Shown here: in pieces, positions 1 through 64,000 of the stretch | Layout: each line of letters begins with the position of its first letter | Position numbering within the stretch: position 1 is the stretch's first letter | Assembly: GCF_023638035.1 (NCBI RefSeq) | Contig: NZ_JAKRVX010000003.1 | Coordinates: forward strand, 186,001 to 250,000 | Direction of reading: 5' to 3' | Source of the DNA: Natronocalculus amylovorans | GTDB taxonomy: Archaea > Halobacteriota > Halobacteria > Halobacteriales > Haloferacaceae | DNA: 64,000 bases | Notes under the pieces: generated by a model | What the model saw: the letters and a program-made list of their open reading frames with translations, nothing else | Databases searched by the model: none | Told to the model about the DNA's origin: nothing | Position numbers and translations under genes: made by a program

Positions 1-291
1 GGTGATGTTTGGGTTTGCGGGAGCTGTAGCTTCGAGAAGCCACGAGATAGTGCAAAAGAGAAAGCATTCCAAGAGGCGACAACCGAGAGTCAGTCTGATG
101 AGGAGGGTGTTGTTGACATGTCGGATGTTGATAAATCCGAGATTGGCCCAACAACCAAAACAATCTGCCCATCATGTGGTCACGATCGCGCCCGCTACGA
201 AATGAAACAGATTCGATCGGCTGATGAGTCCGAAACTCGATTCTTCACGTGTGTCGAGTGCGACCACAAGTGGCGCGAAGACGATCACTAA
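1..291 (+). CDS. tfs: Transcription factor S (TFS/TFIIS-like), 3' part only
   Basis: The frame is open from the first base, so the N-terminus lies outside the window. The visible part begins in the last CxxC pair of the N-terminal zinc ribbon (VWVCGSC). A polar acidic linker follows, and then the C-terminal TFIIS-type ribbon with CPSC and CVEC pairs and the end KWRE. TFS is the archaeal cleavage-stimulating factor that rescues backtracked RNA polymerase. The usual invariant acidic pair before the last CxxC is represented by the SADESETRFF stretch. The assignment rests on the paired ribbons and the family layout. Confidence 0.9.
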   Translation, partial: GDVWVCGSCSFEKPRDSAKEKAFQEATTESQSDEEGVVDMSDVDKSEIGPTTKTICPSCGHDRARYEMKQIRSADESETRFFTCVECDHKWREDDH

Positions 292-308
292 CGTATCCAG
301 CACTGCCA

Positions 309-908
309 ATGCGCACCGATCCACCTGCACCTGATGTGCCGATTGATCGATTTTCCGGGTGGGAGTGCGTCGAAGAGGGAGTCGAATATCCGTTCAAGAC
401 CCCAGTTGTGACTGTTGCGGCATACACTACGGTCTTTGAAGATCGAGCGGGTGCTGCAACGTTTCAAGATGCAACCGGAATCGATACCGTTTGGCGATTC
501 TGTTTTGTGAGCCGAATACAGATGACACCGCACACTCGTCCATCGGCACTTCTCGATCGGATTGTCCGGCGTGGTGCGGCAGATGGGTTTACCGATCGGC
601 TTCAAGAGCGTGGACTTGACGCAGTCACTAAACGACGGACAGAATCAGTTCAAGTTGGATCCCACGATGGGACCTGCATTCGATACGGTGCGCGCTGTCG
701 AGTTGATGGAACGACGATCCCGCTTGAGGGACTTGTTGTCGTGTGGACAATGGATTCGACATACTACATTGGTGGCGGTGTCTACCCGGTTGCGATTCCG
801 ACTGACGTATCACACAGTACGGGAGACTCACTCACCGATCCTGAGCGTGACAGAGAGATGCTGTTTGCACTGTTCAGTGCTGTCGGTGAGACGAGCACAG
901 ACGAATAG
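309..908 (+). CDS. Hypothetical haloarchaeal protein, 199 aa
   Basis: I do not recognise a named family. I chose the ATG at 309, just downstream of the TFS stop, over an in-frame upstream start at 249 that would overlap TFS. The product is soluble, with no signal peptide or membrane segment. It has alternating hydrophobic strands and ends acidic. Codon use matches the neighbours, and it follows tfs closely in the same direction, so co-transcription is likely. Function unknown. Confidence 0.75.
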   Translation: MRTDPPAPDVPIDRFSGWECVEEGVEYPFKTPVVTVAAYTTVFEDRAGAATFQDATGIDTVWRFCFVSRIQMTPHTRPSALLDRIVRRGAADGFTDRLQERGLDAVTKRRTESVQVGSHDGTCIRYGARCRVDGTTIPLEGLVVVWTMDSTYYIGGGVYPVAIPTDVSHSTGDSLTDPERDREMLFALFSAVGETSTDE

Positions 909-918
909 GTGGACGCTG

Positions 919-1647
919 TTACTCGTTGCGTGCAAATGTTAGATAGCCAGTGTGACCCACACCCCGTGTCGACGGTCGTGAACCACGGTCATCGAACTGC
1001 ATCTTCCGTTGGAGTGTCTCCAACGTCTGGATATCAGATAACCCAGCGTCTCGTGCCGCAGTTACGACCTCTCTGGTATTTTCAACAAATGGTGAATACA
1101 CCGCGAGATAGCCACCGGCGGACAGTAGCTCCGACGCATGTGCAACAACGTCGGGTGCATCACCCGTATCGAGCGTCAGTACGTCGAATGGTCCCTCTGT
1201 AATTAGTGCGTCAACATTCTCAACAATGTTCCCCGATCGAACCGTCACGTTCTCTTCGACGCCGGCGATACGCATGTTTTCGCGAGCAGTCTCCGCGAAC
1301 TCGGCATTCTGTTCGTACGTGGTGACTGTTGCACCAAGCCGGCCAAGATAGGACGAGAGAATACCGGTACCGGTTCCTGCATCAAGTACGCGATCGGTCG
1401 ATTCAACACCAGTATGCCCAATTACAAGTCCGATATCTCTCGGCATCATTGGTGCGCCCGTCCGTTCTAAGTGATTGAACAGGTCCGGGCCGCGGAGCCG
1501 CCGAACGGTAAACTCTGTGCCGAGATGTGTCTCAAGTGTGTCTCCCGGCTCGACATTTTCGGGGACAGTGAGTACGCCGAGGTCGGTTTGGAGTTCCTCA
1601 CCAGGTGCTCGGACGTACTCTCTGTCGCCGTGAACGAGGACGATCAC
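919..1647 (-). CDS. trmI: tRNA (adenine-57/58-N1)-methyltransferase TrmI
   Basis: Class I SAM-dependent methyltransferase of 242 residues. A small N-terminal beta domain (to about residue 60) is followed by the Rossmann fold. The SAM-binding loop DAGTGTG is at residues 89-95 and the acidic motif that closes the sugar site reads TTYEQN. The C-terminal GHTGYLTF is typical of the TrmI family. In archaea this enzyme makes m1A at positions 57 and 58 of tRNA. The start overlaps the stop of the NAC gene by ATGA, so the two are translated together. Confidence 0.88.
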   Translation of the reverse strand: MIVLVHGDREYVRAPGEELQTDLGVLTVPENVEPGDTLETHLGTEFTVRRLRGPDLFNHLERTGAPMMPRDIGLVIGHTGVESTDRVLDAGTGTGILSSYLGRLGATVTTYEQNAEFAETARENMRIAGVEENVTVRSGNIVENVDALITEGPFDVLTLDTGDAPDVVAHASELLSAGGYLAVYSPFVENTREVVTAARDAGLSDIQTLETLQRKMQFDDRGSRPSTRGVGHTGYLTFARNE

Positions 1648-2012
1648 TCGAAGCTAGCGATCGCCACTGCGAGGTCGCCGTCCGCTTCTTCGAGTGCCGC
1701 GCGCGCATCGTCTTCGGAGACGCCTGCCCGCGTCGCAACAATCTGGATATCGTCTGCAGGGATTGCAGCGGGTGCACTCTCTTCTGCAGGCTCATCGTCG
1801 GATGCCTCGCGAGTTGTTGGATCGCCAACGATTTGGTAGGTTTGCGTTCCTTGTGCGTTCATTTGTGTGACTTGGGGTGCGTCGAAGACGATCTCTTCGC
1901 CATCGGTTGTCGTAATAACAACCTGCTCGGCGTCGATCTCGTCGACGTCGATTCCCATCTGTTTCATCATCTGTTGCATCTTCCGCGGGTTCATTCCGCC
2001 TCCTCCAAACAT
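1644..2012 (-). CDS. nac: Nascent polypeptide-associated complex protein (archaeal NAC)
   Basis: 122 residues, starting with the glycine and methionine-rich MFGGGGMNPRKMQQMMKQMG characteristic of archaeal NAC. The NAC beta-barrel domain runs to about residue 70. After an acidic linker there is a C-terminal UBA domain (about 85-122, ending DLAVAIASFE). NAC homodimers bind ribosomes and emerging polypeptides. First gene of a two-gene operon with trmI (4-base overlap), a common archaeal pairing. Confidence 0.92.
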   Translation of the reverse strand: MFGGGGMNPRKMQQMMKQMGIDVDEIDAEQVVITTTDGEEIVFDAPQVTQMNAQGTQTYQIVGDPTTREASDDEPAEESAPAAIPADDIQIVATRAGVSEDDARAALEEADGDLAVAIASFE

Positions 2013-2112
2013 ATCGCTACGTCGGGCGTCCGGCAGGAAAAGTATGGCGAACTACGGGCACACTGACTACGGCAAGGAGTAGCTTCATCTATGTGGTTTT
2101 CTTCTACTGCGT

Positions 2113-2913
2113 ATGTATATTGCAGACAAAACATGGCCAGAACTCGGCTCCTACTTTGCAACCGAGTCGATCGCAATCGTCCCGCTTGGCTCTACCGAAC
2201 AACATGGGCCGCACCTCCCACTTGCAACCGACCACCTCATTGCTGAAGCACTCGCGCGTGAAGCTGCCGATCGAACTGGCTATCTCTGCACACCAACAAT
2301 CAATATCGGTGTCAGTCCACACCACCGACAGTTCCACGGGACGATGTGGGTTGATGGCCCCGCGTTTCGATCGTATATGGAAAGCCTCGTTCGGAATCTA
2401 ACATACCATGGGATCGATCGGGTGGTGTTTGTCAATGCACACGGTGGAAACATACCGCACCTCCGTGAGGTTGGACGAACGCTTCGAGATGATGAGGTTG
2501 CATATGCAATTGAGTGGATGTGGGATGAGTCAATTCCGGACCTTGTCAACGACGTATTTGAACATAACGGACCACATGGTGGACCAAAAGAGACGGCAAT
2601 GATCATGCATATCGCGAATGAACTTGTGCGCGAAAATAAGTTGGAATCCGCACGTGATGGTGGCCTTGTTAGTTTTTCCCCACAAACTGGACGTAAACAC
2701 GGTGCGAGAGTGTATTATGATGCAATTGATAATGTAACAAACGGTGTGTTCGGAGATCAGACAGATGCAACTCCAGAGATTGGTGAAACACTCTTTGAAG
2801 CGGCAACGGAACAACTCGTTAAACTGCTTGAATGGCTTGCTGCACAGCGGTTTGCAGAACTGCTACCAAAACCAAAAGTCGATCAGAACAGAGAGTTATT
2901 CACTGCCGACTAA
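2113..2913 (+). CDS. Creatininase-family amidohydrolase
   Basis: 266 residues with the family's metal-binding motif GSTEQHGPHLPLATD (residues 26-40), NAHGGN (108-113) and a distal glutamate-rich stretch GGPKETAMIMH. These proteins are Zn/Mn or Fe hydrolases acting on cyclic or formyl amides. Known archaeal members include creatininase-like enzymes and the ArfB deformylase of riboflavin/F420 biosynthesis. I cannot choose the substrate. The gene stands alone between divergent nac-trmI and a lipoprotein gene. Confidence 0.85.
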   Translation: MYIADKTWPELGSYFATESIAIVPLGSTEQHGPHLPLATDHLIAEALAREAADRTGYLCTPTINIGVSPHHRQFHGTMWVDGPAFRSYMESLVRNLTYHGIDRVVFVNAHGGNIPHLREVGRTLRDDEVAYAIEWMWDESIPDLVNDVFEHNGPHGGPKETAMIMHIANELVRENKLESARDGGLVSFSPQTGRKHGARVYYDAIDNVTNGVFGDQTDATPEIGETLFEAATEQLVKLLEWLAAQRFAELLPKPKVDQNRELFTAD

Positions 2914-2935
2914 TCTACAAACACGAGTATCTTCC

Positions 2936-2941
2936 TTTTTT
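2936..2941 (+). terminator. T-run terminator candidate after the creatininase-type gene
   Basis: Six consecutive T bases about 25 bases after the stop codon, preceded by a pyrimidine-rich stretch. Archaeal intrinsic termination often needs only such an oligo-T tract. No strong hairpin is visible. Confidence 0.35.
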
Positions 2942-3004
2942 GATAGTCAGCAAATATGAAAAAAAGTTAACATATCTTCGGAGCAACTGTTAGTCTGTAG
3001 CGAC

Positions 3005-4096
<1,092 letters not shown>

Positions 4097-4133
4097 TCGG
4101 TTCACCCTCTCTTCGACACGAATTGGGTTCCGC

Positions 4134-4802
4134 TCAGTTCACACACATACTGATCGAAATCCCGGATCCAATCGGGAGGACGATCGTCTCGAACGCAGCA
4201 TCAGTTCGAACTGTTTTCAAATACCGACCGATACCTTCGGTTTCTTTGTCAGTTGCTGGATCCGGGAGCCCCTGCTCTCCAGCCATGTAACCACGTAACC
4301 GATCGAAATCGATCGGTCCAGACATAATATTATCCGCGATCACAATACCACCTGGAGAGAGTTTTGGCTTCACACGTTCAAACGCCTCTGCGTATCGGTG
4401 TTTTTGATGATCAATCAAGACGATATCAAACGGCCCATCATAGCGTTCGATCGTCTCCATTGCATCCCCATGCTCAAAACTGACATGCGCAGTCAGTTCA
4501 GCACGAGCAAAGAACTCACGGCCCATTTCTAGTTCATCTTCGTCAAATTCAGTAAGGACAATACGACCGTCATCCATCCCTTGAAGGAACCAGTATGCCG
4601 AGTAACCGTAGCCGGAGCCAAACTCAAATACACGTGTTGCATTCGTGAGTCGGGCAAGCAGTCTGAGTACACCGCCGGATTCAGGGCCGATAATTGGAAA
4701 GCCCTCTTTTTCAGCGTACGAAACCATCTCCTGTTGAATATTATCGTGTTCTGGCCCCGTTGCGCGGAGGAACTGAAGAATGTCTGTAGAGAGTATCGTC
4801 AT
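4134..4802 (-). CDS. SAM-dependent O-methyltransferase family protein
   Basis: 222 residues of the catechol/caffeoyl-CoA O-methyltransferase superfamily. Motif I reads VFEFGSGYGYSAYWF, a following acidic motif LTEFDEDE binds the ribose, and DIVLIDHQKH plus the metal-site-like IVIADNIMSG fit class I O-methyltransferases. Substrate unknown. It converges on the DUF4397 lipoprotein gene and is divergent from the methylmalonyl-CoA mutase gene, about 100 bases away. Confidence 0.82.
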   Translation of the reverse strand: MTILSTDILQFLRATGPEHDNIQQEMVSYAEKEGFPIIGPESGGVLRLLARLTNATRVFEFGSGYGYSAYWFLQGMDDGRIVLTEFDEDELEMGREFFARAELTAHVSFEHGDAMETIERYDGPFDIVLIDHQKHRYAEAFERVKPKLSPGGIVIADNIMSGPIDFDRLRGYMAGEQGLPDPATDKETEGIGRYLKTVRTDAAFETIVLPIGSGISISMCVN

Positions 4803-4870
4803 ATTCTACCGGTCTTGACGGACCAACTTGAAGATTCACCTCGCAAATAATCATAGCGTCCGTGATTCAA

Positions 4871-4878
4871 TATTTAAG
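4871..4878 (+). promoter_or_regulatory. TATA-like element of the mutase gene
   Basis: TATTTAAG centred about 29 bases before the ATG at 4904. This spacing predicts a leaderless transcript starting at or next to that ATG, which decides the start against an in-frame upstream codon at 4862. Confidence 0.6.
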
Positions 4879-4903
4879 TCACCGGAAACCCTCATGGTCG
4901 ACA

Positions 4904-6580
4904 ATGTTTGATCCCGAAGAACTCGATCGAATCCAGTCAGCGAAGGATGACTGGGAGACGGAGACGCTTTCGCCGACGCTCGATCGATTTGGGGAACGAA
5001 ATGAACAGTTTACGACAGACACTGGCGGCAATGAGGTCAAACGGCTCTATACGCCTGCTGATGTGTCAGACAACAGCTATCGACAGGACCTCGGATTTCC
5101 GGGTGAAGAACCCTACACACGTGGTGTCTATCCAACAATGCATCGTGGGCGGCTTTGGACAATGCGGCAGTATGCGGGTATGGGAACCGCAACAGAAACG
5201 AATGAACGATTTCTCTACCTGATCGAGAACGGATCATCCGGGCTGTCGATGGCGTTCGACCTTCCAACACAGATGGGATATGACTCCGATGCGGCTATGT
5301 CCGCTGGTGAAGTCGGGAAATCAGGAGTCGCGATCGATTCGCTCGCAGATTTTGAAACCGTGTTTGATGGAATTCCGCTAGGCGAGGTGTCTACGAGTAT
5401 GACGATCAACGCTCCGGCCTCAGTATTGCTTGCGATGTATGTTGCCCTTGGCGACAAGCAGGGTGTCGATCGAGACGAGCTTCGTGGAACGATCCAGAAC
5501 GACATCATGAAAGAGTACATCGCCCGGAATCTCTATATCTACCCGCCAAAGCACTCGATGCGACTGATTACGGATATTTTCGAATTCTGTGCCGAAGAGG
5601 TTCCAAAGTTCAACACGATCTCAATCTCCGGCTATCATATCCGTGAAGCCGGTTCCACTGCGGCCCAAGAGATTGCATTCACGCTTGGCAACGGAATCGA
5701 ATACGTGCAGGCTGCCGTCGATGCAGGACAGGACGTCGACTCATTTGCGCCACAGCTCTCGTTCTTTTTCAACGCACACAACAACATTTTAGAAGAGGTT
5801 GCAAAATTCCGCGCCGCACGCCGAATGTGGGGCAAAATCATGGACGAACGGTTTGACGCAACAAATCCGAAATCAAAACAGTTGAAATTCCACACGCAGA
5901 CTGGTGGCTCAACACTCACCGCACAGCAGGTCGAAAACAACGTTGTTCGGGTTGCATATCAGGCATTAGCCGCCGTCCTCGGAGGCACACAGTCTCTCCA
6001 TACGAACGGAAAAGACGAGGCGCTTGCGCTTCCGACTGAGCAGTCAGTCAGAACCGCGCTTCGGACCCAACAAATTCTTGCGCATGAATCAGGTGCCGCA
6101 GATACGATCGATCCGCTTGCTGGCAGCTACTATATCGAAGCACTCACTGACGAGATTGAAGCACAAGCATTCGACCTGATCGAATCGGTCGACGAGCGTG
6201 GCGGCATGCTCGAAGCCGTTGAAGACCAGTGGGTCCAGCGACAGATTCAGGATGTCGCCTATGATCGCCAACAGGAGATCGAAAACGGCGATCGGGTCAT
6301 TGTCGGCGTAAACAAGTTCGCCGTTGAAGATGAAGGGCCGCAGATGGATCTCGAAGAGGTTGACGAAGAGAACGAACGTGAACAGATCGAGCGACTTGAA
6401 GCGCTCCGAGCAGACAGGGACTCGGGGGCTGTAGACGATGCACTCGATCGGGTACGGGCTGCTGCACAATCCGAACAGAATCTGATGGAGCCGATCGTTG
6501 AAGCGGTCAAAGTGTACGCAACGGTTGGTGAGATTTGTAATGTGCTCCGCGATGAGTTTGGCGAGTACAAACCGATCTAA
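4904..6580 (+). CDS. mcmA: Methylmalonyl-CoA mutase, large (catalytic) subunit
   Basis: 558 residues, the length of the archaeal free-standing catalytic subunit without the B12-binding domain, which must be encoded elsewhere. Recognisable blocks are [28 protein letters not shown] (substrate tyrosine region), [13 protein letters not shown] and [14 protein letters not shown]. It interconverts succinyl-CoA and (R)-methylmalonyl-CoA in propionate, odd-chain and branched-chain metabolism, or in the methylaspartate cycle of haloarchaea. The epimerase gene follows 60 bases downstream, supporting the function. Confidence 0.93.
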
Positions 6581-6640
6581 GGACGAATAGTAGCAATCGA
6601 TCGATCTTTTTGATACGCCCCTCGAACAGTAGTTGTATCT

Positions 6641-7024
6641 ATGCACTTTGATCATGCAGGAATTGCAACCAACGATATGGATGGCCTCAAAACGCTTTTC
6701 AGCGATCTCTTTGCTGCGCCGGTCGTTCACGAAGAGACGTTTGACGGAATGCGTGTAGTGTTTCTCGAACTAGAGAACGGCTATTTTGAGTTGCTTGAGC
6801 CACACGAAGGAGGTCCAATTGCGACGTATCTCAATCGGTCCGGGCCAGGTATTCATCATCTGGCGATCGAAACAGATGATATTACGGCTGCGATAGAGCA
6901 TGCAATCGAGTGTGGGGTTGAGCCGATCGATTCGGAACCGCGCCAAGGTGCGTGGGGTCACGACGTGGCATTTATGCATCCAAAAACAACAGGTGGGGTA
7001 CTCGTTGAGTTTGTTTCGCACTGA
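6641..7024 (+). CDS. mce: Methylmalonyl-CoA epimerase
   Basis: 127-residue vicinal-oxygen-chelate protein with paired beta-alpha-beta modules. Expected metal ligands are the histidine of MHFDHAGIA, the His of GIHHLAIETDD and the Glu of VLVEF near the C-terminus. It equilibrates the (S) and (R) forms of methylmalonyl-CoA. It lies directly downstream of the mutase gene on the same strand. Confidence 0.93.
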   Translation: MHFDHAGIATNDMDGLKTLFSDLFAAPVVHEETFDGMRVVFLELENGYFELLEPHEGGPIATYLNRSGPGIHHLAIETDDITAAIEHAIECGVEPIDSEPRQGAWGHDVAFMHPKTTGGVLVEFVSH

Positions 7025-7033
7025 GCCTGAGCG

Positions 7034-7891
7034 TCAGTAGTCGTAGAACCCGCGACCAGTCTTTTTTCCAAGGTCTCCTGCTTCGACTTTTCGTTTGAGA
7101 AGGTATGCCGGCTTGTATCGATCGCCAAGTTCGTCGTAGAGCGTTTCGGAGGCATTTAGACAGATATCCAAGCCGATATGATCTGCGAGCGTAAGCGGGC
7201 CCATCGGGACGTTTGTGCCGAGTGTCATCCCACGATCGATGTCGTCTTTCGATGCAACCCCTTCATCGTATGCACGGATGCCCTCGTTGATCCATGGCAT
7301 CAGAATCCGGTTTGTCACAAACCCAGGTTTGTCATCTGACTCCCATGTCTCTTTGCCCATCTCTACTGCTAACTCGTGTGCAAGGTCGACAACCGCGTCG
7401 TCTGTTCGCTCTCCGACAACGACTTCGACACCTTTCATAATCGGTACTGGATTCATAAAGTGAAGTCCGATAACAAGCTCTTGGCGCTCCGTTGCGGCCG
7501 CAATTGTTGTGATCGAAAGCGTACTGGTGTTCGTCGCGAGGACCACATCTGAATCAACAACTGCGTCCAATTCCTCAAAGATGGACTGTTTAATTTCCAT
7601 GTTTTCGACAGCCGCTTCGATAACCAAGTCACACGCAGAGAGGTCTGCCATCGCGGTCGTGCCAGTAATCCGATCGATGGTGGCTGCTTTTTCGGCTGCT
7701 GTAAGCCGCTCTTTTGAAACCAATCGTGAGAGACTCTCCTCAATACTATCGAGGCCGCGATCGACATACTCCTGCTCGATATCTCGCATCACGACATCGT
7801 AGCCAGTTGTCGCAGCGACTTGTGCAATGCCGTGCCCCATTGTTCCAGCACCAATAACGCCGATTGTTTCTATCTCGGTGTGCGATCGCAT
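7034..7891 (-). CDS. hbd: 3-hydroxyacyl-CoA dehydrogenase
   Basis: 285 residues. NAD-binding motif GVIGAGTMGHGIAQ lies at the N-terminus. The catalytic His is in GLHFMNPVPIMKGVE and the C-terminal helical domain begins at NRILMPWINEGIRAYDEG. I chose the ATG at 7891 because the family begins just before the nucleotide-binding motif. An in-frame ATG at 7924 would add 11 unrelated residues. It oxidises 3-hydroxyacyl-CoA in beta-oxidation and ends 10 bases from the epimerase stop, convergent. Confidence 0.9.
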   Translation of the reverse strand: MRSHTEIETIGVIGAGTMGHGIAQVAATTGYDVVMRDIEQEYVDRGLDSIEESLSRLVSKERLTAAEKAATIDRITGTTAMADLSACDLVIEAAVENMEIKQSIFEELDAVVDSDVVLATNTSTLSITTIAAATERQELVIGLHFMNPVPIMKGVEVVVGERTDDAVVDLAHELAVEMGKETWESDDKPGFVTNRILMPWINEGIRAYDEGVASKDDIDRGMTLGTNVPMGPLTLADHIGLDICLNASETLYDELGDRYKPAYLLKRKVEAGDLGKKTGRGFYDY

Positions 7892-7935
7892 ACGGTGATA
7901 TCCAGATGGAAGTATGGTAAACATAGCGAAAAACG

Positions 7936-8670
7936 ATGCAAAATATCAACCGTGGTAGTTCGACGGAAACGTTGAAGTTACAGGCTGCGAACAACAGAGC
8001 AACTGGGAGCGCGTTTGTGTCAGAGAATAATGGAAGTAACCGGGCATCTGAGTTAATCACACTCAAATACATAGGAGCAAAAACAGCAGCAGTTCTACAA
8101 TCTGCATCGATCGCTGCTGCCGATATTACGACCAAGGCCGTCTCGTTTCGGATGCTTGTCGACGCAGGTGTCAACCCGGGTGTGGCAGCAAAAATTCGGC
8201 GCGAGTATTCGCTTTCATGGTCGTTTAGCTCTGGGGACGACCTCACACGCCGATCAACACAAGTGCGTGGGCTCGGAGCTGATGAGGCTGCATGGGTTGC
8301 TGCAAGCGCTGGGGATTGGGCGAAAGAGACCGATGCAAACGCAACCACACCCAAATCTACGACCGGACAGGCTGATGCACCACAAACCCCGTGGGCTAGC
8401 ACTGTAGATCGTTCGGTGGATGCAGAGACAGATGGGAGCGGTGATTCGTTTGCTGCAGAGGCGGCATGGCGAAACCGGAGCAGGCCAACACCACTAACAA
8501 CGCTTGAGTCGATCTCACAATCTGATGCAGATATTCTTGCAGAAGCAGGGATCATTTCCGTGCGTAGCCTTGCAACGGCGAATGCAGAGCGTGTTGCAGA
8601 TGTCTTGGAACTCGATCGAGAAACCGTCCAACTGTGGCATACCGAAGCCAGAGAATCACACAACGTTTAA
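7936..8670 (+). CDS. Helix-hairpin-helix domain protein of unknown function
   Basis: 244 residues. Two HhH-like segments are visible, one near residues 40-75 (LKYIGAKTAAVLQSASI) and one near the C-terminus (LESISQSDADILAEAGIISV). They are joined by a low-complexity Ala/Thr/Asp-rich linker. Such modules contact DNA or other HhH proteins, and haloarchaea carry several uncharacterised ones. Divergent from hbd by 44 bases. Function not inferable. Confidence 0.7.
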   Translation: MQNINRGSSTETLKLQAANNRATGSAFVSENNGSNRASELITLKYIGAKTAAVLQSASIAAADITTKAVSFRMLVDAGVNPGVAAKIRREYSLSWSFSSGDDLTRRSTQVRGLGADEAAWVAASAGDWAKETDANATTPKSTTGQADAPQTPWASTVDRSVDAETDGSGDSFAAEAAWRNRSRPTPLTTLESISQSDADILAEAGIISVRSLATANAERVADVLELDRETVQLWHTEARESHNV

Positions 8671-8767
8671 TCCACATCCCTATTTTAACTCAAATTGTAG
8701 TAACTTTATTCTCCGTCCTAAATAGTCATAAATTGCTGTATTATGTGTTCTCGTTACTATTCAGGCG

Positions 8768-8806
8768 AAATTTGTATCAGCAAATTTGACCAAACGCTTT
8801 TTATAT
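8768..8806 (+). promoter_or_regulatory. Promoter of fba with inverted repeat and TATA element
   Basis: A perfect 7-6-7 inverted repeat (AAATTTG, 6-base spacer, CAAATTT) at 8768-8787 lies directly upstream of a TATA-like TTTTTATAT at 8798-8806. The TATA centre is about 27 bases before the ATG at 8829, implying a leaderless fba transcript. The repeat is in the position expected for an activator or BRE-overlapping regulator. Confidence 0.55.
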
Positions 8807-8828
8807 CTTGTTACCGCAGTTCGTATTG

Positions 8829-9665
8829 ATGATCCCGCTGGTAGATTCGCCAATCACACGCGATGGGAAAGCACTTATTCTGGCATACGATCACGGTCTC
8901 GAACACGGCCCAGTTGATTTTAAGCCGGTCCCAGAGACAATGGACCCCGCACAGATTTTTGAGCTTGGTACACATAGCGCAGTGACCGCGCTTGCCGTTC
9001 AAAAGGGTATTGCAGAAGGCTACTACCCATCATATGAGGATGATGTTAATCTGCTACTGAAAATCAACGGTACATCAAACATGTGGATGGGCGAGCCGGA
9101 TAGTGCTGTCAACTGTTCGGTTGACTATGCCAACGAACTTGGTGCTGACGCCATTGGATTCACCGTTTATGGTGGCTCAAACAACGAAGTTGAGATGGTC
9201 GAAGAGTTCCGAAACGCCCAAGAAGATGCGAGAAAGCATGATATGGCTGTTGTGATGTGGTCATATCCACGTGGACAGGGACTCAAAAATGACACCAGTG
9301 CAGATACGATCGCCTATGCCTCTCGCTTAGGACTTGAACTCGGTGCAGACCTCACAAAAGTCAAATATCCTGGTTCGGCAGATGCGATGCAGCATGTGTG
9401 TGATGTTGCCGGAGATATGGGCGTCGTGATGAGCGGTGGCTCAAAAATTGGTGACCGAGCGTTCCTTGAACTTGTTGAGAACGCTATGAATGCCGGTGCA
9501 GAAGGGCTTGCAGTGGGGAGGAATGTCTTCCAACGCGAGAATCCGACCGGAATCCTTGATGCGCTTGAAGCAGTAATCTTCGAGGAAGCAACAGCGGAAG
9601 AAGCACTCACCGAACTGGAGGAATCAGACAGAGACGCTGCAAAAGCAGACGCAACAAGTGATTAA
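8829..9665 (+). CDS. fba: Class I fructose-bisphosphate aldolase, archaeal (DhnA-type)
   Basis: 278 residues of the archaeal class I aldolase family. Features seen are LILAYDHGLEHGP near the N-terminus, VMWSYPRGQGL, the Schiff-base lysine region DLTKVKYPGSAD, and the phosphate-binding GVVMSGGSKIG and GLAVGRNVFQ. The start at 8829 fits the TATA spacing; an in-frame ATG at 8808 falls on the promoter. It cleaves or forms fructose 1,6-bisphosphate. The fructose bisphosphatase gene follows after 5 bases, pointing to gluconeogenic coupling. Confidence 0.92.
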   Translation: MIPLVDSPITRDGKALILAYDHGLEHGPVDFKPVPETMDPAQIFELGTHSAVTALAVQKGIAEGYYPSYEDDVNLLLKINGTSNMWMGEPDSAVNCSVDYANELGADAIGFTVYGGSNNEVEMVEEFRNAQEDARKHDMAVVMWSYPRGQGLKNDTSADTIAYASRLGLELGADLTKVKYPGSADAMQHVCDVAGDMGVVMSGGSKIGDRAFLELVENAMNAGAEGLAVGRNVFQRENPTGILDALEAVIFEEATAEEALTELEESDRDAAKADATSD

Positions 9666-9670
9666 GTAAT

Positions 9671-10516
9671 ATGGCCGACCAGAGCGTCAGTCAGATATTT
9701 TCGGCGATCGCCGACACCGCGCCAGCGGTGCGTGCTGCCCTCCCTGGACGACGGGTTGAGTACGGCGGCGAGAACCCGAGCGGTGAATCACAGCTTGCGG
9801 CGGACGTATATGCGGATTCGCTTTTTAAAGATCGGCTCGAACAGGTCGACGCTGTTGGCACCTACTTCAGCGAAGAGGAGGAGAGTGCAGTTGCAGTTGG
9901 TGATGGATCACTTACTGTGGCGATCGATCCGCTCGATGGCTCCTCAAATCTCAAATCAAACAACGCACTCGGCACGATCGTCTCAGTCTATGATGAGCCG
10001 CTGCCCGCAAGCGGCGACTCGCTGATTGCGGCTGGCTACGTTTTGTATGGCCCAATCACCACCATGGTAGTTGCTCATGATGGCGTTGTGACAGAGTCGG
10101 TGCTTACCGATGGCAACCAAGAGGTTGTCAAAGATGATCTTACACTTCCATCAGAGCCGACTATCTACGGGTTCGGCGGACGCATTCCCGATTGGACACC
10201 GGAGTTCACCGAATACGCCCGTGAGATAGAATCCGAATTTAAACTTCGATACGGTGGTTCAATGGTTGGGGATGTAAACCAAGTGTTGACCTATGGTGGT
10301 ATCTTTTCGTATCCCGCTGTAAAGAGTGCGCCAGACGGGAAACTTCGGACACAGTTTGAAGCACATCCGATGGCGTATATTGTTGAAGCCGCTGGTGGAA
10401 AATCCTCGGATGGAACGCAATCGATTCTCGATCGAACGCCAACTGAGGTTCACGAGCGAACACCAGTCCATCTTGGCAACGACGAACTTATTGATCGGCT
10501 CGAATCGTCACTGTAG
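9671..10516 (+). CDS. fbp: Fructose-1,6-bisphosphatase
   Basis: 281 residues of the Mg-dependent FBPase/inositol monophosphatase superfamily. The metal motif AIDPLDGSSNLKSN sits near residues 85-98. The acidic FSEEEESA loop precedes it, and MAYIVEAAGGKSSDG is the conserved C-terminal substrate region. It hydrolyses fructose 1,6-bisphosphate in gluconeogenesis. It is 5 bases downstream of fba, in one operon with it. Confidence 0.92.
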   Translation: MADQSVSQIFSAIADTAPAVRAALPGRRVEYGGENPSGESQLAADVYADSLFKDRLEQVDAVGTYFSEEEESAVAVGDGSLTVAIDPLDGSSNLKSNNALGTIVSVYDEPLPASGDSLIAAGYVLYGPITTMVVAHDGVVTESVLTDGNQEVVKDDLTLPSEPTIYGFGGRIPDWTPEFTEYAREIESEFKLRYGGSMVGDVNQVLTYGGIFSYPAVKSAPDGKLRTQFEAHPMAYIVEAAGGKSSDGTQSILDRTPTEVHERTPVHLGNDELIDRLESSL

Positions 10517-10519
10517 TAG

Positions 10520-11347
10520 CTACTGTGGTGGTTCGGTCCATGCATGCCCATTCTCTTTTGGATCGTATCCGATCGTCTCTCGTGCATGTGAGAGGTCAAA
10601 CCATGTATGCTCGTTGCCGCTCACCCCGTAGAAAGTCTCGTACTCAACCGTCGTGTCATCCAGACAACAGGCCACAAGGTGAGCAAGATCGCTTTGGGAG
10701 AGCCAGGTACATTTCATCCGTGCAGCCAGCCGCGCATACTCCTCGCTTCCTCGTGTCGTCTCACCGCGCGACACAGCCCGCTCTGCGTCGCCGTACGGAT
10801 GGTCATACGGGTCCGATCGAACACTACCAATCCGGAGCGAGTAACACTGCATACTATGACGCTCAGCGTAGAGCCGCATCCAGGCTTCGCCTGCAACTTT
10901 TGACGCACCATAGTCAGAGTCAGGCCGCACTGGGGAGGTATGATCGACTGTTAGCTCGTACGATGAATCATACAGCTGTGGTGCATGTTCGGTCTCATAG
11001 CGGCCAACAGCGTGGTTCGAGGAGGCGAACACAACCGATCTAACCCCGTTCTCTGCTGCGGCATCGAGGGTGACTTTTGTCCCTCTAACATTGTTTCGCT
11101 CAACACTATCGTAGCTTGCAGTGACCCTCGGATCACCTGCAAGATGGACGATCGCATCCATCCCGCTCACAGCGGTATCCATTGCATCCCGATCGGTGAC
11201 ATCTGCAACAAGTGTCTCCCGATCAGCGTGTGGATGGTCTGTGGGCGGTTCGACGCGATCGAGAAGTGTAAGTGAGTACTGTTTTGGGAGGTGTTTGACA
11301 AGTGAAGTGCCGACGGTTCCATGTGCACCGGTGATGAGGACGTTCAT
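10520..11347 (-). CDS. Extended SDR sugar dehydrogenase, similar to archaeal glucose-6-phosphate dehydrogenase Azf
   Basis: 275 residues. The Rossmann motif NVLITGAHGTVGTSL starts the protein, and the catalytic YGASK tetrad segment lies near residue 160. HLAGDPR, FASSNHAVGRYE and the tail ETIGYDPKENG match what I recall of haloarchaeal NAD-dependent glucose-6-phosphate dehydrogenase (azf) and its uronate-dehydrogenase-like relatives. Its location convergent with fba-fbp fits sugar-phosphate metabolism. The exact substrate is not certain, because several paralogues exist in haloarchaea. Confidence 0.7.
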   Translation of the reverse strand: MNVLITGAHGTVGTSLVKHLPKQYSLTLLDRVEPPTDHPHADRETLVADVTDRDAMDTAVSGMDAIVHLAGDPRVTASYDSVERNNVRGTKVTLDAAAENGVRSVVFASSNHAVGRYETEHAPQLYDSSYELTVDHTSPVRPDSDYGASKVAGEAWMRLYAERHSMQCYSLRIGSVRSDPYDHPYGDAERAVSRGETTRGSEEYARLAARMKCTWLSQSDLAHLVACCLDDTTVEYETFYGVSGNEHTWFDLSHARETIGYDPKENGHAWTEPPQ

Positions 11348-11384
11348 ACTACTGAACTGTGTTTCACCGACAAGTAGCTACGTT

Positions 11385-12038
11385 TCAGTGTTTTGCATCG
11401 ACAAATACCTGCGGTAAGAGCCCACCGAGTCCACGCCGGAGGCGCTCAAGGAATGCGGTCTTACTGATTCCGATCGCATCTGCAACCATACGAGCAGTTA
11501 CATCTCTTGGCACGGAAAAATATCCCAGTCGAAGTGCGGTACGAATTGCCTCCTCCTGTGCCGGTGTGATATCCCACCGTGTTGCGATTGTACCCTCATC
11601 TGCCTCACCTAATGGATACAGCCGTTCGAGCGTCACACCACCGGTCTCTGTGGCTCGGTCGAGCACACCGCGCAGTACATCATGGCCAACAACGGCACCA
11701 ACATACTGTTCGTTGCCGTTTCGGTACTGAATTGACTCCACCATGAAGCCAACATCAGTCAACTGATGGACTACACACGGCTGTTTTGAGAGACATCGGT
11801 AGTTCGTCCGATCGTCACCTGCAGTTGCTGCGTGGAGGTAGCGGATCCGATTGTCCGAATCAAGCGTAGAGGACAACTGCTCGTCAGTCGGGGCTGAAAA
11901 CCGAAGCAGTGCATTTCCATCTCGTCGTGCTTGTGGTGGTGTGGCATCGATCGTTCCTGAAACCGACCGGCTGGCCGCCGCAAGCGGACAGTCATCCCCT
12001 GTGACTGTGAACTCAATAATCAGGCACTCCTCGATCAT
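11385..12038 (-). CDS. HTH_10 (bacterio-opsin-activator type) transcriptional regulator
   Basis: 217 residues. The N-terminal half is a beta-rich sensor-like region with cysteines. The C-terminal HTH_10 module is clear: ITPAQEEAIRTALRLGYF, then PRDVTARMVADAIGISK and FLERLRRGL. This layout is that of Bat-like regulators of haloarchaea. It is divergent from paaA with only 60 bases between starts, so it is the obvious candidate regulator of the paa genes (inference from position). Confidence 0.87.
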   Translation of the reverse strand: MIEECLIIEFTVTGDDCPLAAASRSVSGTIDATPPQARRDGNALLRFSAPTDEQLSSTLDSDNRIRYLHAATAGDDRTNYRCLSKQPCVVHQLTDVGFMVESIQYRNGNEQYVGAVVGHDVLRGVLDRATETGGVTLERLYPLGEADEGTIATRWDITPAQEEAIRTALRLGYFSVPRDVTARMVADAIGISKTAFLERLRRGLGGLLPQVFVDAKH

Positions 12039-12064
12039 TTATAAATCCAGTCTATACGCTGGTT

Positions 12065-12086
12065 AAAACGTATATCTACAAAACGT
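12065..12086. promoter_or_regulatory. Direct repeats in the paaA / HTH_10 divergent promoter
   Basis: AAAACGT occurs at 12065-12071 and again at 12080-12086, a 15-base period, inside the 60-base intergenic region. An A/T-rich TATATCTA lies between the copies. It is a plausible binding site for the divergent HTH_10 regulator, but this is position-based inference only. Confidence 0.35.
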
Positions 12087-12098
12087 TAATGGTTTTTC

Positions 12099-13040
12099 AT
12101 GGAGTTAGACGAAGTCATTGAGCGTGCAGGGCCACGTCAGTTCAGCCCAAAGGATGATCTTCCGATCGAGTATCGAAAAGCTGCAACGCGGATGATTCAG
12201 TTCCACGCGAACAGCGAAGTGATGGGTGGCTATTTGGACAAACAGTTTACCCGTCATGCGCCGAGCCTAGACCGGAAGCTTGCCTGCACCGCAAAAGTCC
12301 AAGATGAGATTGGGCACGCACAACTGCTCTACCGTGCTGCAGAGACATTAGGTGTCAAAACCCGTGACGAGATGCTTGATGAGTTGCAAAACGGTGACGG
12401 AAAGTTCCTCAACTGTTTCCACTACCCGGTAGATTCGTGGTATGAAGCGCCGATGATCGATTTCTTTGTTGACGGTGGCGCAATGCGTCGACAGGCAACA
12501 CTCAAATCGACAAGCTGGGAGCCGTACGCACACGCGATGGACAAGGTCTGTTTCGAGGAAGGGTTCCACGTCAAACACGGCGAGTCCATTCTAAAAGAGC
12601 TGATGACCGGCTCGAAAGCAACTCAAGAGCGCGTCCAAGAGACATTTGACGTCTGGTGGCCACGAATTATTCAGTTCTTCGGCCCACCAAACAAAGACAG
12701 CAAACACAATGACTTTGCACAGTCTGTCGGACTCAAAACGGCATCAAACGACTATCTCAGACAGTCGTTCCTCAATATGTACATTCCAAAGGCCGAAAAG
12801 TACGGCCTTGAGATTCCTGAGACACCACACATCGAGTATGATGAGGAAACGGGTCGTTACGAACTCGAATACGATGATCTCGACTGGGATGAGTTCTGGA
12901 CGATCGCCAAGAACGACTACGAGGGAAGCCACATCCAAATAGACGCTCGTGCGAACCGACAAACCGCGGTTGAGTGGGTCCGATCGGCAATGGATTCGCT
13001 TGAACAATCGACCTCACCAACCCCACAGGCGGCTGATTAA
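12099..13040 (+). CDS. paaA: 1,2-phenylacetyl-CoA epoxidase, catalytic subunit A
   Basis: 313 residues. Di-iron ligands of the ferritin-like fold are visible as QDEIGHAQLLYR (around residue 70) and the later CFEEGFHVKHGE (around 150). PaaA oxidises the aromatic ring of phenylacetyl-CoA to the 1,2-epoxide using O2. First gene of paaABCD, with 2 bases to paaB. No phenylacetate-CoA ligase or ring-cleavage genes are in this window. Confidence 0.93.
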   Translation: MELDEVIERAGPRQFSPKDDLPIEYRKAATRMIQFHANSEVMGGYLDKQFTRHAPSLDRKLACTAKVQDEIGHAQLLYRAAETLGVKTRDEMLDELQNGDGKFLNCFHYPVDSWYEAPMIDFFVDGGAMRRQATLKSTSWEPYAHAMDKVCFEEGFHVKHGESILKELMTGSKATQERVQETFDVWWPRIIQFFGPPNKDSKHNDFAQSVGLKTASNDYLRQSFLNMYIPKAEKYGLEIPETPHIEYDEETGRYELEYDDLDWDEFWTIAKNDYEGSHIQIDARANRQTAVEWVRSAMDSLEQSTSPTPQAAD

Positions 13041-13042
13041 TC

Positions 13043-13366
13043 ATGATTTGGGAAGTATTCAGACAGGAAAAGAAAGGCGACTATCACAAACACTGTGGAA
13101 ACGTCCACGCACCTGATCGAGAGATGGCACTCATGTTCGCCGAAATCCAGCATGCCAGACGGATGCATGCAAACAGTCTGTGGGTTGTGCCACAGGCGGA
13201 AATTGCAGAGGTCGATGCTGAGGAAGCGAGCTTTGGGGGGACCACGGACAAAGCGTTCCGCTGGGCGATGACATACAACGACATTGATGCGAGTTTTGCT
13301 CAGGAGGTTGCAGACTCGGAAAAAGAGCAGGAAAAAGCTGCTAAAACGCGGGAGGCACAGATATGA
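13043..13366 (+). CDS. paaB: 1,2-phenylacetyl-CoA epoxidase subunit B
   Basis: 107 residues starting WEVFRQEKKGDYHKHCGNVH, the signature of PaaB, the small bridging subunit of the multicomponent oxygenase. A central MFAEIQHARR helix and LWVVPQ strand follow. A charged Glu/Lys-rich tail ends the protein. Overlaps paaC by ATGA, implying coupled translation. Confidence 0.92.
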   Translation: MIWEVFRQEKKGDYHKHCGNVHAPDREMALMFAEIQHARRMHANSLWVVPQAEIAEVDAEEASFGGTTDKAFRWAMTYNDIDASFAQEVADSEKEQEKAAKTREAQI

Positions 13367-14184
13367 CGGGACCGATATCTGGGCCTGATGAGCTCTCAAA
13401 ACGCGAACAGAAGGCGCTTGAATCGCTCCTCTTCCGCCTCGCGGATGATGAGTTTGTGCTTGCGGAACGCTACACCGAGTGGCAGATTTATGCGCCAACG
13501 CTTGAATCCGATCTTGCGCTTGCGAACATTGCACAGGACGAGTTTGGACACGCTCGGCTCTGGTATGATCTCCTCGGAGAGCTTGGCTACACGGAGCCGG
13601 ATCTGATCTGGGAACGACCACCCGAGCAGTGGCAGCACTCGACGCTTGTTGAGCTTTCATTCCCGGATGGTGGCTGGGCGGATACGATCGTTCGAGGCTA
13701 TCTCTACGATACTGCAGAGCAGCTCCGACTCGAAGCGCTCGCTGACTCCTCGTATCTCCCGCTAGCCGATCGAATCGAGAAAGTGTTACTCGAAGAGCGC
13801 TACCACCGACAGCATGCTGGCAACTGGCTCGAACGACTGGCAAGCGGTGAGGGACACGATCGAGTAGTCGCTGCCGTTGAACGGCTCTTTCCACATGCAA
13901 TGAGTTTGTTTGCACCCGGACCGCACGAAGACAACATCACGGAATTTGGGTTCCGGAGCGAATCACTGCAGGAGCTTCGGCGCGCATGGCTTGACACCGT
14001 TATTCCAACGCTTGATTCGCTTTCGGTCCCGGCCCCAGAGCCAGCCGAGGTTGTTCGTCCCGATGCGACCGGTCGTGATGGAAGTCACACCGATGACTGG
14101 TTCGAACTGTATGATGCGTTTACACACACGTACACTGAACTTGAGAACCCAACGCCAGTGAGACTGCGTGGAGAGGGTGCATAA
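13363..14184 (+). CDS. paaC: 1,2-phenylacetyl-CoA epoxidase, structural subunit C
   Basis: 273 residues of the ferritin-like PaaC family. AQDEFGHARLWYD and LEERYHRQHAGNWL occupy the positions of the two ExxH-type helices. PaaC forms the heterodimer with PaaA and is considered structural in bacteria. The ATGA overlap with paaB and the 3-base gap to paaD show one transcription unit. Confidence 0.92.
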   Translation: MTGPISGPDELSKREQKALESLLFRLADDEFVLAERYTEWQIYAPTLESDLALANIAQDEFGHARLWYDLLGELGYTEPDLIWERPPEQWQHSTLVELSFPDGGWADTIVRGYLYDTAEQLRLEALADSSYLPLADRIEKVLLEERYHRQHAGNWLERLASGEGHDRVVAAVERLFPHAMSLFAPGPHEDNITEFGFRSESLQELRRAWLDTVIPTLDSLSVPAPEPAEVVRPDATGRDGSHTDDWFELYDAFTHTYTELENPTPVRLRGEGA

Positions 14185-14187
14185 CTG

Positions 14188-14643
14188 ATGAGTAGCGATC
14201 GACAGAAACCACCAGCCGGCTCACCGGCCTGTGGCTATACCGACTATACTGAGGGAGCGACACCAGAAGCGTTCCCAAAAACCGGCGAGGGGGCGACAGG
14301 TATTGAACGAGCGGTGTGGGATGCGCTGTATGCCGTTGATGATCCGGAGATGCCCGTAAGTGTGGTCGATCTTGGCTTAATCTACAACGTGTTTGTCGAG
14401 CCGATCGACACCACAGATCGATCACAAAATGCGCCATCGAATCGTGCAGTGATCGAGATGACACTCACCTATTCGGGCTGTCCGGCTCGAGAGCTGCTGA
14501 CGAACGATGTAAAATGCGCTGCAGAAACGGTTCCGGAGATTGCAGACGCGGAGATCCGGCTCCGATACTCACCGCCGTGGAACGTGAACATGGTCACTGA
14601 CGATGGGCGGACCGCGCTCAGAAAGTTTGGGTTGAGTGTGTGA
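14188..14643 (+). CDS. paaD: PaaD-type protein, DUF59 (MIP18-like) domain only
   Basis: 151 residues. After a variable N-terminus the DUF59 core is clear: DDPEMPVSVVDLGLIYNV, then LTYSGCPARELL and the C-terminal IRLRYSPPWNVNMVTDDG. In bacteria PaaD also carries a C-terminal zinc ribbon and matures iron centres for the epoxidase. Here the protein stops after the DUF59 part, and the ribbon is encoded by the next small gene. Confidence 0.88.
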   Translation: MSSDRQKPPAGSPACGYTDYTEGATPEAFPKTGEGATGIERAVWDALYAVDDPEMPVSVVDLGLIYNVFVEPIDTTDRSQNAPSNRAVIEMTLTYSGCPARELLTNDVKCAAETVPEIADAEIRLRYSPPWNVNMVTDDGRTALRKFGLSV

Positions 14644-14647
14644 TCTG

Positions 14648-14809
14648 ATGCGATTTGATCCAAGCGCAAACGTCGACCCGGATGCAGAGATCGAATGTCC
14701 GTACTGTGGCTCCACAGAAACAGTCCAAGATCATCCGAAAGGAACTGGTCTCTGTCGATCGCAACACTACTGTGAGTCCTGCCAGCAGCCGTTTGAACGA
14801 TTTGGCTAG
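14648..14809 (+). CDS. Stand-alone PaaD zinc-ribbon protein, 53 aa
   Basis: The ATG at 14648 is 4 bases after the paaD stop. The small protein has CPYC (residues 17-20), then HPKGTGLC and a second pair CESC, ending QQPFERFG. This is the order and spacing of the C-terminal zinc ribbon of bacterial PaaD (CPxC, a conserved GxxxC, CxxC, PFxxF). It is therefore a split-off domain rather than an unrelated zinc finger. Its last 4 bases overlap the convergent rhodanese gene. Confidence 0.8.
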   Translation: MRFDPSANVDPDAEIECPYCGSTETVQDHPKGTGLCRSQHYCESCQQPFERFG

Positions 14810-15597
14810 CTGCTCGTCTGTTCTAGTGGCCCATCCCACGCAGCAAGACTGCCCTCATATATTCTCACGTTTTCGAACCCAATCGATCGTAACAGCAAAT
14901 ATGTATGGCTGAGCCGTCGTGCCGTGTTACAGTAGAGAACAATTGGTGTTGATCTCTCTGTCGGAATAGCGTGTTTGATGAGGACCGATTCGATCTCTTG
15001 CTCGGATTTTCCACCGCGGGTGTCCGGATCAACGAGCTCCATCCAATCGAGCCGAATGGCACCTGGGAGATGTCCGTCTGCGTACTCATCCTGTTCTCGC
15101 GTGTCAATAAATGTCGTGTCGGTCTCTGCTAGCAATGACTGAACGGTGTCAGTGGAGACGATCGGAGACGCTGGTGGCGGCGTTGGAAGAGAACCCTCCG
15201 TCTTGTTTTTTGTTGGTGTGTCTCGATCGATCGGATGGCTGCGTTTCCAAGCGGTAAAATCCCCATCAAGGATGCCGACCGAATCGTATCCGTAGACGAT
15301 CGCTGTGAGCACAAACCGCGACGCAAACACGCCGTGCATGTCATCATATGCTACGATCGGTTTCTCCGGAAAAATACCAGCCTCCGAAAGGAGCGACCGA
15401 AACACTGCTGCGCCAGGGAGCGTTCCCGGCTCATCGCTTTGTGCATCTCTGAACCGATCAAATGGGATGTTGACCGCACCGGGGAGATGGCCGATCGCAT
15501 CGTACTCCCATGGCTCTCTAACATCAACCAGCTGTATTTCGGCTGCTTCAGCTCGATCGGCAACCGCATCCACAGACAGGCGAAGCGGGAACGACAT
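14806..15597 (-). CDS. Two-domain rhodanese (thiosulfate/3-mercaptopyruvate sulfurtransferase)
   Basis: 263 residues with tandem rhodanese domains. The N-terminal one (about 1-125: VDVREPWEYDAIGHLPGAVN) has Asp in place of the active cysteine (VAYDDMHG), as is normal for the inactive domain. The C-terminal one (about 145-260) keeps VLYCNTARRLSH with the catalytic Cys. It transfers sulfane sulfur to cyanide, thiols or a carrier. Convergent with the paa operon. Confidence 0.88.
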   Translation of the reverse strand: MSFPLRLSVDAVADRAEAAEIQLVDVREPWEYDAIGHLPGAVNIPFDRFRDAQSDEPGTLPGAAVFRSLLSEAGIFPEKPIVAYDDMHGVFASRFVLTAIVYGYDSVGILDGDFTAWKRSHPIDRDTPTKNKTEGSLPTPPPASPIVSTDTVQSLLAETDTTFIDTREQDEYADGHLPGAIRLDWMELVDPDTRGGKSEQEIESVLIKHAIPTERSTPIVLYCNTARRLSHTYLLLRSIGFENVRIYEGSLAAWDGPLEQTSS

Positions 15598-15848
15598 ACT
15601 CTCACTTGTGCTTCAGGGGCCCAGTAGCTCACGACAGTGTCGAAATCCTCCGTAGAAATCAAATACCAGATATTGGTGCCGCTATTGGTTACACTGCCAG
15701 TCTCATTATACAAAGATGTTTGGACCGCATGTACAAGCCTCGCTGTTTCGGTCATAGCTTGCTGCAAGCATCTCCGGTGTTTCGATTGAACGGCCGAATT
15801 CACCGTCGAGAGCGCACCTAAGTGATAATCGGTCGAAGACTGCACTGT

Positions 15849-16715
15849 ATGAAAAACACAGAATACGCGAATGATGTACTCGTTTCCGCTGGGTGGGTTG
15901 ACGCCAATCTTGATGCATTCCAAGCCGAAGATCCCGACTATCGACTCGTTGAAGTCGATGTTGATACCGAAGCATATGACGAGTCACACGCACCGGGTGC
16001 GATCGGGTTCAACTGGGAAACCCAACTCCAAGATCAAACGACCCGTGATATCCTCACAAAAGAGGATTTTGAAGAACTGCTCGGATCACACGGGATCACC
16101 GAAGATTCGACAGTTGTCCTCTACGGTGACAACGCAAACTGGTTTGCAGCCTACACCTACTGGCAGTTCAAATACTACGGCCATGAGGATGTGAAACTGC
16201 TCGATGGTGGTCGAGAGTACTGGCTCGAAAACGACTATCCAATAACTGACGAGACGCCATCGTATCCAGCGCAAGAATACACCGCTGCAGGTCCGCGTGA
16301 GTCGATTCGTGCATACCGAGACGATGTTGAGAATGCGATCGATCGTGGACTGCCACTCGTTGATGTTCGGAGCCCAGAGGAGTTCTCCGGTGAGATTCTT
16401 GCACCACCTGGACTGCAAGAAACCGCACAGCGAGGCGGCCACATCCCGGGTGCACAGAATATCTCGTGGGCTGCCGTCACGAATGATGATGGAACGTTTA
16501 AAACGGCCGACGAAATCAAAGCGCTGTATGCGGAGAAAGGGATCGACGGAGACGAAACCACTGTTGCATACTGCCGAATCGGCGAGCGATCGTCCGTCGC
16601 ATGGTTTGCACTGCATGAACTGCTTGGCTACGAAGATACCATCAACTACGATGGCTCATGGACTGAGTGGGGTAATCTCGTCGGTGCACCGATCGAGAAA
16701 GGCAGTGCAGAATAA
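15849..16715 (+). CDS. Two-domain rhodanese (thiosulfate sulfurtransferase)
   Basis: 288 residues. The N-terminal inactive rhodanese domain has VLYGDNANWFAAY in the active loop (Gly/Asp instead of Cys), and the C-terminal domain has TVAYCRIGERSS with the catalytic Cys. The start at 15849 (MKNTEYANDVLV) fits the family length; an earlier in-frame start at 15822 has no support. Divergent from the previous rhodanese, with which it shares only family-level likeness. Haloarchaea commonly label this type tssA. Confidence 0.9.
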   Translation: MKNTEYANDVLVSAGWVDANLDAFQAEDPDYRLVEVDVDTEAYDESHAPGAIGFNWETQLQDQTTRDILTKEDFEELLGSHGITEDSTVVLYGDNANWFAAYTYWQFKYYGHEDVKLLDGGREYWLENDYPITDETPSYPAQEYTAAGPRESIRAYRDDVENAIDRGLPLVDVRSPEEFSGEILAPPGLQETAQRGGHIPGAQNISWAAVTNDDGTFKTADEIKALYAEKGIDGDETTVAYCRIGERSSVAWFALHELLGYEDTINYDGSWTEWGNLVGAPIEKGSAE

Positions 16716-16749
16716 CGCTTGAAGTCCATACAGATCTAATTATCCACTC

Positions 16750-17382
16750 ATGACTGCTGCTGACATCCTCAAAACCATTCGAACAGATAACGCAACCGCA
16801 CTCTCACGGCTCGGGTCATCGAAAGCACTGTACGCCGAAACTGCTGGCCAACTCGATGCAGAGACGGTGTGCAACGCAGCAGCAGCTGCGGAGTATGCCG
16901 CCTACAAAACACTCTCCGAATGGGCAGCAGATGAGTCGAACGATGATGCAGTCGCTGTGTTTGAATCGATCGCAGAGATCGAGTATGAACACTTCGAGAC
17001 GGTCAAAACACACCGCGACAGCGTGGCAGTCGAGGATGCAGCGGTTCCCAAACTGCAGACCGTTCTTCGATCCTACACCGACACGATCGATCGAACAGGC
17101 GGACTGCTCGGACGATGTCTCGTTGCCAAGAAATCAAAAGAACAGTACACTGGCTACTTTGTCGGAGATGCGGACCCACAAACAGCACAGCTGTTTCGTG
17201 AGCTTGGATCAGATGTCACAAAACAACAAGAACAGACACTGTCACTGATCGATTCGGTTTGTGAGGCACGTGTGGACTACGATCGCGCAGTGGAAGCCGC
17301 GACGGCAGTCATTCAAGCGGCATACGAGGAGTATACCGACTCCCTAGAGTCGCTTGGCGTGAACCCAAAACCGGTGTGTTGA
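16750..17382 (+). CDS. Ferritin-like/rubrerythrin-like helical protein, unknown function
   Basis: 210 residues, almost entirely helical. Glutamates and a histidine spaced as in rubrerythrin-type four-helix bundles are present (EYAAYKTLSEW and IEYEHFETVKTH), so a metal-binding bundle is possible. Placed 50 bases before nop5 on the same strand, it may belong to the rRNA-modification operon. I have seen similar proteins annotated loosely as antitermination factors in haloarchaea, without a basis I can verify. Confidence 0.7.
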   Translation: MTAADILKTIRTDNATALSRLGSSKALYAETAGQLDAETVCNAAAAAEYAAYKTLSEWAADESNDDAVAVFESIAEIEYEHFETVKTHRDSVAVEDAAVPKLQTVLRSYTDTIDRTGGLLGRCLVAKKSKEQYTGYFVGDADPQTAQLFRELGSDVTKQQEQTLSLIDSVCEARVDYDRAVEAATAVIQAAYEEYTDSLESLGVNPKPVC

Positions 17383-17433
17383 GGCCAACTGCTCTCCGAA
17401 GCCTACTAACCACCGGGGGCGGTATCGAAAGCC

Positions 17434-18276
17434 ATGACACAACAGGGCTGGTTCGAAGGGGTTTCACCCGACGACAGCGATAGCACGATTGATCGGATAC
17501 GCGATGGCGATTCGGATGCCCCCGATCACTGGCCGAAACGTGCCGTCGAAGCCGGCTTTTCAGCCGACGAAGAGACGTATTACGAACAACTCCGCTCGGT
17601 GACGATCGAGGCAACTCGGCAAGCAGTCAAAACACGCGAACAGGCAGACGATAGCCAACTTGTCCATGCGGTTCGAGCGATGGACGACTGCGATCGGACT
17701 GCGAACGAACTTGCAGAGCGAACCGCAGAGTGGGCTGGTACGCTTTTTGATGACGTTGATCCGCGATTAGAGGCAGTCCGATCGCTTGCAGAGAAGACAC
17801 CACAAACGCCAGCAGAAGAGCAGGTACTCTCGCTTGCAAGCCAAGTTGATTCGCTTGCAACCGAGGCTGAGTCGCTCCGATCGTTCATTGAACAACGAGC
17901 CCCCGCAACTGCACCAAATCTCGATGCAATGGCGGGGCCAGTCCTTGCCGCGCGGCTCATTGCGCTTGCTGGTGGACTTGAGCAACTGGCAAAAAAGCCG
18001 AGTGGGACTGTGCAGGTACTTGGTGCTGAGGACGCTTTGTTCGCACATCTCGCAGGCCGTGCAAGCTCCCCAAAGCATGGCATCATATTTACCCACGAGT
18101 ACGTTCGAGGGACGCCTCGTGAGAACCGCGGATCAGCTGCCCGAGCGCTTGCAGGAAAGCTTTCGATCGCGGCTCGAATCGACCACTACAGCGGCGAACT
18201 CAAACCGGAGATTCACGAGGAGTTGGATGAACGTATCGAGACAATTCGAGCGCGGACAGCTGGGGGTGACAAATGA
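17434..18276 (+). CDS. nop5: NOP5/Nop56-58 protein of the C/D-box sRNP
   Basis: 280 residues. The Nop domain signature is complete: VLGAEDALFAHLAG followed by SPKHGIIFTHEYV and the basic-free haloarchaeal tail. A coiled-coil region precedes it. The N-terminal domain seen in most NOP5 proteins is short here. NOP5 scaffolds L7Ae, C/D guide RNA and fibrillarin for 2'-O-methylation of rRNA and tRNA. Its ATGA overlap with the fibrillarin gene confirms the pairing. Confidence 0.93.
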   Translation: MTQQGWFEGVSPDDSDSTIDRIRDGDSDAPDHWPKRAVEAGFSADEETYYEQLRSVTIEATRQAVKTREQADDSQLVHAVRAMDDCDRTANELAERTAEWAGTLFDDVDPRLEAVRSLAEKTPQTPAEEQVLSLASQVDSLATEAESLRSFIEQRAPATAPNLDAMAGPVLAARLIALAGGLEQLAKKPSGTVQVLGAEDALFAHLAGRASSPKHGIIFTHEYVRGTPRENRGSAARALAGKLSIAARIDHYSGELKPEIHEELDERIETIRARTAGGDK

Positions 18277-18905
18277 GCGACCTTCCACGCGGTGTTGAGC
18301 GCCGATCGTTCGACGGCAAAGAACGGCTTGCGACCCGAGGGATGCCAGTGTACGGTGAACCAACTGACGGCGAGTGGCGACTGTGGGATGCTGGGCGATC
18401 GAAACTCGGTGCGATGATTGAACATGCAATGCCCGTTGGGCTTGCTGGCGGCGAGTCCGTGCTGTACCTTGGTGCTGCAAGCGGCACAACAGTGAGTCAC
18501 GTTGCAGACTTTTCGGGCCCAACGTACGCGGTCGAGTTCGCCCCACGACCAACCCGTGATCTGCTCTCCGTTGCTGAGGATCGACCGAACCTGTTTCCGC
18601 TGCTCAAAGACGCAAGAAAACCACAGACGTACGCACATGTTGTCGAATCCGAACTCGACGTCATTGTACAGGATGTCGCGACCCGCGGGCAGGCAACGGT
18701 TGCGAACCGGAACGCACAGTTCCTCTCTGCTGATGGGCGGCTGGTAGCGGCGATCAAAGCCCGGAGTGAGGACGTTACGGCCGAACCGCAAGATGTCTTT
18801 GACCGGGTTGTTGACGAGCTTACAGCCGAGTATGAGATCGTTGAAACGCGATCGCTTGCACCATTCCACGATGATCATCTTGGAGTTGTTGCTGTTAAAC
18901 GATAA
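18273..18905 (+). CDS. flpA: Fibrillarin-like rRNA/tRNA 2'-O-methyltransferase
   Basis: 210 residues. SAM site VLYLGAASGTTVSHVAD, then YAVEFAPRPTRDL and VIVQDVATRGQ, are the standard fibrillarin blocks. The C-terminal HLGVVAVKR is also typical. It is the catalytic subunit of C/D-box RNPs and needs NOP5, encoded just upstream with a 4-base overlap. Confidence 0.94.
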   Translation: MSDLPRGVERRSFDGKERLATRGMPVYGEPTDGEWRLWDAGRSKLGAMIEHAMPVGLAGGESVLYLGAASGTTVSHVADFSGPTYAVEFAPRPTRDLLSVAEDRPNLFPLLKDARKPQTYAHVVESELDVIVQDVATRGQATVANRNAQFLSADGRLVAAIKARSEDVTAEPQDVFDRVVDELTAEYEIVETRSLAPFHDDHLGVVAVKR

Positions 18906-18937
18906 TATTCACAAGTAGTAACACAAAGTGGTAACAC

Positions 18938-18954
18938 TTTACCCGTTGGGTAAA
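18938..18954. promoter_or_regulatory. Perfect 17-bp palindrome upstream of the NRAMP-type gene
   Basis: TTTACCC-GTT-GGGTAAA, a perfect 7-3-7 inverted repeat ending 12 bases before the ATG at 18967. A dyad of this size at the expected transcription start fits a repressor operator, for example of a DtxR/MntR- or Fur-type metalloregulator controlling a metal transporter. Regulator identity is inference. Confidence 0.55.
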
Positions 18955-18966
18955 ATTCGGTTAGGT

Positions 18967-20319
18967 ATGAGTACATCAGGACAGTCCGGTGGTGTCGCCC
19001 ACTATTTTTCGAGGTTGGGGCCAACGTGGCTAGCAGGTGCGATCGCTGCGGGTCCAGCAACGATGGCGAGCGTTCTTGTCGCCGGAGCAAGCTTTGGGTA
19101 CGCACTGCTGTGGGTGGTTATTATTTCCGCCCTGTTTGGTGCGTTAGCACAGTATCTTTCGACGCGGCTTGCGCTCGCAACAGGTGAAGGAATCGTCCAG
19201 ACCGTTGAGAATCGCTATGGATCGATCTGGGCGTGGATTTTGGTTATTGATGTTGTGCTTGCAGCAGGGCTTGCACAGCTTGTAATTATGAAAACGCTCG
19301 CGGATGTGAGCGCACTGATGAGCGGCTTTGATGCCCGGTTGTGGGGTGTCTTTTGGGCGATCGTTCTTGCAGTTGGATTGGCAGGTGGCGGCTACCGTGT
19401 TGCTGAGTTGGGTGCAAAGGTGATCGTTTCAGCTGTCGTGCTTGCATTTGTTGCATCATTGTTTGTTGTTCCAATCGATCTCTCAACCGCAGCAACCGGA
19501 CTGGTTCCATCGATCCCTGCCGGCGTGAGCGGTGCACTCATCGCTGCAGGTGTCCTCGGTGGTGCGGTTCATATTACGATTATTACAATGCAGACGTACA
19601 CCGTTCGTGCTCGGGGGTGGGACGACAGCGATCGATCGCTTGCACGGTTCGATATCTTTGCCTCAATGATTGTCGCATTTGGCCTGTTTAGTCTAGCAAC
19701 ATTTCTCGTTGCAGCGGGTGCCCTCCATGGCACGGTTGATGCAGCAGGCTTGGATGCAATCGCGGCCGCAGCTGCACTTGAGCCGATCGCCGGAACCTAT
19801 GCACAGTGGCTCTTTCTTATCGGACTGCTTGGTGCGGCTGTGTCAACGCTCGGTGGAAATACAATTGTCCCACCGTTCCTCGTTGCTGATAAACTCGGCT
19901 GGGATACGGATGTAAGCGATCGTCGATACCGAACGCTCCTTGCAGCCACTGCCTTGCTTAGTGCAGGTGGTGCGTTCATCGAAGGTTCCTTTTTCCAACT
20001 GCTTGTGTTGGTCCTTGCGTTCGGACTGGTCGGCACACCATTTGCGATCGCAATCGTGGTGCTACTGGTTAACGATCGATCTGTTGTTGATGAGACACCC
20101 GGATTTGCATTAAACGTCGGTGCAGTTGCGCTGTTTTCCGTAACCACCGTACTTGCAGGCTCATTTGTGCAAGATGAGATTGCAAGCGGTCTTGATCCCC
20201 TCACACTGTTTGTTGTGGCCTTCGCAGTCGCGATGTCGATCGCAACCGTCGCACTGCTCGGAAGCCAATTCGTTTCGAAGCTCTCACAAAAAGAGACACC
20301 GGCGGAAAGTCAGCTGTAA
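18967..20319 (+). CDS. NRAMP-superfamily transporter with non-canonical metal motifs
   Basis: 450 residues, about 11 hydrophobic segments. The FGYALLWVV and ATGEGIVQTV context and the overall plan are those of NRAMP divalent-metal transporters. At the TM1 site, however, where canonical members have DPGN, this protein reads AAGPATMAS. The TM6 MPH motif is replaced by GAVHITIITM. Substrate may thus differ from Mn/Fe. The start at 18967 is placed after the palindrome; an in-frame start at 18928 would run through it. Confidence 0.8.
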   Translation: MSTSGQSGGVAHYFSRLGPTWLAGAIAAGPATMASVLVAGASFGYALLWVVIISALFGALAQYLSTRLALATGEGIVQTVENRYGSIWAWILVIDVVLAAGLAQLVIMKTLADVSALMSGFDARLWGVFWAIVLAVGLAGGGYRVAELGAKVIVSAVVLAFVASLFVVPIDLSTAATGLVPSIPAGVSGALIAAGVLGGAVHITIITMQTYTVRARGWDDSDRSLARFDIFASMIVAFGLFSLATFLVAAGALHGTVDAAGLDAIAAAAALEPIAGTYAQWLFLIGLLGAAVSTLGGNTIVPPFLVADKLGWDTDVSDRRYRTLLAATALLSAGGAFIEGSFFQLLVLVLAFGLVGTPFAIAIVVLLVNDRSVVDETPGFALNVGAVALFSVTTVLAGSFVQDEIASGLDPLTLFVVAFAVAMSIATVALLGSQFVSKLSQKETPAESQL

Positions 20320-20358
20320 AAACGTAGGTCGGTACAGTTGGCTACCGGCTTCAAGAGG

Positions 20359-20366
20359 TATTTATT
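20359..20366 (+). promoter_or_regulatory. TATA-like element of gshA
   Basis: TATTTATT about 29 bases upstream of the ATG at 20391. It favours that codon over the ATG at 20379 for a leaderless message. Confidence 0.5.
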
Positions 20367-20390
20367 AGTCGCCCACAAATGACCTCAGTA

Positions 20391-21467
20391 ATGGAGACTG
20401 GCTCGGCTGCGGCGTTTACCCGGATGGGGACGCTTGGAATCGAAGAGGAATTTTATATTGTTGATTCAGCTGGACGGCCAACGTCCGGTATTGACGACCT
20501 TGTATACGGGCCTAAACCACCCGAGGCATTGGGTGAAGGCGTTGATCATGAACTGTTTCAGTGTACGATCGAGACACAAACACCCCTTATTGAGAAGCTT
20601 TCTGATGCGGAAACAAAACTACAAACGGTTCGTGAGGGGTTGATTGAACACGCAGCAACCCACGGATACAGAATTGCTGCAGCTGGATTACATCCTGCAG
20701 CGAAGTGGCGCGAACTCGATCATGCACAAAAGCCACGATACAGGGCACAGCTCGATCGAATCCAATACCCACAACACCGGAATACAACTGCGGGCCTACA
20801 CGTCCATGTTGGTGTTGATGACGCTGATAAAGCAGTCTGGATTGCAAACGAGCTTCGATGGTATCTGCCACCCCTGCTTGCACTGTCTGCGAACTCTCCA
20901 TTCTGGGATGGCTTCGATACTGGCCTCTCTTCAGCTAGGGCAAAAATATTCGAGAACCTTCCAAACACCGGTATGCCGACATATTTCGACGATTATGCAG
21001 CATTTGATCGGTTTGAGCGGCAGATGGTCGAACTTGGCTCAATCAACGATCGTGGTGAGCTATGGTACGACGTCCGCCCACATACCGGTCATGGAACTGT
21101 TGAAGTTCGGGCACCGGATGGACAGAAAGACCCGGCCGTTGTGCTTGCTTTTGTCGAATATGTCCATGCATTAGTTCTTGATTTGGCAGCCCGATATGAG
21201 GACAACGAATCAGCAACACAGCTCCGTCGAGAACTGCTTGATGAAAACAAATGGCGAGCGATTCGGTACGGCCATGAGGCATCCTTTATTGACCAGGATG
21301 GAGATACCGTAATCTCGCTCGCAGAGTTCGTCGATCGTGAAACCGATCGACTTGATGTCTCCGGCCTCAAGTTCGTATTTGAGGCGGAATCTAGTGCGGA
21401 GAGACAACGGCGAATCCATGCAGAAGATGGAATTGACGCGCTCTGTGAAGACCTCTGTCTGACATAA
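20391..21467 (+). CDS. gshA: Glutamate-cysteine ligase (GCS2 family)
   Basis: 358 residues of the carboxylate-amine ligase GCS2 family. [17 protein letters not shown] at the N-terminus carries the conserved acidic ATP/Mg residues, with [13 protein letters not shown] and [14 protein letters not shown] further on. Haloarchaea make gamma-glutamylcysteine as their main low-molecular thiol with this enzyme and lack glutathione. An ATG at 20379 in the same frame is an alternative start. It stands alone after the NRAMP-type gene. Confidence 0.92.
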
Positions 21468-21534
21468 TACAGTATTCGTCCTCGACCGAACAACAGAAAC
21501 GCTTTTTGCACTCTCGCTCTGACAGTAACCTATT

Positions 21535-22125
21535 ATGAAACCTGATCTACCTGATGACGAGTCCACCGCAGGTGACGAAGAGAGTGCTGACACAGATGAA
21601 ACTGCATCTCGTGTTGGCCGCGAAGAGTTTGAGAAAACCAAAGCGCGACTTGAAGATAGTGCTGACAAAGCCGTTGCAGAGTTTGATGAAGGGATCGTTG
21701 ATCTGCTCGCATGGGTACTTGACACTGAAACGCGAGCGAGAATCTTTGTGTATCTTCGACAGCACCCAAATCAGACGAGTGATGAGATTGCAGAAGGGAC
21801 TGGACTCTATCCGAGTACTGTTCGTGAGGCACTCGCAGAACTGCATGATGAGGGCAAAGTCCTTCGTGACAAACGCGAGAGCGAGGGTGCTGGAAACAAC
21901 CCGTTCGAGTACGAAGCGATCGCACCAAGCGAACTCGTTCGTGGTGTTGTTGGGCAGGTCCAAACAGAGTTGAATACAGTATTCAATCTGGACCGTCGTC
22001 TCGGTGGAAAAGACGAACAAGAAGATACCGAGCCAGTGACAATTACCGTTGAACAGCCGGGTGACAGCGATGCTGTTGGCGAAGAAAGTCAGAATGGTAC
22101 GACCAACAAACCTGACGACGAGTAA
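21535..22125 (+). CDS. Winged-helix transcriptional regulator
   Basis: 196 residues. Acidic N-terminal tail, then a predicted helix (EKTKARLEDSADKAVAEFDE) and a wHTH from about residue 60: TRARIFVYLRQHP, SDEIAEGTGLYPSTVREALA, LHDEGKVLRD. The acidic disordered C-terminus is typical of haloarchaeal proteins. No ligand domain, so the signal is unknown. It is 34 bases upstream of coaD on the same strand. Confidence 0.83.
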   Translation: MKPDLPDDESTAGDEESADTDETASRVGREEFEKTKARLEDSADKAVAEFDEGIVDLLAWVLDTETRARIFVYLRQHPNQTSDEIAEGTGLYPSTVREALAELHDEGKVLRDKRESEGAGNNPFEYEAIAPSELVRGVVGQVQTELNTVFNLDRRLGGKDEQEDTEPVTITVEQPGDSDAVGEESQNGTTNKPDDE

Positions 22126-22159
22126 CGGCTTTTAAGAGTGCAGCGAACAACCCGGTGAT

Positions 22160-22654
22160 ATGAACGTCGCACTGGGCGGGACATTTGACCCCGTGCACGA
22201 TGGTCACATCGCGTTATTTGAACGGGCAGTTGAGTTGGGCGATGTGACAATAGGACTCACATCTGACGAATTGGCACCGCAAACCCGTCATGTAGAGCGA
22301 TACGTCCGTCCATTTGCAGAGCGAAAAGAGCGGCTTTACGACACGGTGGAACCGATCGCTGCAGCGCACAACCGATCATTCGAGATTCGCGAACTCACAA
22401 CACCAACTGGGATTGCAACCGAGCCTGGGTTTGATATCCTCATTGTCTCACCGGAAACACAGTCCGGTGGTGAGCGTGTTAATGAAATTCGCGCTGAAAA
22501 AGGGCTTCCACCGCTACAGATTGAGATCGTCGATCACGTTCCCGCAGAAGATGGAAGACGGATTTCATCGACCCGGATCGTGAACGGAGAGATCGATCGA
22601 CACGGAAATCTCACACCCGACAGGAATGGTCGAGAGGCAACCCAACCGGAATAA
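22160..22654 (+). CDS. coaD: Phosphopantetheine adenylyltransferase (archaeal type)
   Basis: 164 residues of the nucleotidyltransferase alpha/beta phosphodiesterase fold. GGTFDPVHDGHIALFERA contains the HxGH-like motif and GRRISSTRIVNGEID is the C-terminal ISSTxI motif. It forms dephospho-CoA from 4'-phosphopantetheine and ATP. A TATA-like TTTTAAG lies about 25 bases before the ATG, so it can be expressed independently. Confidence 0.92.
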   Translation: MNVALGGTFDPVHDGHIALFERAVELGDVTIGLTSDELAPQTRHVERYVRPFAERKERLYDTVEPIAAAHNRSFEIRELTTPTGIATEPGFDILIVSPETQSGGERVNEIRAEKGLPPLQIEIVDHVPAEDGRRISSTRIVNGEIDRHGNLTPDRNGREATQPE

Positions 22655-22670
22655 CAATATAGTGGTCAGT

Positions 22671-22979
22671 TCACCACGTCGGCGGACGAAAGCCGGCGTC
22701 CGATAACAGATCTTTCCACTTTGATTGGATACTTAATCGAGTGACATCCATTGCAGCGGCAACTGCCCGCTGTGAACGCTCTTCTCCCGAAATAAGTGCC
22801 GCAGCATACAGTGCTGCTGCCGCAACGGCTGGTTTCGATCGGTCCTGTGGTGGTGTATGTGTTAGAAAGAGATCTGTTGCGTTCGATCGAACAGTATCGC
22901 TAAGTTCTAATTCCGTCACTGCGGCTGCAATTTGGTCAACCCACTCTTGATTTTCGACACGATCGCGGGCGCTGTACAT
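22671..22979 (-). CDS. Small TFB/cyclin-fold protein
   Basis: 102 residues consisting of a single cyclin-like repeat of the kind found in transcription factor B. NATDLFLTHTPPQDRSKPAVAAAALYAA and QRAVAAAMDVTRLSIQSKWKDLL match the TFB core repeat with its HTH. No zinc ribbon or B-finger is present, so it cannot replace a full TFB and may act as a DNA-binding modulator. Role unknown. Confidence 0.75.
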   Translation of the reverse strand: MYSARDRVENQEWVDQIAAAVTELELSDTVRSNATDLFLTHTPPQDRSKPAVAAAALYAAALISGEERSQRAVAAAMDVTRLSIQSKWKDLLSDAGFRPPTW

Positions 22980-23085
22980 TCGATTGTATACTCGTGTTCC
23001 TGTTTCTTAATATCTTGTACGCCGCCGGAATCAGACGCGATAATTATGGCGAGTGATTTATTCAGTTGCTCGCGCGTCTCCAAAT

Positions 23086-23544
23086 ATGAAACGGCGACAG
23101 CTCCTTTCTCTTTCCGTCGTTGGAGTGGCGATGAGCACCGCCGGCTGTATCACTGCTCGCCGAACCGCCCCGTTGATGTTTGATCCACAGCCGCCCGATA
23201 GACCTGATGAATGTCCATTTTCACACAATTTTGACGTTGCGTTTCCGGTCCCGCTCGAAGATGAGTCGGTCGAAACGCTCACAGCGGCATACGAACGTGA
23301 ACTACGCGCGAGCGATGGTGTCGATCCTGACACACTATCGATCGAGGTGACGCTTACGTCATGGGGACAAAGCTACATCGCAGATCTTCGCGTCACTGTT
23401 GATGATGTCGATACGGGCGAGACCTACAGTGCCGCATACTATGTTGACGAGCGACAGCTGATGCGATCGACGGCAGACGGAACTGAACTCCCTGTTGACC
23501 CACGAGAGGGCCACTCACTTGAATGTCGACAACGGATTGACTGA
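23086..23544 (+). CDS. Small haloarchaeal lipoprotein
   Basis: 152 residues. The start at 23086 gives KRRQLLSLSVVGVAMSTAGC, a short RR-containing signal with a lipobox Cys at residue 20. An ATG at 23053 would put 11 extra residues before the signal. The mature part is acidic beta-rich with no recognised domain. It is a surface-anchored protein of unknown function, between convergent and divergent neighbours. Confidence 0.78.
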   Translation: MKRRQLLSLSVVGVAMSTAGCITARRTAPLMFDPQPPDRPDECPFSHNFDVAFPVPLEDESVETLTAAYERELRASDGVDPDTLSIEVTLTSWGQSYIADLRVTVDDVDTGETYSAAYYVDERQLMRSTADGTELPVDPREGHSLECRQRID

Positions 23545-23553
23545 TCGCTCAGG

Positions 23554-24990
23554 TTAGAGGTAGCCGTCTGTTACGGCCGTCACTACGCTTGAATCTGCAG
23601 CTCTCCATGCGTCTTCTGCCCGATCGAATACCGCTGTTGCTCGATCGATCGCATCTGCAATAACCTTCTCAGAGTCAATGGTGACGAACTCATGGTCACG
23701 CAGTAACGCGGTCCCGTTGACAAAGACATCACGAACGTCCATGCCGCTTGCGCCGTAGACGAGGTTTGGAATCGCAGTGTGAAATGGCCTCGAAACGGTT
23801 GGTGCAATGCCTACTGATTCTAGATCGACCGTTATGATATCTGCCTGTTTTCCAACCGTGAGCGATCCAACATGGTCATCAAGGCCAAGCACTCGTGCTG
23901 CATCAATCGTGACAAGTTTGAGCGCATCCCATGCAGGGAGTGCAGTTGGGTCGGTATTCGCCGCTTTTGAACAGAGCGCTGCAGTACGAAGCTCTCGAAG
24001 CATGTTATGTCCACCTGGGCCCGGTGCTTGATCGGTTCCGATCGCTGCAATACCACCATGCGAGCGATACTCGACGAGCGGTGGGACAATACCATCAATG
24101 GCAACGATTGAGGATGGACACCCGATCATACGAACCGACTGCTCAGCTAGTACTGCTCTTTCATCGGGTGTTGCGCCATGTAGATGTGTTGCGATCAACC
24201 GATCGGAAAGCAATCCATGCGATTCTAACACGGAGACAGTTGTCTCATTGGTACCATATCGCGCAGCAATCTGTCGTGCTTCCCGTTGGCCTTGTGCAAC
24301 ATGCATGTGAATCCGTCGTCCCGTTTCGCTGCTTCGCTGTTCGATCTCGGTGAGGAGATCAATAGAGACCATATCCAACGCTTGTGGACCGTACATGGGC
24401 GTTACGAGTGGGTTTTCCTCGTATGTCTCGAACACCGATTCCGCCTGTGCAAGCTCTTTGTGTCCCTGTGCTCGATCGAATGGGTACGGTGTGTCCGGGT
24501 CGTTGGTAGCCCTGTCAGCCGAAATTTCGTTTATCATCTCCGTTGCAACAGTTCGGACGCCAAGTGGGAGATACACCGATTCAACATACTGCCCGACATC
24601 TTTTGTGTACTCACAGATTGTTGTCGCACCAGTTCTGATCGCTTCGATCGCACCGAGACGCGCGCCTGCAATCCGATCGGATTCGGTCATTGCGTTTGCG
24701 ATCGGCCCCAACGCTGCGTTCATCCACTCGATCTCTGGAACATCCTGTGCTGCACCACGAATCAGTGTCTGACTCATGTGCGTATGCGCGTTGAGTAGCC
24801 CCGGTAGTACCATACAGCCAGCCGCATCGATCGTCTCCGAAGCAGCCGGACAGTCTGCTGTTGGGCCAACATATGCAATCTTCCCATCCTTAATGCCAAC
24901 TGCACCATCATCGACGATCCCGACACCACCGGATGTTCCAACCGCGTCATCCATCGTCACAACGAGGGCATTTGTGATTCGCGTATCCAT
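23554..24990 (-). CDS. Amidohydrolase, MTA/SAH-deaminase type
   Basis: 478 residues of the metal-dependent amidohydrolase superfamily (ATZ/TRZ, MtaD-like). Metal ligands are visible in LPGLLNAHTHMSQTLIRG, GRRIHMHVAQG, LIATHLHGATPDE and the Asp of AIGTDQAPGPGG. The closest annotated families deaminate S-adenosylhomocysteine, methylthioadenosine, guanine or triazines. The GTDQAPGPGG loop departs from the usual GTDGAASN of MtaD, so the substrate is open. Confidence 0.83.
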   Translation of the reverse strand: MDTRITNALVVTMDDAVGTSGGVGIVDDGAVGIKDGKIAYVGPTADCPAASETIDAAGCMVLPGLLNAHTHMSQTLIRGAAQDVPEIEWMNAALGPIANAMTESDRIAGARLGAIEAIRTGATTICEYTKDVGQYVESVYLPLGVRTVATEMINEISADRATNDPDTPYPFDRAQGHKELAQAESVFETYEENPLVTPMYGPQALDMVSIDLLTEIEQRSSETGRRIHMHVAQGQREARQIAARYGTNETTVSVLESHGLLSDRLIATHLHGATPDERAVLAEQSVRMIGCPSSIVAIDGIVPPLVEYRSHGGIAAIGTDQAPGPGGHNMLRELRTAALCSKAANTDPTALPAWDALKLVTIDAARVLGLDDHVGSLTVGKQADIITVDLESVGIAPTVSRPFHTAIPNLVYGASGMDVRDVFVNGTALLRDHEFVTIDSEKVIADAIDRATAVFDRAEDAWRAADSSVVTAVTDGYL

Positions 24991-25000
24991 GGCGACAGTT

Positions 25001-25059
25001 CACAAACAACAAATAAACACGTGTCGGGTGTCGTATATTGAGATATACTCACAAACAAC
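25001..25059. promoter_or_regulatory. Repeats upstream of the amidohydrolase gene
   Basis: The 10-mer CACAAACAAC occurs at 25001-25010 and 25050-25059. Between them is a perfect 6-4-6 inverted repeat GTATAT-TGAG-ATATAC (25033-25048). They lie 10-70 bases upstream of the amidohydrolase start on the minus strand. The dyad may simply be a two-way TATA element. Confidence 0.35.
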
Positions 25060-25159
25060 CTATTTTTATTCATTGTTCACTAAGTATATAGCAAACAATA
25101 CACGAGATGTAGTGTTTCTAGCCCCTAGAACTAAATATTCTACGGCTATAGCATGCTGT

Positions 25160-25405
25160 ATGGAAACAAACGCTACGTTCCGTGTCCTCGCAGAGCAAAA
25201 TAATCATGGCGCACTTACCGTAGAACATCCGAATGACAATGCAACATTTCACGTTGTCTCATATGCCAATGAAGGTGTCAAACGAGCCGCACAATCGCTG
25301 CAACCAGGCTCGACAGTTGAGATGACGCTCTCTCGTGCTGGCGTTCGAAGCAACGTCTGGCAGGCCGAGTCAGTGACGCGAACCGAAACGGACACGACGT
25401 TTTAA
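25160..25405 (+). CDS. Conserved haloarchaeal small protein, 81 aa
   Basis: The ATG at 25160 follows an A/T-rich promoter-like stretch. The product (METNATFRVLAEQNNHGAL and so on) is predicted beta-rich and soluble, with no cysteines and no membrane segment. No named family is recognised. Its stop codon overlaps the stop of the convergent EthD gene by three bases. The long upstream extension of the frame has no coding character. Confidence 0.65.
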   Translation: METNATFRVLAEQNNHGALTVEHPNDNATFHVVSYANEGVKRAAQSLQPGSTVEMTLSRAGVRSNVWQAESVTRTETDTTF

Positions 25406-25728
25406 TTGGGTTTTTTATCTACCTGGACGTTTTCTTCAACAATCATTCGTGGACCGGCACCAACTTGGATGAACTCCGCTGCATCGGTCATTGTTTCTTC
25501 ACCTACTTGTGAGTCGAATGCGGCAGACAGTGCCTCCATATCTTCAAAATAGAGCTCTAATACGCCATCATATGCGGCGTGTTCTGGAGACGTTGGCAAT
25601 GATGTTGTATATTTGTGGACGCCCGGAAGCGCAGACGCAATCGGAGTGTGGGTTTCTAACCAGTAGGTTTTGAACTCTTCATGCGTGAGCGCTGGGTCTC
25701 GGATTAGAAACTCAACAAGCTTGATCAT
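25402..25728 (-). CDS. EthD-domain protein
   Basis: 108-residue ferredoxin-like dimeric alpha/beta barrel. MIKLVEFLIRDPALTHEEF followed by YWLETHTPIASALPGVHKY is the EthD signature. The family acts in degradation or ring modification of ethers and polyketides and often has no known substrate. No degradation cluster is adjacent. Confidence 0.85.
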   Translation of the reverse strand: MIKLVEFLIRDPALTHEEFKTYWLETHTPIASALPGVHKYTTSLPTSPEHAAYDGVLELYFEDMEALSAAFDSQVGEETMTDAAEFIQVGAGPRMIVEENVQVDKKPN

Positions 25729-25830
25729 ACCTCATAATTATTTGTGCGGTATTTTGTCGTGTCGATTTTGCCAGTCGAGCTCCCTGCCGAGTGAGACACG
25801 CTTAACTCGATCGCTGCCCCGTATATGGGT

Positions 25831-25998
25831 ATGAGTGGAACACTTCGCACGCCAACAAAACGGGTTTGTGAACTGTGCGATCGGGCAGAAAAATGGGATA
25901 CAGACGGTGGATCGTGGGTTGTTGACACAACTCCCGGGAATGTCTACTGTATCCACGAGTGGGATATCAACGGTACATTTGTGCCGTTTGAAGAGTAA
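25831..25998 (+). CDS. HEWD-family small zinc protein, 55 aa
   Basis: Begins at 25831 (or the in-frame ATG two codons earlier, 25825). The sequence contains RVCELCDRAEKW and ends NVYCIHEWDINGTFVPFEE, with the HEWD tetrapeptide that names this haloarchaeal family. A CxxC plus one further Cys and a His suggest zinc binding. It lies 13 bases before cutA. Function unknown. Confidence 0.78.
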   Translation: MSGTLRTPTKRVCELCDRAEKWDTDGGSWVVDTTPGNVYCIHEWDINGTFVPFEE

Positions 25999-26011
25999 CC
26001 TCTCGACCGGC

Positions 26012-26338
26012 ATGCCAACCCTATATATGACCGCGCCGTCCGAGAGTGCCGCTGAGATCGCACAGACGGTCGTGGATGAACGGCTTGCAGCATGTGTCAA
26101 CCAGTTCCCATGCCGATCGACATACCGATGGGATGGGGATGTTCACACAGGCGATGAGACTATTTTGCTTATTAAAACAACAGCGGAGGGATATCGCCAG
26201 CTCGTCGATCGGCTTCTTGAACTGCATCCGTATGACGTGCCATGTATTGAGCGATTTGACGAATCCCATATCCATGATCCATTCGCTTCGTGGATTACTG
26301 ACTCAGTTTCACCGCACGTAGGCGGCGATCGCCAATAA
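26012..26338 (+). CDS. cutA: Divalent-ion tolerance protein CutA1
   Basis: 108 residues of the trimeric ferredoxin-like CutA1 family. It starts MPTLYMTAPSESAAEIAQ, with the conserved DERLAACVNQF and a C-terminal HPYDVPCIERFDES. Linked in bacteria to copper tolerance, it is of uncertain biochemical role in archaea. The 3' end overlaps the convergent membrane-protein gene by 30 bases. Confidence 0.92.
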   Translation: MPTLYMTAPSESAAEIAQTVVDERLAACVNQFPCRSTYRWDGDVHTGDETILLIKTTAEGYRQLVDRLLELHPYDVPCIERFDESHIHDPFASWITDSVSPHVGGDRQ

Positions 26339-26578
26339 TCCACTGGCAAGGACGGCGACCACACCGATCGGTCCGATCATTGTGTATCCGATCGCGGGTC
26401 CAATAAGAAGGCCAAGAATACCACCGCCTTGCTGGAGCGCTCGCCCAAATTCGGTGAGTTCGATCGATCGGATCTGCAGGAAGTTCTCATAACGGAACGC
26501 ACGCGCTGGATCAACGATACTGAGACCGGAGAACGCTCCAGCTAGTCCAAGAATCAACAGGAGCAGGATGTCGAACAT
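26309..26578 (-). CDS. Small two-span membrane protein, paralogue of 27222-27506
   Basis: 89 residues. Hydrophobic segments at about 1-20 and 52-85 flank a loop with FRYENFLQIRSIELTEFG and a GGGILGLLIGP turn. The protein 27222-27506 has the same plan and matching loop (FRVENLGEVDSVELSEYG), so they are paralogues. No function known. Confidence 0.75.
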   Translation of the reverse strand: MFDILLLLILGLAGAFSGLSIVDPARAFRYENFLQIRSIELTEFGRALQQGGGILGLLIGPAIGYTMIGPIGVVAVLASGLLAIAAYVR

Positions 26579-26797
26579 GTGGATGGTACGATGTACAGGA
26601 TCCAGTTAATTGTACGGTGGTCACTGATTGCGTATCTGCGACACGATCTGAACCGTTTTAATGGGAGTTTGAGTGGTGAGTAATCGATGTGATCTGTGGC
26701 GGTCATTCTGAATGTACACACACTCATGGAACGGTGTATGTGTGCGGCTCTTACCCAAGCGGGACACCCTCTACTTGATTGAGTGTGTTTGTTTATC

Positions 26798-26974
26798 ATG
26801 GTGTCTGAAAGTAAATCACACTGCCCGTACTGTGATGCAAACGTTAGTCTCTCGCTTCCTCGTGGGGCGAACTTCGGCGGTGCAACAAAGACAAAAAAGG
26901 ATGCAGAGTATGAGCACGAAGAGACGTGTGCGATGTGTGGCGACCATTTTTACGTACATTACACACTAAACTAA
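26798..26974 (+). CDS. Small zinc-ribbon protein, 58 aa
   Basis: Start at 26798. SHCPYCDANVSL and EETCAMCGDHFYVHY provide two CxxC pairs about 30 residues apart, a rubredoxin-like zinc knuckle arrangement. It lies alone on the plus strand between two paralogous membrane-protein genes. No function known. Confidence 0.7.
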   Translation: MVSESKSHCPYCDANVSLSLPRGANFGGATKTKKDAEYEHEETCAMCGDHFYVHYTLN

Positions 26975-26978
26975 TGTC

Positions 26979-27221
26979 TCGAATGGCTTGCATCTCAGTC
27001 GCGTCTCGTATTCGGTAACGCGGCGATCGCGTTCACTGAACCGTCGAACATGGTGACTGTTGGTGGGTCGTGCTTCACAACTCCCGCAGCCGCACCGATA
27101 GAGACGAAAACAACGGTTGCAAATCTTTCCCATCAAGCCCGATAATCCTCGGAATGAATCGTTTACGCGGATCGCTAGCAATTGCTATCAAAAATAGGAC
27201 CGGGTTGATTTCATAGACCGT
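26979..27221. other. Intergenic stretch without a convincing gene
   Basis: About 240 bases. A Cys-rich minus-strand frame (with CNRCF and CGCGSC) exists but has no promoter-like element or family likeness. No tRNA or structured RNA recognised. Confidence 0.4.
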
Positions 27222-27506
27222 TCAAAAAAGTTCTTGCCAAACCACAACCGCTGCAGCACCGAGGAGTGGCGCAGCCATTCCAAACGTCCCTGCGGCTAAA
27301 TAGCCGACTATTGGAGAAAACAAAAATAACAAGATGCCGCCCGCTTGTTGTTTCATGATACCGTATTCAGATAGCTCGACAGAGTCAACCTCGCCAAGGT
27401 TTTCGACACGAAATGCGATTTCTGGATACTGAATCATCAGAACTGAAATCGCGCCAACGCACCCCGCAGCGACTAGCAGTACAAACGTGATTAGCAGCTG
27501 CCACAT
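27222..27506 (-). CDS. Small two-span membrane protein, paralogue of 26309-26578
   Basis: 94 residues with hydrophobic segments at about 2-24 and 55-90. The connecting loop reads FRVENLGEVDSVELSEYG and the second segment begins QAGGILLFLFSP, both aligned with the neighbour 0.7 kb away. Likely an old local duplication. Function unknown. Confidence 0.75.
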   Translation of the reverse strand: MWQLLITFVLLVAAGCVGAISVLMIQYPEIAFRVENLGEVDSVELSEYGIMKQQAGGILLFLFSPIVGYLAAGTFGMAAPLLGAAAVVVWQELF

Positions 27507-27536
27507 ATAGTACAGGCAGCTATGGGTATTTATTAT

Positions 27537-28214
27537 TTATATTGACTGGGTCCGGAGGCGATCGAGAATTGATAGTGTTCCATCAAAGTATGACTCATCG
27601 ACAACCGTTTCTGCAGCCGCTTTTGCCTTCTCATCGGCGTTTGCAACTGCATATGAATCCCCTGCAGTGTTGAACAGTGACACATCGTTTTCGCTGTCGC
27701 CGATCGCCACAAACTCACTCGGATTTAGATCAAGAATGTCACAGATCGCTTCAAGCCCTGCGCCTTTCTCCACACCGGGTGTTTTGACGTGGAATGCGTA
27801 GCCGGTATCAACTACTTCAAGACCGAACTCCGCTGCAACGTCTCGAAGCAGTGACTCATCACCGTCGATCGATACGGCAATCTCGGTCTCTCGCCAGCGG
27901 TTCGTTGTATCGACATCGCCGTAGCCAAGATCACCGCCACGATCAAGAAACTCTCTCACTGCGTTTGCAGCACGATCGGGATCACCGGTAAACCGAATCG
28001 TGTCACCTGCATACACAACCCCGCCATTCTCTGCAATCACGTGTTCTGGAATACCAAGGAAATGACAGAGCGCAACCGGATACGGAAACGACTTTCCAGT
28101 CGCAATAACGATCGGCGCATCCCAACGTTGGAGCGCTCCAAAAAGCCGTGGATCGATCGTGTGCTCCGGTGTTGTTAGTGTACCATCAATATCCAGCGCG
28201 AGCGGTGGAACCAT
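27537..28214 (-). CDS. pgp: Phosphoglycolate phosphatase (archaeal HAD type)
   Basis: 225 residues of the HAD superfamily with a C2 cap. Motif I LALDIDGTLT, motif II VIATGKS, motif III KGAGLEAI and motif IV AIGDSENDVSLF are all present. This length and order fit archaeal phosphoglycolate phosphatase, which removes 2-phosphoglycolate. Divergent from dhaK, with about 127 bases between. Confidence 0.87.
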   Translation of the reverse strand: MVPPLALDIDGTLTTPEHTIDPRLFGALQRWDAPIVIATGKSFPYPVALCHFLGIPEHVIAENGGVVYAGDTIRFTGDPDRAANAVREFLDRGGDLGYGDVDTTNRWRETEIAVSIDGDESLLRDVAAEFGLEVVDTGYAFHVKTPGVEKGAGLEAICDILDLNPSEFVAIGDSENDVSLFNTAGDSYAVANADEKAKAAAETVVDESYFDGTLSILDRLRTQSI

Positions 28215-28341
28215 GTTCGATCATCGGCGGCGATCGGGAAAAACAGCGTTGATTCACGAGGTATATCAAATAATTGTTCTCTACAACAGTAAGAATAAAA
28301 AATAGAACTATCTGGTATCGGGTCCCATAGTACTGTGGATC

Positions 28342-29337
28342 ATGAAGAAGTTAATTAACGATCCGGAAGATATCGTCGATGAGATGCTCGAAGGGATGGT
28401 TTTGGCGTACCCAGATCGGCTTCGCCGCCTCGACGGGACAGAAGTGCTCGTCCGGGCAGATGGTCCGGTCGATGGCAAAGTCGGACTCGTTTCCGGTGGC
28501 GGTAGTGGTCACGAACCAACCCACGCAGGCTACATTGGTGATGGAATGCTCGATGGAGCCGCTGCAGGACAGGTATTCACCTCTCCAACCGCAGACCAGC
28601 TGAGTGAGATGGTCAAAGCCTGCGATGCAGGTGAGGGTGTTCTCAACATCGTGAAAAACTACGAAGGCGATGTGATGAACTTTGATACCGCAGCTGAGAT
28701 GGCTGCAATGGAGGATATCGAAGTTGAGCAGGTTGTTGTTGATGACGACGTTGCAGTCGAAGATTCGTTGTATACCTCCGGCCGCAGAGGTGTCTGTGGA
28801 ACGATTCTTGTTCACAAAGCAGCTGGTGCAAAAGCAGCAGCCGGCGGCGATCTTTCGGAAGTTAAAGCCGTTGCAGAGAAAGTAATTGAAAACACGGGGA
28901 CAATGGGAACTGCACTTACTTCCTGTGTCACGCCAGACAAAGGCGAACCAACATTTGATCTTGGTGAAGACGAGATCGAACTCGGTATCGGTATCCACGG
29001 CGAGCCAGGGACCGAGCGCACAGACATGATGAGTGCAGATGAGATCACAACACACCTCACCGAAAAGGTCCTTGAGGATCTTGCTCTCGATGACGGACAA
29101 GAAGTGATGACGATCGTCAACGGGATGGGTGGCACGCCACTAATGGAACTCTTTGTTGTCAACCGGAAACTCCAAGAAATTCTTGGTGAACACGGTCTCG
29201 AAACATGGGATAGCTGGGTTGGCGACTACATGACCTCGCTCGATATGATGGGCTGTTCGGTCACCGTCTGTGCGGTTGATGATGAGCTCAAAGAACTTCT
29301 TGGCGCACCAGTTGACACACCAGCGCTAAAACAGTAA
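28342..29337 (+). CDS. dhaK: Dihydroxyacetone kinase, DHA-binding subunit DhaK
   Basis: 331 residues. GSGHEPTHAGYIG near the N-terminus and GIGIHGEPGTERTD contain the conserved His that binds dihydroxyacetone covalently as a hemiaminal. DhaK with DhaL and phosphorylated DhaM makes dihydroxyacetone phosphate at the expense of phosphoenolpyruvate. First gene of dhaKLM. The convergent ptsI/ptsH pair supplies Enzyme I and HPr. Confidence 0.95.
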   Translation: MKKLINDPEDIVDEMLEGMVLAYPDRLRRLDGTEVLVRADGPVDGKVGLVSGGGSGHEPTHAGYIGDGMLDGAAAGQVFTSPTADQLSEMVKACDAGEGVLNIVKNYEGDVMNFDTAAEMAAMEDIEVEQVVVDDDVAVEDSLYTSGRRGVCGTILVHKAAGAKAAAGGDLSEVKAVAEKVIENTGTMGTALTSCVTPDKGEPTFDLGEDEIELGIGIHGEPGTERTDMMSADEITTHLTEKVLEDLALDDGQEVMTIVNGMGGTPLMELFVVNRKLQEILGEHGLETWDSWVGDYMTSLDMMGCSVTVCAVDDELKELLGAPVDTPALKQ

Positions 29338-29388
29338 CCCAGCATCGAATGCCACAACTACATTATTTATGAGGACGAAGACACAGCT

Positions 29389-30105
29389 ATGAGCGACGAG
29401 GAACAGCGGGAGGCCGTTTTGATGGCGATCGATCGTGTCGCAACGCGAATGCAAGATGAGAAGTCACATCTCACTGATCTCGACTCCGCAATTGGTGATG
29501 CTGACCACGGTGCAAACCTTGCCCGTGGGTTTACTGCCGCAGCAGAGGCAGTCGAGGGGAGCGAGGATGACGTTGATGAGATTGTAAAAAAGATTGGCGT
29601 AACACTGATTTCAAAAGTCGGTGGTGCATCCGGGCCGCTGTATGGCGGTTCGATTATGAGTGCAAGCCAAACCCTCTCAGAGGAGGGTCTCACCGCTGAG
29701 ACCTCGATCGCGTTCGCAGAGGCATATTTAGAAAAGGTCCTTGACCGTGGTGGGGCCCGTGTGGGCTCAAAAACGATGGTTGATGCACTCACACCTGCAG
29801 TGCACACCTACAAGAAATCGATCGAGGTTGATGAACTTCCACCAGTAACTGCACTTGCGAAGGCAGTTGCAGCAGCAGAGCGAGGTGTCGCATTTACCGT
29901 TCCGATTCGTGCGGAGAAGGGACGCGCATCGTTCCTTGGTTGGCGCTCAGTTGGTCATCAAGACCCCGGTGCAACGTCAACGCTCTTTATTATGCAAGAG
30001 CTGCTCGCAACCGCAGAAAAATTCACCGAGGGCGAGACCGATGTCGATGCGCTTGCGCCAAGTGAGCCTGACGTTGATCCAGATGACGACGGGGGAGACG
30101 AATGA
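29389..30105 (+). CDS. dhaL: Dihydroxyacetone kinase, ADP-binding subunit DhaL
   Basis: 238 residues. The Mg-ADP site GDADHGANLARGF lies near residues 36-48 and SKVGGASGPLYGG follows, both diagnostic. The C-terminal GWRSVGHQDPGATST is also conserved. An acidic tail ends the protein. DhaL holds ADP as a phosphoryl carrier that DhaM recharges. Overlaps dhaM by ATGA. Confidence 0.95.
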   Translation: MSDEEQREAVLMAIDRVATRMQDEKSHLTDLDSAIGDADHGANLARGFTAAAEAVEGSEDDVDEIVKKIGVTLISKVGGASGPLYGGSIMSASQTLSEEGLTAETSIAFAEAYLEKVLDRGGARVGSKTMVDALTPAVHTYKKSIEVDELPPVTALAKAVAAAERGVAFTVPIRAEKGRASFLGWRSVGHQDPGATSTLFIMQELLATAEKFTEGETDVDALAPSEPDVDPDDDGGDE

Positions 30106-30491
30106 TCGGTCTTGTTGTTGTCTCCCATAGCAGTAAAGCCGCCGAGGGAATCTGTGAGATTGCAGCACAGATGGCTGGTGGTGCAACGATCGAACCAGCT
30201 GGTGGGGATGGTGAGGGTGGTATCGGGACTTCTGCGCCGCGGATTCAAGATGCGATCGAGACTGTTGATGATGGCGATGGCGTTGTCATCCTTGTTGACC
30301 TCGGCAGTGCGGTGATGAACGCAGAGCTTGCGATCGAGATGGCAGAGACTGAGTCGGATGTTGTGATCGCTGATGCACCAGTGTTAGAGGGTGCACTTAA
30401 CGGCGCAGTTGAAGCCTCAAATACAAAAGCGACTGTCGAATCAGTGGTTGAAAAAGCCGAAGACGCACGAGAGTATCACAAAGTCAACTAA
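30102..30491 (+). CDS. dhaM: PTS-dependent dihydroxyacetone kinase phosphotransferase DhaM (EIIA-type)
   Basis: 129 residues, only the mannose-EIIA-like domain of DhaM. The phosphorylatable His9 lies in VVVSHSSKAAEGICEIA, and VVILVDLGSAVMN is the second conserved block. The longer bacterial DhaM adds HPr and EI-like domains. Here those functions are separate genes, ptsH and ptsI, immediately downstream on the opposite strand. Confidence 0.94.
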   Translation: MIGLVVVSHSSKAAEGICEIAAQMAGGATIEPAGGDGEGGIGTSAPRIQDAIETVDDGDGVVILVDLGSAVMNAELAIEMAETESDVVIADAPVLEGALNGAVEASNTKATVESVVEKAEDAREYHKVN

Positions 30492-30510
30492 ACGGCAATC
30501 ACGTCTTCTG

Positions 30511-32226
30511 TTATTTTTCTATTTCAAGCGCGGCCCGGACTTCCGTGTGCGTTTCACACGCGAGCACCGTCTCTGCAAGCTCTCTTGCAGCCGCTGTGTC
30601 TGTGTCTTTCACTGCTTGTTTTACCTCCGGAATCGTGACCGCACTCATACTCAGCTCAGAAAGGCCCAAGCCAATCAATAGCTCCGTAAGAGTTGGATCA
30701 CCGGCCATTTCACCGCACATTCCGACCCATGCATCATTGTTTTCTGCGGCCGTCGTTGTATGATCGATCGCTCGCAGTACTGCCGGTGCGAGTGGGTCTT
30801 GATACGAGTCCATCCGGTCGAGATCACGCTGCGCGGCAAGCACGTATTGAACCAGATCGTTCGTTCCGATGCTTAAGAAATCGACACGCTTTGCAAATGC
30901 GTTCGCGAGAAAAACAGAGCCAGGTGTTTCGATCATCACACCAAGTTCTGGAACACGCGCAGTGACTCCCTCAGCATCGAGGGCAGTCTGCACGCGTTCA
31001 ACACGATCGATCGCAGCCGCAAGCTCTTCGACGGTTGAAACGAGCGGAAACATCACCGCAATCGAGTCACCGACATCAGTCGCGGCGACACGGAGGAGTG
31101 CACGAAGCTGTGTTTCGAATAGGTCTGTGTGTTCCTCAAGTGAGAGCCGGATTCCACGTGCCCCTAAAAATCCATTCTCTTCGGGGTCGAGCGAGAGATA
31201 CGGAATCGGTTTATCCCCACCGATATCTGCGGTTCGAATAATCACATGGCCATCGTTGTTTGCACATCGATCGGCAAACTGTGAACAGACCTCGTAGTAT
31301 GCCTCGAACTGTTCATCCTCCGTTGGTGGTGCATCCCGATCGAGAAACAGAAACTCCGTTCGAAAGAGCCCAACACCGTCGGCTCCTGCTTTGACGGCGG
31401 GGGGTGCTTCGGCTGGCGTTCCAAGATTACCTGCGACCTCAATTGGGACCGAATTAGCGGTCGTTACTGATGAGTTGGTTACCGCTGCGGTTGTCTCCGC
31501 TTCGTACTGTTTGATCGCTTCCCTGTCAGGCCCAACGATGATTGTCCCTCCGTTTCCATCAACGACAACGGTCTCTCCCTCTGTAACTGTCCGAAGATCG
31601 TCACCAACACCAACAACGGCAGGAATCCCAAGCGATCGAGCGATGATCGCTGCATGCGATGTTCGGCCGCCTTTTACGGTCGCCACACCTGCAATTGATT
31701 CCGGCGAAAGCTGTGCGGTATCACTTGGGGTGAGCAAATCGGCAAACACAACACTTCCATCGGGAAGTGCCGAGAGATCAGTGCGCTCTGCACCCCTGAG
31801 AATCCGAATCAGTCGATCGCGAACATCTCGCAGATCGTCTGCTCGCTCGGCCATCATCCCATCCATCGCCGAAAACTGTTTGATCGGCCCAGCGAATGCC
31901 TCCCGAACCGCGTTCTCTGCGACCACTCCGGATTCTACAGCCGTTTTGACTGCGGATTCGATCTGTGGATCTTTGAGGAACTGTTTGTGTGCCTCAAACA
32001 CGTTCGCTTCTTCATCACCGACGCGTTCACGTGTCCGATCGCGCTCAGTTTCTACCTCTTCGATCGCAGTATTCCGAGCAGTTTCAAATCGCTCAAACTC
32101 AACAGCAGGATCATCCGAAGGCTCCTGTGCAGTGTCCGCAGAGACGGTGCTCTCACGCTCATACCAAATAACTGTCCCAACACCTGATCGCGGGGTTGCT
32201 CCAACCCCTGTGAGCTGTTTTGCCAT
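30511..32226 (-). CDS. ptsI: PTS Enzyme I (PEP-protein phosphotransferase)
   Basis: 571 residues. The phosphohistidine motif GGRTSHAAIIARSLGIPAVVG, the PEP-binding FRTEFLFLDRDAPP and IRTADIGGDKP, and the C-terminal PELGVMIETPGSV and CGEMAGDP are all intact. It takes phosphate from PEP and passes it to HPr, then DhaM. The start is 1 base downstream of the ptsH stop, so the two form one unit, convergent with dhaKLM. A long open frame on the opposite strand is a codon-bias shadow. Confidence 0.95.
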   Translation of the reverse strand: MAKQLTGVGATPRSGVGTVIWYERESTVSADTAQEPSDDPAVEFERFETARNTAIEEVETERDRTRERVGDEEANVFEAHKQFLKDPQIESAVKTAVESGVVAENAVREAFAGPIKQFSAMDGMMAERADDLRDVRDRLIRILRGAERTDLSALPDGSVVFADLLTPSDTAQLSPESIAGVATVKGGRTSHAAIIARSLGIPAVVGVGDDLRTVTEGETVVVDGNGGTIIVGPDREAIKQYEAETTAAVTNSSVTTANSVPIEVAGNLGTPAEAPPAVKAGADGVGLFRTEFLFLDRDAPPTEDEQFEAYYEVCSQFADRCANNDGHVIIRTADIGGDKPIPYLSLDPEENGFLGARGIRLSLEEHTDLFETQLRALLRVAATDVGDSIAVMFPLVSTVEELAAAIDRVERVQTALDAEGVTARVPELGVMIETPGSVFLANAFAKRVDFLSIGTNDLVQYVLAAQRDLDRMDSYQDPLAPAVLRAIDHTTTAAENNDAWVGMCGEMAGDPTLTELLIGLGLSELSMSAVTIPEVKQAVKDTDTAAARELAETVLACETHTEVRAALEIEK

Positions 32227-32227
32227 C

Positions 32228-32503
32228 CTACTGTGATTCGTCTACGGTTTCTGTCAGTACGGCCTCAAGCGCATCCAAGACCGCCTCTGCATCGTCACCG
32301 TCAGCCACCAACTTCACACTATTGCCGCCTTTTATACCGAGTCCAGTGACTGCAAGCATGCTATCTGCGGCAACTGCGGGCCGCGACTCATCAACTGGCT
32401 CAACAGTAACGCGCGCCTCATACTCGCCCGCAGTTTCAACAAACTTTGCTGCTGGCCGTGCATGCAACCCATCTTCGGGAACAACAGTAACAACTCGTTC
32501 CAT
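32228..32503 (-). CDS. ptsH: Phosphocarrier protein HPr
   Basis: 91 residues. The phosphorylation site is His14 in VVPEDGLHARPAAKFVE. The later TGLGIKGGNSVKLVADG is the usual ligand face; the regulatory Ser46 region reads SMLAVTGLG. It carries phosphate from Enzyme I to DhaM. It lies 52 bases downstream of the transducer gene on the same strand. Confidence 0.94.
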   Translation of the reverse strand: MERVVTVVPEDGLHARPAAKFVETAGEYEARVTVEPVDESRPAVAADSMLAVTGLGIKGGNSVKLVADGDDAEAVLDALEAVLTETVDESQ

Positions 32504-32555
32504 GTATGAGCCATGGTGCTACCACCAATTATACTTAGCCTGAATTCTCACCGCG

Positions 32556-35252
32556 CTATTCGGCCTGCTGTTGTTTATACAGTGACAACTGCTGTTCAAT
32601 CTGCGCATTGAGCCGATCAAGACCTTCTTCAACACCTCGTGTCTGAATGTCATCATATGCGTTTGCGACGATCGTTCGAACCGTATCAAATGGGCCAATC
32701 CGAGCACCTTGTGTACCTGTTGTCCGATCGCTCGCCAGCAGCTGCTCGATTGCAACCTCATAACCTGGATTTGTCTCAAACCAGCCATCTGTTTCGAGCA
32801 TGTTGACTGTGTTCTTATTCACTGGTAGATAGCCTGTTTCGCGGTGCCATCGAGCCTGTTGCTCCGGCTCTGCCAACCATGAAAGGAATTCACCAGCTGC
32901 CGCTTGTTCCTCGGTTGGTGCCTCATTCGATACCCAAAGTGAGCCACCACCAACGACCACACCAGTCCGGTCACCTGCCGCAGGAAGTGCGCTGACGCCA
33001 AGAGAGAACGGAACGGAATTCCGTATCGATCCGAGCGATGAGGCTGACGCAATTAGCATCGCAGCCTGTCCGTTTATGAACGCATCCCGCGCTGCGCCAC
33101 GAGCTTCAATACCGGGATTATCGTATAAGCCATCCGCCTCAAGCGACTGCCACCATTCATACAGTTTGTAGGCTGGCTCGCTGTTGAAATACGCCGTCCT
33201 GGCAGTGCCAGCATGCCCGTTTTCTTTGTCTACAAGCGGTTGGTCTGCAGCGGCCATCCACTGTTCAACGAACCACGAGTAGTTTGCGAACGTGATCCCG
33301 CTGTCTGCGTTGGTGTTTGAGACGATCGATTCAGCGGCCGATCGTACCGCAGCAAACGTCTCTGGAGGATGTTCTGGATCTAACCCTGCGTCTGCAAATA
33401 GCGTTTCATTGTAACAAAGGACTGGCACTGAGGAATTAAATGGCAGCGAGTGCAGTTGTCCATCAGTCCGGTAATAATCAACAATTGGATCCAGATACTC
33501 TTTCGTTGCACCTGATGGCAAAAGCGCCTCAACTGGCGTGAACCGCCCGCTGTCGACTGCTTGGGCGGTTCCAATTTCGTAAAACTGTGCAAGCGTTGGC
33601 CCCGACCCGTTTTCAACCGCAGTCAACGTCATATCAAACGTATCACGATAACTGCCCTGTGAAACGGGAGTGATATCTATCTCTTCTGCCTGTGCGGAGA
33701 ACTCACGGGCGAGCGATTCAAGCAATACGCCCTTTTCGCCACCCATTGCATGCCAGAACTCAACGTTCGTCTCACTGTCCGTGGTTTGTTTTTCAGTGAG
33801 GGTAAACTCGGAGAGGCGTCGATCAAGAGCAGTTGTTCGCTCGATGAGTGTTGTAACGCTTGTTGAGACTTCAGAGACTGCGGTTGCATGGCTACCCATC
33901 GTTACCGAAACCTCTGCTGCTCGATCGGTCGTTTCTGCGGCAAGTTCATCTACATCTTCAACCATCGCGGCCGCCTCCTGTAGCGAGCTGGCTTGATCAT
34001 CTGTGGCTTCGCTTATTTCTTGGACACCAACGTTCGTCTCTTCGATCTCATCTGCAATCTCTTTGAACGTTTCTGCAGCGGTATCAACTGTCTCGACGCC
34101 TTTTTCTACTTGGTCTGCAGTCGTTTGCATCTCCGTAAGCGTCTCAGCGGCTTCTGTTTTGACAGCGTCGACTGCTTGTGTGATTTCTGTTGCGGCTTCC
34201 TCTGCGTCCTCCGCTAATGATTTGACCTCTTCTGCAACGACCGCAAACCCGGACCCTGCGTCTCCGGCGCGTGCGGCTTCGATCGACGCATTGAGCGCGA
34301 GAATGTTTGTCTGTCCTGCAACGTCGGTAATAAACGATGCGCTCTCTTCGATCGCTTCAACTCGTTCATCAAGCGTTTCGATCGATTCAAGCACTCGATC
34401 AGTTCGACTTGAGATCTCTGCCAGCTCTGTGCTTGCTTGGATTGCAGCATCTCTCCCTGCAGACCCTTTCTCAGCGACGGCTGACGATGTTGTGGCAACC
34501 TCCTCTGCGGATGAGGCAACCTCTTCGGTTGCTGCAGAGAGCTGTCTAATCTCTCCACCCAATTCCGCGATCATCTCACTTTGGTCGGTCATGTCCGTGG
34601 CGATCGAATCGACTGCAGCCGTTGCATCATGACTCGCTTGCTTGATTGAGCCGATCCGATCGCTGACACGCCCTGTCGCACCGTTAACTTGATTCCCAAA
34701 TCCAGCCACGTTCGTAACTGTCTCTTGATATGATTCAAGCAGTACATTGAGTGCCTCTACTGCGTCCGAAGCATCCTCAGTTGTATATGTTTCCTCAGCA
34801 CGCGCAGTGAGGTTCCCCTCGGCTGCAGCTTCCATCACCGCGGTTACTGCCTCAAGCGCATCCGAGGCGTCCGAATCTACTGACTGCTCCGTTAATGTAC
34901 CTTCACTTGTGGACGCATCGGCTCCAGCGATATCTTGGCCTACAGTTAACCCATCAGCCGCTTGAGTACGGTCGCCCCCCTGTCCATTTCTATCCACGTC
35001 TGGCACGTCTCTTCTTTCTACTTCAGAGCTGTTCTCTTTCTGTCCATCGTTTGTGGATGTTCGAAAAAGACCACCAAAGAATCCCGCAGCAAGGCTGGCT
35101 GTGTTGGCTACGTCGGTTCCGTAGATCAATCCGTACCCAACAGAAACAACTGCGATCGCACCAACGAAAACGATCATCGCCCGGTAGCGCTTTCCTCGCC
35201 CAACATGTCCACGAGTATGAATATACGTCTCTCGTGTCCCGGAGATATACAT
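32556..35252 (-). CDS. Chemotaxis-type transducer fused to a UgpB-like solute-binding domain
   Basis: 898 residues. A basic N-terminus and one or two hydrophobic segments (about 25-45, possibly 48-63) are followed by an acidic linker and a HAMP-like region (about 130-180). A complete MCP signalling hairpin comes next, with the tip [17 protein letters not shown] near 314-330. From about residue 496 to the end is a substrate-binding protein fold beginning [12 protein letters not shown], with [15 protein letters not shown], most like the glycerol-3-phosphate-binding UgpB family. No signal, lipobox or membrane segment separates the two halves, so the binding domain should face the cytoplasm. It sits upstream of ptsH-ptsI and near glpK. 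Confidence 0.88.
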
Positions 35253-35311
35253 ATGTTGTGGTCACACGAATTAACGAATAAAATTATGTCTCCAGTTATT
35301 GACACTGATAA

Positions 35312-36499
35312 TCATTTTTTCACGTCAGTATTTGAATATTCAGTCAATTTGTTGAAGACAATCGTGGGGAATTGAAACTCAATTTTAGATGGTGGGCGAC
35401 CGATGTCCGATTCTCGCTCTGCTTGGATGCGTTTGATAATTCCCACTTCAGCTAGCTCGTACAGGAACCGCTCAACCGTTGTCGGCGATAAATCAATACT
35501 GCGTTTCGAAATTGCACCTGTTGCTGTCCCAACGCTTGATCGGTCATCTTCCCTGAGCGCAATAAGCTCCCGGAGCACAGCACGCCGGCTCTCTGATACA
35601 GAGAGAACTTGTCCAAGTGCAACACATGGTTGTGGAACTGAGTCCATTCCTGTTTGTAAATGCTCGTCCAAAATCCGTTCTGAGCCTTCCGTTTCTGCAA
35701 CTACTGCGGCACTGAATACCGCAGCTAATGCATCATGGGCGTCTCCCGTAGCCCATGTTGCAACTGTTCGGAGCTGTTCGTGTGAGAGCGCATTCCGAAC
35801 AAGTCCATTGGAGAGTCGCGTTGTCAGGATCTCTATTAGGGCATGTGTTTGGTACCGATCGAGCTGTTTTGTGAGTAGCTGTTCCATCTCACAATCGATC
35901 ATCTCCGGTGCTCTTCGTCCAATCAATGTGTACGAAATCGACTCTTCGAAGTCTGAAAGCTGGCTTTGAAGTGTAGCGACCGATCGTCTTTTAGATTCGT
36001 CAACATGGTCGATTGCAATGACCGCTCCTGCGGTGGTTGGTTGGAGCCAGGAAGCAAGCTGATCGTAGATTGTGTCTGTCCCTATCCCATGTTTTGGAAC
36101 CTCGTTTTCGACAAGTTGGTCCAGTATTGTATGATAGAGCGAAAACTGCGTTGTTGCCTCCCGACTGTCAACATAGACAAAATCAATGGGATTTATTGAG
36201 TCGACTCGTGTCGTCGTATATATTGGCGCCGTTTGCTGTCTCCGGAGTCGTCGGAATCCACTGAACAATGCGGTTACAACCGCACTTTTACCACTTCCTT
36301 TTGGTCCCCATAAATACAGATTCTCAGGCTGCTCGCCGGTAAATGCCGGCTCGTAGACATCTAGTAGCTGTTCAAGCAACGATCCGCGGCCTGTTGGATC
36401 TGTTAGATGGTAGACTGGGCTGAGTTGGTCATATTCAAGCACTAATCGCGGGCGAGTTTCGATCTGTCTTCGCCGTGCAATTCGTTCGTCGATGTTCAT
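35312..36499 (-). CDS. Orc1/Cdc6-like AAA+ ATPase with winged helix
   Basis: 395 residues. Walker A GPKGSGKSAVV (around residue 68), Walker B-like VIAIDHVDE (around 162) and a C-terminal winged helix (SPTTVERFLYELAEVGIIKR). Similar in plan to Orc1/Cdc6 initiators but divergent. Haloarchaea carry many such paralogues, some at replication origins and some orphan or regulatory. No run of origin recognition boxes is visible nearby. It lies between the transducer and the glpK-linked permease, all on the minus strand. Confidence 0.78.
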   Translation of the reverse strand: MNIDERIARRRQIETRPRLVLEYDQLSPVYHLTDPTGRGSLLEQLLDVYEPAFTGEQPENLYLWGPKGSGKSAVVTALFSGFRRLRRQQTAPIYTTTRVDSINPIDFVYVDSREATTQFSLYHTILDQLVENEVPKHGIGTDTIYDQLASWLQPTTAGAVIAIDHVDESKRRSVATLQSQLSDFEESISYTLIGRRAPEMIDCEMEQLLTKQLDRYQTHALIEILTTRLSNGLVRNALSHEQLRTVATWATGDAHDALAAVFSAAVVAETEGSERILDEHLQTGMDSVPQPCVALGQVLSVSESRRAVLRELIALREDDRSSVGTATGAISKRSIDLSPTTVERFLYELAEVGIIKRIQAERESDIGRPPSKIEFQFPTIVFNKLTEYSNTDVKK

Positions 36500-36574
36500 C
36501 GGTTCCGTTGTATCTACTGTTGTTTCGAAGTCACAAACTGGTCACCTTTCTGTACGGTATGTTGTAGTCTCTGC

Positions 36575-36595
36575 TCTGATCATATTTTGATCAGA
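36575..36595. promoter_or_regulatory. Perfect 8-5-8 inverted repeat upstream of the Orc1/Cdc6-like gene
   Basis: TCTGATCA-TATTT-TGATCAGA. It lies 75 bases upstream of the ATPase start on the minus strand and 75 bases after the permease stop. It could be an operator, an initiator-binding site or part of the permease terminator. It is not T-rich enough to call a terminator. Confidence 0.45.
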
Positions 36596-36669
36596 ATGAC
36601 TGCGGGTTCCGTTCGCTGTACCGGTGCGGTGCAGAAAGGAGAGCCGAGATGTGCTGTGCTGTGATTCGA

Positions 36670-37683
36670 TTATGGTGCCCCAGGTACCCACACCGCGGTG
36701 TCGAAGATTCCAACAAGTGCAAACACTGCAATGAGGAACGTCCCGAAGACAATTGCTGCTGCCGGTGGATCAACGTGTGTATCTCCATGGGCGTAGAAGA
36801 TGCGTTGGAAGAACTCACCAAAGAGTCCTGAGACGAACCCGAATACGGCTCCGACAATCACAGCCACAGTCACATCACCAAACGTTGCAAATGCTGCAAG
36901 CGCTGCGGTGCTCGCTGGTAACGTAATATGATGCGTCACTGGGATCTTCTCGACACCACAGTTCAAGAAGACAAGGCTTGCAGCGCTGATTCCGAACGCT
37001 AAGAACGGGCTGCCTGTCTCAAGTGCAATAAACGCTCCAAGTACACCAACAAAGAAACTCATCAATCCGACACCCGCCCACTCATACTGGTGTGGAAGCC
37101 ATGGTTCCACGAGCAATCGGCCAGTCCCATCCGTCTGCTCATTCTCAAACGGTTCCATATCAAGATAGCCATCACCCTCCGGCTCTCCAATGATATCATA
37201 GCCAAATGCTGCTCTGTGTGCTATTGCCGACAACACGACAGCGACCGCGATCGGATCCCACGGTAATCCAACACCTGCTGATATGGTTGTGATTACAAAC
37301 CCCAGAATCCCGAACAATCCACCGACAACAAGAACGTCTTTCTGATGTGTTCCGAATGCGTAGAGGATATTTTTCCCTTCATGATAGCCGAAATCGGTGT
37401 CGATATATCCCTTTTGTGCGGCGTATGCTGTTGCGGCCGCACCACCAGCGAAGGCGATGTGTGGACCAAAGACTGGGCCGAATGCGATCGCATCCGTAAT
37501 CATCACTGCCTCTTGTCCGCTTGCAATGCTTGCTGCTTCTCCGGCAATAACCATGAATCCCGTGAAGATGAATGCTGGAAGCGCACCCAGCGCCGCTCCA
37601 AATAGTCCGCCTGCGAATGCAGCGATCCACAGCTGCGGCTCAAAAAACGGCCCAAATTGGAGAACGACGAACTCACCAGCCAT
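36670..37683 (-). CDS. Multi-span membrane protein encoded next to glpK, candidate glycerol permease
   Basis: 337 residues with about 7-8 hydrophobic segments and a hydrophilic loop near residues 165-200 (GEPEGDGYLDMEPFENEQ). It is not an aquaporin (no NPA motifs). Haloarchaea usually carry this protein directly beside glycerol kinase, where it has been proposed as the glycerol transporter. That is inference from gene neighbourhood. It starts 2 bases after the glpK stop, so the two are translationally coupled. Confidence 0.75.
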   Translation of the reverse strand: MAGEFVVLQFGPFFEPQLWIAAFAGGLFGAALGALPAFIFTGFMVIAGEAASIASGQEAVMITDAIAFGPVFGPHIAFAGGAAATAYAAQKGYIDTDFGYHEGKNILYAFGTHQKDVLVVGGLFGILGFVITTISAGVGLPWDPIAVAVVLSAIAHRAAFGYDIIGEPEGDGYLDMEPFENEQTDGTGRLLVEPWLPHQYEWAGVGLMSFFVGVLGAFIALETGSPFLAFGISAASLVFLNCGVEKIPVTHHITLPASTAALAAFATFGDVTVAVIVGAVFGFVSGLFGEFFQRIFYAHGDTHVDPPAAAIVFGTFLIAVFALVGIFDTAVWVPGAP

Positions 37684-37685
37684 CT

Positions 37686-39221
37686 TCAGTCACCACCGCG
37701 CGCCCAATCGAGCGACCGCTTCACTGCTTCCTGCCAGCGGTCGTAGCGTGCATCCACGTCGCTTGTGTCTTTTGGTGAGAACTCCCGATCGATCTGCCAG
37801 TTGTCGCGCAACTCGTCGATCGTGTCCCAGTAGCCGACTGCGAGGCCAGCGGCGTATGCGGAGCCGAGGGCGGTTGTCTCGTCAACAACCGGTCGGGCGA
37901 TATCCGTGTTGATGATGTTCGACTGGAGTTGGCACAAGAAGTTGTTTTTGACTGCGCCACCGTCGACACGCAGCGACTGGAGGTCAATTCCGGAGTCTTC
38001 TTCCATCGCTTCGGCAACGTCGCGTGTCTGGAACGCGATCGATTCGAGGGTTGCGCGGACGATGTGTTCGCGCCGCGTGCCGCGGGTCATTCCCACGATT
38101 GTTCCGCGTGCGCGCTGATCCCAGTGTGGTGCGCCAAGACCGGCGAACGCTGGGACGAAGTAGACGCCGTCCGTGGAGTCCACACTGCGTGCGAGTTTTT
38201 CGGACTCCATTGCATCCGAGATAAGCGTCATATCTTCGAGCCATTCGATCGCAGCGCCCGTGATGAAGATCGAGCCTTCGAGGGCGTACTGGACTGGTTG
38301 GCCTGAGCGCTGGAAGCCAACGGTGGTGAGGAGGCCGTGTTCGCTCATGACGGCCTCGTCGCCGGTGTTCATGAGCATGAACGAGCCGGTTCCGTAGGTG
38401 TTTTTGGCGTCTCCGGCGTCGAAACAGGTTTGCCCGAAGAGGGCGGCTTGCTGGTCACCGAGTGCGCCCGCAACAGGTACTTCAGCACCCAAGAAGCCGT
38501 CTGCGTCGGTGCTGCCGTACGTGTCTTCGTCCGAGGATGGACGGACTTCCGGTAGCGTTGCGCGTGGTACGTTGAACTCTTCGAGAAGTTCGTCGTCCCA
38601 CTCCATGTCGTGGATGTTGAACAGCATCGTTCGCGATGCGTTCGTCACGTCAGTGATGTGGTTGCCCGTCAGATTGTAGATTACCCACGTATCGATCGTG
38701 CCGAAGAGGATTTCGCCCTCTTCAGCGCGGTCGCGGACATCTTCTGGCCGGGATCGCTGGAGTTTGATCGGGTCGGTGTTGTCCAAGAGCCACTCGGCTT
38801 TGGTTGCGGAGAAGTACGCGTCAGGCTCGAGACCGGTTTTCTGCTGAACGTCGTCTTTTTTGCCGTCTGCTTCGAGGGTCTCGATTCGGTCAGTGGTTCG
38901 GCGGTCCTGCCAGACGATCGCGTTGCCGATGGGGCTGCCGGTGTCTTTGTCCCACATGACGGTGGTTTCACGCTGATTGGTGACACCGATGGCTTCGAGC
39001 TGTTCGGCATCAATGAGGGCGTCATCGAGGGCGGTGTTGATGACGGATTTGGTGTTTTCCCAGATTTCCATTGCGTCGTGTTCGACCCAGCCCGGCTCCG
39101 GATAGATCTGTTCGTGCTTTTCATAAGCGTTTGCGATCACTTTGCCGCTGTGATCGAACACCATAAACCGTGTGCCTGTCGTACCTTGGTCGATTGCGCC
39201 GACGTATGTGTTATCTGCCAT
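37686..39221 (-). CDS. glpK: Glycerol kinase
   Basis: 511 residues of the FGGY kinase family. The phosphate-binding loop VGAIDQGTTGTRFMVFDHSG opens the protein. IGVTNQRETTVMWDKDTG, GTIDTWVIYNLTG and the C-terminal LRVDGGAVKNNFLCQLQ are conserved. It phosphorylates glycerol to glycerol 3-phosphate. Start chosen at 39221; an in-frame ATG at 39251 adds 10 residues. Its 5' two-thirds look somewhat more G+C-rich at third positions than neighbours, which may indicate recent exchange. Divergent from glpA. Confidence 0.95.
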   Translation of the reverse strand: MADNTYVGAIDQGTTGTRFMVFDHSGKVIANAYEKHEQIYPEPGWVEHDAMEIWENTKSVINTALDDALIDAEQLEAIGVTNQRETTVMWDKDTGSPIGNAIVWQDRRTTDRIETLEADGKKDDVQQKTGLEPDAYFSATKAEWLLDNTDPIKLQRSRPEDVRDRAEEGEILFGTIDTWVIYNLTGNHITDVTNASRTMLFNIHDMEWDDELLEEFNVPRATLPEVRPSSDEDTYGSTDADGFLGAEVPVAGALGDQQAALFGQTCFDAGDAKNTYGTGSFMLMNTGDEAVMSEHGLLTTVGFQRSGQPVQYALEGSIFITGAAIEWLEDMTLISDAMESEKLARSVDSTDGVYFVPAFAGLGAPHWDQRARGTIVGMTRGTRREHIVRATLESIAFQTRDVAEAMEEDSGIDLQSLRVDGGAVKNNFLCQLQSNIINTDIARPVVDETTALGSAYAAGLAVGYWDTIDELRDNWQIDREFSPKDTSDVDARYDRWQEAVKRSLDWARGGD

Positions 39222-39431
39222 TGGTAAGTCACCACTCTTGTGTGGGGCCATTCGTTCAGGAATTCTTTACTAACGCCCCCACATCAGCAGTAAATTCTAT
39301 GGACAATAGTGATAATAGTTTCTTCAATTAACACGATTTTCAGGGTTATTTTCCTACTAATCCGACAGATTCGGGCATATACCGACAGGAATCCCATATT
39401 GTTGAGTGACACTGACTATCATACATATTGG

Positions 39432-39466
39432 TACTTTACGGACATCGGCCCTCGGGAGGTAAAGTA
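39432..39466. promoter_or_regulatory. Inverted repeat in the glpK-glpA divergent promoter
   Basis: TACTTTAC (39432-39439) and GTAAAGTA (39459-39466) are perfect complements separated by 19 bases. The spacer itself holds a small dyad CCTC-GG-GAGG. The structure ends 31 bases before the glpA ATG. It may be a regulator site for the glp genes or an mRNA hairpin in the glpA leader. Confidence 0.45.
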
Positions 39467-39497
39467 AAGTGTACAGCGTCCAAGATCAAACTGGACA

Positions 39498-41249
39498 ATG
39501 ACTGACGCGCCACACGTCCTCGTAATCGGCGGTGGCTCGACCGGGTGTGGAATCGCCCGAGATCTTGCCATGCGCGGTTTAGAGGTCACCCTCGTCGAAA
39601 AGGGGAACCTTACACACGGGACAACCGGACGGATGCACGGGCTTTTACACAGCGGTGGGCGATATGCTGTGTCTGACCAAGCAAGTGCGAAAGAATGTAT
39701 TGAAGAGAACAGAGTACTCCGCGAGATCGCAAGCCACTGTGTCGAGATGACTGGTGGATTGTTCGTCCAGCGACCTGAGGATCCAGATGAGTATTTTGAA
39801 GAAAAACTGGAGGGCTGCCGTGAGTGTGGTATCCCAGCAGAAGTACTGAGCCCAGAGGAGGCCCGAGAAATGGAGCCATACCTCGCAAAGGACATCAAAC
39901 GGGCGATTAAGGTTCCGGATGGAGCGATCGACCCCTTCCGGCTCTGCGTTGCGAATGCAGCCTCAGCACAAGAACACGGTGCACGTATTGAGACCCACGC
40001 AGAGGTCATCGACGTACTTGTTGAGGATGGCGCTGTTGTTGGCGTTGAGATCAAACACGACACTGGACCGGGCAAGCGGGTTCACCGAGAGCCTGGCTCA
40101 ACTGAGAAAATTCATGCGGATCATGTTGTCAGCGCAACTGGTGCATGGGCAGGAAAAATCGGAGACATGGCTGGTGTCGACGTTGAAGTCCGTCCATCGA
40201 AAGGTGTGATGACTATCATGAACACTCGACAGGTCGACACGGTTGTAAACCGTTGCCGCCCAAAGGGTGATGCAGATATTGTCGTCCCACACGAGACAAC
40301 CTGTATTCTTGGAACGACCGATATCGAGGTTGACGATCCAGATGATTATCCGGAAGAGGAGTGGGAGGTCGATATGATGATCGACACACTCTCCGAGTTG
40401 GTTCCAATGCTTGCAAACGCTCGGACCATCCGATCGTTCTGGGGTGTTCGACCGCTGTATGAGCCGCCTGGGACGGGAACAACGGATCCAACCAACATCA
40501 CTCGCGACTTTTTCCTGCTTGATCATGAGGATCGAGATGGCCTTTCGGGAATGACTTCGATCGTTGGTGGGAAATTCACTACCTATCGAATGATGGGTGA
40601 GAAAATCTCGGATCACGTCTGCGAGAAGTTCGACATCGACGCGGAATGTCGAACTGCAGATGAGCCGCTACCTGGAAGTCATGATTTCTCCATTCTGCGA
40701 GACTACATGGATGAATTTGGACTTCGATCGCCAATTGGACGACGAAGCGTTGAGCGACTTGGCTCACGTGCAGAGGAGGTCCTCAAAACGGGCGAACCGA
40801 ATCCAGTGGTCTGTGAGTGCGAAGCAGTTACCAGAGCAGAGATTCAGGATGCGATCGACCAGTCCGGGTCTGATTTGAATGCGGTTCGAATCCGAACCCG
40901 TGCATCGATGGGTAACTGTCAGGGTGCATTCTGTTGTCACCGGATGGCACATGAGCTGTATCCAACCTACGATGAGCCGGTCGCGTATGAAGCCTTTGAC
41001 GAGCTCTTCCAAGAGCGCTGGAAAGGTGAACGGCATGCATTGTGGGGTGAACAGCTATCGCAGGCGATGTTAAAGTACAGCTTGCACTCAACAACAATGA
41101 ACGCCGATCACGATGCCGTTCGGACTGGCAGCGCGATCGACTTCTCGAAGTTTGACAGCGGACAAACAACAGCAGTTGCAGGTACTGCAGGCACGGAAAC
41201 CGCAGCAACAGATGGTGGTCTTCCACCAGCTAATGGAGGCGATCAGTAA
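39498..41249 (+). CDS. glpA: Anaerobic-type glycerol-3-phosphate dehydrogenase subunit A
   Basis: 583 residues. FAD-binding [17 protein letters not shown] at the N-terminus, then the oxidase core ([39 protein letters not shown]). A C-terminal BFD-type [2Fe-2S] domain follows, with VVCECEAVT and [11 protein letters not shown]. An acidic/Ala-rich tail ends it. It oxidises glycerol 3-phosphate to dihydroxyacetone phosphate, feeding the quinone pool through GlpB and GlpC. glpB starts at the very next base after the stop. Confidence 0.95.
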
Positions 41250-42533
41250 GTGGCGATCGAAGAGGATGTCATCGTTATCGGTGGTGGCATTGCAGGCTCA
41301 ATCGCCGCACTATCTGCAGCAGACACTGGTGCACAAGTTCGGCTCGTGACACACAAAAAGAGCACACTCCGCCACGCAAGTGGACTCATTGACGTCCTCG
41401 GTTATACGGATGGTGAGAGTGGACCGGTGCATGACCCGTTTACGTCACTTGATGGGCTTCCTGAAGAGCATCCATACTCACTTGTTGGCGAATCAGCAAT
41501 TCGTGGTGGTCTCGAGATCTTTGACACAGTAACTGACGGTGCCTACAGCGGTGCACACACAGACCAGAATGCGTTAGTAACGACCTCTGGTGGTGCAATT
41601 AAACCAACCGCACGCTATCCGACAAGTGCTGCTGCTGGTCTTGTGAGTGACGATCGATCGATGCTCATTGTTGGCTTCCGATCGCTCACTGATTTCAACG
41701 GTGAGCTCGTTGCAGACCACCTCGCGGCGGCAGGCGTTCCGTTCGAAGTTAACGGAGCAGAGATTGAGGTACCGGGTAACTACCGAGCAGATGCACGTGT
41801 AACTCGGATCGCAAACGCACTTGATCTTAACAAGGATCTATCCTACAATGGGCGTACCCTTCCCGCACGGGAAGCATTTGCAGAGGCAATTAAACCGCAT
41901 CTCGGTACGGCCGATCGTGTCGGAGTTCCAGCACTTCTCGGCGACGATCACGCAGACGATGTTCGTGCTGATCTTGAGCGCTCCCTTGGCGTTGCTGTGT
42001 TTGAAATCCCAATGGGGCCACCGAGCTATCCTGGGCTTCGGCTGGAAGACTTGCTGTTTGATGCGCTTGACGACGCAGGGGTACGGATCAGTGATGGGAA
42101 CCCGGCGGTTGGGTACGAAACCGCCGCAGATGGAGACACACTCGAGTCAATCACAATTGACCGGCGTGGAAGAGAGATTCCGTACCATGCTGAGCAGTTC
42201 ATTCTTGCAACCGGTGGGCTAGTTGGCAAAGGAATTAACTCCGATCGAAATGGCGTCTATGAACCAGTGTTTAATTGCTATGTCCCGCACTCGGACGATC
42301 GGTATCAATGGTTCAGTGAAGACGCATTTGGTGAGCATCCGTTTGCGACGTTTGGTGTTCCGATTGACGAGCACTGTCAGCCACTGACGGCCGAGGGCAA
42401 GACGGAGTTTAGCAACCTACGAGCAGCAGGCGGCGTCATTGGTGGCGTCGATCCAACGGCAGAGAAATCAAAAAGCGGCGTCTCGCTTGCGACCGGCTAT
42501 GCTGCCGGGAGAGAGGCAGGGGAGGCGATATAA
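41250..42533 (+). CDS. glpB: Glycerol-3-phosphate dehydrogenase subunit B
   Basis: 427 residues beginning with a GTG codon that directly abuts the glpA TAA. FAD/NAD-binding VIVIGGGIAGSIAALSAADTG at the N-terminus. LRHASGLIDVLGYT and the C-terminal KSGVSLATGYAAGREAG fit GlpB. It joins GlpA to the iron-sulfur subunit GlpC. The glpC ATG is 2 bases after its stop. Confidence 0.93.
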   Translation: MAIEEDVIVIGGGIAGSIAALSAADTGAQVRLVTHKKSTLRHASGLIDVLGYTDGESGPVHDPFTSLDGLPEEHPYSLVGESAIRGGLEIFDTVTDGAYSGAHTDQNALVTTSGGAIKPTARYPTSAAAGLVSDDRSMLIVGFRSLTDFNGELVADHLAAAGVPFEVNGAEIEVPGNYRADARVTRIANALDLNKDLSYNGRTLPAREAFAEAIKPHLGTADRVGVPALLGDDHADDVRADLERSLGVAVFEIPMGPPSYPGLRLEDLLFDALDDAGVRISDGNPAVGYETAADGDTLESITIDRRGREIPYHAEQFILATGGLVGKGINSDRNGVYEPVFNCYVPHSDDRYQWFSEDAFGEHPFATFGVPIDEHCQPLTAEGKTEFSNLRAAGGVIGGVDPTAEKSKSGVSLATGYAAGREAGEAI

Positions 42534-42535
42534 TC

Positions 42536-43837
42536 ATGAGCGACGCAGAATCACCAAGCAGTTTCGACCCAACAGCACAGTCTTTCGAACCAGTCAGCGT
42601 CTTTCCGGATGCAGAGGACATGGATCTCCGGCCTGGTGCAGATAATTGTTATAAATGCACCGCATGTGACACGTCATGTCCAGTAGCAGAGGTTGATGAT
42701 GAGTTTCCTGGACCGAAGTTCCAGGGACCGGAGCAGTGGCGACTCAAACGAAAATCCGATGAGGCAGTTGATGACTCGATCATGTCGTGTTCCAACTGTA
42801 TGCGCTGTGACAATGCATGCCCATCAAGCGTTCCGCTCAGCCAAATGCATAATACGGCCCGAGCGGAGTACGTTGACGAGGAGATGGACAAACTCTCCCG
42901 TGAGTATCTCCGGAACCGGACCCTTGCAAACTATCGTACGCTTGCTTCGGTCGGAAGCAAAGTACCACGGCTGACGAACTTTGTGATGGGTAACAGTATC
43001 GTGCAAAAAATCAATGAGAAAATCCTCGGCATCACTGCAGAGCGCGAGTTCCCCGACTTTGCAACGGAGACGTTCCGCCAGTGGTGGAACAAACGCGGCG
43101 GTCCAAAAGTTCGATCGGAAGAAAAACGCGTTGCATACTTCCACGGCTGCTACTCAAACTACAACACCCCTGAGGTGGGTAAGGGGATGGTTCGAGTGTT
43201 CGAATCCTTTGGCTACGAAGTTGTCGTCCCGAAACAGGGCTGTTCGGGAACGCCAATGTTCGCAAACGGAATGCTTGCTGACGCAAAACGAGAAGCGGGC
43301 ATTACTGTCGATAACTTCTCAGGGCTCATTGATGAGGGATACGACGTCATTGCATCGTGTACGTCCTGTTCAATGTCGCTAAAACAAGAATACCCGGAAC
43401 TGTTCAGCATGGACGGAATTGAGGACCTCTCTATTCACACCTACGAAGCGATGGAGTATCTGCGCATCCATGAAGATCTTGAAGGTGCGATTGCTGACGC
43501 ATCTGTTGAAGAGCAAGCGTTTGCATATCACGCACCGTGTCACGCACGAAATCAGGGGCTCGATCGACAAGCTGTCGAGCTGTTCCGCGATCTCGATGGT
43601 GTCGTCATCGAAGATGTTGGTGACTCCTGTTCTGGGATCTCCGGAACCTACGGGTGGAAAGAAGAAAAATACGAGACCTCAATGAAGATCGGTGAAGAGA
43701 TGTTCGGCCATATGGAACATTCGACCGGGAACGTTGGAATGACCGAGTGTCCAACCTGTTCGATGCAGATGGAGCACGGAACTGGATACGATATTAAACA
43801 CCCACTCCAGCTACTAGAAGAAGCACTCGTCGAATAG
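42536..43837 (+). CDS. glpC: Glycerol-3-phosphate dehydrogenase subunit C (iron-sulfur)
   Basis: 433 residues. Two [4Fe-4S] motifs CYKCTACDTSCP and CSNCMRCDNACP are at about 38-95. Two cysteine-rich CCG domains follow, seen at YFHGCYSNYN with KQGCSGTP and at YHAPCHARNQ with GDSCSGISG. It passes electrons from GlpAB to the membrane quinone pool. The last gene of glpABC. Confidence 0.94.
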   Translation: MSDAESPSSFDPTAQSFEPVSVFPDAEDMDLRPGADNCYKCTACDTSCPVAEVDDEFPGPKFQGPEQWRLKRKSDEAVDDSIMSCSNCMRCDNACPSSVPLSQMHNTARAEYVDEEMDKLSREYLRNRTLANYRTLASVGSKVPRLTNFVMGNSIVQKINEKILGITAEREFPDFATETFRQWWNKRGGPKVRSEEKRVAYFHGCYSNYNTPEVGKGMVRVFESFGYEVVVPKQGCSGTPMFANGMLADAKREAGITVDNFSGLIDEGYDVIASCTSCSMSLKQEYPELFSMDGIEDLSIHTYEAMEYLRIHEDLEGAIADASVEEQAFAYHAPCHARNQGLDRQAVELFRDLDGVVIEDVGDSCSGISGTYGWKEEKYETSMKIGEEMFGHMEHSTGNVGMTECPTCSMQMEHGTGYDIKHPLQLLEEALVE

Positions 43838-43838
43838 C

Positions 43839-43858
43839 GACCAGAATTTCTTTTGGTC
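43839..43858 (+). terminator. Hairpin/T-tract terminator candidate after glpC
   Basis: GACCA (43839-43843) pairs with TGGTC (43854-43858) around an A/T-rich loop with a TTTT tract, directly overlapping and following the glpC stop. Suitable to end the glpABC transcript. Confidence 0.4.
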
Positions 43859-44140
43859 TGCTAAAAGCGCAAAAAGTGCGATCGAAATACTATCTTGATT
43901 TTACGGTATTGTACGGTGTATTACTCACTGATATTCACTTGTCGAAACGTCTGTTGAAATGCTGTGCTTAGCGAGGTTACTCCAGCCGATCGACGCTTAG
44001 AGTGAAACGAGTATCGGTTAGAGTGGGCATAATCGTAGACTACGGCCGTATACAGCAACGTCTCTGACGGATCAAATTTTGTTTTGATTATCCGAGTGAA
44101 ATGTATTAGCTGCTTTACTTTTCCAACGCGACACTACAGT
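43859..44140. other. Non-coding stretch after glpC
   Basis: About 280 bases of lower G+C content with only short frames. No transposase motif, RNA or repeat could be recognised. It precedes a broken HalOD1 gene, so it may belong to a decaying segment. Confidence 0.4.
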
Positions 44141-44441
44141 ATGGAATACAATATCGATGCGGACGAATCGGTGAGCGTGGCCGTGATACAGGCAGTAAGT
44201 ACAGTTGAAGAATAAAAAATACAGTCTCTCACCGCTGGCAAACGTCGTTGACACTGATGCATTGGATGCCCTGTTCAGATCCCGACATAACGGGACAGAA
44301 CGGACTGGTGGACGCCTTTCGTTTGTCTATAACAACTGTTTGCTCACAATCAAAAACGGGGAGTATCTTACACTCACACAGCTCAAATCTCATCACAGTA
44401 AATCAAATAATAATCAATTAGGTGACAAACACTTTACGTAA
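44141..44441 (+). pseudogene. Frameshifted HalOD1-domain protein
   Basis: The reading frame from ATG 44141 (MEYNIDADESVSVAVIQAVS) stops at a TAA at 44213-44215, next to an A6 tract. The other half continues in the +1 frame with SLSPLANVVDTDALDALF and TGGRLSFVYNNCLLTIKN, to a stop at 44441. Joined, they form a typical haloarchaeal HalOD1 output-domain protein (SVAV...DALDALF...GGxxxFxY). One base in the A-rich tract would restore the frame. It could be a real pseudogene or a sequencing slip. Confidence 0.72.
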
Positions 44442-44884
44442 ATATGTATTCGGGCCGTTTCACCGCTCAGGAAGCCGGCTCACGAACAGATAGTAATGCT
44501 TAAAATATGAACCAACGGGCAATCACGACAAGTCCGTTTCCGAATTTCTCACCGAAGATTGGTTGTTCTTTTTATATTAGCCATGACCGAACTCACCAAA
44601 ATCGTTGATCGATCAGCCAGAAGGAGCCGGCCAATTGCCGGCGTGCCCCGTATTCAGCACTCCGTTATGATTACCTATTAAAACTGAACGATTTTAACTG
44701 AGCGGCGTGGCACGGTTCACCAAGAAAACAGATCGAGGCGATTCACAGAAATACAATGCGGATGCCACGGGGCTTGACCCCGAGGCTGTTGACAACGTAC
44801 GCCGCTGTTTGTGCATGATTTACTGCTGCTCTGTGCTCTCAATGAATGGTGAGTCCGTCCCCATTGACGAGATGGATAACGGTG
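44442..44884. other. Degraded-looking intergenic region with small frames only
   Basis: It contains a TATA-like TTTTTATAT (44570-44578) before a 32-codon frame at 44581, and an 81-codon frame starting with GTG at 44707. The latter is rich in Cys (RRCLCMIYCCSVL) and runs into the stress-protein gene. Neither resembles a known family. A CCGGCCAATTGCCGG near-palindrome lies at about 44628-44642. Probably remnants. Confidence 0.4.
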
Positions 44885-45391
44885 TTACGTGGACTTTTTG
44901 CGACGGATTGTTGTTACAGGGATCTCTGCTGTCCGGACAACCTTTTCGGTAACGCTTCCAAGCAGATAACGATCGGTACCTGTTCGTCCGTTCGTACCCA
45001 TCAGAATAAGATCAATCTCGTTGTCATCAGCATATTTTAATATCTCTTTATATACAACGCCGCTCCCGATACGCTCTTTTGTTGAGACATCCGAAAGTTC
45101 TGCCACTGCCCGTTCGATCGCCCGCTCACCCTGCGATTTGAACGCTTCTTTCGACTCCTTTGGTGTCTTTCCGACCATTCCCTTTTTTTCACGGTTTTTT
45201 TCTTTTCCAGACATCCCCGATCGTTTTCCGGACGATCGTTTTCCAACCATGGCGCTATTAATATTGTGCGTCGGCATCACATACAGCACGTGTACCGTCG
45301 CATCAAATGCGGTGGCCATTTCTCGGACATGGGAGAGGGCAGATTCACACGGTTTACTACCATCTGTTGGGAATAAGATATTATCGTACAT
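44885..45391 (-). CDS. Universal stress protein (UspA) with a basic insertion
   Basis: 168 residues. Start at 45391 gives MYDNILFPTDGSKPCESAL, the standard Usp N-terminus. The C-terminal ATP loop GTNGRTGTDRYLLGSV is intact. Between strands 2 and 3 (about residues 47-85) there is an unusual Lys/Arg/Gly/Ser-rich insertion (GKRSSGKRSGMSGKEKNREK), out of keeping with acidic haloarchaeal proteins. At DNA level it contains a 12-base tandem repeat with 15-base period at 45218-45244. Confidence 0.87.
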   Translation of the reverse strand: MYDNILFPTDGSKPCESALSHVREMATAFDATVHVLYVMPTHNINSAMVGKRSSGKRSGMSGKEKNREKKGMVGKTPKESKEAFKSQGERAIERAVAELSDVSTKERIGSGVVYKEILKYADDNEIDLILMGTNGRTGTDRYLLGSVTEKVVRTAEIPVTTIRRKKST

Positions 45392-45653
45392 CCGTAGTAT
45401 GGTACATACATTCACACATGATAAATCATTCTTTTTATACAAATATCGAGACACACTCCCAACACGATTTTTAAAACATGAAATGGACGCACACAGGTGA
45501 GAAGAAACAGGATCTGTTAGTCCCAAGAGTGATTCAACGTAGTCTCTATCTGTGGCTTCTGCAACGTGTTTTTACCATTAGAACGCGTAATGTAAATTGT
45601 CGTATTTTCGACCCATTGGCCGGTACATCTGGTATTTGCGAGTGCTGGCTGGA

Positions 45654-45665
45654 TCGATTAATCGA
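45654..45665. promoter_or_regulatory. 12-bp palindrome before the second glpA-like gene
   Basis: TCGATTAATCGA, a perfect dyad ending 20 bases before the ATG at 45686. It could be an operator; CGAT-rich words are common in this genome, so chance is possible. Confidence 0.3.
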
Positions 45666-45685
45666 CAGAATACGGTTGTAATCCA

Positions 45686-46936
45686 ATGACTCATACAACA
45701 ACGGCACTAATTATTGGCGGTGGTGCAACTGGAGTCGGTATCGCCCGAGATTTAGCATTGCGTGGTGTTGGTGTAACACTTGTTGAGCGTAGTGGACTTG
45801 CAGGTGGAACATCAGGGCGATCGCATGGCCTTCTGCACAGCGGTGCACGGTACGCAGAGTCGGACCCACGGGGGGCAAAAGAGTGCATCGAGGAGAATGA
45901 AATACTTCGATCGATCGCAGGCCACTGTATCAGAGACAGCGGTGGGCTCTTTGTCCAACTTGATGACGACGATCCAACATACTTCGAAGAAAAACGAGAC
46001 GCGTGCATCGAACTTGGAATTCCAGTGACTGAGCTCAGTGGCGACGATGCAAGAGTACAGGTTCCCGAACTATCTGATGATGTTGTTCGAGCGCTCGCTG
46101 TTCCTGATGGCGTCGTCTATCCATCAAGGCTTGTTTCGTTGAATGCACAGAGTGCGGTTGATGCAGGCGCAGAGATATTTATTCACAGCCCTGTTACCTC
46201 GATAACCGTCTCAGATGAGAGAATAACGGCAGTCTCTGTTGGTGGTGAACTAGACGAGACGATCGAAGCAGAGTACGTTATTAACGCAACTGGGGCATGG
46301 GCTGAACAGTGTGCTGCACTCGCAGGTGTCTCGGTTCCAATGCGACCAACAAAAGGCGTGATGGTTGCGATCCCGTACGAAGGGTTGGATCCCGTACTTA
46401 ATCGGTGTCGTCTACCTGCAGATGGCGATATTATCATCCCACACGATGATCAGGTTGTTCTTGGCACAACAAGCGTTGCTGTTGATGACCCGGACAGTTA
46501 CGCAATGGAGGACTCCGAGATTGAACAGATGTTTACCGAGTGTGCTGCGATGCTCCCATCAATCATCGGTCGTGAGGCGGTCCGCCCATACTGGGGTGTC
46601 AGACCGCTCTATGCACCAGATGAAGATAATCGTGGAACCGCTGATGCTGGTGTGGGTAATGAGCGAGGGATCTCCCGTGACTTCACGCTTATCGACCATA
46701 CTGCGGACGGTGTTTCGAACTTCGCAACGATCGTCGGTGGGAAGCTAACCACGTACAGACAGATGGCTGAGGCAGCGAGCGACTTGGCTTCCGAAAAGCT
46801 TGGCGTACCCACAGCATCCACAACTGCAACGACGCAGATGGAGGGATTAGATGACCCTTCGTATCTCGATTCACTCGTGGATCGCTATGATGCCCGATCG
46901 CCTGCGGATGCAGATATGATCAGACACACAGTGTGA
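45686..46936 (+). CDS. Second FAD-dependent glycerol-3-phosphate dehydrogenase (GlpA-like, no Fe-S domain)
   Basis: 416 residues, collinear with GlpA at 39498: GGGATGVGIARDLALRG, RSHGLLHSGARYAESD, IPHDDQVVLGTTSVAVDD, GVRPLYAPD, IVGGKLTTYRQM. It ends after the catalytic core, so the BFD [2Fe-2S] domain and tail present in GlpA are missing. No glpB or glpC homologue follows. It may hand electrons to a different acceptor or use GlpBC in trans. Confidence 0.88.
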   Translation: MTHTTTALIIGGGATGVGIARDLALRGVGVTLVERSGLAGGTSGRSHGLLHSGARYAESDPRGAKECIEENEILRSIAGHCIRDSGGLFVQLDDDDPTYFEEKRDACIELGIPVTELSGDDARVQVPELSDDVVRALAVPDGVVYPSRLVSLNAQSAVDAGAEIFIHSPVTSITVSDERITAVSVGGELDETIEAEYVINATGAWAEQCAALAGVSVPMRPTKGVMVAIPYEGLDPVLNRCRLPADGDIIIPHDDQVVLGTTSVAVDDPDSYAMEDSEIEQMFTECAAMLPSIIGREAVRPYWGVRPLYAPDEDNRGTADAGVGNERGISRDFTLIDHTADGVSNFATIVGGKLTTYRQMAEAASDLASEKLGVPTASTTATTQMEGLDDPSYLDSLVDRYDARSPADADMIRHTV

Positions 46937-46972
46937 AATATCCTGTCAGAACCTGTGTGGACCCATGTGTTC

Positions 46973-46980
46973 TTATATAC
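46973..46980 (+). promoter_or_regulatory. TATA-like element of the FG-GAP gene
   Basis: TTATATAC about 24 bases upstream of the ATG at 47000. The spacing predicts a leaderless transcript and supports 47000 over an earlier in-frame start at 46955. Confidence 0.5.
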
Positions 46981-46999
46981 AGACCGATTCAGCGACTGT

Positions 47000-48382
47000 A
47001 TGTTCGCGGATCGGTCCAGTTGGATTGCTGACAATCAGCCACTGAAGGGATACGGCGTGGCAGTTACACGACGGAGTACTGGAACCGACCCGCTCCTTTT
47101 TGTTACTGGATTTGGTGAATCAAACCGTCTCTATACATGGGATACTACTACAGAGCAACTTACGGACACCTCCTGTGGTATCCTTGCAGATACACAGCGA
47201 CGAGCGATCGGTGTCGCTGCGGCAGATGTCGATGCTGATGGACATGAGGAGATCTACGTTCACAACACCGATGCGTATGGCGGATATACGAAAAACTGCG
47301 ATCTGCTGTTTGACCGAATTGAACACGATGATCGGACGCTCTGGTGCGATATATTTAGTCTTGAAGTGAACTACGATCGGGGGAATTTTCATGCAGGGAG
47401 ATCGGTAGCCGCCGTCGACCGATATGGGACTGGTCGCTATGGAATGCTGGTTGCTTGCTACGGAACACCATCACGCTTCTACGAACTTGGGGATGATGGT
47501 GAACTCACAGATATGTCTGATGCCGTCGGCTTGGAGTTCACCGGTGGCGGCCGATCGGTGCTTTCTGGGCCACTCATTAGTGATCGGATGGATGTCTTTA
47601 TTGGCGCAGAGCGTGGGCCAAATAAGCTGTTTCGAAATGAGAATGGTCATTTCACGGACGTCTCTGAATCGGTCGGAGTGAGCGATCCAGACGGTAATGC
47701 ACGCGGCGCTGCGCTGTTGGATAACGGCTGTGGTACCTTCGACATCGTTGTAGGTAACTGGGAGGGCCCGTGTCGCCTCTTCCAGCGCCATGGCGATCGA
47801 TTTGTGGGCGGGATGCCAGAGGCGTTGCAAACCGCAGAACGCGTTCGAAACATTGTCGTTGCGGATTTCGATAACGACGGTAATCAAGAGATATTTGTCA
47901 ACGCCATTGGAGCAGTAAACCGATTCTATCGCTGGGAGAACCGGACGATAACCCCACTTGATGCAGGCCATGCTGACGAGCCAACGGGACTTGGGACCGG
48001 TGCAGCTGTTGCGGACGTTGATGGAGATGGAACGGTTGAATTGCTCGTTGTGCATGGAGAACTCAAAGCACAGCCGTTATCGCTGTTTAGTATCCCAAAC
48101 GAGAACGGCTGGTTGCGTGTGTATCCAACGACCCAGTATGGTGCCCCAGCACGTGGAGCCGTGGTTGAGCTACAGACAGACTGTGGTACGCAGCGGCGAG
48201 TGATTGACACTGCAAGCAGCTATCTCTCTCAATCTGAGCCAGTTGCGCATTTTGGCCTTGGAACCGATCAGGTACCGGTTTCGATCACCGTTACGTGGCC
48301 CGACGGACGGAGTACAACTGAAACCGATCTTACGGTATGCACAGAGGCTTCGGTCCCACATCCGATCGCGCCCCGATTTTAA
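47000..48382 (+). CDS. FG-GAP/VCBS repeat protein with C-terminal ASPIC/UnbV domain
   Basis: 460 residues. Several propeller blades with Ca-binding-like DxDxDG loops are visible: AAADVDADGHEEIYV, VADFDNDGNQEIFVN and VADVDGDGTVELLVV. The C-terminal ASPIC/UnbV domain has GAPARGAVVEL and ITVTWPDGRS. This is the CRTAC1-like architecture, normally extracellular. No signal peptide or Tat motif is seen at either possible start, which is odd. It follows the second GlpA-like gene on the same strand with its own promoter. Confidence 0.82.
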   Translation: MFADRSSWIADNQPLKGYGVAVTRRSTGTDPLLFVTGFGESNRLYTWDTTTEQLTDTSCGILADTQRRAIGVAAADVDADGHEEIYVHNTDAYGGYTKNCDLLFDRIEHDDRTLWCDIFSLEVNYDRGNFHAGRSVAAVDRYGTGRYGMLVACYGTPSRFYELGDDGELTDMSDAVGLEFTGGGRSVLSGPLISDRMDVFIGAERGPNKLFRNENGHFTDVSESVGVSDPDGNARGAALLDNGCGTFDIVVGNWEGPCRLFQRHGDRFVGGMPEALQTAERVRNIVVADFDNDGNQEIFVNAIGAVNRFYRWENRTITPLDAGHADEPTGLGTGAAVADVDGDGTVELLVVHGELKAQPLSLFSIPNENGWLRVYPTTQYGAPARGAVVELQTDCGTQRRVIDTASSYLSQSEPVAHFGLGTDQVPVSITVTWPDGRSTTETDLTVCTEASVPHPIAPRF

Positions 48383-48461
48383 TTTTGGTTCACCCCGATT
48401 GTGTCCGTCACATCTGCCGATGGAGATGGGTTAAAGTGCTTCTACTGGAGAGTATTGTGAT

Positions 48462-48647
48462 ATGGTTAAACCGACGTCCGATCTGGGCGAGGACGTAGAT
48501 GAGTCGAACGCTCCCGAATGTACTGTCTGTGAAACGAGAATCATTCGATCACCAACCCACCGTGTTGTCCCTCGAATAGAGGATGGTGTCGTCAAACACC
48601 GACATTTTTGTAGTGAGAAATGCCACACGGAGTTCGAGACAGCGTAG
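48462..48647 (+). CDS. Small zinc-finger protein, 61 aa
   Basis: ATG at 48462. APECTVCETRI and HRHFCSEKCHTEF form a CxxC...CxxxC/H arrangement like treble-clef or TRASH-type zinc knuckles. Haloarchaea encode families of such micro-proteins. A TATA-like TTAAAG occurs about 30 bases upstream. No function known. Confidence 0.75.
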   Translation: MVKPTSDLGEDVDESNAPECTVCETRIIRSPTHRVVPRIEDGVVKHRHFCSEKCHTEFETA

Positions 48648-48716
48648 CGACGGGAGACAACACCGCAGTCGTATTCTCGGGGAGCGTTTTTATCCTCGGA
48701 GACGGAACATCGTGGT

Positions 48717-49442
48717 ATGATTTCACTAGAGGATGCAGTGACGGCACGGTTGGAGTCTCATGGTGCACGATTTGAGGTACTTATTGATCCAGATGCTGCG
48801 TTGGCTATCAAGCGCGGCGAGTTTGATGGCGAACTTGAGGAGGTGATTGCCGCAGAAGATGTGTTCGAAGATGCATCTCGTGGCGATCGTCCTGCGGAGG
48901 CAGATCTAGAAAAAGCGTTTGAGACCACCGATCCACTTACCATTATCCCAGAGGTTATCAAGCGCGGAGAGATCCAGATCACGGCAGATCAACGCCGGGA
49001 GATGCAAGAACAAAAACGCAAGAGCTTGATTAATACAATCGCCAGAAATGCGGTGAATCCACAGATGGACAATGCACCGCATCCTCCTGAACGAATCGAG
49101 CGCGCGCTCGAAGAGGCAGGCTTTCGTGTTGATCCGATGGAAACAGTCGAAAACCAGGTTGATGAGGCGCTTGAAGCGCTCCGTCCCGTGATCCCAATTC
49201 GGTTCGATGAAGTGACGATCGCGGTCCAAGTTGCCGCTGACAAAGCAGGGAGTGCACAGGCACAGATTAGACAGTATGGTGACCTCGAACGTGAAGAGTG
49301 GCAGAACGATGGCTCATGGGTTGGCGTCTTAACATTCCCCGCTGGATTGCAGAATGACTTCTACGATATGGTCAACGATGTCACGAGCGGTCAAGCAGAG
49401 ACACGAGTCATCAAAGACAAAGACGATATTAATACCCGGTAA
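48717..49442 (+). CDS. sdo1: Ribosome maturation protein SDO1 (SBDS)
   Basis: 241 residues, the full three-domain SBDS protein. The N-terminal FYSH domain (about 1-90: [26 protein letters not shown]), central helical domain ([18 protein letters not shown]) and C-terminal ferredoxin-like domain ([21 protein letters not shown]) are all visible. It works with aEF2-like GTPases in large-subunit maturation. Confidence 0.93.
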
Positions 49443-49456
49443 CAGAACCGCGTTCA

Positions 49457-49771
49457 TTACCCCTGTTTGTATCCGATCAAAAAGCCGATCGTAAATCCCG
49501 CAGAGATCGAAAGCGTTGACAGAATTGTCCATACCCAATCCGGCGGTGCTTGGGTTGTTTGGTCTGTACCGCTGATCGCACCAGATGTTAGCCGTTCCCA
49601 GTCAACGGTTACAATGCCTCGTGCTTCAAGAAACCGAAAAATAGCCAACTCAATGCCGATAATGATCGCGATGAGTTTTGCGATTCGCTTGAACGCAAAC
49701 CCGATAAGCCCACCAATAATTGCTGCCCCGCCAGCCTCCATTCCGAGCTGTTGGACATTCACGTCAATCAT
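49457..49771 (-). CDS. FUN14-family membrane protein
   Basis: 104 residues. A glycine-rich first segment (GGAAIIGGLIGFAFKRIAKL) precedes a second span (IAIIIGIELAIFRFLEARG) and a C-terminal span with GFTIGFLIGYKQG. This pattern defines the FUN14 family, whose archaeal role is unknown. Convergent with sdo1, 14 bases between stops. Confidence 0.85.
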   Translation of the reverse strand: MIDVNVQQLGMEAGGAAIIGGLIGFAFKRIAKLIAIIIGIELAIFRFLEARGIVTVDWERLTSGAISGTDQTTQAPPDWVWTILSTLSISAGFTIGFLIGYKQG

Positions 49772-49891
49772 ACAGTCATGTGATCATGAATGGCGATATG
49801 TCTTCCGTCCGGGCCGGATTTAAGGTTGTCCGCCGGCTACACTCTAGGTAACAGTGCAGGCATACTATCAACAGACAGGCGGTGATCAATA

Positions 49892-51187
49892 ATGAGAGCC
49901 ATCGTCGCAAAGCGTGTCGATGCTGGAACCGCAGATATCTCTGAGATCAGTGAACTTGCCGTTGCTGGCGGCTACGAAGCCGTTGATTCGCTAACGCAAA
50001 CGCGGGAAGAGGATTCAGCGTATGTCTTTGGTGAAGGAAAGATCGCTGAGCTCGCAGCGCTTGTTGCCGATCGACAGGCAGACGCACTCATTATTGACAA
50101 TGAGGTTGGCCCATATCAGATGTATAACATCGGCCAGGCGATGCCTGACGGTGTTGAGGTCATCGATCGGTTTACACTCATCCTCGAAATCTTCGGCCAA
50201 CGAGCCCAAACGAGAAAGGCACAGCTGCAGGTTGAACTTGCAGAGCTACGGTATGAGCTCCCACGTGCGGCAGCAAAAACCAGTCTCGCAAAGCGTGATG
50301 AACGGCCTGGTTTCATGGGACTTGGTGAGTATGATGAGAGCCGTGAGAAGGATATCAAAGCACAGATATCCAATATCAAAGCCGAACTCGATTCGATCGC
50401 ACAGAAAGAACAGGACCGCCGTGAACGTCGTCGTGAATCCGGGTTTGATCTTGTCGCGTTGGCTGGCTACACAAACGCTGGAAAATCAACTCTATTGCGA
50501 CAGTTGGCGGCTGAGCTCTCTGTGGACGAAAACGTCGATAAACATCCGGACTTGGATTCGATCGCCGAATCCAAGGATATGCTCTTTACAACGCTTGGCA
50601 CAACGACACGGCGGGCGACGCTCGATCGACGTGAAATTCTGCTCACAGACACTGTTGGATTTATTTCTAACCTTCCACACTGGCTTGTTGAATCCTTCCA
50701 ATCAACGCTTGAATCGGTCTATAGAGCGGATTTGGTGCTGCTCGTTGTCGATGCAAGCGAATCCGTCCAAGAGATACGCGAAAAGCTTGTGACAAGTCAC
50801 GACACGCTGTATGAACGGAATGAAGCACCGATTGTGACCGTTTTCAATAAGATTGACCAGGTTGAGCAGGCTGAGCTTGCAGACAAACTGTCCGCACTCT
50901 CTGGGCTGACGCCGAATCCAATAACTGTCTCTGGGCTTACTGGAGAGCACATCGAGGAACTAAAACACCGGATCGAAGCGGAACTACCTGCATGGGAGCG
51001 CGAACGGCTCTTGCTCCCACTGACTGATGAGACGATGTCTGTTGTGTCATGGATTCATGACCACGGATACGTCTCCGAGGAGAACTACGAGAACGATCAC
51101 GTTAGCGTGTCATTTGAGGCGCGTCCACCGATCGTTGAAAAAGCACGAGCCAAGGCGGCAGAACTGCATCCAGTTGAACCAAACTGA
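49892..51187 (+). CDS. hflX: GTPase HflX
   Basis: 431 residues. The N-terminal HflX domain (ALIIDNEVGPYQMYNIG, EVIDRFTLILEIF) is followed by a coiled coil with basic residues and the G domain: G1 GYTNAGKSTLL, G3 DTVGFISNLP, G4 FNKIDQ. Bacterial HflX splits stalled ribosomes; a related ribosome-linked role is likely. The C-terminal extension ends acidic. Confidence 0.93.
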   Translation: MRAIVAKRVDAGTADISEISELAVAGGYEAVDSLTQTREEDSAYVFGEGKIAELAALVADRQADALIIDNEVGPYQMYNIGQAMPDGVEVIDRFTLILEIFGQRAQTRKAQLQVELAELRYELPRAAAKTSLAKRDERPGFMGLGEYDESREKDIKAQISNIKAELDSIAQKEQDRRERRRESGFDLVALAGYTNAGKSTLLRQLAAELSVDENVDKHPDLDSIAESKDMLFTTLGTTTRRATLDRREILLTDTVGFISNLPHWLVESFQSTLESVYRADLVLLVVDASESVQEIREKLVTSHDTLYERNEAPIVTVFNKIDQVEQAELADKLSALSGLTPNPITVSGLTGEHIEELKHRIEAELPAWERERLLLPLTDETMSVVSWIHDHGYVSEENYENDHVSVSFEARPPIVEKARAKAAELHPVEPN

Positions 51188-51568
51188 CAATCTGCCATAT
51201 TTTCGTTCCATTAGCTGGCATATCTGGTCGTCGCGAGCACTGCGTTTACAGCAGCGGTCAAGCCGGCATCGCATATCGTACACTGGTTGTGGGAAACCAG
51301 CCGGGATCGAACGTCCACACGGATCCAAATGTGACCTCGTGTGCACAGTACAAACCGACAACCATGGGTGGGTGACCCAAACTGTCTTGGGAATCAATTA
51401 TCCGGTATGGGCGATTTTTTTGCATAAACGCTGGATAGTCGCAATCATACCCCGGATTTAAAAACGATCGACCCAGTCGTTGTGTGGCCATGTGCAGCGA
51501 TTTATTTATTGTGTGTCATATAATCTGTCCACAAAAATACTTTTTCGATGAACAAGTAATATGGAGGC
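51188..51568. other. 380-base intergenic region, no gene recognised
   Basis: No convincing coding frame. A short hairpin-capable TGGGT-GGGTG-ACCCA at about 51365-51379 and a T7 run at 51415-51421 could mark the end of a small RNA, but no known RNA signature (RNase P, SRP, tRNA) is present. The upstream part reads GGGATCGAAC like a T-arm but does not fold as a tRNA. Confidence 0.35.
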
Positions 51569-51769
51569 ATGGATGACGAATCATCTCTACCACAGATCGA
51601 TGACAGAGCCGATATTGAAGAGCTAGAACGTAGATTGCATTACCAGAGTTTGCAGATACGACTACTATGGGCGACGCTACTAGTCGCGATTACGCTCATA
51701 TTTCCAGTCGCTGGGTTTGGATTAGCATTTTTGATTGTAACGTTTCTGTTTTTCAAATCAAGACGGTGA
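51569..51769 (+). CDS. Small single-pass membrane protein, 66 aa
   Basis: ATG at 51569. The acidic N-terminal half has a short amphipathic helix (IEELERRLHYQSLQIRLLWA). One or two closely spaced hydrophobic stretches follow (ATLLVAITLIFPVAG, LAFLIVTFLFF), with a basic end KSRR. Plausible coding, unknown function. Confidence 0.5.
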   Translation: MDDESSLPQIDDRADIEELERRLHYQSLQIRLLWATLLVAITLIFPVAGFGLAFLIVTFLFFKSRR

Positions 51770-51889
51770 TTATATTGAACACATTGGAACCGGCCCACTT
51801 GCGGACATTGAAAACAGATTGCTGTCAGGAGATGACTATTGCTACACACGGTCCCCATGTGTAACATATTCTAATCGTTTACGACCCGT

Positions 51890-52265
51890 GCGTTGTCGGC
51901 TGGACTCGTGATTGAGGCTTTGAACAGACGCTTGAGGCAGTTATTTTCCGTGGACTCTTCATTCCAGCGGACATAGACCTGAGTGAGAATGTCGAACACA
52001 GGCGTCGATAATCGTTGTCCGTAGTGGTGGGCATACTGACGACAGAAATGCGATACAGCACTTCGCTCGTGAAGGGACAGTTGGCTTGTTGGTCAGAGCC
52101 ATTATCAGGGCGGCCGATGCACTGTCAGCCTCCGGTTGGCTTGCAAACAAGGCTGGCTACGATCCAGCAGCAGTCTCTGATCCGTTGGTCACAACGGTTA
52201 AAGATGTCACCGCGTTAGTGATCTACTTCGGGCTCACAACAGCACTCCTACAACACCTGTTGTAA
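51890..52265 (+). pseudogene. Decayed C-terminal part of an MgtE-type divalent cation transporter
   Basis: Three consecutive frame pieces together read like the MgtE membrane domain. ALSAGLVIEA comes first, then FEQTLEAVIFRGLFIP up to SENV, and then TQASIIVVRSGG, GTVGLLVRAIIRAADAL and the C-terminal GYDPAAVSDPLVTTVKDVTA, LVIYFGL. The last piece matches the conserved MgtE end (DPAxVSxPLVxTxxDVT). At least two frame breaks and no N-terminal cytoplasmic or CBS domains show it is dead. The segment upstream (51770-51889) has no recognisable continuation. Confidence 0.72.
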
Positions 52266-52346
52266 CTACCGACATTCAGGTACTTTTGACTGTCAGGAAC
52301 TCTGCAAATAGGCCTTACATCCCGGAGGTGGTAATATTGCTTATAT

Positions 52347-53519
52347 ATGGCCTCCTCAACAACCGAACAGACTGGTATCGAAGGCGGAGACCAACCAATC
52401 CCGGTCACAGTAGTTAGCGGTGTTCTCGGTGCTGGAAAAACTACGCTTGTCAATCAGCTTTTGTCAACGGTCGAGGACACCCGAATAGCGGTTATTGTCA
52501 ACGATATGGGTCAGATAAACATCGATGCAGATCTGATTGAGCGTGAAAACGAGGATACCGGAATCGTCGATCTCTCAAACGGATGTATCTGTTGTCGATT
52601 ACAGGATGATCTGATCACCGAATCCCTGCGGCTTGCAGAGATACGTGAGTTCGACTATCTCGTTGTTGAATCCTCCGGCATTTCAGAGCCCCTCCCGATC
52701 GCACGGACGTTTATTGAGGGAACTGACAAGACGGAGGGGCCGGTTGAGCAGTTCCGATTGGATACGATGGTGACAGTGTTGGACAGCTACGGCTTTTGGA
52801 AAGAGTTTGATTCCGGCGCATCAATCCCAGAGCCAGATACCGATCCTGAGCGGCCGCTTGCGGAGGTTCTCATTGAATCGATCGAGTTCTGCGATGTACT
52901 CCTGTTGAATAAGATTGACATGGTTCCCGATTCGGAGGTCGACCGAATCGAGACGGCGGTTCGAAAACTCCAGCCACATGCCCGGATTGAGCGTACAACC
53001 TACGGTAAAATCGATCCCGCAACTATTCTTGGTACTGGCCGGTTCGATTTCAAAACGGCGCGCCGATCAGCAGGCTGGAAACAACAGCTCCGATCGCACC
53101 GAAAAGTGGCAGAAACCAATCATGGAGCTGAACACAAACAGACCGACGACCATGACCATCCGCATACAGACGCGGCTGCAACACACGGGATCAACTCGTT
53201 TGTCTATACCCGAACAGACCCATTCGATGCGGAGCGATTAGCGGAGGTCCTCCACGATCGAACTGATAACGTCATTCGCGCAAAGGGACTCTGTTACGTT
53301 GCAGGGACAGATGATGTGATTGGGATGAGCCGAGCCGGTGACGCAATTCAAGCTGGACCGATCGGTTCATGGGGTGAACAAACACCAACGACAGAACTGG
53401 TATTTATTGGCACAACGATGGATGAGGACGCGATCGCTGATCAGCTTGATGCTGCACTCGCTGATTCAGGGCCACCCACAGATCCGGACGAGATATTCCC
53501 GCTTCGAATCAACCCCTAG
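52347..53519 (+). CDS. CobW/COG0523-family GTPase (metallochaperone)
   Basis: 390 residues. Walker A GVLGAGKTTLVNQLL, the metal-site CICCRLQDDL (CxCC), VVESSGISEPLPIA and NKIDMV are diagnostic. A His-rich stretch (HGAEHKQTDDHDHPHTD, about 265-281) probably binds zinc. A C-terminal CobW domain ends the protein. The family moves Zn, Co or Ni into target enzymes. No zinc-uptake gene is adjacent; a dead mgtE lies just upstream. Confidence 0.9.
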   Translation: MASSTTEQTGIEGGDQPIPVTVVSGVLGAGKTTLVNQLLSTVEDTRIAVIVNDMGQINIDADLIERENEDTGIVDLSNGCICCRLQDDLITESLRLAEIREFDYLVVESSGISEPLPIARTFIEGTDKTEGPVEQFRLDTMVTVLDSYGFWKEFDSGASIPEPDTDPERPLAEVLIESIEFCDVLLLNKIDMVPDSEVDRIETAVRKLQPHARIERTTYGKIDPATILGTGRFDFKTARRSAGWKQQLRSHRKVAETNHGAEHKQTDDHDHPHTDAAATHGINSFVYTRTDPFDAERLAEVLHDRTDNVIRAKGLCYVAGTDDVIGMSRAGDAIQAGPIGSWGEQTPTTELVFIGTTMDEDAIADQLDAALADSGPPTDPDEIFPLRINP

Positions 53520-53524
53520 ACAAC

Positions 53525-53683
53525 TCACACCGCGAGATCATCTTGTAGCTCGTCGAATCCTTCGCTAAATCCGTAGTTCGATCGCTCCGCTCGCAGCTGA
53601 TCCATTGCGGTCTGGTAGGTCCGATCGTATTCCAACAGATCAGTCCACCCATCCGTAAACGCGTAATTACAGTATTTGCACAT
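53525..53683 (-). CDS. Small CxxC protein, 52 aa
   Basis: ATG at 53683 gives MCKYCNYAFTDGWTDLLEYD, then a helical acidic remainder ending LQDDLAV. It has one CxxC at the extreme N-terminus, so it could bind metal as a dimer. An A/T-rich promoter-like stretch lies upstream on the minus strand. The longer frame up to 53827 looks non-coding. Function unknown. Confidence 0.6.
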   Translation of the reverse strand: MCKYCNYAFTDGWTDLLEYDRTYQTAMDQLRAERSNYGFSEGFDELQDDLAV

Positions 53684-53848
53684 ATTTATGCCACGTTCGC
53701 GTTTGTATTGGGTTTTTGTGGTTATTAAATAACATATCAAGTAAAAAAGAATAAATACTGTATCAAACGGAGAGTATATATTGGGTAACTTGCTATTTGA
53801 GGTAACACTGTGATCGATTCCGGGCATGGCTCGACACAGCTGTCACCT

Positions 53849-54001
53849 ATGGAAAGTACAATCGAAACCACACACGGGTTCTTGACCGGGCAATGTGAAC
53901 GCTGCGACTGGTATGTGATCAAGGATTCATACCCGAAACTCGTAACCGCATATCAAAGCCACCTTCGAGCCGAACATCCGAAACTGTGGCTACGTCGGTA
54001 A
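53849..54001 (+). CDS. Small C2H2-like zinc protein, 50 aa
   Basis: Starting at ATG 53849 the protein has GQCERCDWYVI followed by SHLRAEHPKLW, a C-x2-C...H-x4-H arrangement resembling a single zinc finger. A GTG at 53810 in the same frame could lengthen it by 13 residues. Haloarchaea carry numerous such micro-proteins. Function unknown. Confidence 0.65.
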   Translation: MESTIETTHGFLTGQCERCDWYVIKDSYPKLVTAYQSHLRAEHPKLWLRR

Positions 54002-54017
54002 GTTCGGCAGCTAGCGA

Positions 54018-56132
54018 CTAATCGTCTGCAGGTTCTGCACCACCGTTGCTTGCAACAGTGATTGCTATCTCTGCGGCTGCAGCTTTGTACTCCGGTATCT
54101 TTGCGCGATCGTCAAGCACATCGTTCGTGAGCCGGTTCGCTGATGCAGCAGCAAAGTGTGGCGTCGTCCAGATAACGCCCTCTTTAATCGCCTCTGTCAC
54201 TTGCGCTTTCACCTCGATTTCGCCACGGCGAGATCGGAGCGTTACCATGTCACCATCTTCGATTTCATACCGTGCCGCATCATTGGGATGAATGTCAACA
54301 AAGTTCTCTGGGTGTTGGCGATTGAGGGTTGGCGATCGGCGACTCATTGTTCCCGTGTTGTAGTGCTCCTCCAATCGGGCTGTCGTGAGAATGAGTGGAT
54401 ACTCTTCATCTGGCACTTCTGCGGGTGGCTGATGGCGCACACCCTCGATCTGTCCGAGTCCATTTTCCGTATCAAATGAGCTCTCGTATAGATACGGATC
54501 ACCCTCGTCACCGAGCTCATAACATGGCCAGTGAAGCCCCGTCTCCCCAAGCAGTTCATACGTCATCCCGTGGTAGCTTGGACAGACCTGTCTGAGCTCT
54601 TCGAACACTGCCTCAACATCATCAAAGCGGAATCCATCCTCACCAAAGAGCCGGCTTCCAATCTCCATCAGAATCTCCAGATCGTGTTTGGTATTCTCGT
54701 GTACCTTCTGGACGCCACGCATTCGCTGGACACGCCGATCGGTATTTGTGACCGTGCCACCACGTTCGGCCCACGTTGTAGCCGGTAAAATTACATCCGC
54801 ATACCTAGCGGTTTCAGTCATGAAGATATCTTGTACGACACAGAACTCAAGCTCTTCAAACCGTTTAGCGACCTCGTTCGCATCCGGCTCGGACATAATT
54901 GGGTTCTCACCCATAATATACAGGCCGTGAATCGATCGACCAGCCTCATGTGAGATCTCGACGTTCGTGAGGCCAGGTTCGGATGGGATTTCGAATCCCC
55001 AGACAGCTTCTACGGATCTTCGAGCCTCATCATCGTCAACGAGCTGATACCCAGGAAGAACGTTTGGCATTGCACCAACATCACAGGTTCCTTGGACGTT
55101 ATTCTGCCCACGGAGTGGGTTAACGCCGGTTCCAGGACGGCCAAGATTTCCAGTGATGAGTGCGAGATTGATCTCGTTTTGGACGTTATCAACACCGCAA
55201 GTGTGCTGGCTCATTCCCATCCCTGTGAAGATGGCCGCATTGTTCGCCATTGCATACTTTTCCGCAGCCAACTCGATATCTTCGAGCGGTACACCGCACT
55301 CTTCGGCCGCAGCCGCTTTATCAAACGATTCGAGCGTTTCTGTGAGGTGTTCGAACCCTTCAGTTCTGTTTGCAATAAACTCCTCATCAATCCAGTCATT
55401 TTCAAGAATCGTCTTGATAACAATATTGAGGAGTGGAATGTCTGTTCCCGGGTTCAGCTGGAGATGCATATGCCGATCGCTCTCGCTAATTTTGAACGAT
55501 CGAGTCGTCTTATTCGCGTGTGGGTCAACCTGAATAACAGTTGCCCCTTCAAGCACAGCCTGTCTGAAATACTGGCTGTTTGCGATCGGATGCTGTTCAC
55601 CTGGATTGGCACCTTGAATCCAAAAGAGATCCCCTGCCTCGCGCAGATCTGCCATACTGTTTGTCATCGCACCAGCACCGAGACTGGTCCGCAGTGCCCA
55701 TACAGTCGAGGCATGACACATCCGTGTACAGTTATCAATATTGTTTGTCCCGTAGCGTCGAGCGATCTTTTGTAGCAGGTAGTTCTCCTCGTTCATCGTT
55801 TTTGAGGAGCCGAAAAAGCCCATTGCATCGGGTTCATACGTGTCACGGATACGCGTCATCTCTGAGACGATCCGATCGTATGCCTCCTCCCATGTTGCCT
55901 CTCGGAACTCACCATCCTCTTTAATGAGCGGCTCTGTAAGGCGATCTTCGTGATTGACAACTTGGGTCGCTGCACCGCCTTTGATACAGATTCGACCCTC
56001 ATTGACAGGGGCATCAGCCCACGGCATGAATTTCACATCACCAGGGTCGTCTCCCTGCTTCACTTGAATCCCACAGCCAACACCACAGTACGGGCAGATT
56101 GTTTTCACCGGGTCCGATTCATCAGTTGACAT
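54018..56132 (-). CDS. fdhA: Formate dehydrogenase, catalytic (molybdopterin) subunit
   Basis: 704 residues. An N-terminal [4Fe-4S] site reads ICPYCGVGCG with a fourth Cys in GRICIKGG. The active-site stretch NCTRMCHASTVWAL has Cys in the place of the selenocysteine of E. coli FdhF, followed by the conserved His. LITGNLGRPGTGVNPLRGQNN and the C-terminal molydopterin-dinucleotide-binding domain complete it. No electron-transfer subunit is adjacent. It lies 0.8 kb from formate-tetrahydrofolate ligase, so formate handling is the likely theme. Start at 56132 fits the family; an ATG at 56141 adds three residues. Confidence 0.88.
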   Translation of the reverse strand: MSTDESDPVKTICPYCGVGCGIQVKQGDDPGDVKFMPWADAPVNEGRICIKGGAATQVVNHEDRLTEPLIKEDGEFREATWEEAYDRIVSEMTRIRDTYEPDAMGFFGSSKTMNEENYLLQKIARRYGTNNIDNCTRMCHASTVWALRTSLGAGAMTNSMADLREAGDLFWIQGANPGEQHPIANSQYFRQAVLEGATVIQVDPHANKTTRSFKISESDRHMHLQLNPGTDIPLLNIVIKTILENDWIDEEFIANRTEGFEHLTETLESFDKAAAAEECGVPLEDIELAAEKYAMANNAAIFTGMGMSQHTCGVDNVQNEINLALITGNLGRPGTGVNPLRGQNNVQGTCDVGAMPNVLPGYQLVDDDEARRSVEAVWGFEIPSEPGLTNVEISHEAGRSIHGLYIMGENPIMSEPDANEVAKRFEELEFCVVQDIFMTETARYADVILPATTWAERGGTVTNTDRRVQRMRGVQKVHENTKHDLEILMEIGSRLFGEDGFRFDDVEAVFEELRQVCPSYHGMTYELLGETGLHWPCYELGDEGDPYLYESSFDTENGLGQIEGVRHQPPAEVPDEEYPLILTTARLEEHYNTGTMSRRSPTLNRQHPENFVDIHPNDAARYEIEDGDMVTLRSRRGEIEVKAQVTEAIKEGVIWTTPHFAAASANRLTNDVLDDRAKIPEYKAAAAEIAITVASNGGAEPADD

Positions 56133-56276
56133 GGTGATCACCTGTGAGGTATGTACTCATGCATCGATGTTACGGTTTGTCAGTCATGAGTGTGTCGGAC
56201 AGAAAACATGAATATTTATTCTTATATATTCTATCGTCGACAAAACCATTACACTGCGTGGGGATGAGATCATGGT

Positions 56277-56846
56277 ATGATGCTCTCTGCGGAAGACATC
56301 GATCGGTATGTCGAGCAGTATCAGGCGGTTGAACCGCTCTATCCTGTCGAATCGGAGGCGATCGAGACGCTCCCAACTGCGCTTCAGACTGGTGAGTACG
56401 GGTGGAAAGATACCGAGTGGATCGTTCAGTGGTGTTTTCGACGCTATCTCGGCGACTATCCCGATACGGACCGTCGTCGTATAGAGGATGCATTTGCGAC
56501 CGAATCATTTGAGTTGGTCCACACGGCTATTTCGACAGCAGCAGACACAGACGACCTACACACTGCGGCCGATGCACTCACAGCACTTTCCGGTGTTGAT
56601 ATCTATGTAGCATCCGCATTACTGTTCTTTATTTCTCCGGAGCAGTACCTCGTTATCGGCCCGCGAGAGTGGGAGGTTCTCTCCGAATCTGGGTTTCTCG
56701 ATCGGACGTATCCTGCATCGCTGACGATCGATGCGTATCAGGAGTATCTAACTGCCTGTACCCAACTGGCAACCGAAACCGATCGATCGTTTTGGGAGTG
56801 TTACATGGGGCTGTGGCAGTGCTGGAAGAGCGAGGTGGATCACTGA
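56277..56846 (+). CDS. Hypothetical protein with HhH-GPD-like core, 189 aa
   Basis: The segment ALTALSGVDIYVASALLFFISPEQYLVIGPREW resembles the helix-hairpin-helix plus Asp-loop region of DNA glycosylase-like proteins, where the sequence is LPGVG...ASAxL...VID. The catalytic lysine or aspartate is not clearly recognisable. It is therefore placed as a structural relative only. It sits between fdhA and fhs, divergent from fdhA. Function unknown. Confidence 0.6.
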   Translation: MMLSAEDIDRYVEQYQAVEPLYPVESEAIETLPTALQTGEYGWKDTEWIVQWCFRRYLGDYPDTDRRRIEDAFATESFELVHTAISTAADTDDLHTAADALTALSGVDIYVASALLFFISPEQYLVIGPREWEVLSESGFLDRTYPASLTIDAYQEYLTACTQLATETDRSFWECYMGLWQCWKSEVDH

Positions 56847-56920
56847 CCCGCTGATACTCTCACAGTGTGAAAATCTACATCGCAGTTCATTATGTTCTAC
56901 GCCCGACATTCACATATTCT

Positions 56921-58633
56921 ATGACACCACAATCCACTGATTCACCTGTTGAGACGGACTATGAGATTGCACAAAACGCAGCTATCGATCCGATTTGGGA
57001 GATCACTGAACCGTTTGGGCTATCGCAGGCAGACGTAGATCCATACGGCCGATACAAAGCGAAACTCACACCTGAGGCGATCGATCGGATCCAGTCCGAG
57101 ACCGAACCGGACGGAAAGCTTGTGCTTGTGACGGGAATGACACCAACACCAATGGGTGAAGGCAAAACGGTCACCGCGGTTGGACTTGGTCAGGCACTCA
57201 CACAACGTGGCTACAAGGCATCAATTACACTCCGTGAGCCGTCGCTTGGCCCGGTTTTTGGAATCAAAGGAGGCGCTGCAGGTGGTGGCTACTCACAAGT
57301 GCTCCCAATGGAAGACATCAATCTCCATTTTACCGGTGACATGCATGCGCTGACCGCGGCTCACAATCTTATTTCGACGCTCCTTGATAATCATATCCGT
57401 CAGGATACAGAACCGAGAATCGATCGCAAAGCGGTGAGATGGAAACGAGCAATTGATATGAACGATCGGGTGCTCCGAAACACCGTTATCGGCCTTGGTG
57501 AAACCGGTGGGGCGGTTCGAGAGGATGGATTCCTCCTCACTGCAGCCTCTGAGCTGATGGCTGTGCTCTGTTTATCCAAGACACTCTCGGAGCTGAAAGA
57601 TCGTATCAGCCGTATTATTATTGCATACGACGAAGGCAAGAATCCGGTCACCGTCGCAGATATTGGTGCAACTGGACCTGCAACACTACTACTTCGGGAT
57701 GCAATCAAGCCAAACGTAGTACAGTCAATCGAAGGCACACCGGCATTTGTCCACGGTGGCCCGTTTGCAAATATCGCACATGGAACCAATTCGGTGATCG
57801 CAAATGACGTCGCACTGCGCCTTTCGGAGTATGTTATCACTGAGGCTGGCTTTGGGTCCGATCTTGGTGCAGAGAAATTCATGCACATTGTCAGCCATCA
57901 GACAGACGTTACACCTGCCGCAGTTGTGCTTGTTGCCTCGATTCGTGCACTTCGATACCATGGCCAAGAGATGTGGCCCGCAGATCTCGATGCGCTCAAA
58001 GAACCGGATGTTGCAGCCGTTCGAACCGGGCTTAGAAACGTGGATAAACACGTCGAAAACCTCAGAAAGTTCGGAATTCCGGTTGTCATTGCGATCAATC
58101 GGTTTCCGAACGATACAGACGAAGAGATTGAGATGGTCCTCGATCACTGTCGAAACGATCTCAATGTTTCCACTGCGGTCTCGACAGTTCACGAAGACGG
58201 TGGTGCTGGCGGAATTTCGCTTGCAGAGCATGTTGTGTCTGCCGCGTCCCAACCATCCGAACTCACACCGTTGTACGAGCCAGAGGCGTCGATCGAAACA
58301 AAAATTGAGACGATTGCGACTGAGATATACGGTGCCGATTCTGTCACGTATAGCTCGCAAGCAAAAACAGACATCGAGCGGATTGAGTCACTCGATATGG
58401 ATACACCTCCAATCTGTCTCTCAAAGACGTTTCACTCACTTAGCGACGACCCAAGCTTGAAAGGAGTTCCAGAGGGGTGGTCACTAACTGTCTGGGAACT
58501 CTACTACTCTGCCGGTGCTGGATTTGTCGTCGTGCTCACTGGAGACGTGATGACACTTCCTGGTCTCCCCGCAGACCCTGCAGCGACTTCGATGGATATC
58601 GATACAGACGGAGACATATCTGGCTTGTTCTGA
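56921..58633 (+). CDS. fhs: Formate-tetrahydrofolate ligase
   Basis: 570 residues. The P-loop MTPTPMGEGKTVTAVGLG, EPSLGPVFGIKGGAAGGGYS, FTGDMHALTAAHNL and HGGPFANIAHGTNS are standard for the family. It makes 10-formyl-tetrahydrofolate from formate and ATP, linking formate to C1 biosynthesis. Start placed at 56921 (MTPQSTDSPVE), consistent with the family; the frame also opens with a GTG at 56867. Confidence 0.95.
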   Translation: MTPQSTDSPVETDYEIAQNAAIDPIWEITEPFGLSQADVDPYGRYKAKLTPEAIDRIQSETEPDGKLVLVTGMTPTPMGEGKTVTAVGLGQALTQRGYKASITLREPSLGPVFGIKGGAAGGGYSQVLPMEDINLHFTGDMHALTAAHNLISTLLDNHIRQDTEPRIDRKAVRWKRAIDMNDRVLRNTVIGLGETGGAVREDGFLLTAASELMAVLCLSKTLSELKDRISRIIIAYDEGKNPVTVADIGATGPATLLLRDAIKPNVVQSIEGTPAFVHGGPFANIAHGTNSVIANDVALRLSEYVITEAGFGSDLGAEKFMHIVSHQTDVTPAAVVLVASIRALRYHGQEMWPADLDALKEPDVAAVRTGLRNVDKHVENLRKFGIPVVIAINRFPNDTDEEIEMVLDHCRNDLNVSTAVSTVHEDGGAGGISLAEHVVSAASQPSELTPLYEPEASIETKIETIATEIYGADSVTYSSQAKTDIERIESLDMDTPPICLSKTFHSLSDDPSLKGVPEGWSLTVWELYYSAGAGFVVVLTGDVMTLPGLPADPAATSMDIDTDGDISGLF

Positions 58634-58691
58634 ACGATACTCACCGCTTTTGCCACAATCCTCAACAGGGTGAGTACCGAACACATTCGAT

Positions 58692-60476
58692 ATGACCAAC
58701 CGATCGCGTGACCATTTGCTCACGGTCGATCTGTCAACGAAGTCCGTTGAGCGGTGGAAGATTCCCAACAGATGGTGTCGTGAGTATATTGGGGGGAAAG
58801 GTCTGGGTGCGCGATATCTGTATGAGGCGCTCTCCCCTGGGACCGACCCTCTTGGTCCAGCTAACGCGATCGGATTTGTCGTAGGCCCGCTCTCCGGATA
58901 TCTCCCCGGCCAGTCCCGATTTGCGGTGATTACAAAATCACCGCTGACTGGCGCATTTCTTGACTCCTACAGCGGTGGCTCGTTTGCCGATCGCCTCGCA
59001 GGCTCACTGGACGATTGTTTGGGTATGTTCGTTACCGGACAAGCCGATCATCCGGTTCAAATCGCTGTTTCCGGTGGGACTGCGACAATTGAGCCAGCGG
59101 AGACGTGGGGGATGGACACGGCCAACACAGATTCGAACGCACCGGCCGCGGCTACCGCCTGTATTGGCCCTGCGGGCGAAAATCAGGTCATGTATGCGAC
59201 GATTGCAGCTGATGGAGGTGACCATCACGCTGGACGAGGTGGTGCTGGCGCGGTAATGGGGAGCAAACAGCTGAAAGCAGTACTCGCACTCGATGGGCCG
59301 CCGGAGATACCACCAAACGTTGCACCACTCAAAGAAGCGCTGCTGGAGACGTACGAATCTCACGACACTGGCACATGGCACGCTTCGGGAGGCACAATGG
59401 AGAGCATTGATTTTGCCAATACCGTTGGTCATCTTGCAACAGAAGGCTGGCAACGCGATCGGTTCACTGAGGTTTCTGACCTTGGCATTGCGGCTGTACA
59501 GCGCGCCGCGAGCAAGCGTGAACAAACAGAGACGGAAACAGAACTCCCCGGTGACTTCTATTTCGAAACCGATGACGGACGCGTCGTGCTGCGCGGTGCT
59601 GCACCGATGACGCTTGGTGCAGGGCTTGGCATCTATGATTTGGAGGCAGTCACAGCACTTGGAGAGCAGTGCGATCTGCTCGGAGTTGACGTCATAGACA
59701 CCGGAAATGCGGTCGCATGGGCAATTCGCGCAGCGGAGGAGGGTGTGATAGAGACAGACCTCTCATTTGGGGATGCAACGGGTGCAAGCGAACTCATCGA
59801 CGCCATTGCAACGCGCGATCGATCACCGAATCCACATTGGCCCGAGAAGCTTCCAACAACGCTTGCAGACGGAATCGACGCCGCAGCAAACGCGTACGGT
59901 GGCAACGACCTGATCCCAACGGTAAAATCGATGGCGCTCCCCTCGTACGACCCTCGTGGGGCCGCGGGGATGGCACTCGCGTACGCGACAAGCGATCGCG
60001 GTGCCTGCCACAGACGCGCTCGCCCAATCGAGACAGAGGCACTCGCGGCTGAGACATGGTCTGTTGCAAAAACCATCGAATTTGTGATTGGTGCACAAAC
60101 AGTTCGATCAGTGCTTTGGAGTCTTGTCATTGATGATTTCGTTGGCGAAGCGTTATGGGAAACACTGGGAAGTGACTGGCTCTCTGCGATCGGGTATGAC
60201 TACACGCAGCCGGATCTCTTGGAAGTTGGCGAGCGAATTTGGACACTCGTCAGACTGTTCAACGCTCGCGAAGGGTTTGATCGGGCGGACGATCGGCTCC
60301 CACCAATACTGACATCACCTGCGAACGATGCCACTCCCGAGCGGATTGTCGATCCAGAACGCTTCGGGTTGCTACTTGATGGATACTATGCTGCGCGCGG
60401 ATGGGATGCAGACGGGATCCCCACCGCGGACACAATTGCTCGACTTAACCTTTCAGACGTCATTGCGTCCATGTGA
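58692..60476 (+). CDS. Aldehyde ferredoxin oxidoreductase homologue lacking Fe-S cysteines
   Basis: 594 residues of the AOR family. The tungstopterin-binding N-terminal domain (GGKGLGARYLYEAL, GRGGAGAVMGSKQLKAV) and the GVDVIDTGNAVAWA region are recognisable. The CxxCxxxC cluster motif expected between about residues 270 and 310 is absent; the sequence there is QRAASKREQTETETELPGDF. The late ligand reads SLVIDDF where a Cys is usual. It may be an enzyme without the [4Fe-4S] cluster or a non-redox paralogue. It follows fhs. Confidence 0.82.
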   Translation: MTNRSRDHLLTVDLSTKSVERWKIPNRWCREYIGGKGLGARYLYEALSPGTDPLGPANAIGFVVGPLSGYLPGQSRFAVITKSPLTGAFLDSYSGGSFADRLAGSLDDCLGMFVTGQADHPVQIAVSGGTATIEPAETWGMDTANTDSNAPAAATACIGPAGENQVMYATIAADGGDHHAGRGGAGAVMGSKQLKAVLALDGPPEIPPNVAPLKEALLETYESHDTGTWHASGGTMESIDFANTVGHLATEGWQRDRFTEVSDLGIAAVQRAASKREQTETETELPGDFYFETDDGRVVLRGAAPMTLGAGLGIYDLEAVTALGEQCDLLGVDVIDTGNAVAWAIRAAEEGVIETDLSFGDATGASELIDAIATRDRSPNPHWPEKLPTTLADGIDAAANAYGGNDLIPTVKSMALPSYDPRGAAGMALAYATSDRGACHRRARPIETEALAAETWSVAKTIEFVIGAQTVRSVLWSLVIDDFVGEALWETLGSDWLSAIGYDYTQPDLLEVGERIWTLVRLFNAREGFDRADDRLPPILTSPANDATPERIVDPERFGLLLDGYYAARGWDADGIPTADTIARLNLSDVIASM

Positions 60477-60516
60477 GAGACGTAATCCATTTTGCACCCA
60501 GCGCCCTACCTTATGT

Positions 60517-61803
60517 ATGGACCTCCATCCGGGTACCTCACGCAGGTCGTTTCTCAAAGCGGCAGTTGCCGTTGGTGGCGCATCCGCACTAGCTGCGTGT
60601 CTCGATCGGTTTGAGGATGATGAACCAATCCCAACTGGAACGGACGATACGTCTTCGCTACCGGCTGGCCAACACGAGTGGAACCAGTCACTTGACCGAG
60701 ACGAACATGATAATCTTATCCTCCCAAAACATCATGTCTTTTTATATCTCGACCTTGCTAATGGCGGTGAGCCAACTGCTTCAGACCGCGAGTCAGTTGA
60801 GACCGCGCTCCAGACAATCGAGCAAGCGTACGAATGGAGTCATCGAGGAGCCGTATTCGAACTCGCATACTCGCCCTCGTACTTTGATCGGTTCTCGGAG
60901 TCGCTTGATGAGACGATCGATCTCCCGATGCCAACGGCGATTGGATCGCTTGAAAACCCGACGTTGGACACGCAAGACGCGCTCTTACACATTGCATCTG
61001 ATCGACCGGATGCACTGTTGGCGATCGAGGAGGCGATGTTCGGTGACGAATCAGAAATGAACGGAGTCGAGATAACCGAACGGCTCAATTCAGTCTTTTC
61101 GGTTGATAATCGCCGATCCGGGTTTATTGGCCCGGGGTTACCAGCCGAACGCCAAGATATCAGTGGTATCCCAGATGACCGGCCTGTACCGGAGGAATCA
61201 CCGCTATTTATGGGGTTCAAGGCTGGGTTTACTGGCAATCAAGCAACCGAGGAATCGGTGACGATTGCTGCGGGCCCGTTTGCTGGTGGGACGACAAAAC
61301 ACGTTTCAACGGTTCGACAGGAGCTCGATAAATGGTATACTGAGAACAGTTTTGACGATATGGTTGCGTTGATGTTCAGCCCTGAGCTTGCCAGTCGGGG
61401 CACTGTCGAAGGAGTTGGTAATAATCTCGGCGATCACAGCGGTGTAACCGAGGAAATATACGAAAACGTTCGCGAGCACGCGGAACAATACCGACGTGTT
61501 GGGCACGCTGAAAAAGCAGCCAGAGCAAACAGAGATGATGACGGAAACCCGCTCTTGCTTCGTCGGCACGTGGAGTCTACTGATGGAAGCGTTGCAAGCC
61601 TGCATTTTCCAACCTACCAACTCCAGATTTCGGACTTCATTGCCGTCCGCGAGGCGATGAACGGCTCCGATCTGACTGACACCCCTTCGATCCAAAACCG
61701 TGTTAACAACGGTATTTTACGATACCTGTTTACCCAACACCGTGGAAACTTCCTATTGCCGCCACGATCGCTTCGATCGCTTCCGACTCCCACCGGTGAA
61801 TAG
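60517..61803 (+). CDS. Tat-exported Dyp-type-peroxidase-like lipoprotein
   Basis: 428 residues. SRRSFLKAAVAVGGASALAAC is a twin-arginine signal ending in a lipobox Cys. The body has the Dyp-like order: MGFKAGFTGNQ in the place of the GxxDG motif, VTIAAGPFAGGTTKHVST, a histidine helix VGHAEKAARAN that could supply the proximal haem ligand, and LLLRRHVES. The catalytic Asp of the distal GxxDG is missing. Start at 60517 fits the signal; a longer upstream frame overlaps the AOR gene. Confidence 0.65.
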   Translation: MDLHPGTSRRSFLKAAVAVGGASALAACLDRFEDDEPIPTGTDDTSSLPAGQHEWNQSLDRDEHDNLILPKHHVFLYLDLANGGEPTASDRESVETALQTIEQAYEWSHRGAVFELAYSPSYFDRFSESLDETIDLPMPTAIGSLENPTLDTQDALLHIASDRPDALLAIEEAMFGDESEMNGVEITERLNSVFSVDNRRSGFIGPGLPAERQDISGIPDDRPVPEESPLFMGFKAGFTGNQATEESVTIAAGPFAGGTTKHVSTVRQELDKWYTENSFDDMVALMFSPELASRGTVEGVGNNLGDHSGVTEEIYENVREHAEQYRRVGHAEKAARANRDDDGNPLLLRRHVESTDGSVASLHFPTYQLQISDFIAVREAMNGSDLTDTPSIQNRVNNGILRYLFTQHRGNFLLPPRSLRSLPTPTGE

Positions 61804-61814
61804 TACAGTCACGG

Positions 61815-63059
61815 TTACTCAGTGTATGTCAACGCGACTGTGACACCATCTGCATACATGACGTATACGTCAAAAACACCATCATCACTCGTGTCTAACA
61901 GTGTTGGACTTGCATAGATACGCACATCTTTCTCTCTCTCATATGTGGCCATCACCGAACCGTCGCTTGGATTAATCACAACCACCTGATTTGTATGGGT
62001 CGTCACGATCAGTTCTGTCTCCCCATCACCAGTCACATCCGCCGCCGCTGCTGGTGGAACCACTTGTACCGGGTTTTCAGTGAGCTGTTGTCTCCATTTT
62101 GTCTCTTGTGTTTCGCTATCGATCGCAGCGATACCGCCACCACGCGTGGTAACAAATAGTTCAGAGACACCGTCACCAGTGCCATCAAATACAGGGCCAA
62201 CATTTGCAGCGCTGCCAACAGAATGATTCCATACCGTGTCACCAGTCTGTGCCGACACTGCCGTCACAGAGCCATCTGATTGACCCAACACGATCGTCGC
62301 TGCGCTATTTGCCGGTGTAGACATTGTTGTCATGCTATACACAGGAGTCTCATGTTGGCGTTCCCAAATACGTTCACCCGACGAATTGAGCAGGACCATT
62401 GACCCACGGATTGTCGTTGCAAGAATGTTGGATTCGCCATCACCAGTGAGGTCAGACACGATCGGATCTGCCTGCATGTATCCGTCGATCGTATATTGCC
62501 ACTGTCTCTCACCATCAATTGAGTAGAGATAGAGCGAGCCAGTGCCATCTGCAAGAAGCAGCTCCGGCTCATTGCCAGTAATGGTTGCTTTGATTGGTGC
62601 TGCGTATCCGTAGCTATCGATCGGGTAGCGTTGCTTCGCCGCGCCTGTCTCTGGATCGTATGCGACGACTGCGTTCTCCGTTGAGCCGGCAAGCACACGC
62701 GTGTCTCCATCTACGCGTTCAACACTGACATCGGAGATCCCGTGGATCGTACAGACTTGTGGATCAATGCCTGCTTCCCATTCCGTCGTCCCATCCGAAG
62801 CAGAGACTGCAACTAACCGACACTCGGCACTGTCTTCGGCACCACTTACAGGGAGAAACACCCGTTCACCATCAGTTGCCGGTGTATGATGGTTTCCAGC
62901 AAGCGACACTGCGGTATCTGAGTGCCACTGTTCGGTGAGTTCGCCGTGTTGTCCATCTGGGACACCCGCCAGCGCTCCAACCGTACCAATCAGTAGGCAT
63001 GCGACGCTGACGCCAATGACAACTGCAATTGGCTGAACGGTCCGGTTCTGTCGTGTCAC
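61815..63059 (-). CDS. PQQ-like beta-propeller protein
   Basis: 414 residues, GTG start adjacent to the stop of the upstream dsbA-like gene. One N-terminal hydrophobic segment (AVVIGVSVACLLIGTVGALAG) is a signal or anchor. At least six PQQ/BamB-type blades follow, with DGTTEWEAG, DGERQWQYTIDG, SGERIWERQ, TGDTVWNHS and ETKWRQQ motifs, mixed with FG-GAP-like DxTGDGExE loops. Likely extracytoplasmic; ligand unknown. Confidence 0.83.
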   Translation of the reverse strand: MTRQNRTVQPIAVVIGVSVACLLIGTVGALAGVPDGQHGELTEQWHSDTAVSLAGNHHTPATDGERVFLPVSGAEDSAECRLVAVSASDGTTEWEAGIDPQVCTIHGISDVSVERVDGDTRVLAGSTENAVVAYDPETGAAKQRYPIDSYGYAAPIKATITGNEPELLLADGTGSLYLYSIDGERQWQYTIDGYMQADPIVSDLTGDGESNILATTIRGSMVLLNSSGERIWERQHETPVYSMTTMSTPANSAATIVLGQSDGSVTAVSAQTGDTVWNHSVGSAANVGPVFDGTGDGVSELFVTTRGGGIAAIDSETQETKWRQQLTENPVQVVPPAAAADVTGDGETELIVTTHTNQVVVINPSDGSVMATYEREKDVRIYASPTLLDTSDDGVFDVYVMYADGVTVALTYTE

Positions 63060-63719
63060 TTACTCAAGCGCCGCCTCAATCGCATCAGACACCGGCCCGT
63101 ACGAGTCTCCTGGTGAATCATATGCGACGATCGACCCATCAACAACGATTCCTGGTGTTCCTTCAATACCGGTCGAAAGCCCATGCTCTTTTTCGGCATC
63201 TGAGACATCGCGATACGACTGGTGGCTGCCCGCAGCGAGTGCGGTACATGGATCTGCACCAACGCCATCTGCAAGGTCTCCAACGAGTTGCCAACTGTAG
63301 TCTCCAAAGTCTTCGTATACTGCTTTCGAGAATGAAAAGAAGGCTTCGTCGTCTACCGTATCTTGGACGCTTCTTGCGGCACTTGCAATCTGGTATGACC
63401 AATCATCGCTTACCGGGATTGGGAGATCGTAGTGCTCAATTCGAAGCTGCCCGGAATCAACATAGTCAGCTTCGATCTCCGAAAACACATTCGTTGCAAA
63501 CGCGGCACAGCCACCGCAGCCGTAATCTTCGAACAGTTGCAGCGTCACCGGTGCATCCTCGTCACCGATTGCTGGTGGATCGAGCGATGAAACCGAATCC
63601 GGCTCTTCAAGATCACAGTCATAACTTGTCTCCACCTCATCGCCACCGAGACAGCCTGCTAGCCCGATCGCCGCTCCTGCACCAACAGCTGTGAGGACCG
63701 ATCGGCGCGTTGGATTCAT
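63060..63719 (-). CDS. DsbA-family thioredoxin-fold lipoprotein
   Basis: 219 residues. Tat signal NPTRRSVLTAVGAGAAIG with lipobox LAGC, so it should be exported and lipid-anchored. The thioredoxin fold begins with PVTLQLFEDYGCGGCAAFAT, holding the CGGC active site, and has the cis-proline loop GIEGTPGIVVDG. It probably acts in disulfide exchange of exported proteins. It directly precedes the beta-propeller gene (TAA then GTG with no gap), suggesting shared action at the cell surface. Start chosen at 63719 by the signal. Confidence 0.88.
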   Translation of the reverse strand: MNPTRRSVLTAVGAGAAIGLAGCLGGDEVETSYDCDLEEPDSVSSLDPPAIGDEDAPVTLQLFEDYGCGGCAAFATNVFSEIEADYVDSGQLRIEHYDLPIPVSDDWSYQIASAARSVQDTVDDEAFFSFSKAVYEDFGDYSWQLVGDLADGVGADPCTALAAGSHQSYRDVSDAEKEHGLSTGIEGTPGIVVDGSIVAYDSPGDSYGPVSDAIEAALE

Positions 63720-63813
63720 GTCGAAATATATGGGACGTGCGGTATTTATCAGCATTGCTGCAGACATATTCGTGAGCGACAGTTCTTTGATACGTCACAA
63801 CATACCAGTTATT

Positions 63814-64000
63814 ATGCCGACAGTAGAGTTTCGTGGCCAGTCGATCGAGTGTAAAGAAGGTGCTGTTCTCCGTGACGTGCTTAAAAAAGCAGGTCTTTCG
63901 GTTTATAATGGAAAAGCAAAGCGGCTCAACTGTCACGGGATGGGTAGTTGCGGAACCTGTGCGGTTCGTGTTGATGGAGAGGTAAGTGATAAAACCCGTC
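63814..64000 (+). CDS. [2Fe-2S] ferredoxin, 5' part only
   Basis: ATG at 63814; the gene is cut off by the window end. MPTVEFRGQSIECKEGAVLR starts a plant-type ferredoxin fold. CHGMGSCGTCAVRV supplies three of the four cluster cysteines (C-x5-C-x2-C). The fourth lies beyond the window. Divergent from the dsbA-like gene. Confidence 0.85.
   Translation, partial: MPTVEFRGQSIECKEGAVLRDVLKKAGLSVYNGKAKRLNCHGMGSCGTCAVRVDGEVSDKTR

Follow-up and report, generated by a model that had tools for sequence, protein, structure and literature searches.

An MCP transducer with a C-terminal UgpB-type binding domain in haloarchaea: a candidate cytoplasmic glycerophosphate sensor

In a 64,000-nucleotide stretch of the Natronocalculus amylovorans genome (contig NZ_JAKRVX010000003.1, positions 186,001 to 250,000; referred to as the window), we found a gene whose product joins the signalling hairpin of an MCP to a UgpB-type solute-binding domain. 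Computation established this architecture, the cytoplasmic placement of those relatives that have no membrane segment, the single origin of the fusion, the invariance of its ligand residues, its linkage to glycerol genes and the occurrence of CheW in the fusion genomes of the family. Taken as a whole, we consider it moderately probable that the protein serves chemotaxis by sensing a glycerophosphate inside the cell, and we lean slightly towards glycerol 3-phosphate as the ligand. A broader history, to which we give an even chance, has the binding protein of an ABC importer, originally secreted, turned inside-out a single time in haloarchaeal evolution. Its pocket, now cytoplasmic, would inform the swimming motor about the cell's own pool of glycerophosphate, whether this stems from glycerol catabolism or even consists of the lipid precursor glycerol 1-phosphate of archaea. 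Features of the gene and its neighbours are collected in Table 1.

Table 1. Features of the fusion gene and its surroundings, in window coordinates
Feature	Position	Strand	Basis
MCP-UgpB fusion gene, 898 aa	32556..35252	minus	intact ORF; Pfam and NCBIfam domains; 65 further copies
N-terminal membrane helix, residues 23-44, after basic leader	35121..35186	minus	hydropathy 2.37 over 25-43; model helix 23-44; limited to the window's clade
Weakly hydrophobic short stretch, residues 48-64, perhaps the second leg of a membrane hairpin	35061..35111	minus	helix 48-59; hydropathy 0.73-0.78
Disordered acidic linker, residues 65-121	34890..35060	minus	pLDDT <50 over residues 45-124
HAMP-like segment, residues 122-180, motif A(D/E)G-(D/N)-LT	34713..34889	minus	two helices and loop; no Pfam HAMP match
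MCP four-helix-bundle hairpin, residues 181-481	33810..34712	minus	Pfam MCPsignal 269-437; helices 159-329 and 334-481
Signalling tip, residues 312-347, CheA/CheW contact region	34212..34319	minus	about 20 invariant columns in 36 fusions
Linker from MCP helix to binding domain, 13 residues, 482-494	33771..33809	minus	modelled as a loop, with low confidence at 487-490 only; not hydrophobic
UgpB-type solute-binding domain, residues 495-897; contacts Y535, E559, S608, W660, S736, G769, Y808, R859	32562..33770	minus	PDB matches, alignment, model
Asn657 codon, at Phaeobacter UgpB Trp188 / E. coli Trp169	33282..33284	minus	pocket alignment
dhaK-dhaL-dhaM, PTS-dependent dihydroxyacetone kinase	28342..30491	plus	TIGR02363 and TIGR02364; dhaL by position and similarity in related loci
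ptsI (enzyme I)	30511..32226	minus	TIGR01417, 491.9 bits
ptsH (HPr), sole HPr found in genome	32228..32503	minus	TIGR01003
Orc1/Cdc6-like AAA+ protein, upstream of fusion	35312..36499	minus	TIGR02928, 97.7 bits, below cut-off 181
Conserved membrane protein, 337 aa, named glpX here	36670..37683	minus	no Pfam/NCBIfam match; adjoins glpK in 14 clustered loci
glpK, glycerol kinase, first of co-directional run glpK-glpX-orc-fusion-ptsH-ptsI	37686..39251	minus	TIGR01311, 718.6 bits over cut-off
glpA-glpB-glpC, glycerol 3-phosphate dehydrogenase	39498..43837	plus	ORFs; named from sequence and position; same order in related loci

The two halves of the protein were recognised independently by several methods. 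Pfam matched MCPsignal at residues 269-437 (E 7e-39; PF00015 score 133.9 bits against a cut-off of 34.6) and SBP_bac_8 at residues 514-829 (E 3e-38), so that the domain search proposed in the initial annotation recovered both domains, each near E 1e-38. The top NCBIfam match was UgpB PRK10974 (residues 483-872, E 3e-70, 237 bits, below the equivalog cut-off of 411), and the PDB sequences closest to the second half were those of E. coli UgpB (4AQ4/6X84) and Phaeobacter UgpB (9LFF). A full-length AlphaFold model was built from 36 fusions, its pTM of 0.54 giving moderate confidence in the overall arrangement. From the N-terminus it shows helix 23-44, a short helix 48-59, disorder to about residue 121 and a HAMP-like helix pair. 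Helix 159-329 leads through a turn into the returning helix 334-481, which a loop connects to the binding fold 495-897. Pfam and the model alike place the sensor domain C-terminal to the hairpin. The complete MCP hairpin followed by a full UgpB-like fold (about residues 496-895) that had first been described was recovered with its turn at residues 330-333 and its fold at 495-897. A membrane segment hidden at the junction was ruled out because the peak 19-residue hydropathy of the linker region was only 0.78 over 63 fusions, in agreement with the earlier claim that no such segment separates the two domains. An assembly or frameshift artefact as the origin of the fusion was ruled out by the 65 further copies.

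The signalling half is accompanied by chemotaxis machinery. The motif of the HAMP-like segment is conserved in A1, and the genome of N. amylovorans encodes 13 MCPs together with archaellins, CheA and CheW, the last two being found in the search for che genes suggested at the outset. Pfam detected no further C-terminal domain in 8 of the other 12 MCPs of this genome. CheW was present in 46/46 fusion genomes of the window's family versus 135/170 of its genomes overall (35/170 lacking it); the chance of such co-occurrence is about 3e-6 when relatedness is left uncorrected, and the association is confounded by relatedness.

Next, we examined the binding domain and its pocket. Modelled alone (pLDDT 94, pTM 0.91), the domain has the fold of the UgpB of a CUT1 ABC importer (TM-score 0.92 to E. 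coli UgpB). The best fold matches of this model were all UgpB, followed in the fold list by 7c0x and 6r1b, and UgpB as the nearest family, as initially proposed, agrees with the NCBIfam, PDB sequence and fold matches. Wang and colleagues reported that UgpB (9LFF numbering) contacts the phosphate of glycerol 1- or 3-phosphate through Tyr64, Ser143, Ser266 and Tyr342 and the hydroxyls through Glu88, Gly303 and Arg393, with Trp188 and Trp191 forming a clamp (PMC12718374). The equivalents in the window's protein are Tyr535, Ser608, Ser736 and Tyr808 for the phosphate, Glu559, Gly769 and Arg859 for the hydroxyls, and Asn657 and Trp660 at the positions of Trp188 and Trp191. The fusions were aligned with two solved UgpBs, 15 free haloarchaeal UgpBs and 6 bacterial relatives; all seven polar contacts and the Trp191 equivalent were invariant in 66/66 fusions. 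Invariant columns thus made up 8/9 of the contact columns versus 59/381 of the columns overall (hypergeometric p ~2e-6, uncorrected for relatedness). A dead pocket was judged unlikely, as eight of the nine contact residues are invariant and pocket residues are among the best-conserved columns.

The two-tryptophan clamp of UgpB bound to glycerol 3- or 1-phosphate is incomplete in the fusions. The Trp188 position holds Asn in 51 and Thr in 15 of them; every one of the 15 free haloarchaeal UgpBs has Asn, and the six bacterial relatives have Leu or Asn. Judged from the state of these free haloarchaeal and bacterial forms, the tryptophan was probably lost before the fusion arose. The structural modelling and comparison with UgpB ligand residues that the initial annotation had called for returned 7/7 polar contacts and one of two clamp tryptophans, and the pocket appears to be kept for a glycerophosphate, although which one is not readable from sequence. 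Tyr658 and Arg718 are also invariant in the fusions and are replaced by His and Trp, respectively, in 15/15 free haloarchaeal UgpBs; these two positions may reflect a switch to another ligand or partner.

The distribution of the fusion was established in related genomes. It occurs in 46/170 genomes of the window's family (two copies being cut by contig ends, and one split gene being counted in); other copies belong to families f4 and f7 within the same order, and the 66 copies in total span three or more families of one order of archaea. None was seen outside the order in 247 genomes sampled from the phylum. A search of genome contigs returned only free binding domains, in Bacillota and Chloroflexi, and a plasmid search only free UgpBs among the haloarchaeal matches listed. 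In a quick IQ-TREE analysis of the binding domains (SH-aLRT support only), the 66 fused domains formed one clade with support 100, their nearest relatives being free haloarchaeal UgpBs; chance juxtaposition of MCP and UgpB was ruled out by this single clade. The free forms open with an RR motif and GLAGC-type lipobox leaders. These are absent from the fusions, in which the UgpB domain comes after the MCP with no export signal ahead of it. The simplest history would be that an importer protein, until then secreted, lost its signal and was joined to a transducer as its tail, all in a single event. No other UgpB was found in the window's own genome, which means that the fused domain does not duplicate one from a working importer of that genome. 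In one genome, the fusion (L075) is split into two frames about 1.1 kb apart, with the break near residue 162 of the SBP domain, as if by an inserted element, and this copy is likely dead. A second MCP adjoining some fusions of genus g9 was considered as a second fusion and rejected, being an ordinary HAMP-MCP.

The gene neighbourhood points to glycerol metabolism. The minus-strand run that contains the fusion has gaps of about 2 to 170 bases and is flanked on either side by dhaKLM and glpABC on the plus strand. Profile matches (the family-profile check of neighbours covered glpK, ptsI, ptsH, dhaK and dhaM), open reading frames and related loci bear out the original placement of the gene between dhaKLM/ptsHI and glpK/glpABC. 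No partner permease or ATPase gene was found beside the fusion, the neighbours being glp, pts, dha and orc genes. The search of other haloarchaeal genomes that had been recommended yielded the 65 further fusions and placed 20 of the 66 loci inside glycerol clusters. These 20 are spread over four distinct clades and show two or more gene orders; the tree needs four changes of the cluster label. The window's arrangement is the same or nearly so in ten related loci; in family f4, the order is glpABC pointing away, then fusion-glpK-glpX-orc, with the fusion directly upstream of glpK. By chance, glpK would be expected within 10 kb in about 0.6% of cases for a single glpK. Mere co-occurrence of the fusion and glpK in a genome gives weak support, because glpK is present in 143/170 family genomes. 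Against a role tied to glycerol, another 38 scored fusion loci are unlinked to glycerol genes, most of those in genus g22 lying between rlmE and a dihydrofolate reductase gene recognised from its sequence. At loci L036-L040 of genus g14, the fusion is followed by ptsH and then by a HAD phosphatase gene; ptsI and dhaKLM were not found there within the stretch examined.

The initial annotation placed both domains in the cytoplasm and missed a membrane segment of the window's copy, its N-terminal helix (Table 1). Cytoplasmic placement is clearest for the relatives without a membrane segment, and for the window's copy we infer it from descent and from the preserved MCP tip. Outside the helix-bearing clade (the window's copy, L032-L038 and L040), 50/51 fusions scored lacked a pre-hairpin hydrophobic segment of at least 1.4. 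The lone exception (L066, hydropathy 1.5) has its segment in a stretch possibly upstream of the true start. As most copies are without any membrane segment or signal, the cytoplasmic placement of both domains in these relatives is well supported. The absence of a membrane segment that marks cytoplasmic chemoreceptors with C-terminal sensors is accordingly seen in the relatives outside the window's clade and not in the window's copy. Its helix does not lie between the MCP and the SBP domain, and so it bears on topology and does not overturn the observation of the fusion. Under the positive-inside rule, a single N-in helix would leave the rest of the protein outside, and cytoplasmic domains require a membrane hairpin of two legs. 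The members of the clade share another hydrophobic segment, weaker than the first, and a GFFGLF-like motif followed by R/K recurs among them. This is consistent with such a hairpin, both of its ends facing the cytoplasm; in the window's copy the second leg is short. One strong hydrophobic helix behind a basic N-terminus also has the look of a signal anchor, by which the window's protein would be exported and its MCP part reduced to an extracellular stalk for the binding protein. We regard this as very improbable given that the MCP tip is kept, that the second segment with its basic residues recurs, and that the helix, absent outside the clade, needs one change on the binding-domain tree, within a clade whose members are otherwise cytoplasmic.

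For an internal glycerophosphate sensor, the following course of events is proposed. Glycerol would enter the cell and be converted to sn-glycerol 3-phosphate by the product of glpK in the same gene run. The cytoplasmic UgpB domain would bind this compound in its inter-lobe cleft, and the lobes would close. Strain would then pass along the 13-residue loop and reach the returning MCP helix at its end. The resulting change in hairpin packing would alter CheA activity and archaellum switching, leading to taxis towards glycerol via its metabolism. As the UgpB domain hangs at the input end of the coiled coil, the same end as the HAMP-like segment, closure should alter hairpin packing; that lobe closure does the coupling is presumed, as is the sign of the response.

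The same device might read another internal ligand. Archaea make both glycerol 1-phosphate and glycerol 3-phosphate, and glycerol 1-phosphate, the backbone of archaeal lipids, is made in the cytoplasm. As a ligand, it would couple membrane synthesis to movement. Phaeobacter UgpB binds it in the same pocket, through contacts that are invariant in the fusions, and UgpB does not separate it from glycerol 3-phosphate (PMC12718374; 9LFF). No sequence feature favours either enantiomer, and the genomic linkage indicates glycerol catabolism; we consider glycerol 1-phosphate a rather unlikely ligand. A glycerophosphodiester or another product of lipid turnover deserves somewhat more weight, though it too is improbable. 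The M. tuberculosis UgpB has Leu205 at the Trp188 position and binds glycerophosphocholine, not glycerol 3-phosphate (PMC7034087); this position has likewise lost its tryptophan in the fusions, and bacterial relatives have Leu or Asn there. Moreover, the phosphate-binding Tyr and Ser residues are common to binders of glycerophosphocholine and dinucleotides (PMC12718374; 7c0x, 6r1b). However, the hydroxyl contacts to the free glycerol end are retained, and the linked genes are glpK, glpABC and dhaKLM rather than genes of lipid turnover. Alternatively, the domain may have ceased to bind a small molecule and may instead be a module on which an enzyme of glycerol metabolism or of the PTS docks. 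The PTS communicates with chemotaxis in enteric bacteria, and ptsH and ptsI adjoin the fusion in the window. Many fusion genomes have no pts genes nearby, however, and the pocket residues are among the best-conserved positions, making docking highly unlikely.

Haloarchaeal taxis that uses an importer-type binding protein, as in the fusion, is represented by BasB/BasT and CosB/CosT of Halobacterium. In contrast to the fused domain, BasB and CosB are separate external lipoproteins that dock on the membrane transducers BasT and CosT. The fusion shares with the solved UgpBs (4AQ4, 9LFF) the fold, all phosphate and hydroxyl contacts and one clamp tryptophan; it differs from them in lacking a signal peptide or lipobox, in being cytoplasmic and MCP-fused, in the replacement of the first clamp tryptophan and in having no adjoining importer genes. 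Closer on the tree are the free haloarchaeal UgpB lipoproteins, of which the aligned forms share the Trp-to-Asn change. Unlike the fusion, they have leaders that predict secretion and work with an importer, and they differ at Tyr658 and Arg718; on Halobacterium salinarum pHS3, for example, the free UgpB gene OE_RS12540 lies beside two permease genes and an ATPase gene.

Among the ligand-binding domains recorded in a survey of archaeal chemoreceptors is SBP_bac, which together with PilJ, HBM and 4HB makes up about 9% of the known ones; the survey also defines cytoplasmic class V chemoreceptors, some with a C-terminal domain (PMC9680633). In the main-text passages of this survey that bear on the subject, the fusion protein, its ligand and a link to glycerol genes are not described (PMC9680633). 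The statement in the initial annotation that known receptors place a binding domain outside, before the membrane span, has to be corrected on this basis, C-terminal cytoplasmic sensors being already recognised and SBP_bac already listed there. As in class V, the hairpin of the fusion comes first and the sensor after it, in the cytoplasm; the difference lies in the sensor, a binding protein of the ABC-importer type whose pocket is conserved, and, in the window's copy, in the added membrane helix. Chemoreceptors for phosphorylated C3 compounds, the same ligand class, are known from plant-associated bacteria (PacP) and use an sCache_PC3 domain (PMC12395807), whose fold is unrelated to that of UgpB, whereas the fused domain is of the SBP_bac_8/UgpB type. 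With C-terminal sensors and SBP_bac already on record in archaeal chemoreceptors, the fused cytoplasmic form of UgpB is a variant.

Many salt-loving archaea thus carry an inside-placed nutrient-binding tail, probably to steer swimming by the phosphorylated glycerol that they make. Glycerol is a chief carbon source in salterns. To our knowledge, no sensor for glycerol in haloarchaeal taxis has been identified, and none came up in the searchable literature, where an earlier mention may exist; the fusion gene provides a named candidate in at least 66 genomes. It bears on whether metabolism-dependent taxis can use direct cytoplasmic binding of a pathway intermediate rather than redox or energy state and, if the proposal is true, would be a direct metabolite sensor for such taxis. 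It also shows that an importer binding protein can be reused across the membrane with its ligand contacts kept.

Other genes of the cluster merit mention. The membrane protein named glpX here is a candidate haloarchaeal glycerol channel. The Orc1/Cdc6-like gene lies inside the glpK-glpX block in several clades, and its constant company with glycerol genes suggests that the product is a regulator, not an origin protein. A second GlpA-like oxidase gene (45686-46936, plus strand) lies near the first glpABC cluster.

Follow-up and report, generated by a model that had tools for sequence, protein, structure and literature searches.

AOR family proteins are generally taken to possess a [4Fe-4S] site without exception. 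In PMC10413684 the cysteine motif is ascribed to 99% of them, and in PMC13328260 the WORs are sorted into 92 clades, Class I being defined by a single large subunit that bears the [4Fe-4S] cluster. Yet a clade devoid of this cluster is carried by 218 of the 391 Halobacteria genomes that we sampled. The member described here is encoded in a 64,000-nucleotide stretch of Natronocalculus amylovorans DNA, called the window below.

Several described systems resemble this clade in part. P. furiosus AOR and FOR (1aor and 1b25) share with it the whole fold, the GRGG loop and the equivalents of Asp343, Thr243, Tyr427 and His448. However, the clade has no [4Fe-4S] ligands, and it shows Arg-Gly-Ala in place of Glu-Tyr-Glu (EYE), Trp for Asp489, Asp for Cys494 and His-His for Arg182-Ala183. 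A cluster-bearing haloarchaeal sister group (L134-L137 and L158-L162) is about 40% identical and has the His-His pair at the Mg/phosphate site, Tyr93, an aromatic residue at Asp489 and, in most members, Asp482, but it retains CxxCxxxC, EYE and Cys494. WOR clade 83 (Haloferax volcanii WOR83, 9q1t), which the locus L003 of the window's genome resembles, also has the AOR fold and is present in Halobacteria; it keeps both the cluster and Glu313, at about 30% identity to the clusterless AOR. BamB and YdhV are, according to PMC12096430, AOR family members with other chemistry in which the usual AOR second-shell residues are missing; they differ by an extra Cys metal ligand (Cys322 / Cys336), and BamB is just 24% identical to the clusterless AOR. 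FdhD and FdsC, the sulfurtransferase chaperones from which, according to PMC12140954, formate dehydrogenase (FDH) usually receives its essential sulfido ligand, are alike in proposed role and in genetic association with FDH and in nothing else, the clusterless AOR being without the PF02634 domain.

Our literature search, run on titles and the openings of abstracts in a limited collection of papers, returned no description of a clusterless AOR clade or of its link to FDH or YqeC. With this clade, haloarchaea that are open to genetics can be used to ask what function is left to an AOR fold that has no electron exit, and where the sulfido ligand of FDH comes from when there is no FdhD.

Results

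By its domains and predicted model, the window gene (Table 1) encodes a full-length AOR-fold protein, and its sequence has none of the four [4Fe-4S] cysteines. Only AFOR domains were detected, and PF02730 and PF01314, the pair that marks the AOR/WOR family, both score above gathering (AFOR_N 194.7 bits, cut-off 29.8; AFOR_C 262.4 bits, cut-off 27). The AlphaFold model, built on 69 aligned sequences, has a mean pLDDT of 95.4 and a pTM of 0.95. The solved structures nearest to the protein are all AOR-family enzymes. By structural alignment with VIA-align the model superposes on 1b25 with Z 49.6 (rmsd 2.1 Å, 579 residues) and on 1aor with Z 48.8 (rmsd 2.0 Å, 573 residues). A TM of 0.92 also speaks for the AOR fold.

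Table 1. Positions of the clusterless AOR gene, of its diagnostic residues and of neighbouring or related genes (window coordinates unless a locus is named)
Feature	Position	Strand	Basis
Clusterless AOR homologue, 594 aa	58692..60476	+	ATG start; ORF list, Pfam domains, AlphaFold model
His178-His179, for Arg182-Ala183 (MPT/Mg site) of P. furiosus AOR	59223..59228	+	alignment
GRGGAGAVMGSK, conserved AOR motif, residues 181-192	59232..59267	+	sequence and 120-sequence alignment
Loop residues 274-290 at the CxxCxxxC site, no Cys	59511..59561	+	alignment; length varies among relatives
Arg301-Gly302-Ala303, for Glu311-Tyr312-Glu313	59592..59600	+	alignment
His440, equivalent to His448 of P. furiosus AOR, kept	60009..60011	+	96/96
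WSLVIDDF, residues 476-483, for DxxGLC(L)	60117..60140	+	alignment
CobW-type metallochaperone GTPase	52347..53519	+	profile match; relatives in 12/80 clade loci
FDH alpha subunit of the Cys type (MCHAST motif), divergently oriented	54018..56141	-	TIGR01591 751.7 bits, cut-off 666
189-aa ORF upstream of FTHFS, no family match	56277..56846	+	profile searches
Formate--tetrahydrofolate ligase (FTHFS)	56867..58633	+	NF010030 787.7 bits, cut-off 652
DUF7405 protein, Tat-like signal	60517..61803	+	PF24152 514.9 bits; in-frame ATG at 60517
MobA/YqeC/WOR83-like gene region	L172 (G000:C12:306000-325900), 7591-14570

Matches at E≤1e-60 were found in 225 of the 391 genomes; seven of these were cluster-bearing relatives (G032, which is L134, among them) and were set aside, leaving the 218. 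Ten weak matches within the clusterless set are split matches of 51-61% identity. In a profile search over 196 genomes across the phylum, full-length clade members scored 826-1043 bits (split ones less per piece), the sister group 554-558 bits and proteins from outside Halobacteria at most 393 bits. As a separate observation, in-frame TAG, TAA or TGA codons occur in some AOR-family matches (G131:C1:2019771-2021498; also in G443, G448, G516 and G548).

We aligned 120 sequences: 96 clade members (some of them near-copies of one another), four sister sequences and 20 other cluster-bearing AORs. All four ligands are missing in 96/96 clade rows, and CxxCxxxC, EYE and Cys494 are retained in all four sister rows and in five further sister sequences. 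In a quick tree of 61 rows, a branch with support 100 separates all 42 clusterless rows from the rest, and the sister group adjoins them. Cluster loss thus defines a clade, a point that the original prediction had proposed to check, and judging from these sequences it arose once, while its sister keeps the cluster. The dN/dS values of nine close clade pairs (0.07-0.24) mark the gene as one under purifying selection.

The residue-level claims of the original prediction were borne out. It held that the CxxCxxxC trio is missing, that the fourth cysteine is replaced and that only five cysteines remain in 594 residues. Indeed, the canonical stretch aligns with the Cys-free KREQTETETELPG (residues 275-287), Asp481 occupies the position of Cys494 in P. 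furiosus AOR, and the five cysteines are C29, C109, C157, C327 and C439; the conserved AOR motif is present. The protein therefore has no four-cysteine [4Fe-4S] ligand set of the AOR/WOR kind, and without ligands it falls outside Class I as PMC13328260 describes it. No cysteine stands in register elsewhere among the 96 aligned clade members. The near-invariant cysteines of the clade are C157 (95/96), C327 and C439 (both 96/96) and no others, which is why substitute ligands were rejected; C327 and C439 also occur in many cluster-bearing rows. Nor has a segment been removed near residue 280: the loop is intact, and in relatives it is of similar or greater length and Cys-free, except for one unrelated Cys in L040. 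The 96 aligned relatives and the intact loop length together rule out a sequencing error or deletion at this point. Leaving the chain ends aside, model confidence is lowest in this loop (pLDDT 75).

The losses extend beyond those first noticed, to Glu313 (Ala303), Asp489 (Trp476) and Arg182 (His178). Equivalences to P. furiosus residues were taken from the alignments, the functional residues being those named in PMC12096430 and PMC10413684. The changes form two layers. The first (Asn93 to Tyr, Arg182 and Ala183 to His, Asp489 to an aromatic residue) is common to the sister and the clade: His178 is found in 96/96 and His179 in 93/96 clade rows and both in 4/4 sister rows, where most cluster-bearing AORs have R and A. 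The second is confined to the clade and comprises the loss of the four cysteines, the replacement of EYE by Arg-Gly-Ala(Gly/Ser), of Asp489 by Trp and of Cys494 by Asp. In the clade, the EYE position reads R in 95/96, G in 96/96 and A in 81/96 rows (Gly and Ser being the variants), against EYE in 4/4 sister rows; the W and both D residues of WSLVIDDF are found in 96/96, where the sister retains Cys. New residues at 96/96 are thus His178, Gly302, Trp476, Asp481 and Asp482. Alongside them, the equivalents of Gly95, Asp343 and His448 are kept in 96/96 rows, Thr243 in 94/96, Arg76 in 90/96 and Tyr427 in 86/96, the remaining ten having Phe.

A pocket so invariant and yet so different suggests a specific ligand rather than decay. 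Of the residues that characterise aldehyde-oxidising AORs, Thr243, Tyr427 and His448 are kept, whereas Glu313 is lost in 96/96; because both the cluster and this catalytic glutamate are gone, canonical aldehyde chemistry by the accepted AOR mechanism is unlikely. A pterin-like ligand is probably still bound, since neither the fold nor the residues on the metal side have been lost. However, of the cofactor ligand residues some are kept and others, the pterin-contact residues Arg182, Asp489 and Cys494, are changed, and the protein may therefore bind the cofactor differently or no longer bind it. The original prediction concluded that the protein must use another electron route or do different chemistry. 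This was a fair inference, of which the second half stands better: a different chemistry or a non-catalytic role is favoured over a new electron exit for an AOR, because Glu313 and the second-pterin residues are changed in the same clade.

In the window, the clusterless gene lies directly between FTHFS, on the same strand, and the DUF7405 gene. Relatives of the latter occur in 13/80 clade loci, there on the opposite strand, and relatives of the 189-aa ORF in 16/80, near FDH. The YqeC and MobA genes of this genome are on another contig, about 4 kb from the cluster-bearing WOR83-like AOR gene.

Neighbours were surveyed in 80 named loci by clustering, tblastn with representatives and naming against profile libraries. 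In 46 of the 61 clade loci with full flanks, an FDH-type gene is no more than 10 kb away. Classed by best match (100 bits or more), 22 of these are of the cytosolic type and 24 are Tat-type FDH-like enzymes; three representatives of the latter score 441-451 bits to TIGR01591, below its cut-off. The electron partners vary by locus (NuoF-like, HdrA/FlpD, FeS+NrfD). Across the 80 clade loci we counted YqeC in 33, TorD-like genes in 30, HdrA in 27, MobA in 20, formaldehyde-dehydrogenase-like genes in 13, CobW in 12, FTHFS in 8 and MoaA in 5; DUF7124 is found in 32, always downstream on the same strand. MobA or YqeC is often the immediate neighbour; the distance is 300 bp or less for MobA in 15 of its 20 loci and for YqeC in 16 of its 33. 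Nine of the 61 full-flank loci have no FDH, YqeC, MobA, MoaA or TorD-like gene. Unlike the clade, the sister has no FDH-type, YqeC, MobA or other clade partner gene in any of eight loci (L197-L204, three of them short-flanked); these adjoin ABC transporter, aldehyde dehydrogenase or FAD oxidase genes, and a setting in amine or polyamine catabolism is plausible.

At the genome level, 217 of the 218 carriers of the clusterless gene also have YqeC, versus 55 of the 173 genomes without the gene (Fisher p 1e-55), the lone exception, G362, being 85% complete. Kinship is handled in these counts only through genera, for which the tallies give 57/57 with the gene versus 8/29 without. The TIGR01591 FDH is present in 205/218 genomes with the gene versus 82/173 without; FDH alpha is found in 287 of the 391. 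FDH and YqeC occur together in 254 genomes, 204 of which have the clusterless gene, and 33 FDH genomes lack YqeC. No FdhD (PF02634) was found in 145 Halobacteria genomes, the window's own among them. Of the 82 FDH-positive genomes without the clusterless gene, 50 have YqeC. Conversely, a TIGR01591 FDH is missing from 13/218 genomes that carry the gene. Five of these were inspected: in three, a Tat-type FDH-like gene is no more than 10 kb away, and in the other two the surroundings of the AOR hold no FDH-like gene.

Discussion

The best reading of these results, to which we would give a probability of about 40%, is that the clusterless AOR is a pterin-cofactor-handling protein in FDH maturation. 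Though it has shed both the catalytic glutamate and the [4Fe-4S] cluster, the protein would still hold the Mo/W-pterin cofactor, or a precursor, in its remodelled pocket. It would be a cytosolic protein and take part, together with MobA and YqeC, in cofactor assembly, sulfuration or insertion, its clients being FDHs of the bis-MGD family in archaea without FdhD. This supposes that it binds a pterin, that cofactor is transferred and that FDH depends on it. We favour a cofactor role without FdhD because its tightest partners, YqeC and MobA, are cofactor genes, and the likely client, FDH, resides in two cellular locations. The association with both cytosolic and Tat-type FDHs disfavours a substrate-specific FDH subunit, and with an exported enzyme and an ORF start free of a Tat-like signal, maturation fits better than a stable subunit. 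More tentatively, an AOR-fold enzyme may here have become a carrier of the Mo/W-pterin or a workbench for it, forming with YqeC and MobA a new route of FDH maturation in FdhD-less archaea.

Several points count against a role in maturation. The cofactor found in known AOR relatives is bis-MPT, not bis-MGD. YqeC and MobA are encoded elsewhere in the window's own genome, and 13 genomes with the gene are negative for the TIGR01591 FDH. YqeC, whose role PMC11448449 describes as uncertain, could be deleted in C. difficile with no obvious effect on phenotype (PMC11448449); chemical sulfuration of FDH is moreover possible without a maturase (PMC12140954). Furthermore, 82 of 287 FDH genomes lack the clusterless gene. 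It is therefore not required for all haloarchaeal FDHs and is clearly not their sole maturation route, and a universal replacement of FdhD is not supported.

The main rival, to which we give a somewhat lower probability, is that the protein is still an active Mo/W enzyme and serves C1 metabolism, its substrate being formate, formaldehyde or a similar C1 unit. Arg301 and His440 would lie near the metal site, the reaction would be non-redox or would pass electrons directly to a partner, and the product would feed FDH or formate-THF ligase. The operon order in the window (FTHFS, AOR, DUF7405, with FDH divergent), the formaldehyde-dehydrogenase-like and FTHFS genes among the neighbours and the mostly kept second-shell Thr, Tyr and His are consistent with such an enzyme, but Glu313 is lost throughout, no electron relay is left, cytosolic and Tat-type FDHs are found alongside alike, and the tightest genomic partner, YqeC, is a cofactor gene. 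This rival owes its weight mainly to the window's own genome, where the gene directly follows FTHFS and YqeC and MobA are on the other contig.

That the protein is a metal-free pseudoenzyme regulating FDH or C1 genes, as a scaffold or as a sensor of pterin, folate or formate, seems unlikely. The joint loss of the cluster, Glu313 and Asp489 and the adjacency of FTHFS in some loci would suit it, but metal-side Thr235, His440 and Asp333 are nearly invariant, no DNA-binding or partner domain is seen, and the MobA/YqeC linkage points toward a metal cofactor. Less probable still is an ordinary aldehyde-oxidising AOR that delivers electrons straight to ferredoxin or another acceptor: the fold and the His448, Tyr427 and Thr243 equivalents agree with it, whereas EYE to RGA and Asp489 to Trp hold across the clade, and the 80 loci have no aldehyde-metabolism linkage comparable to that beside the sister. 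A sequencing error, pseudogene or misassembly can be practically discounted given the conservation across 96 aligned sequences and the dN/dS range of the nine clusterless pairs.

To return to cofactor handling in FDH maturation, its partner YqeC was proposed in PMC2276186 to serve molybdenum hydroxylases of the selenium-dependent kind as an accessory protein. SelD is above cut-off in just 12 of 145 Halobacteria genomes; YqeC is therefore not tied to selenium in this class, and a selenium link of the clusterless AOR through YqeC is weak.

Several genomes (G153 and others of genus g29) carry two YqeC genes, of about 325 and 247 aa; in some genomes of this genus the shorter one adjoins the clusterless AOR and the longer one is near SelD.
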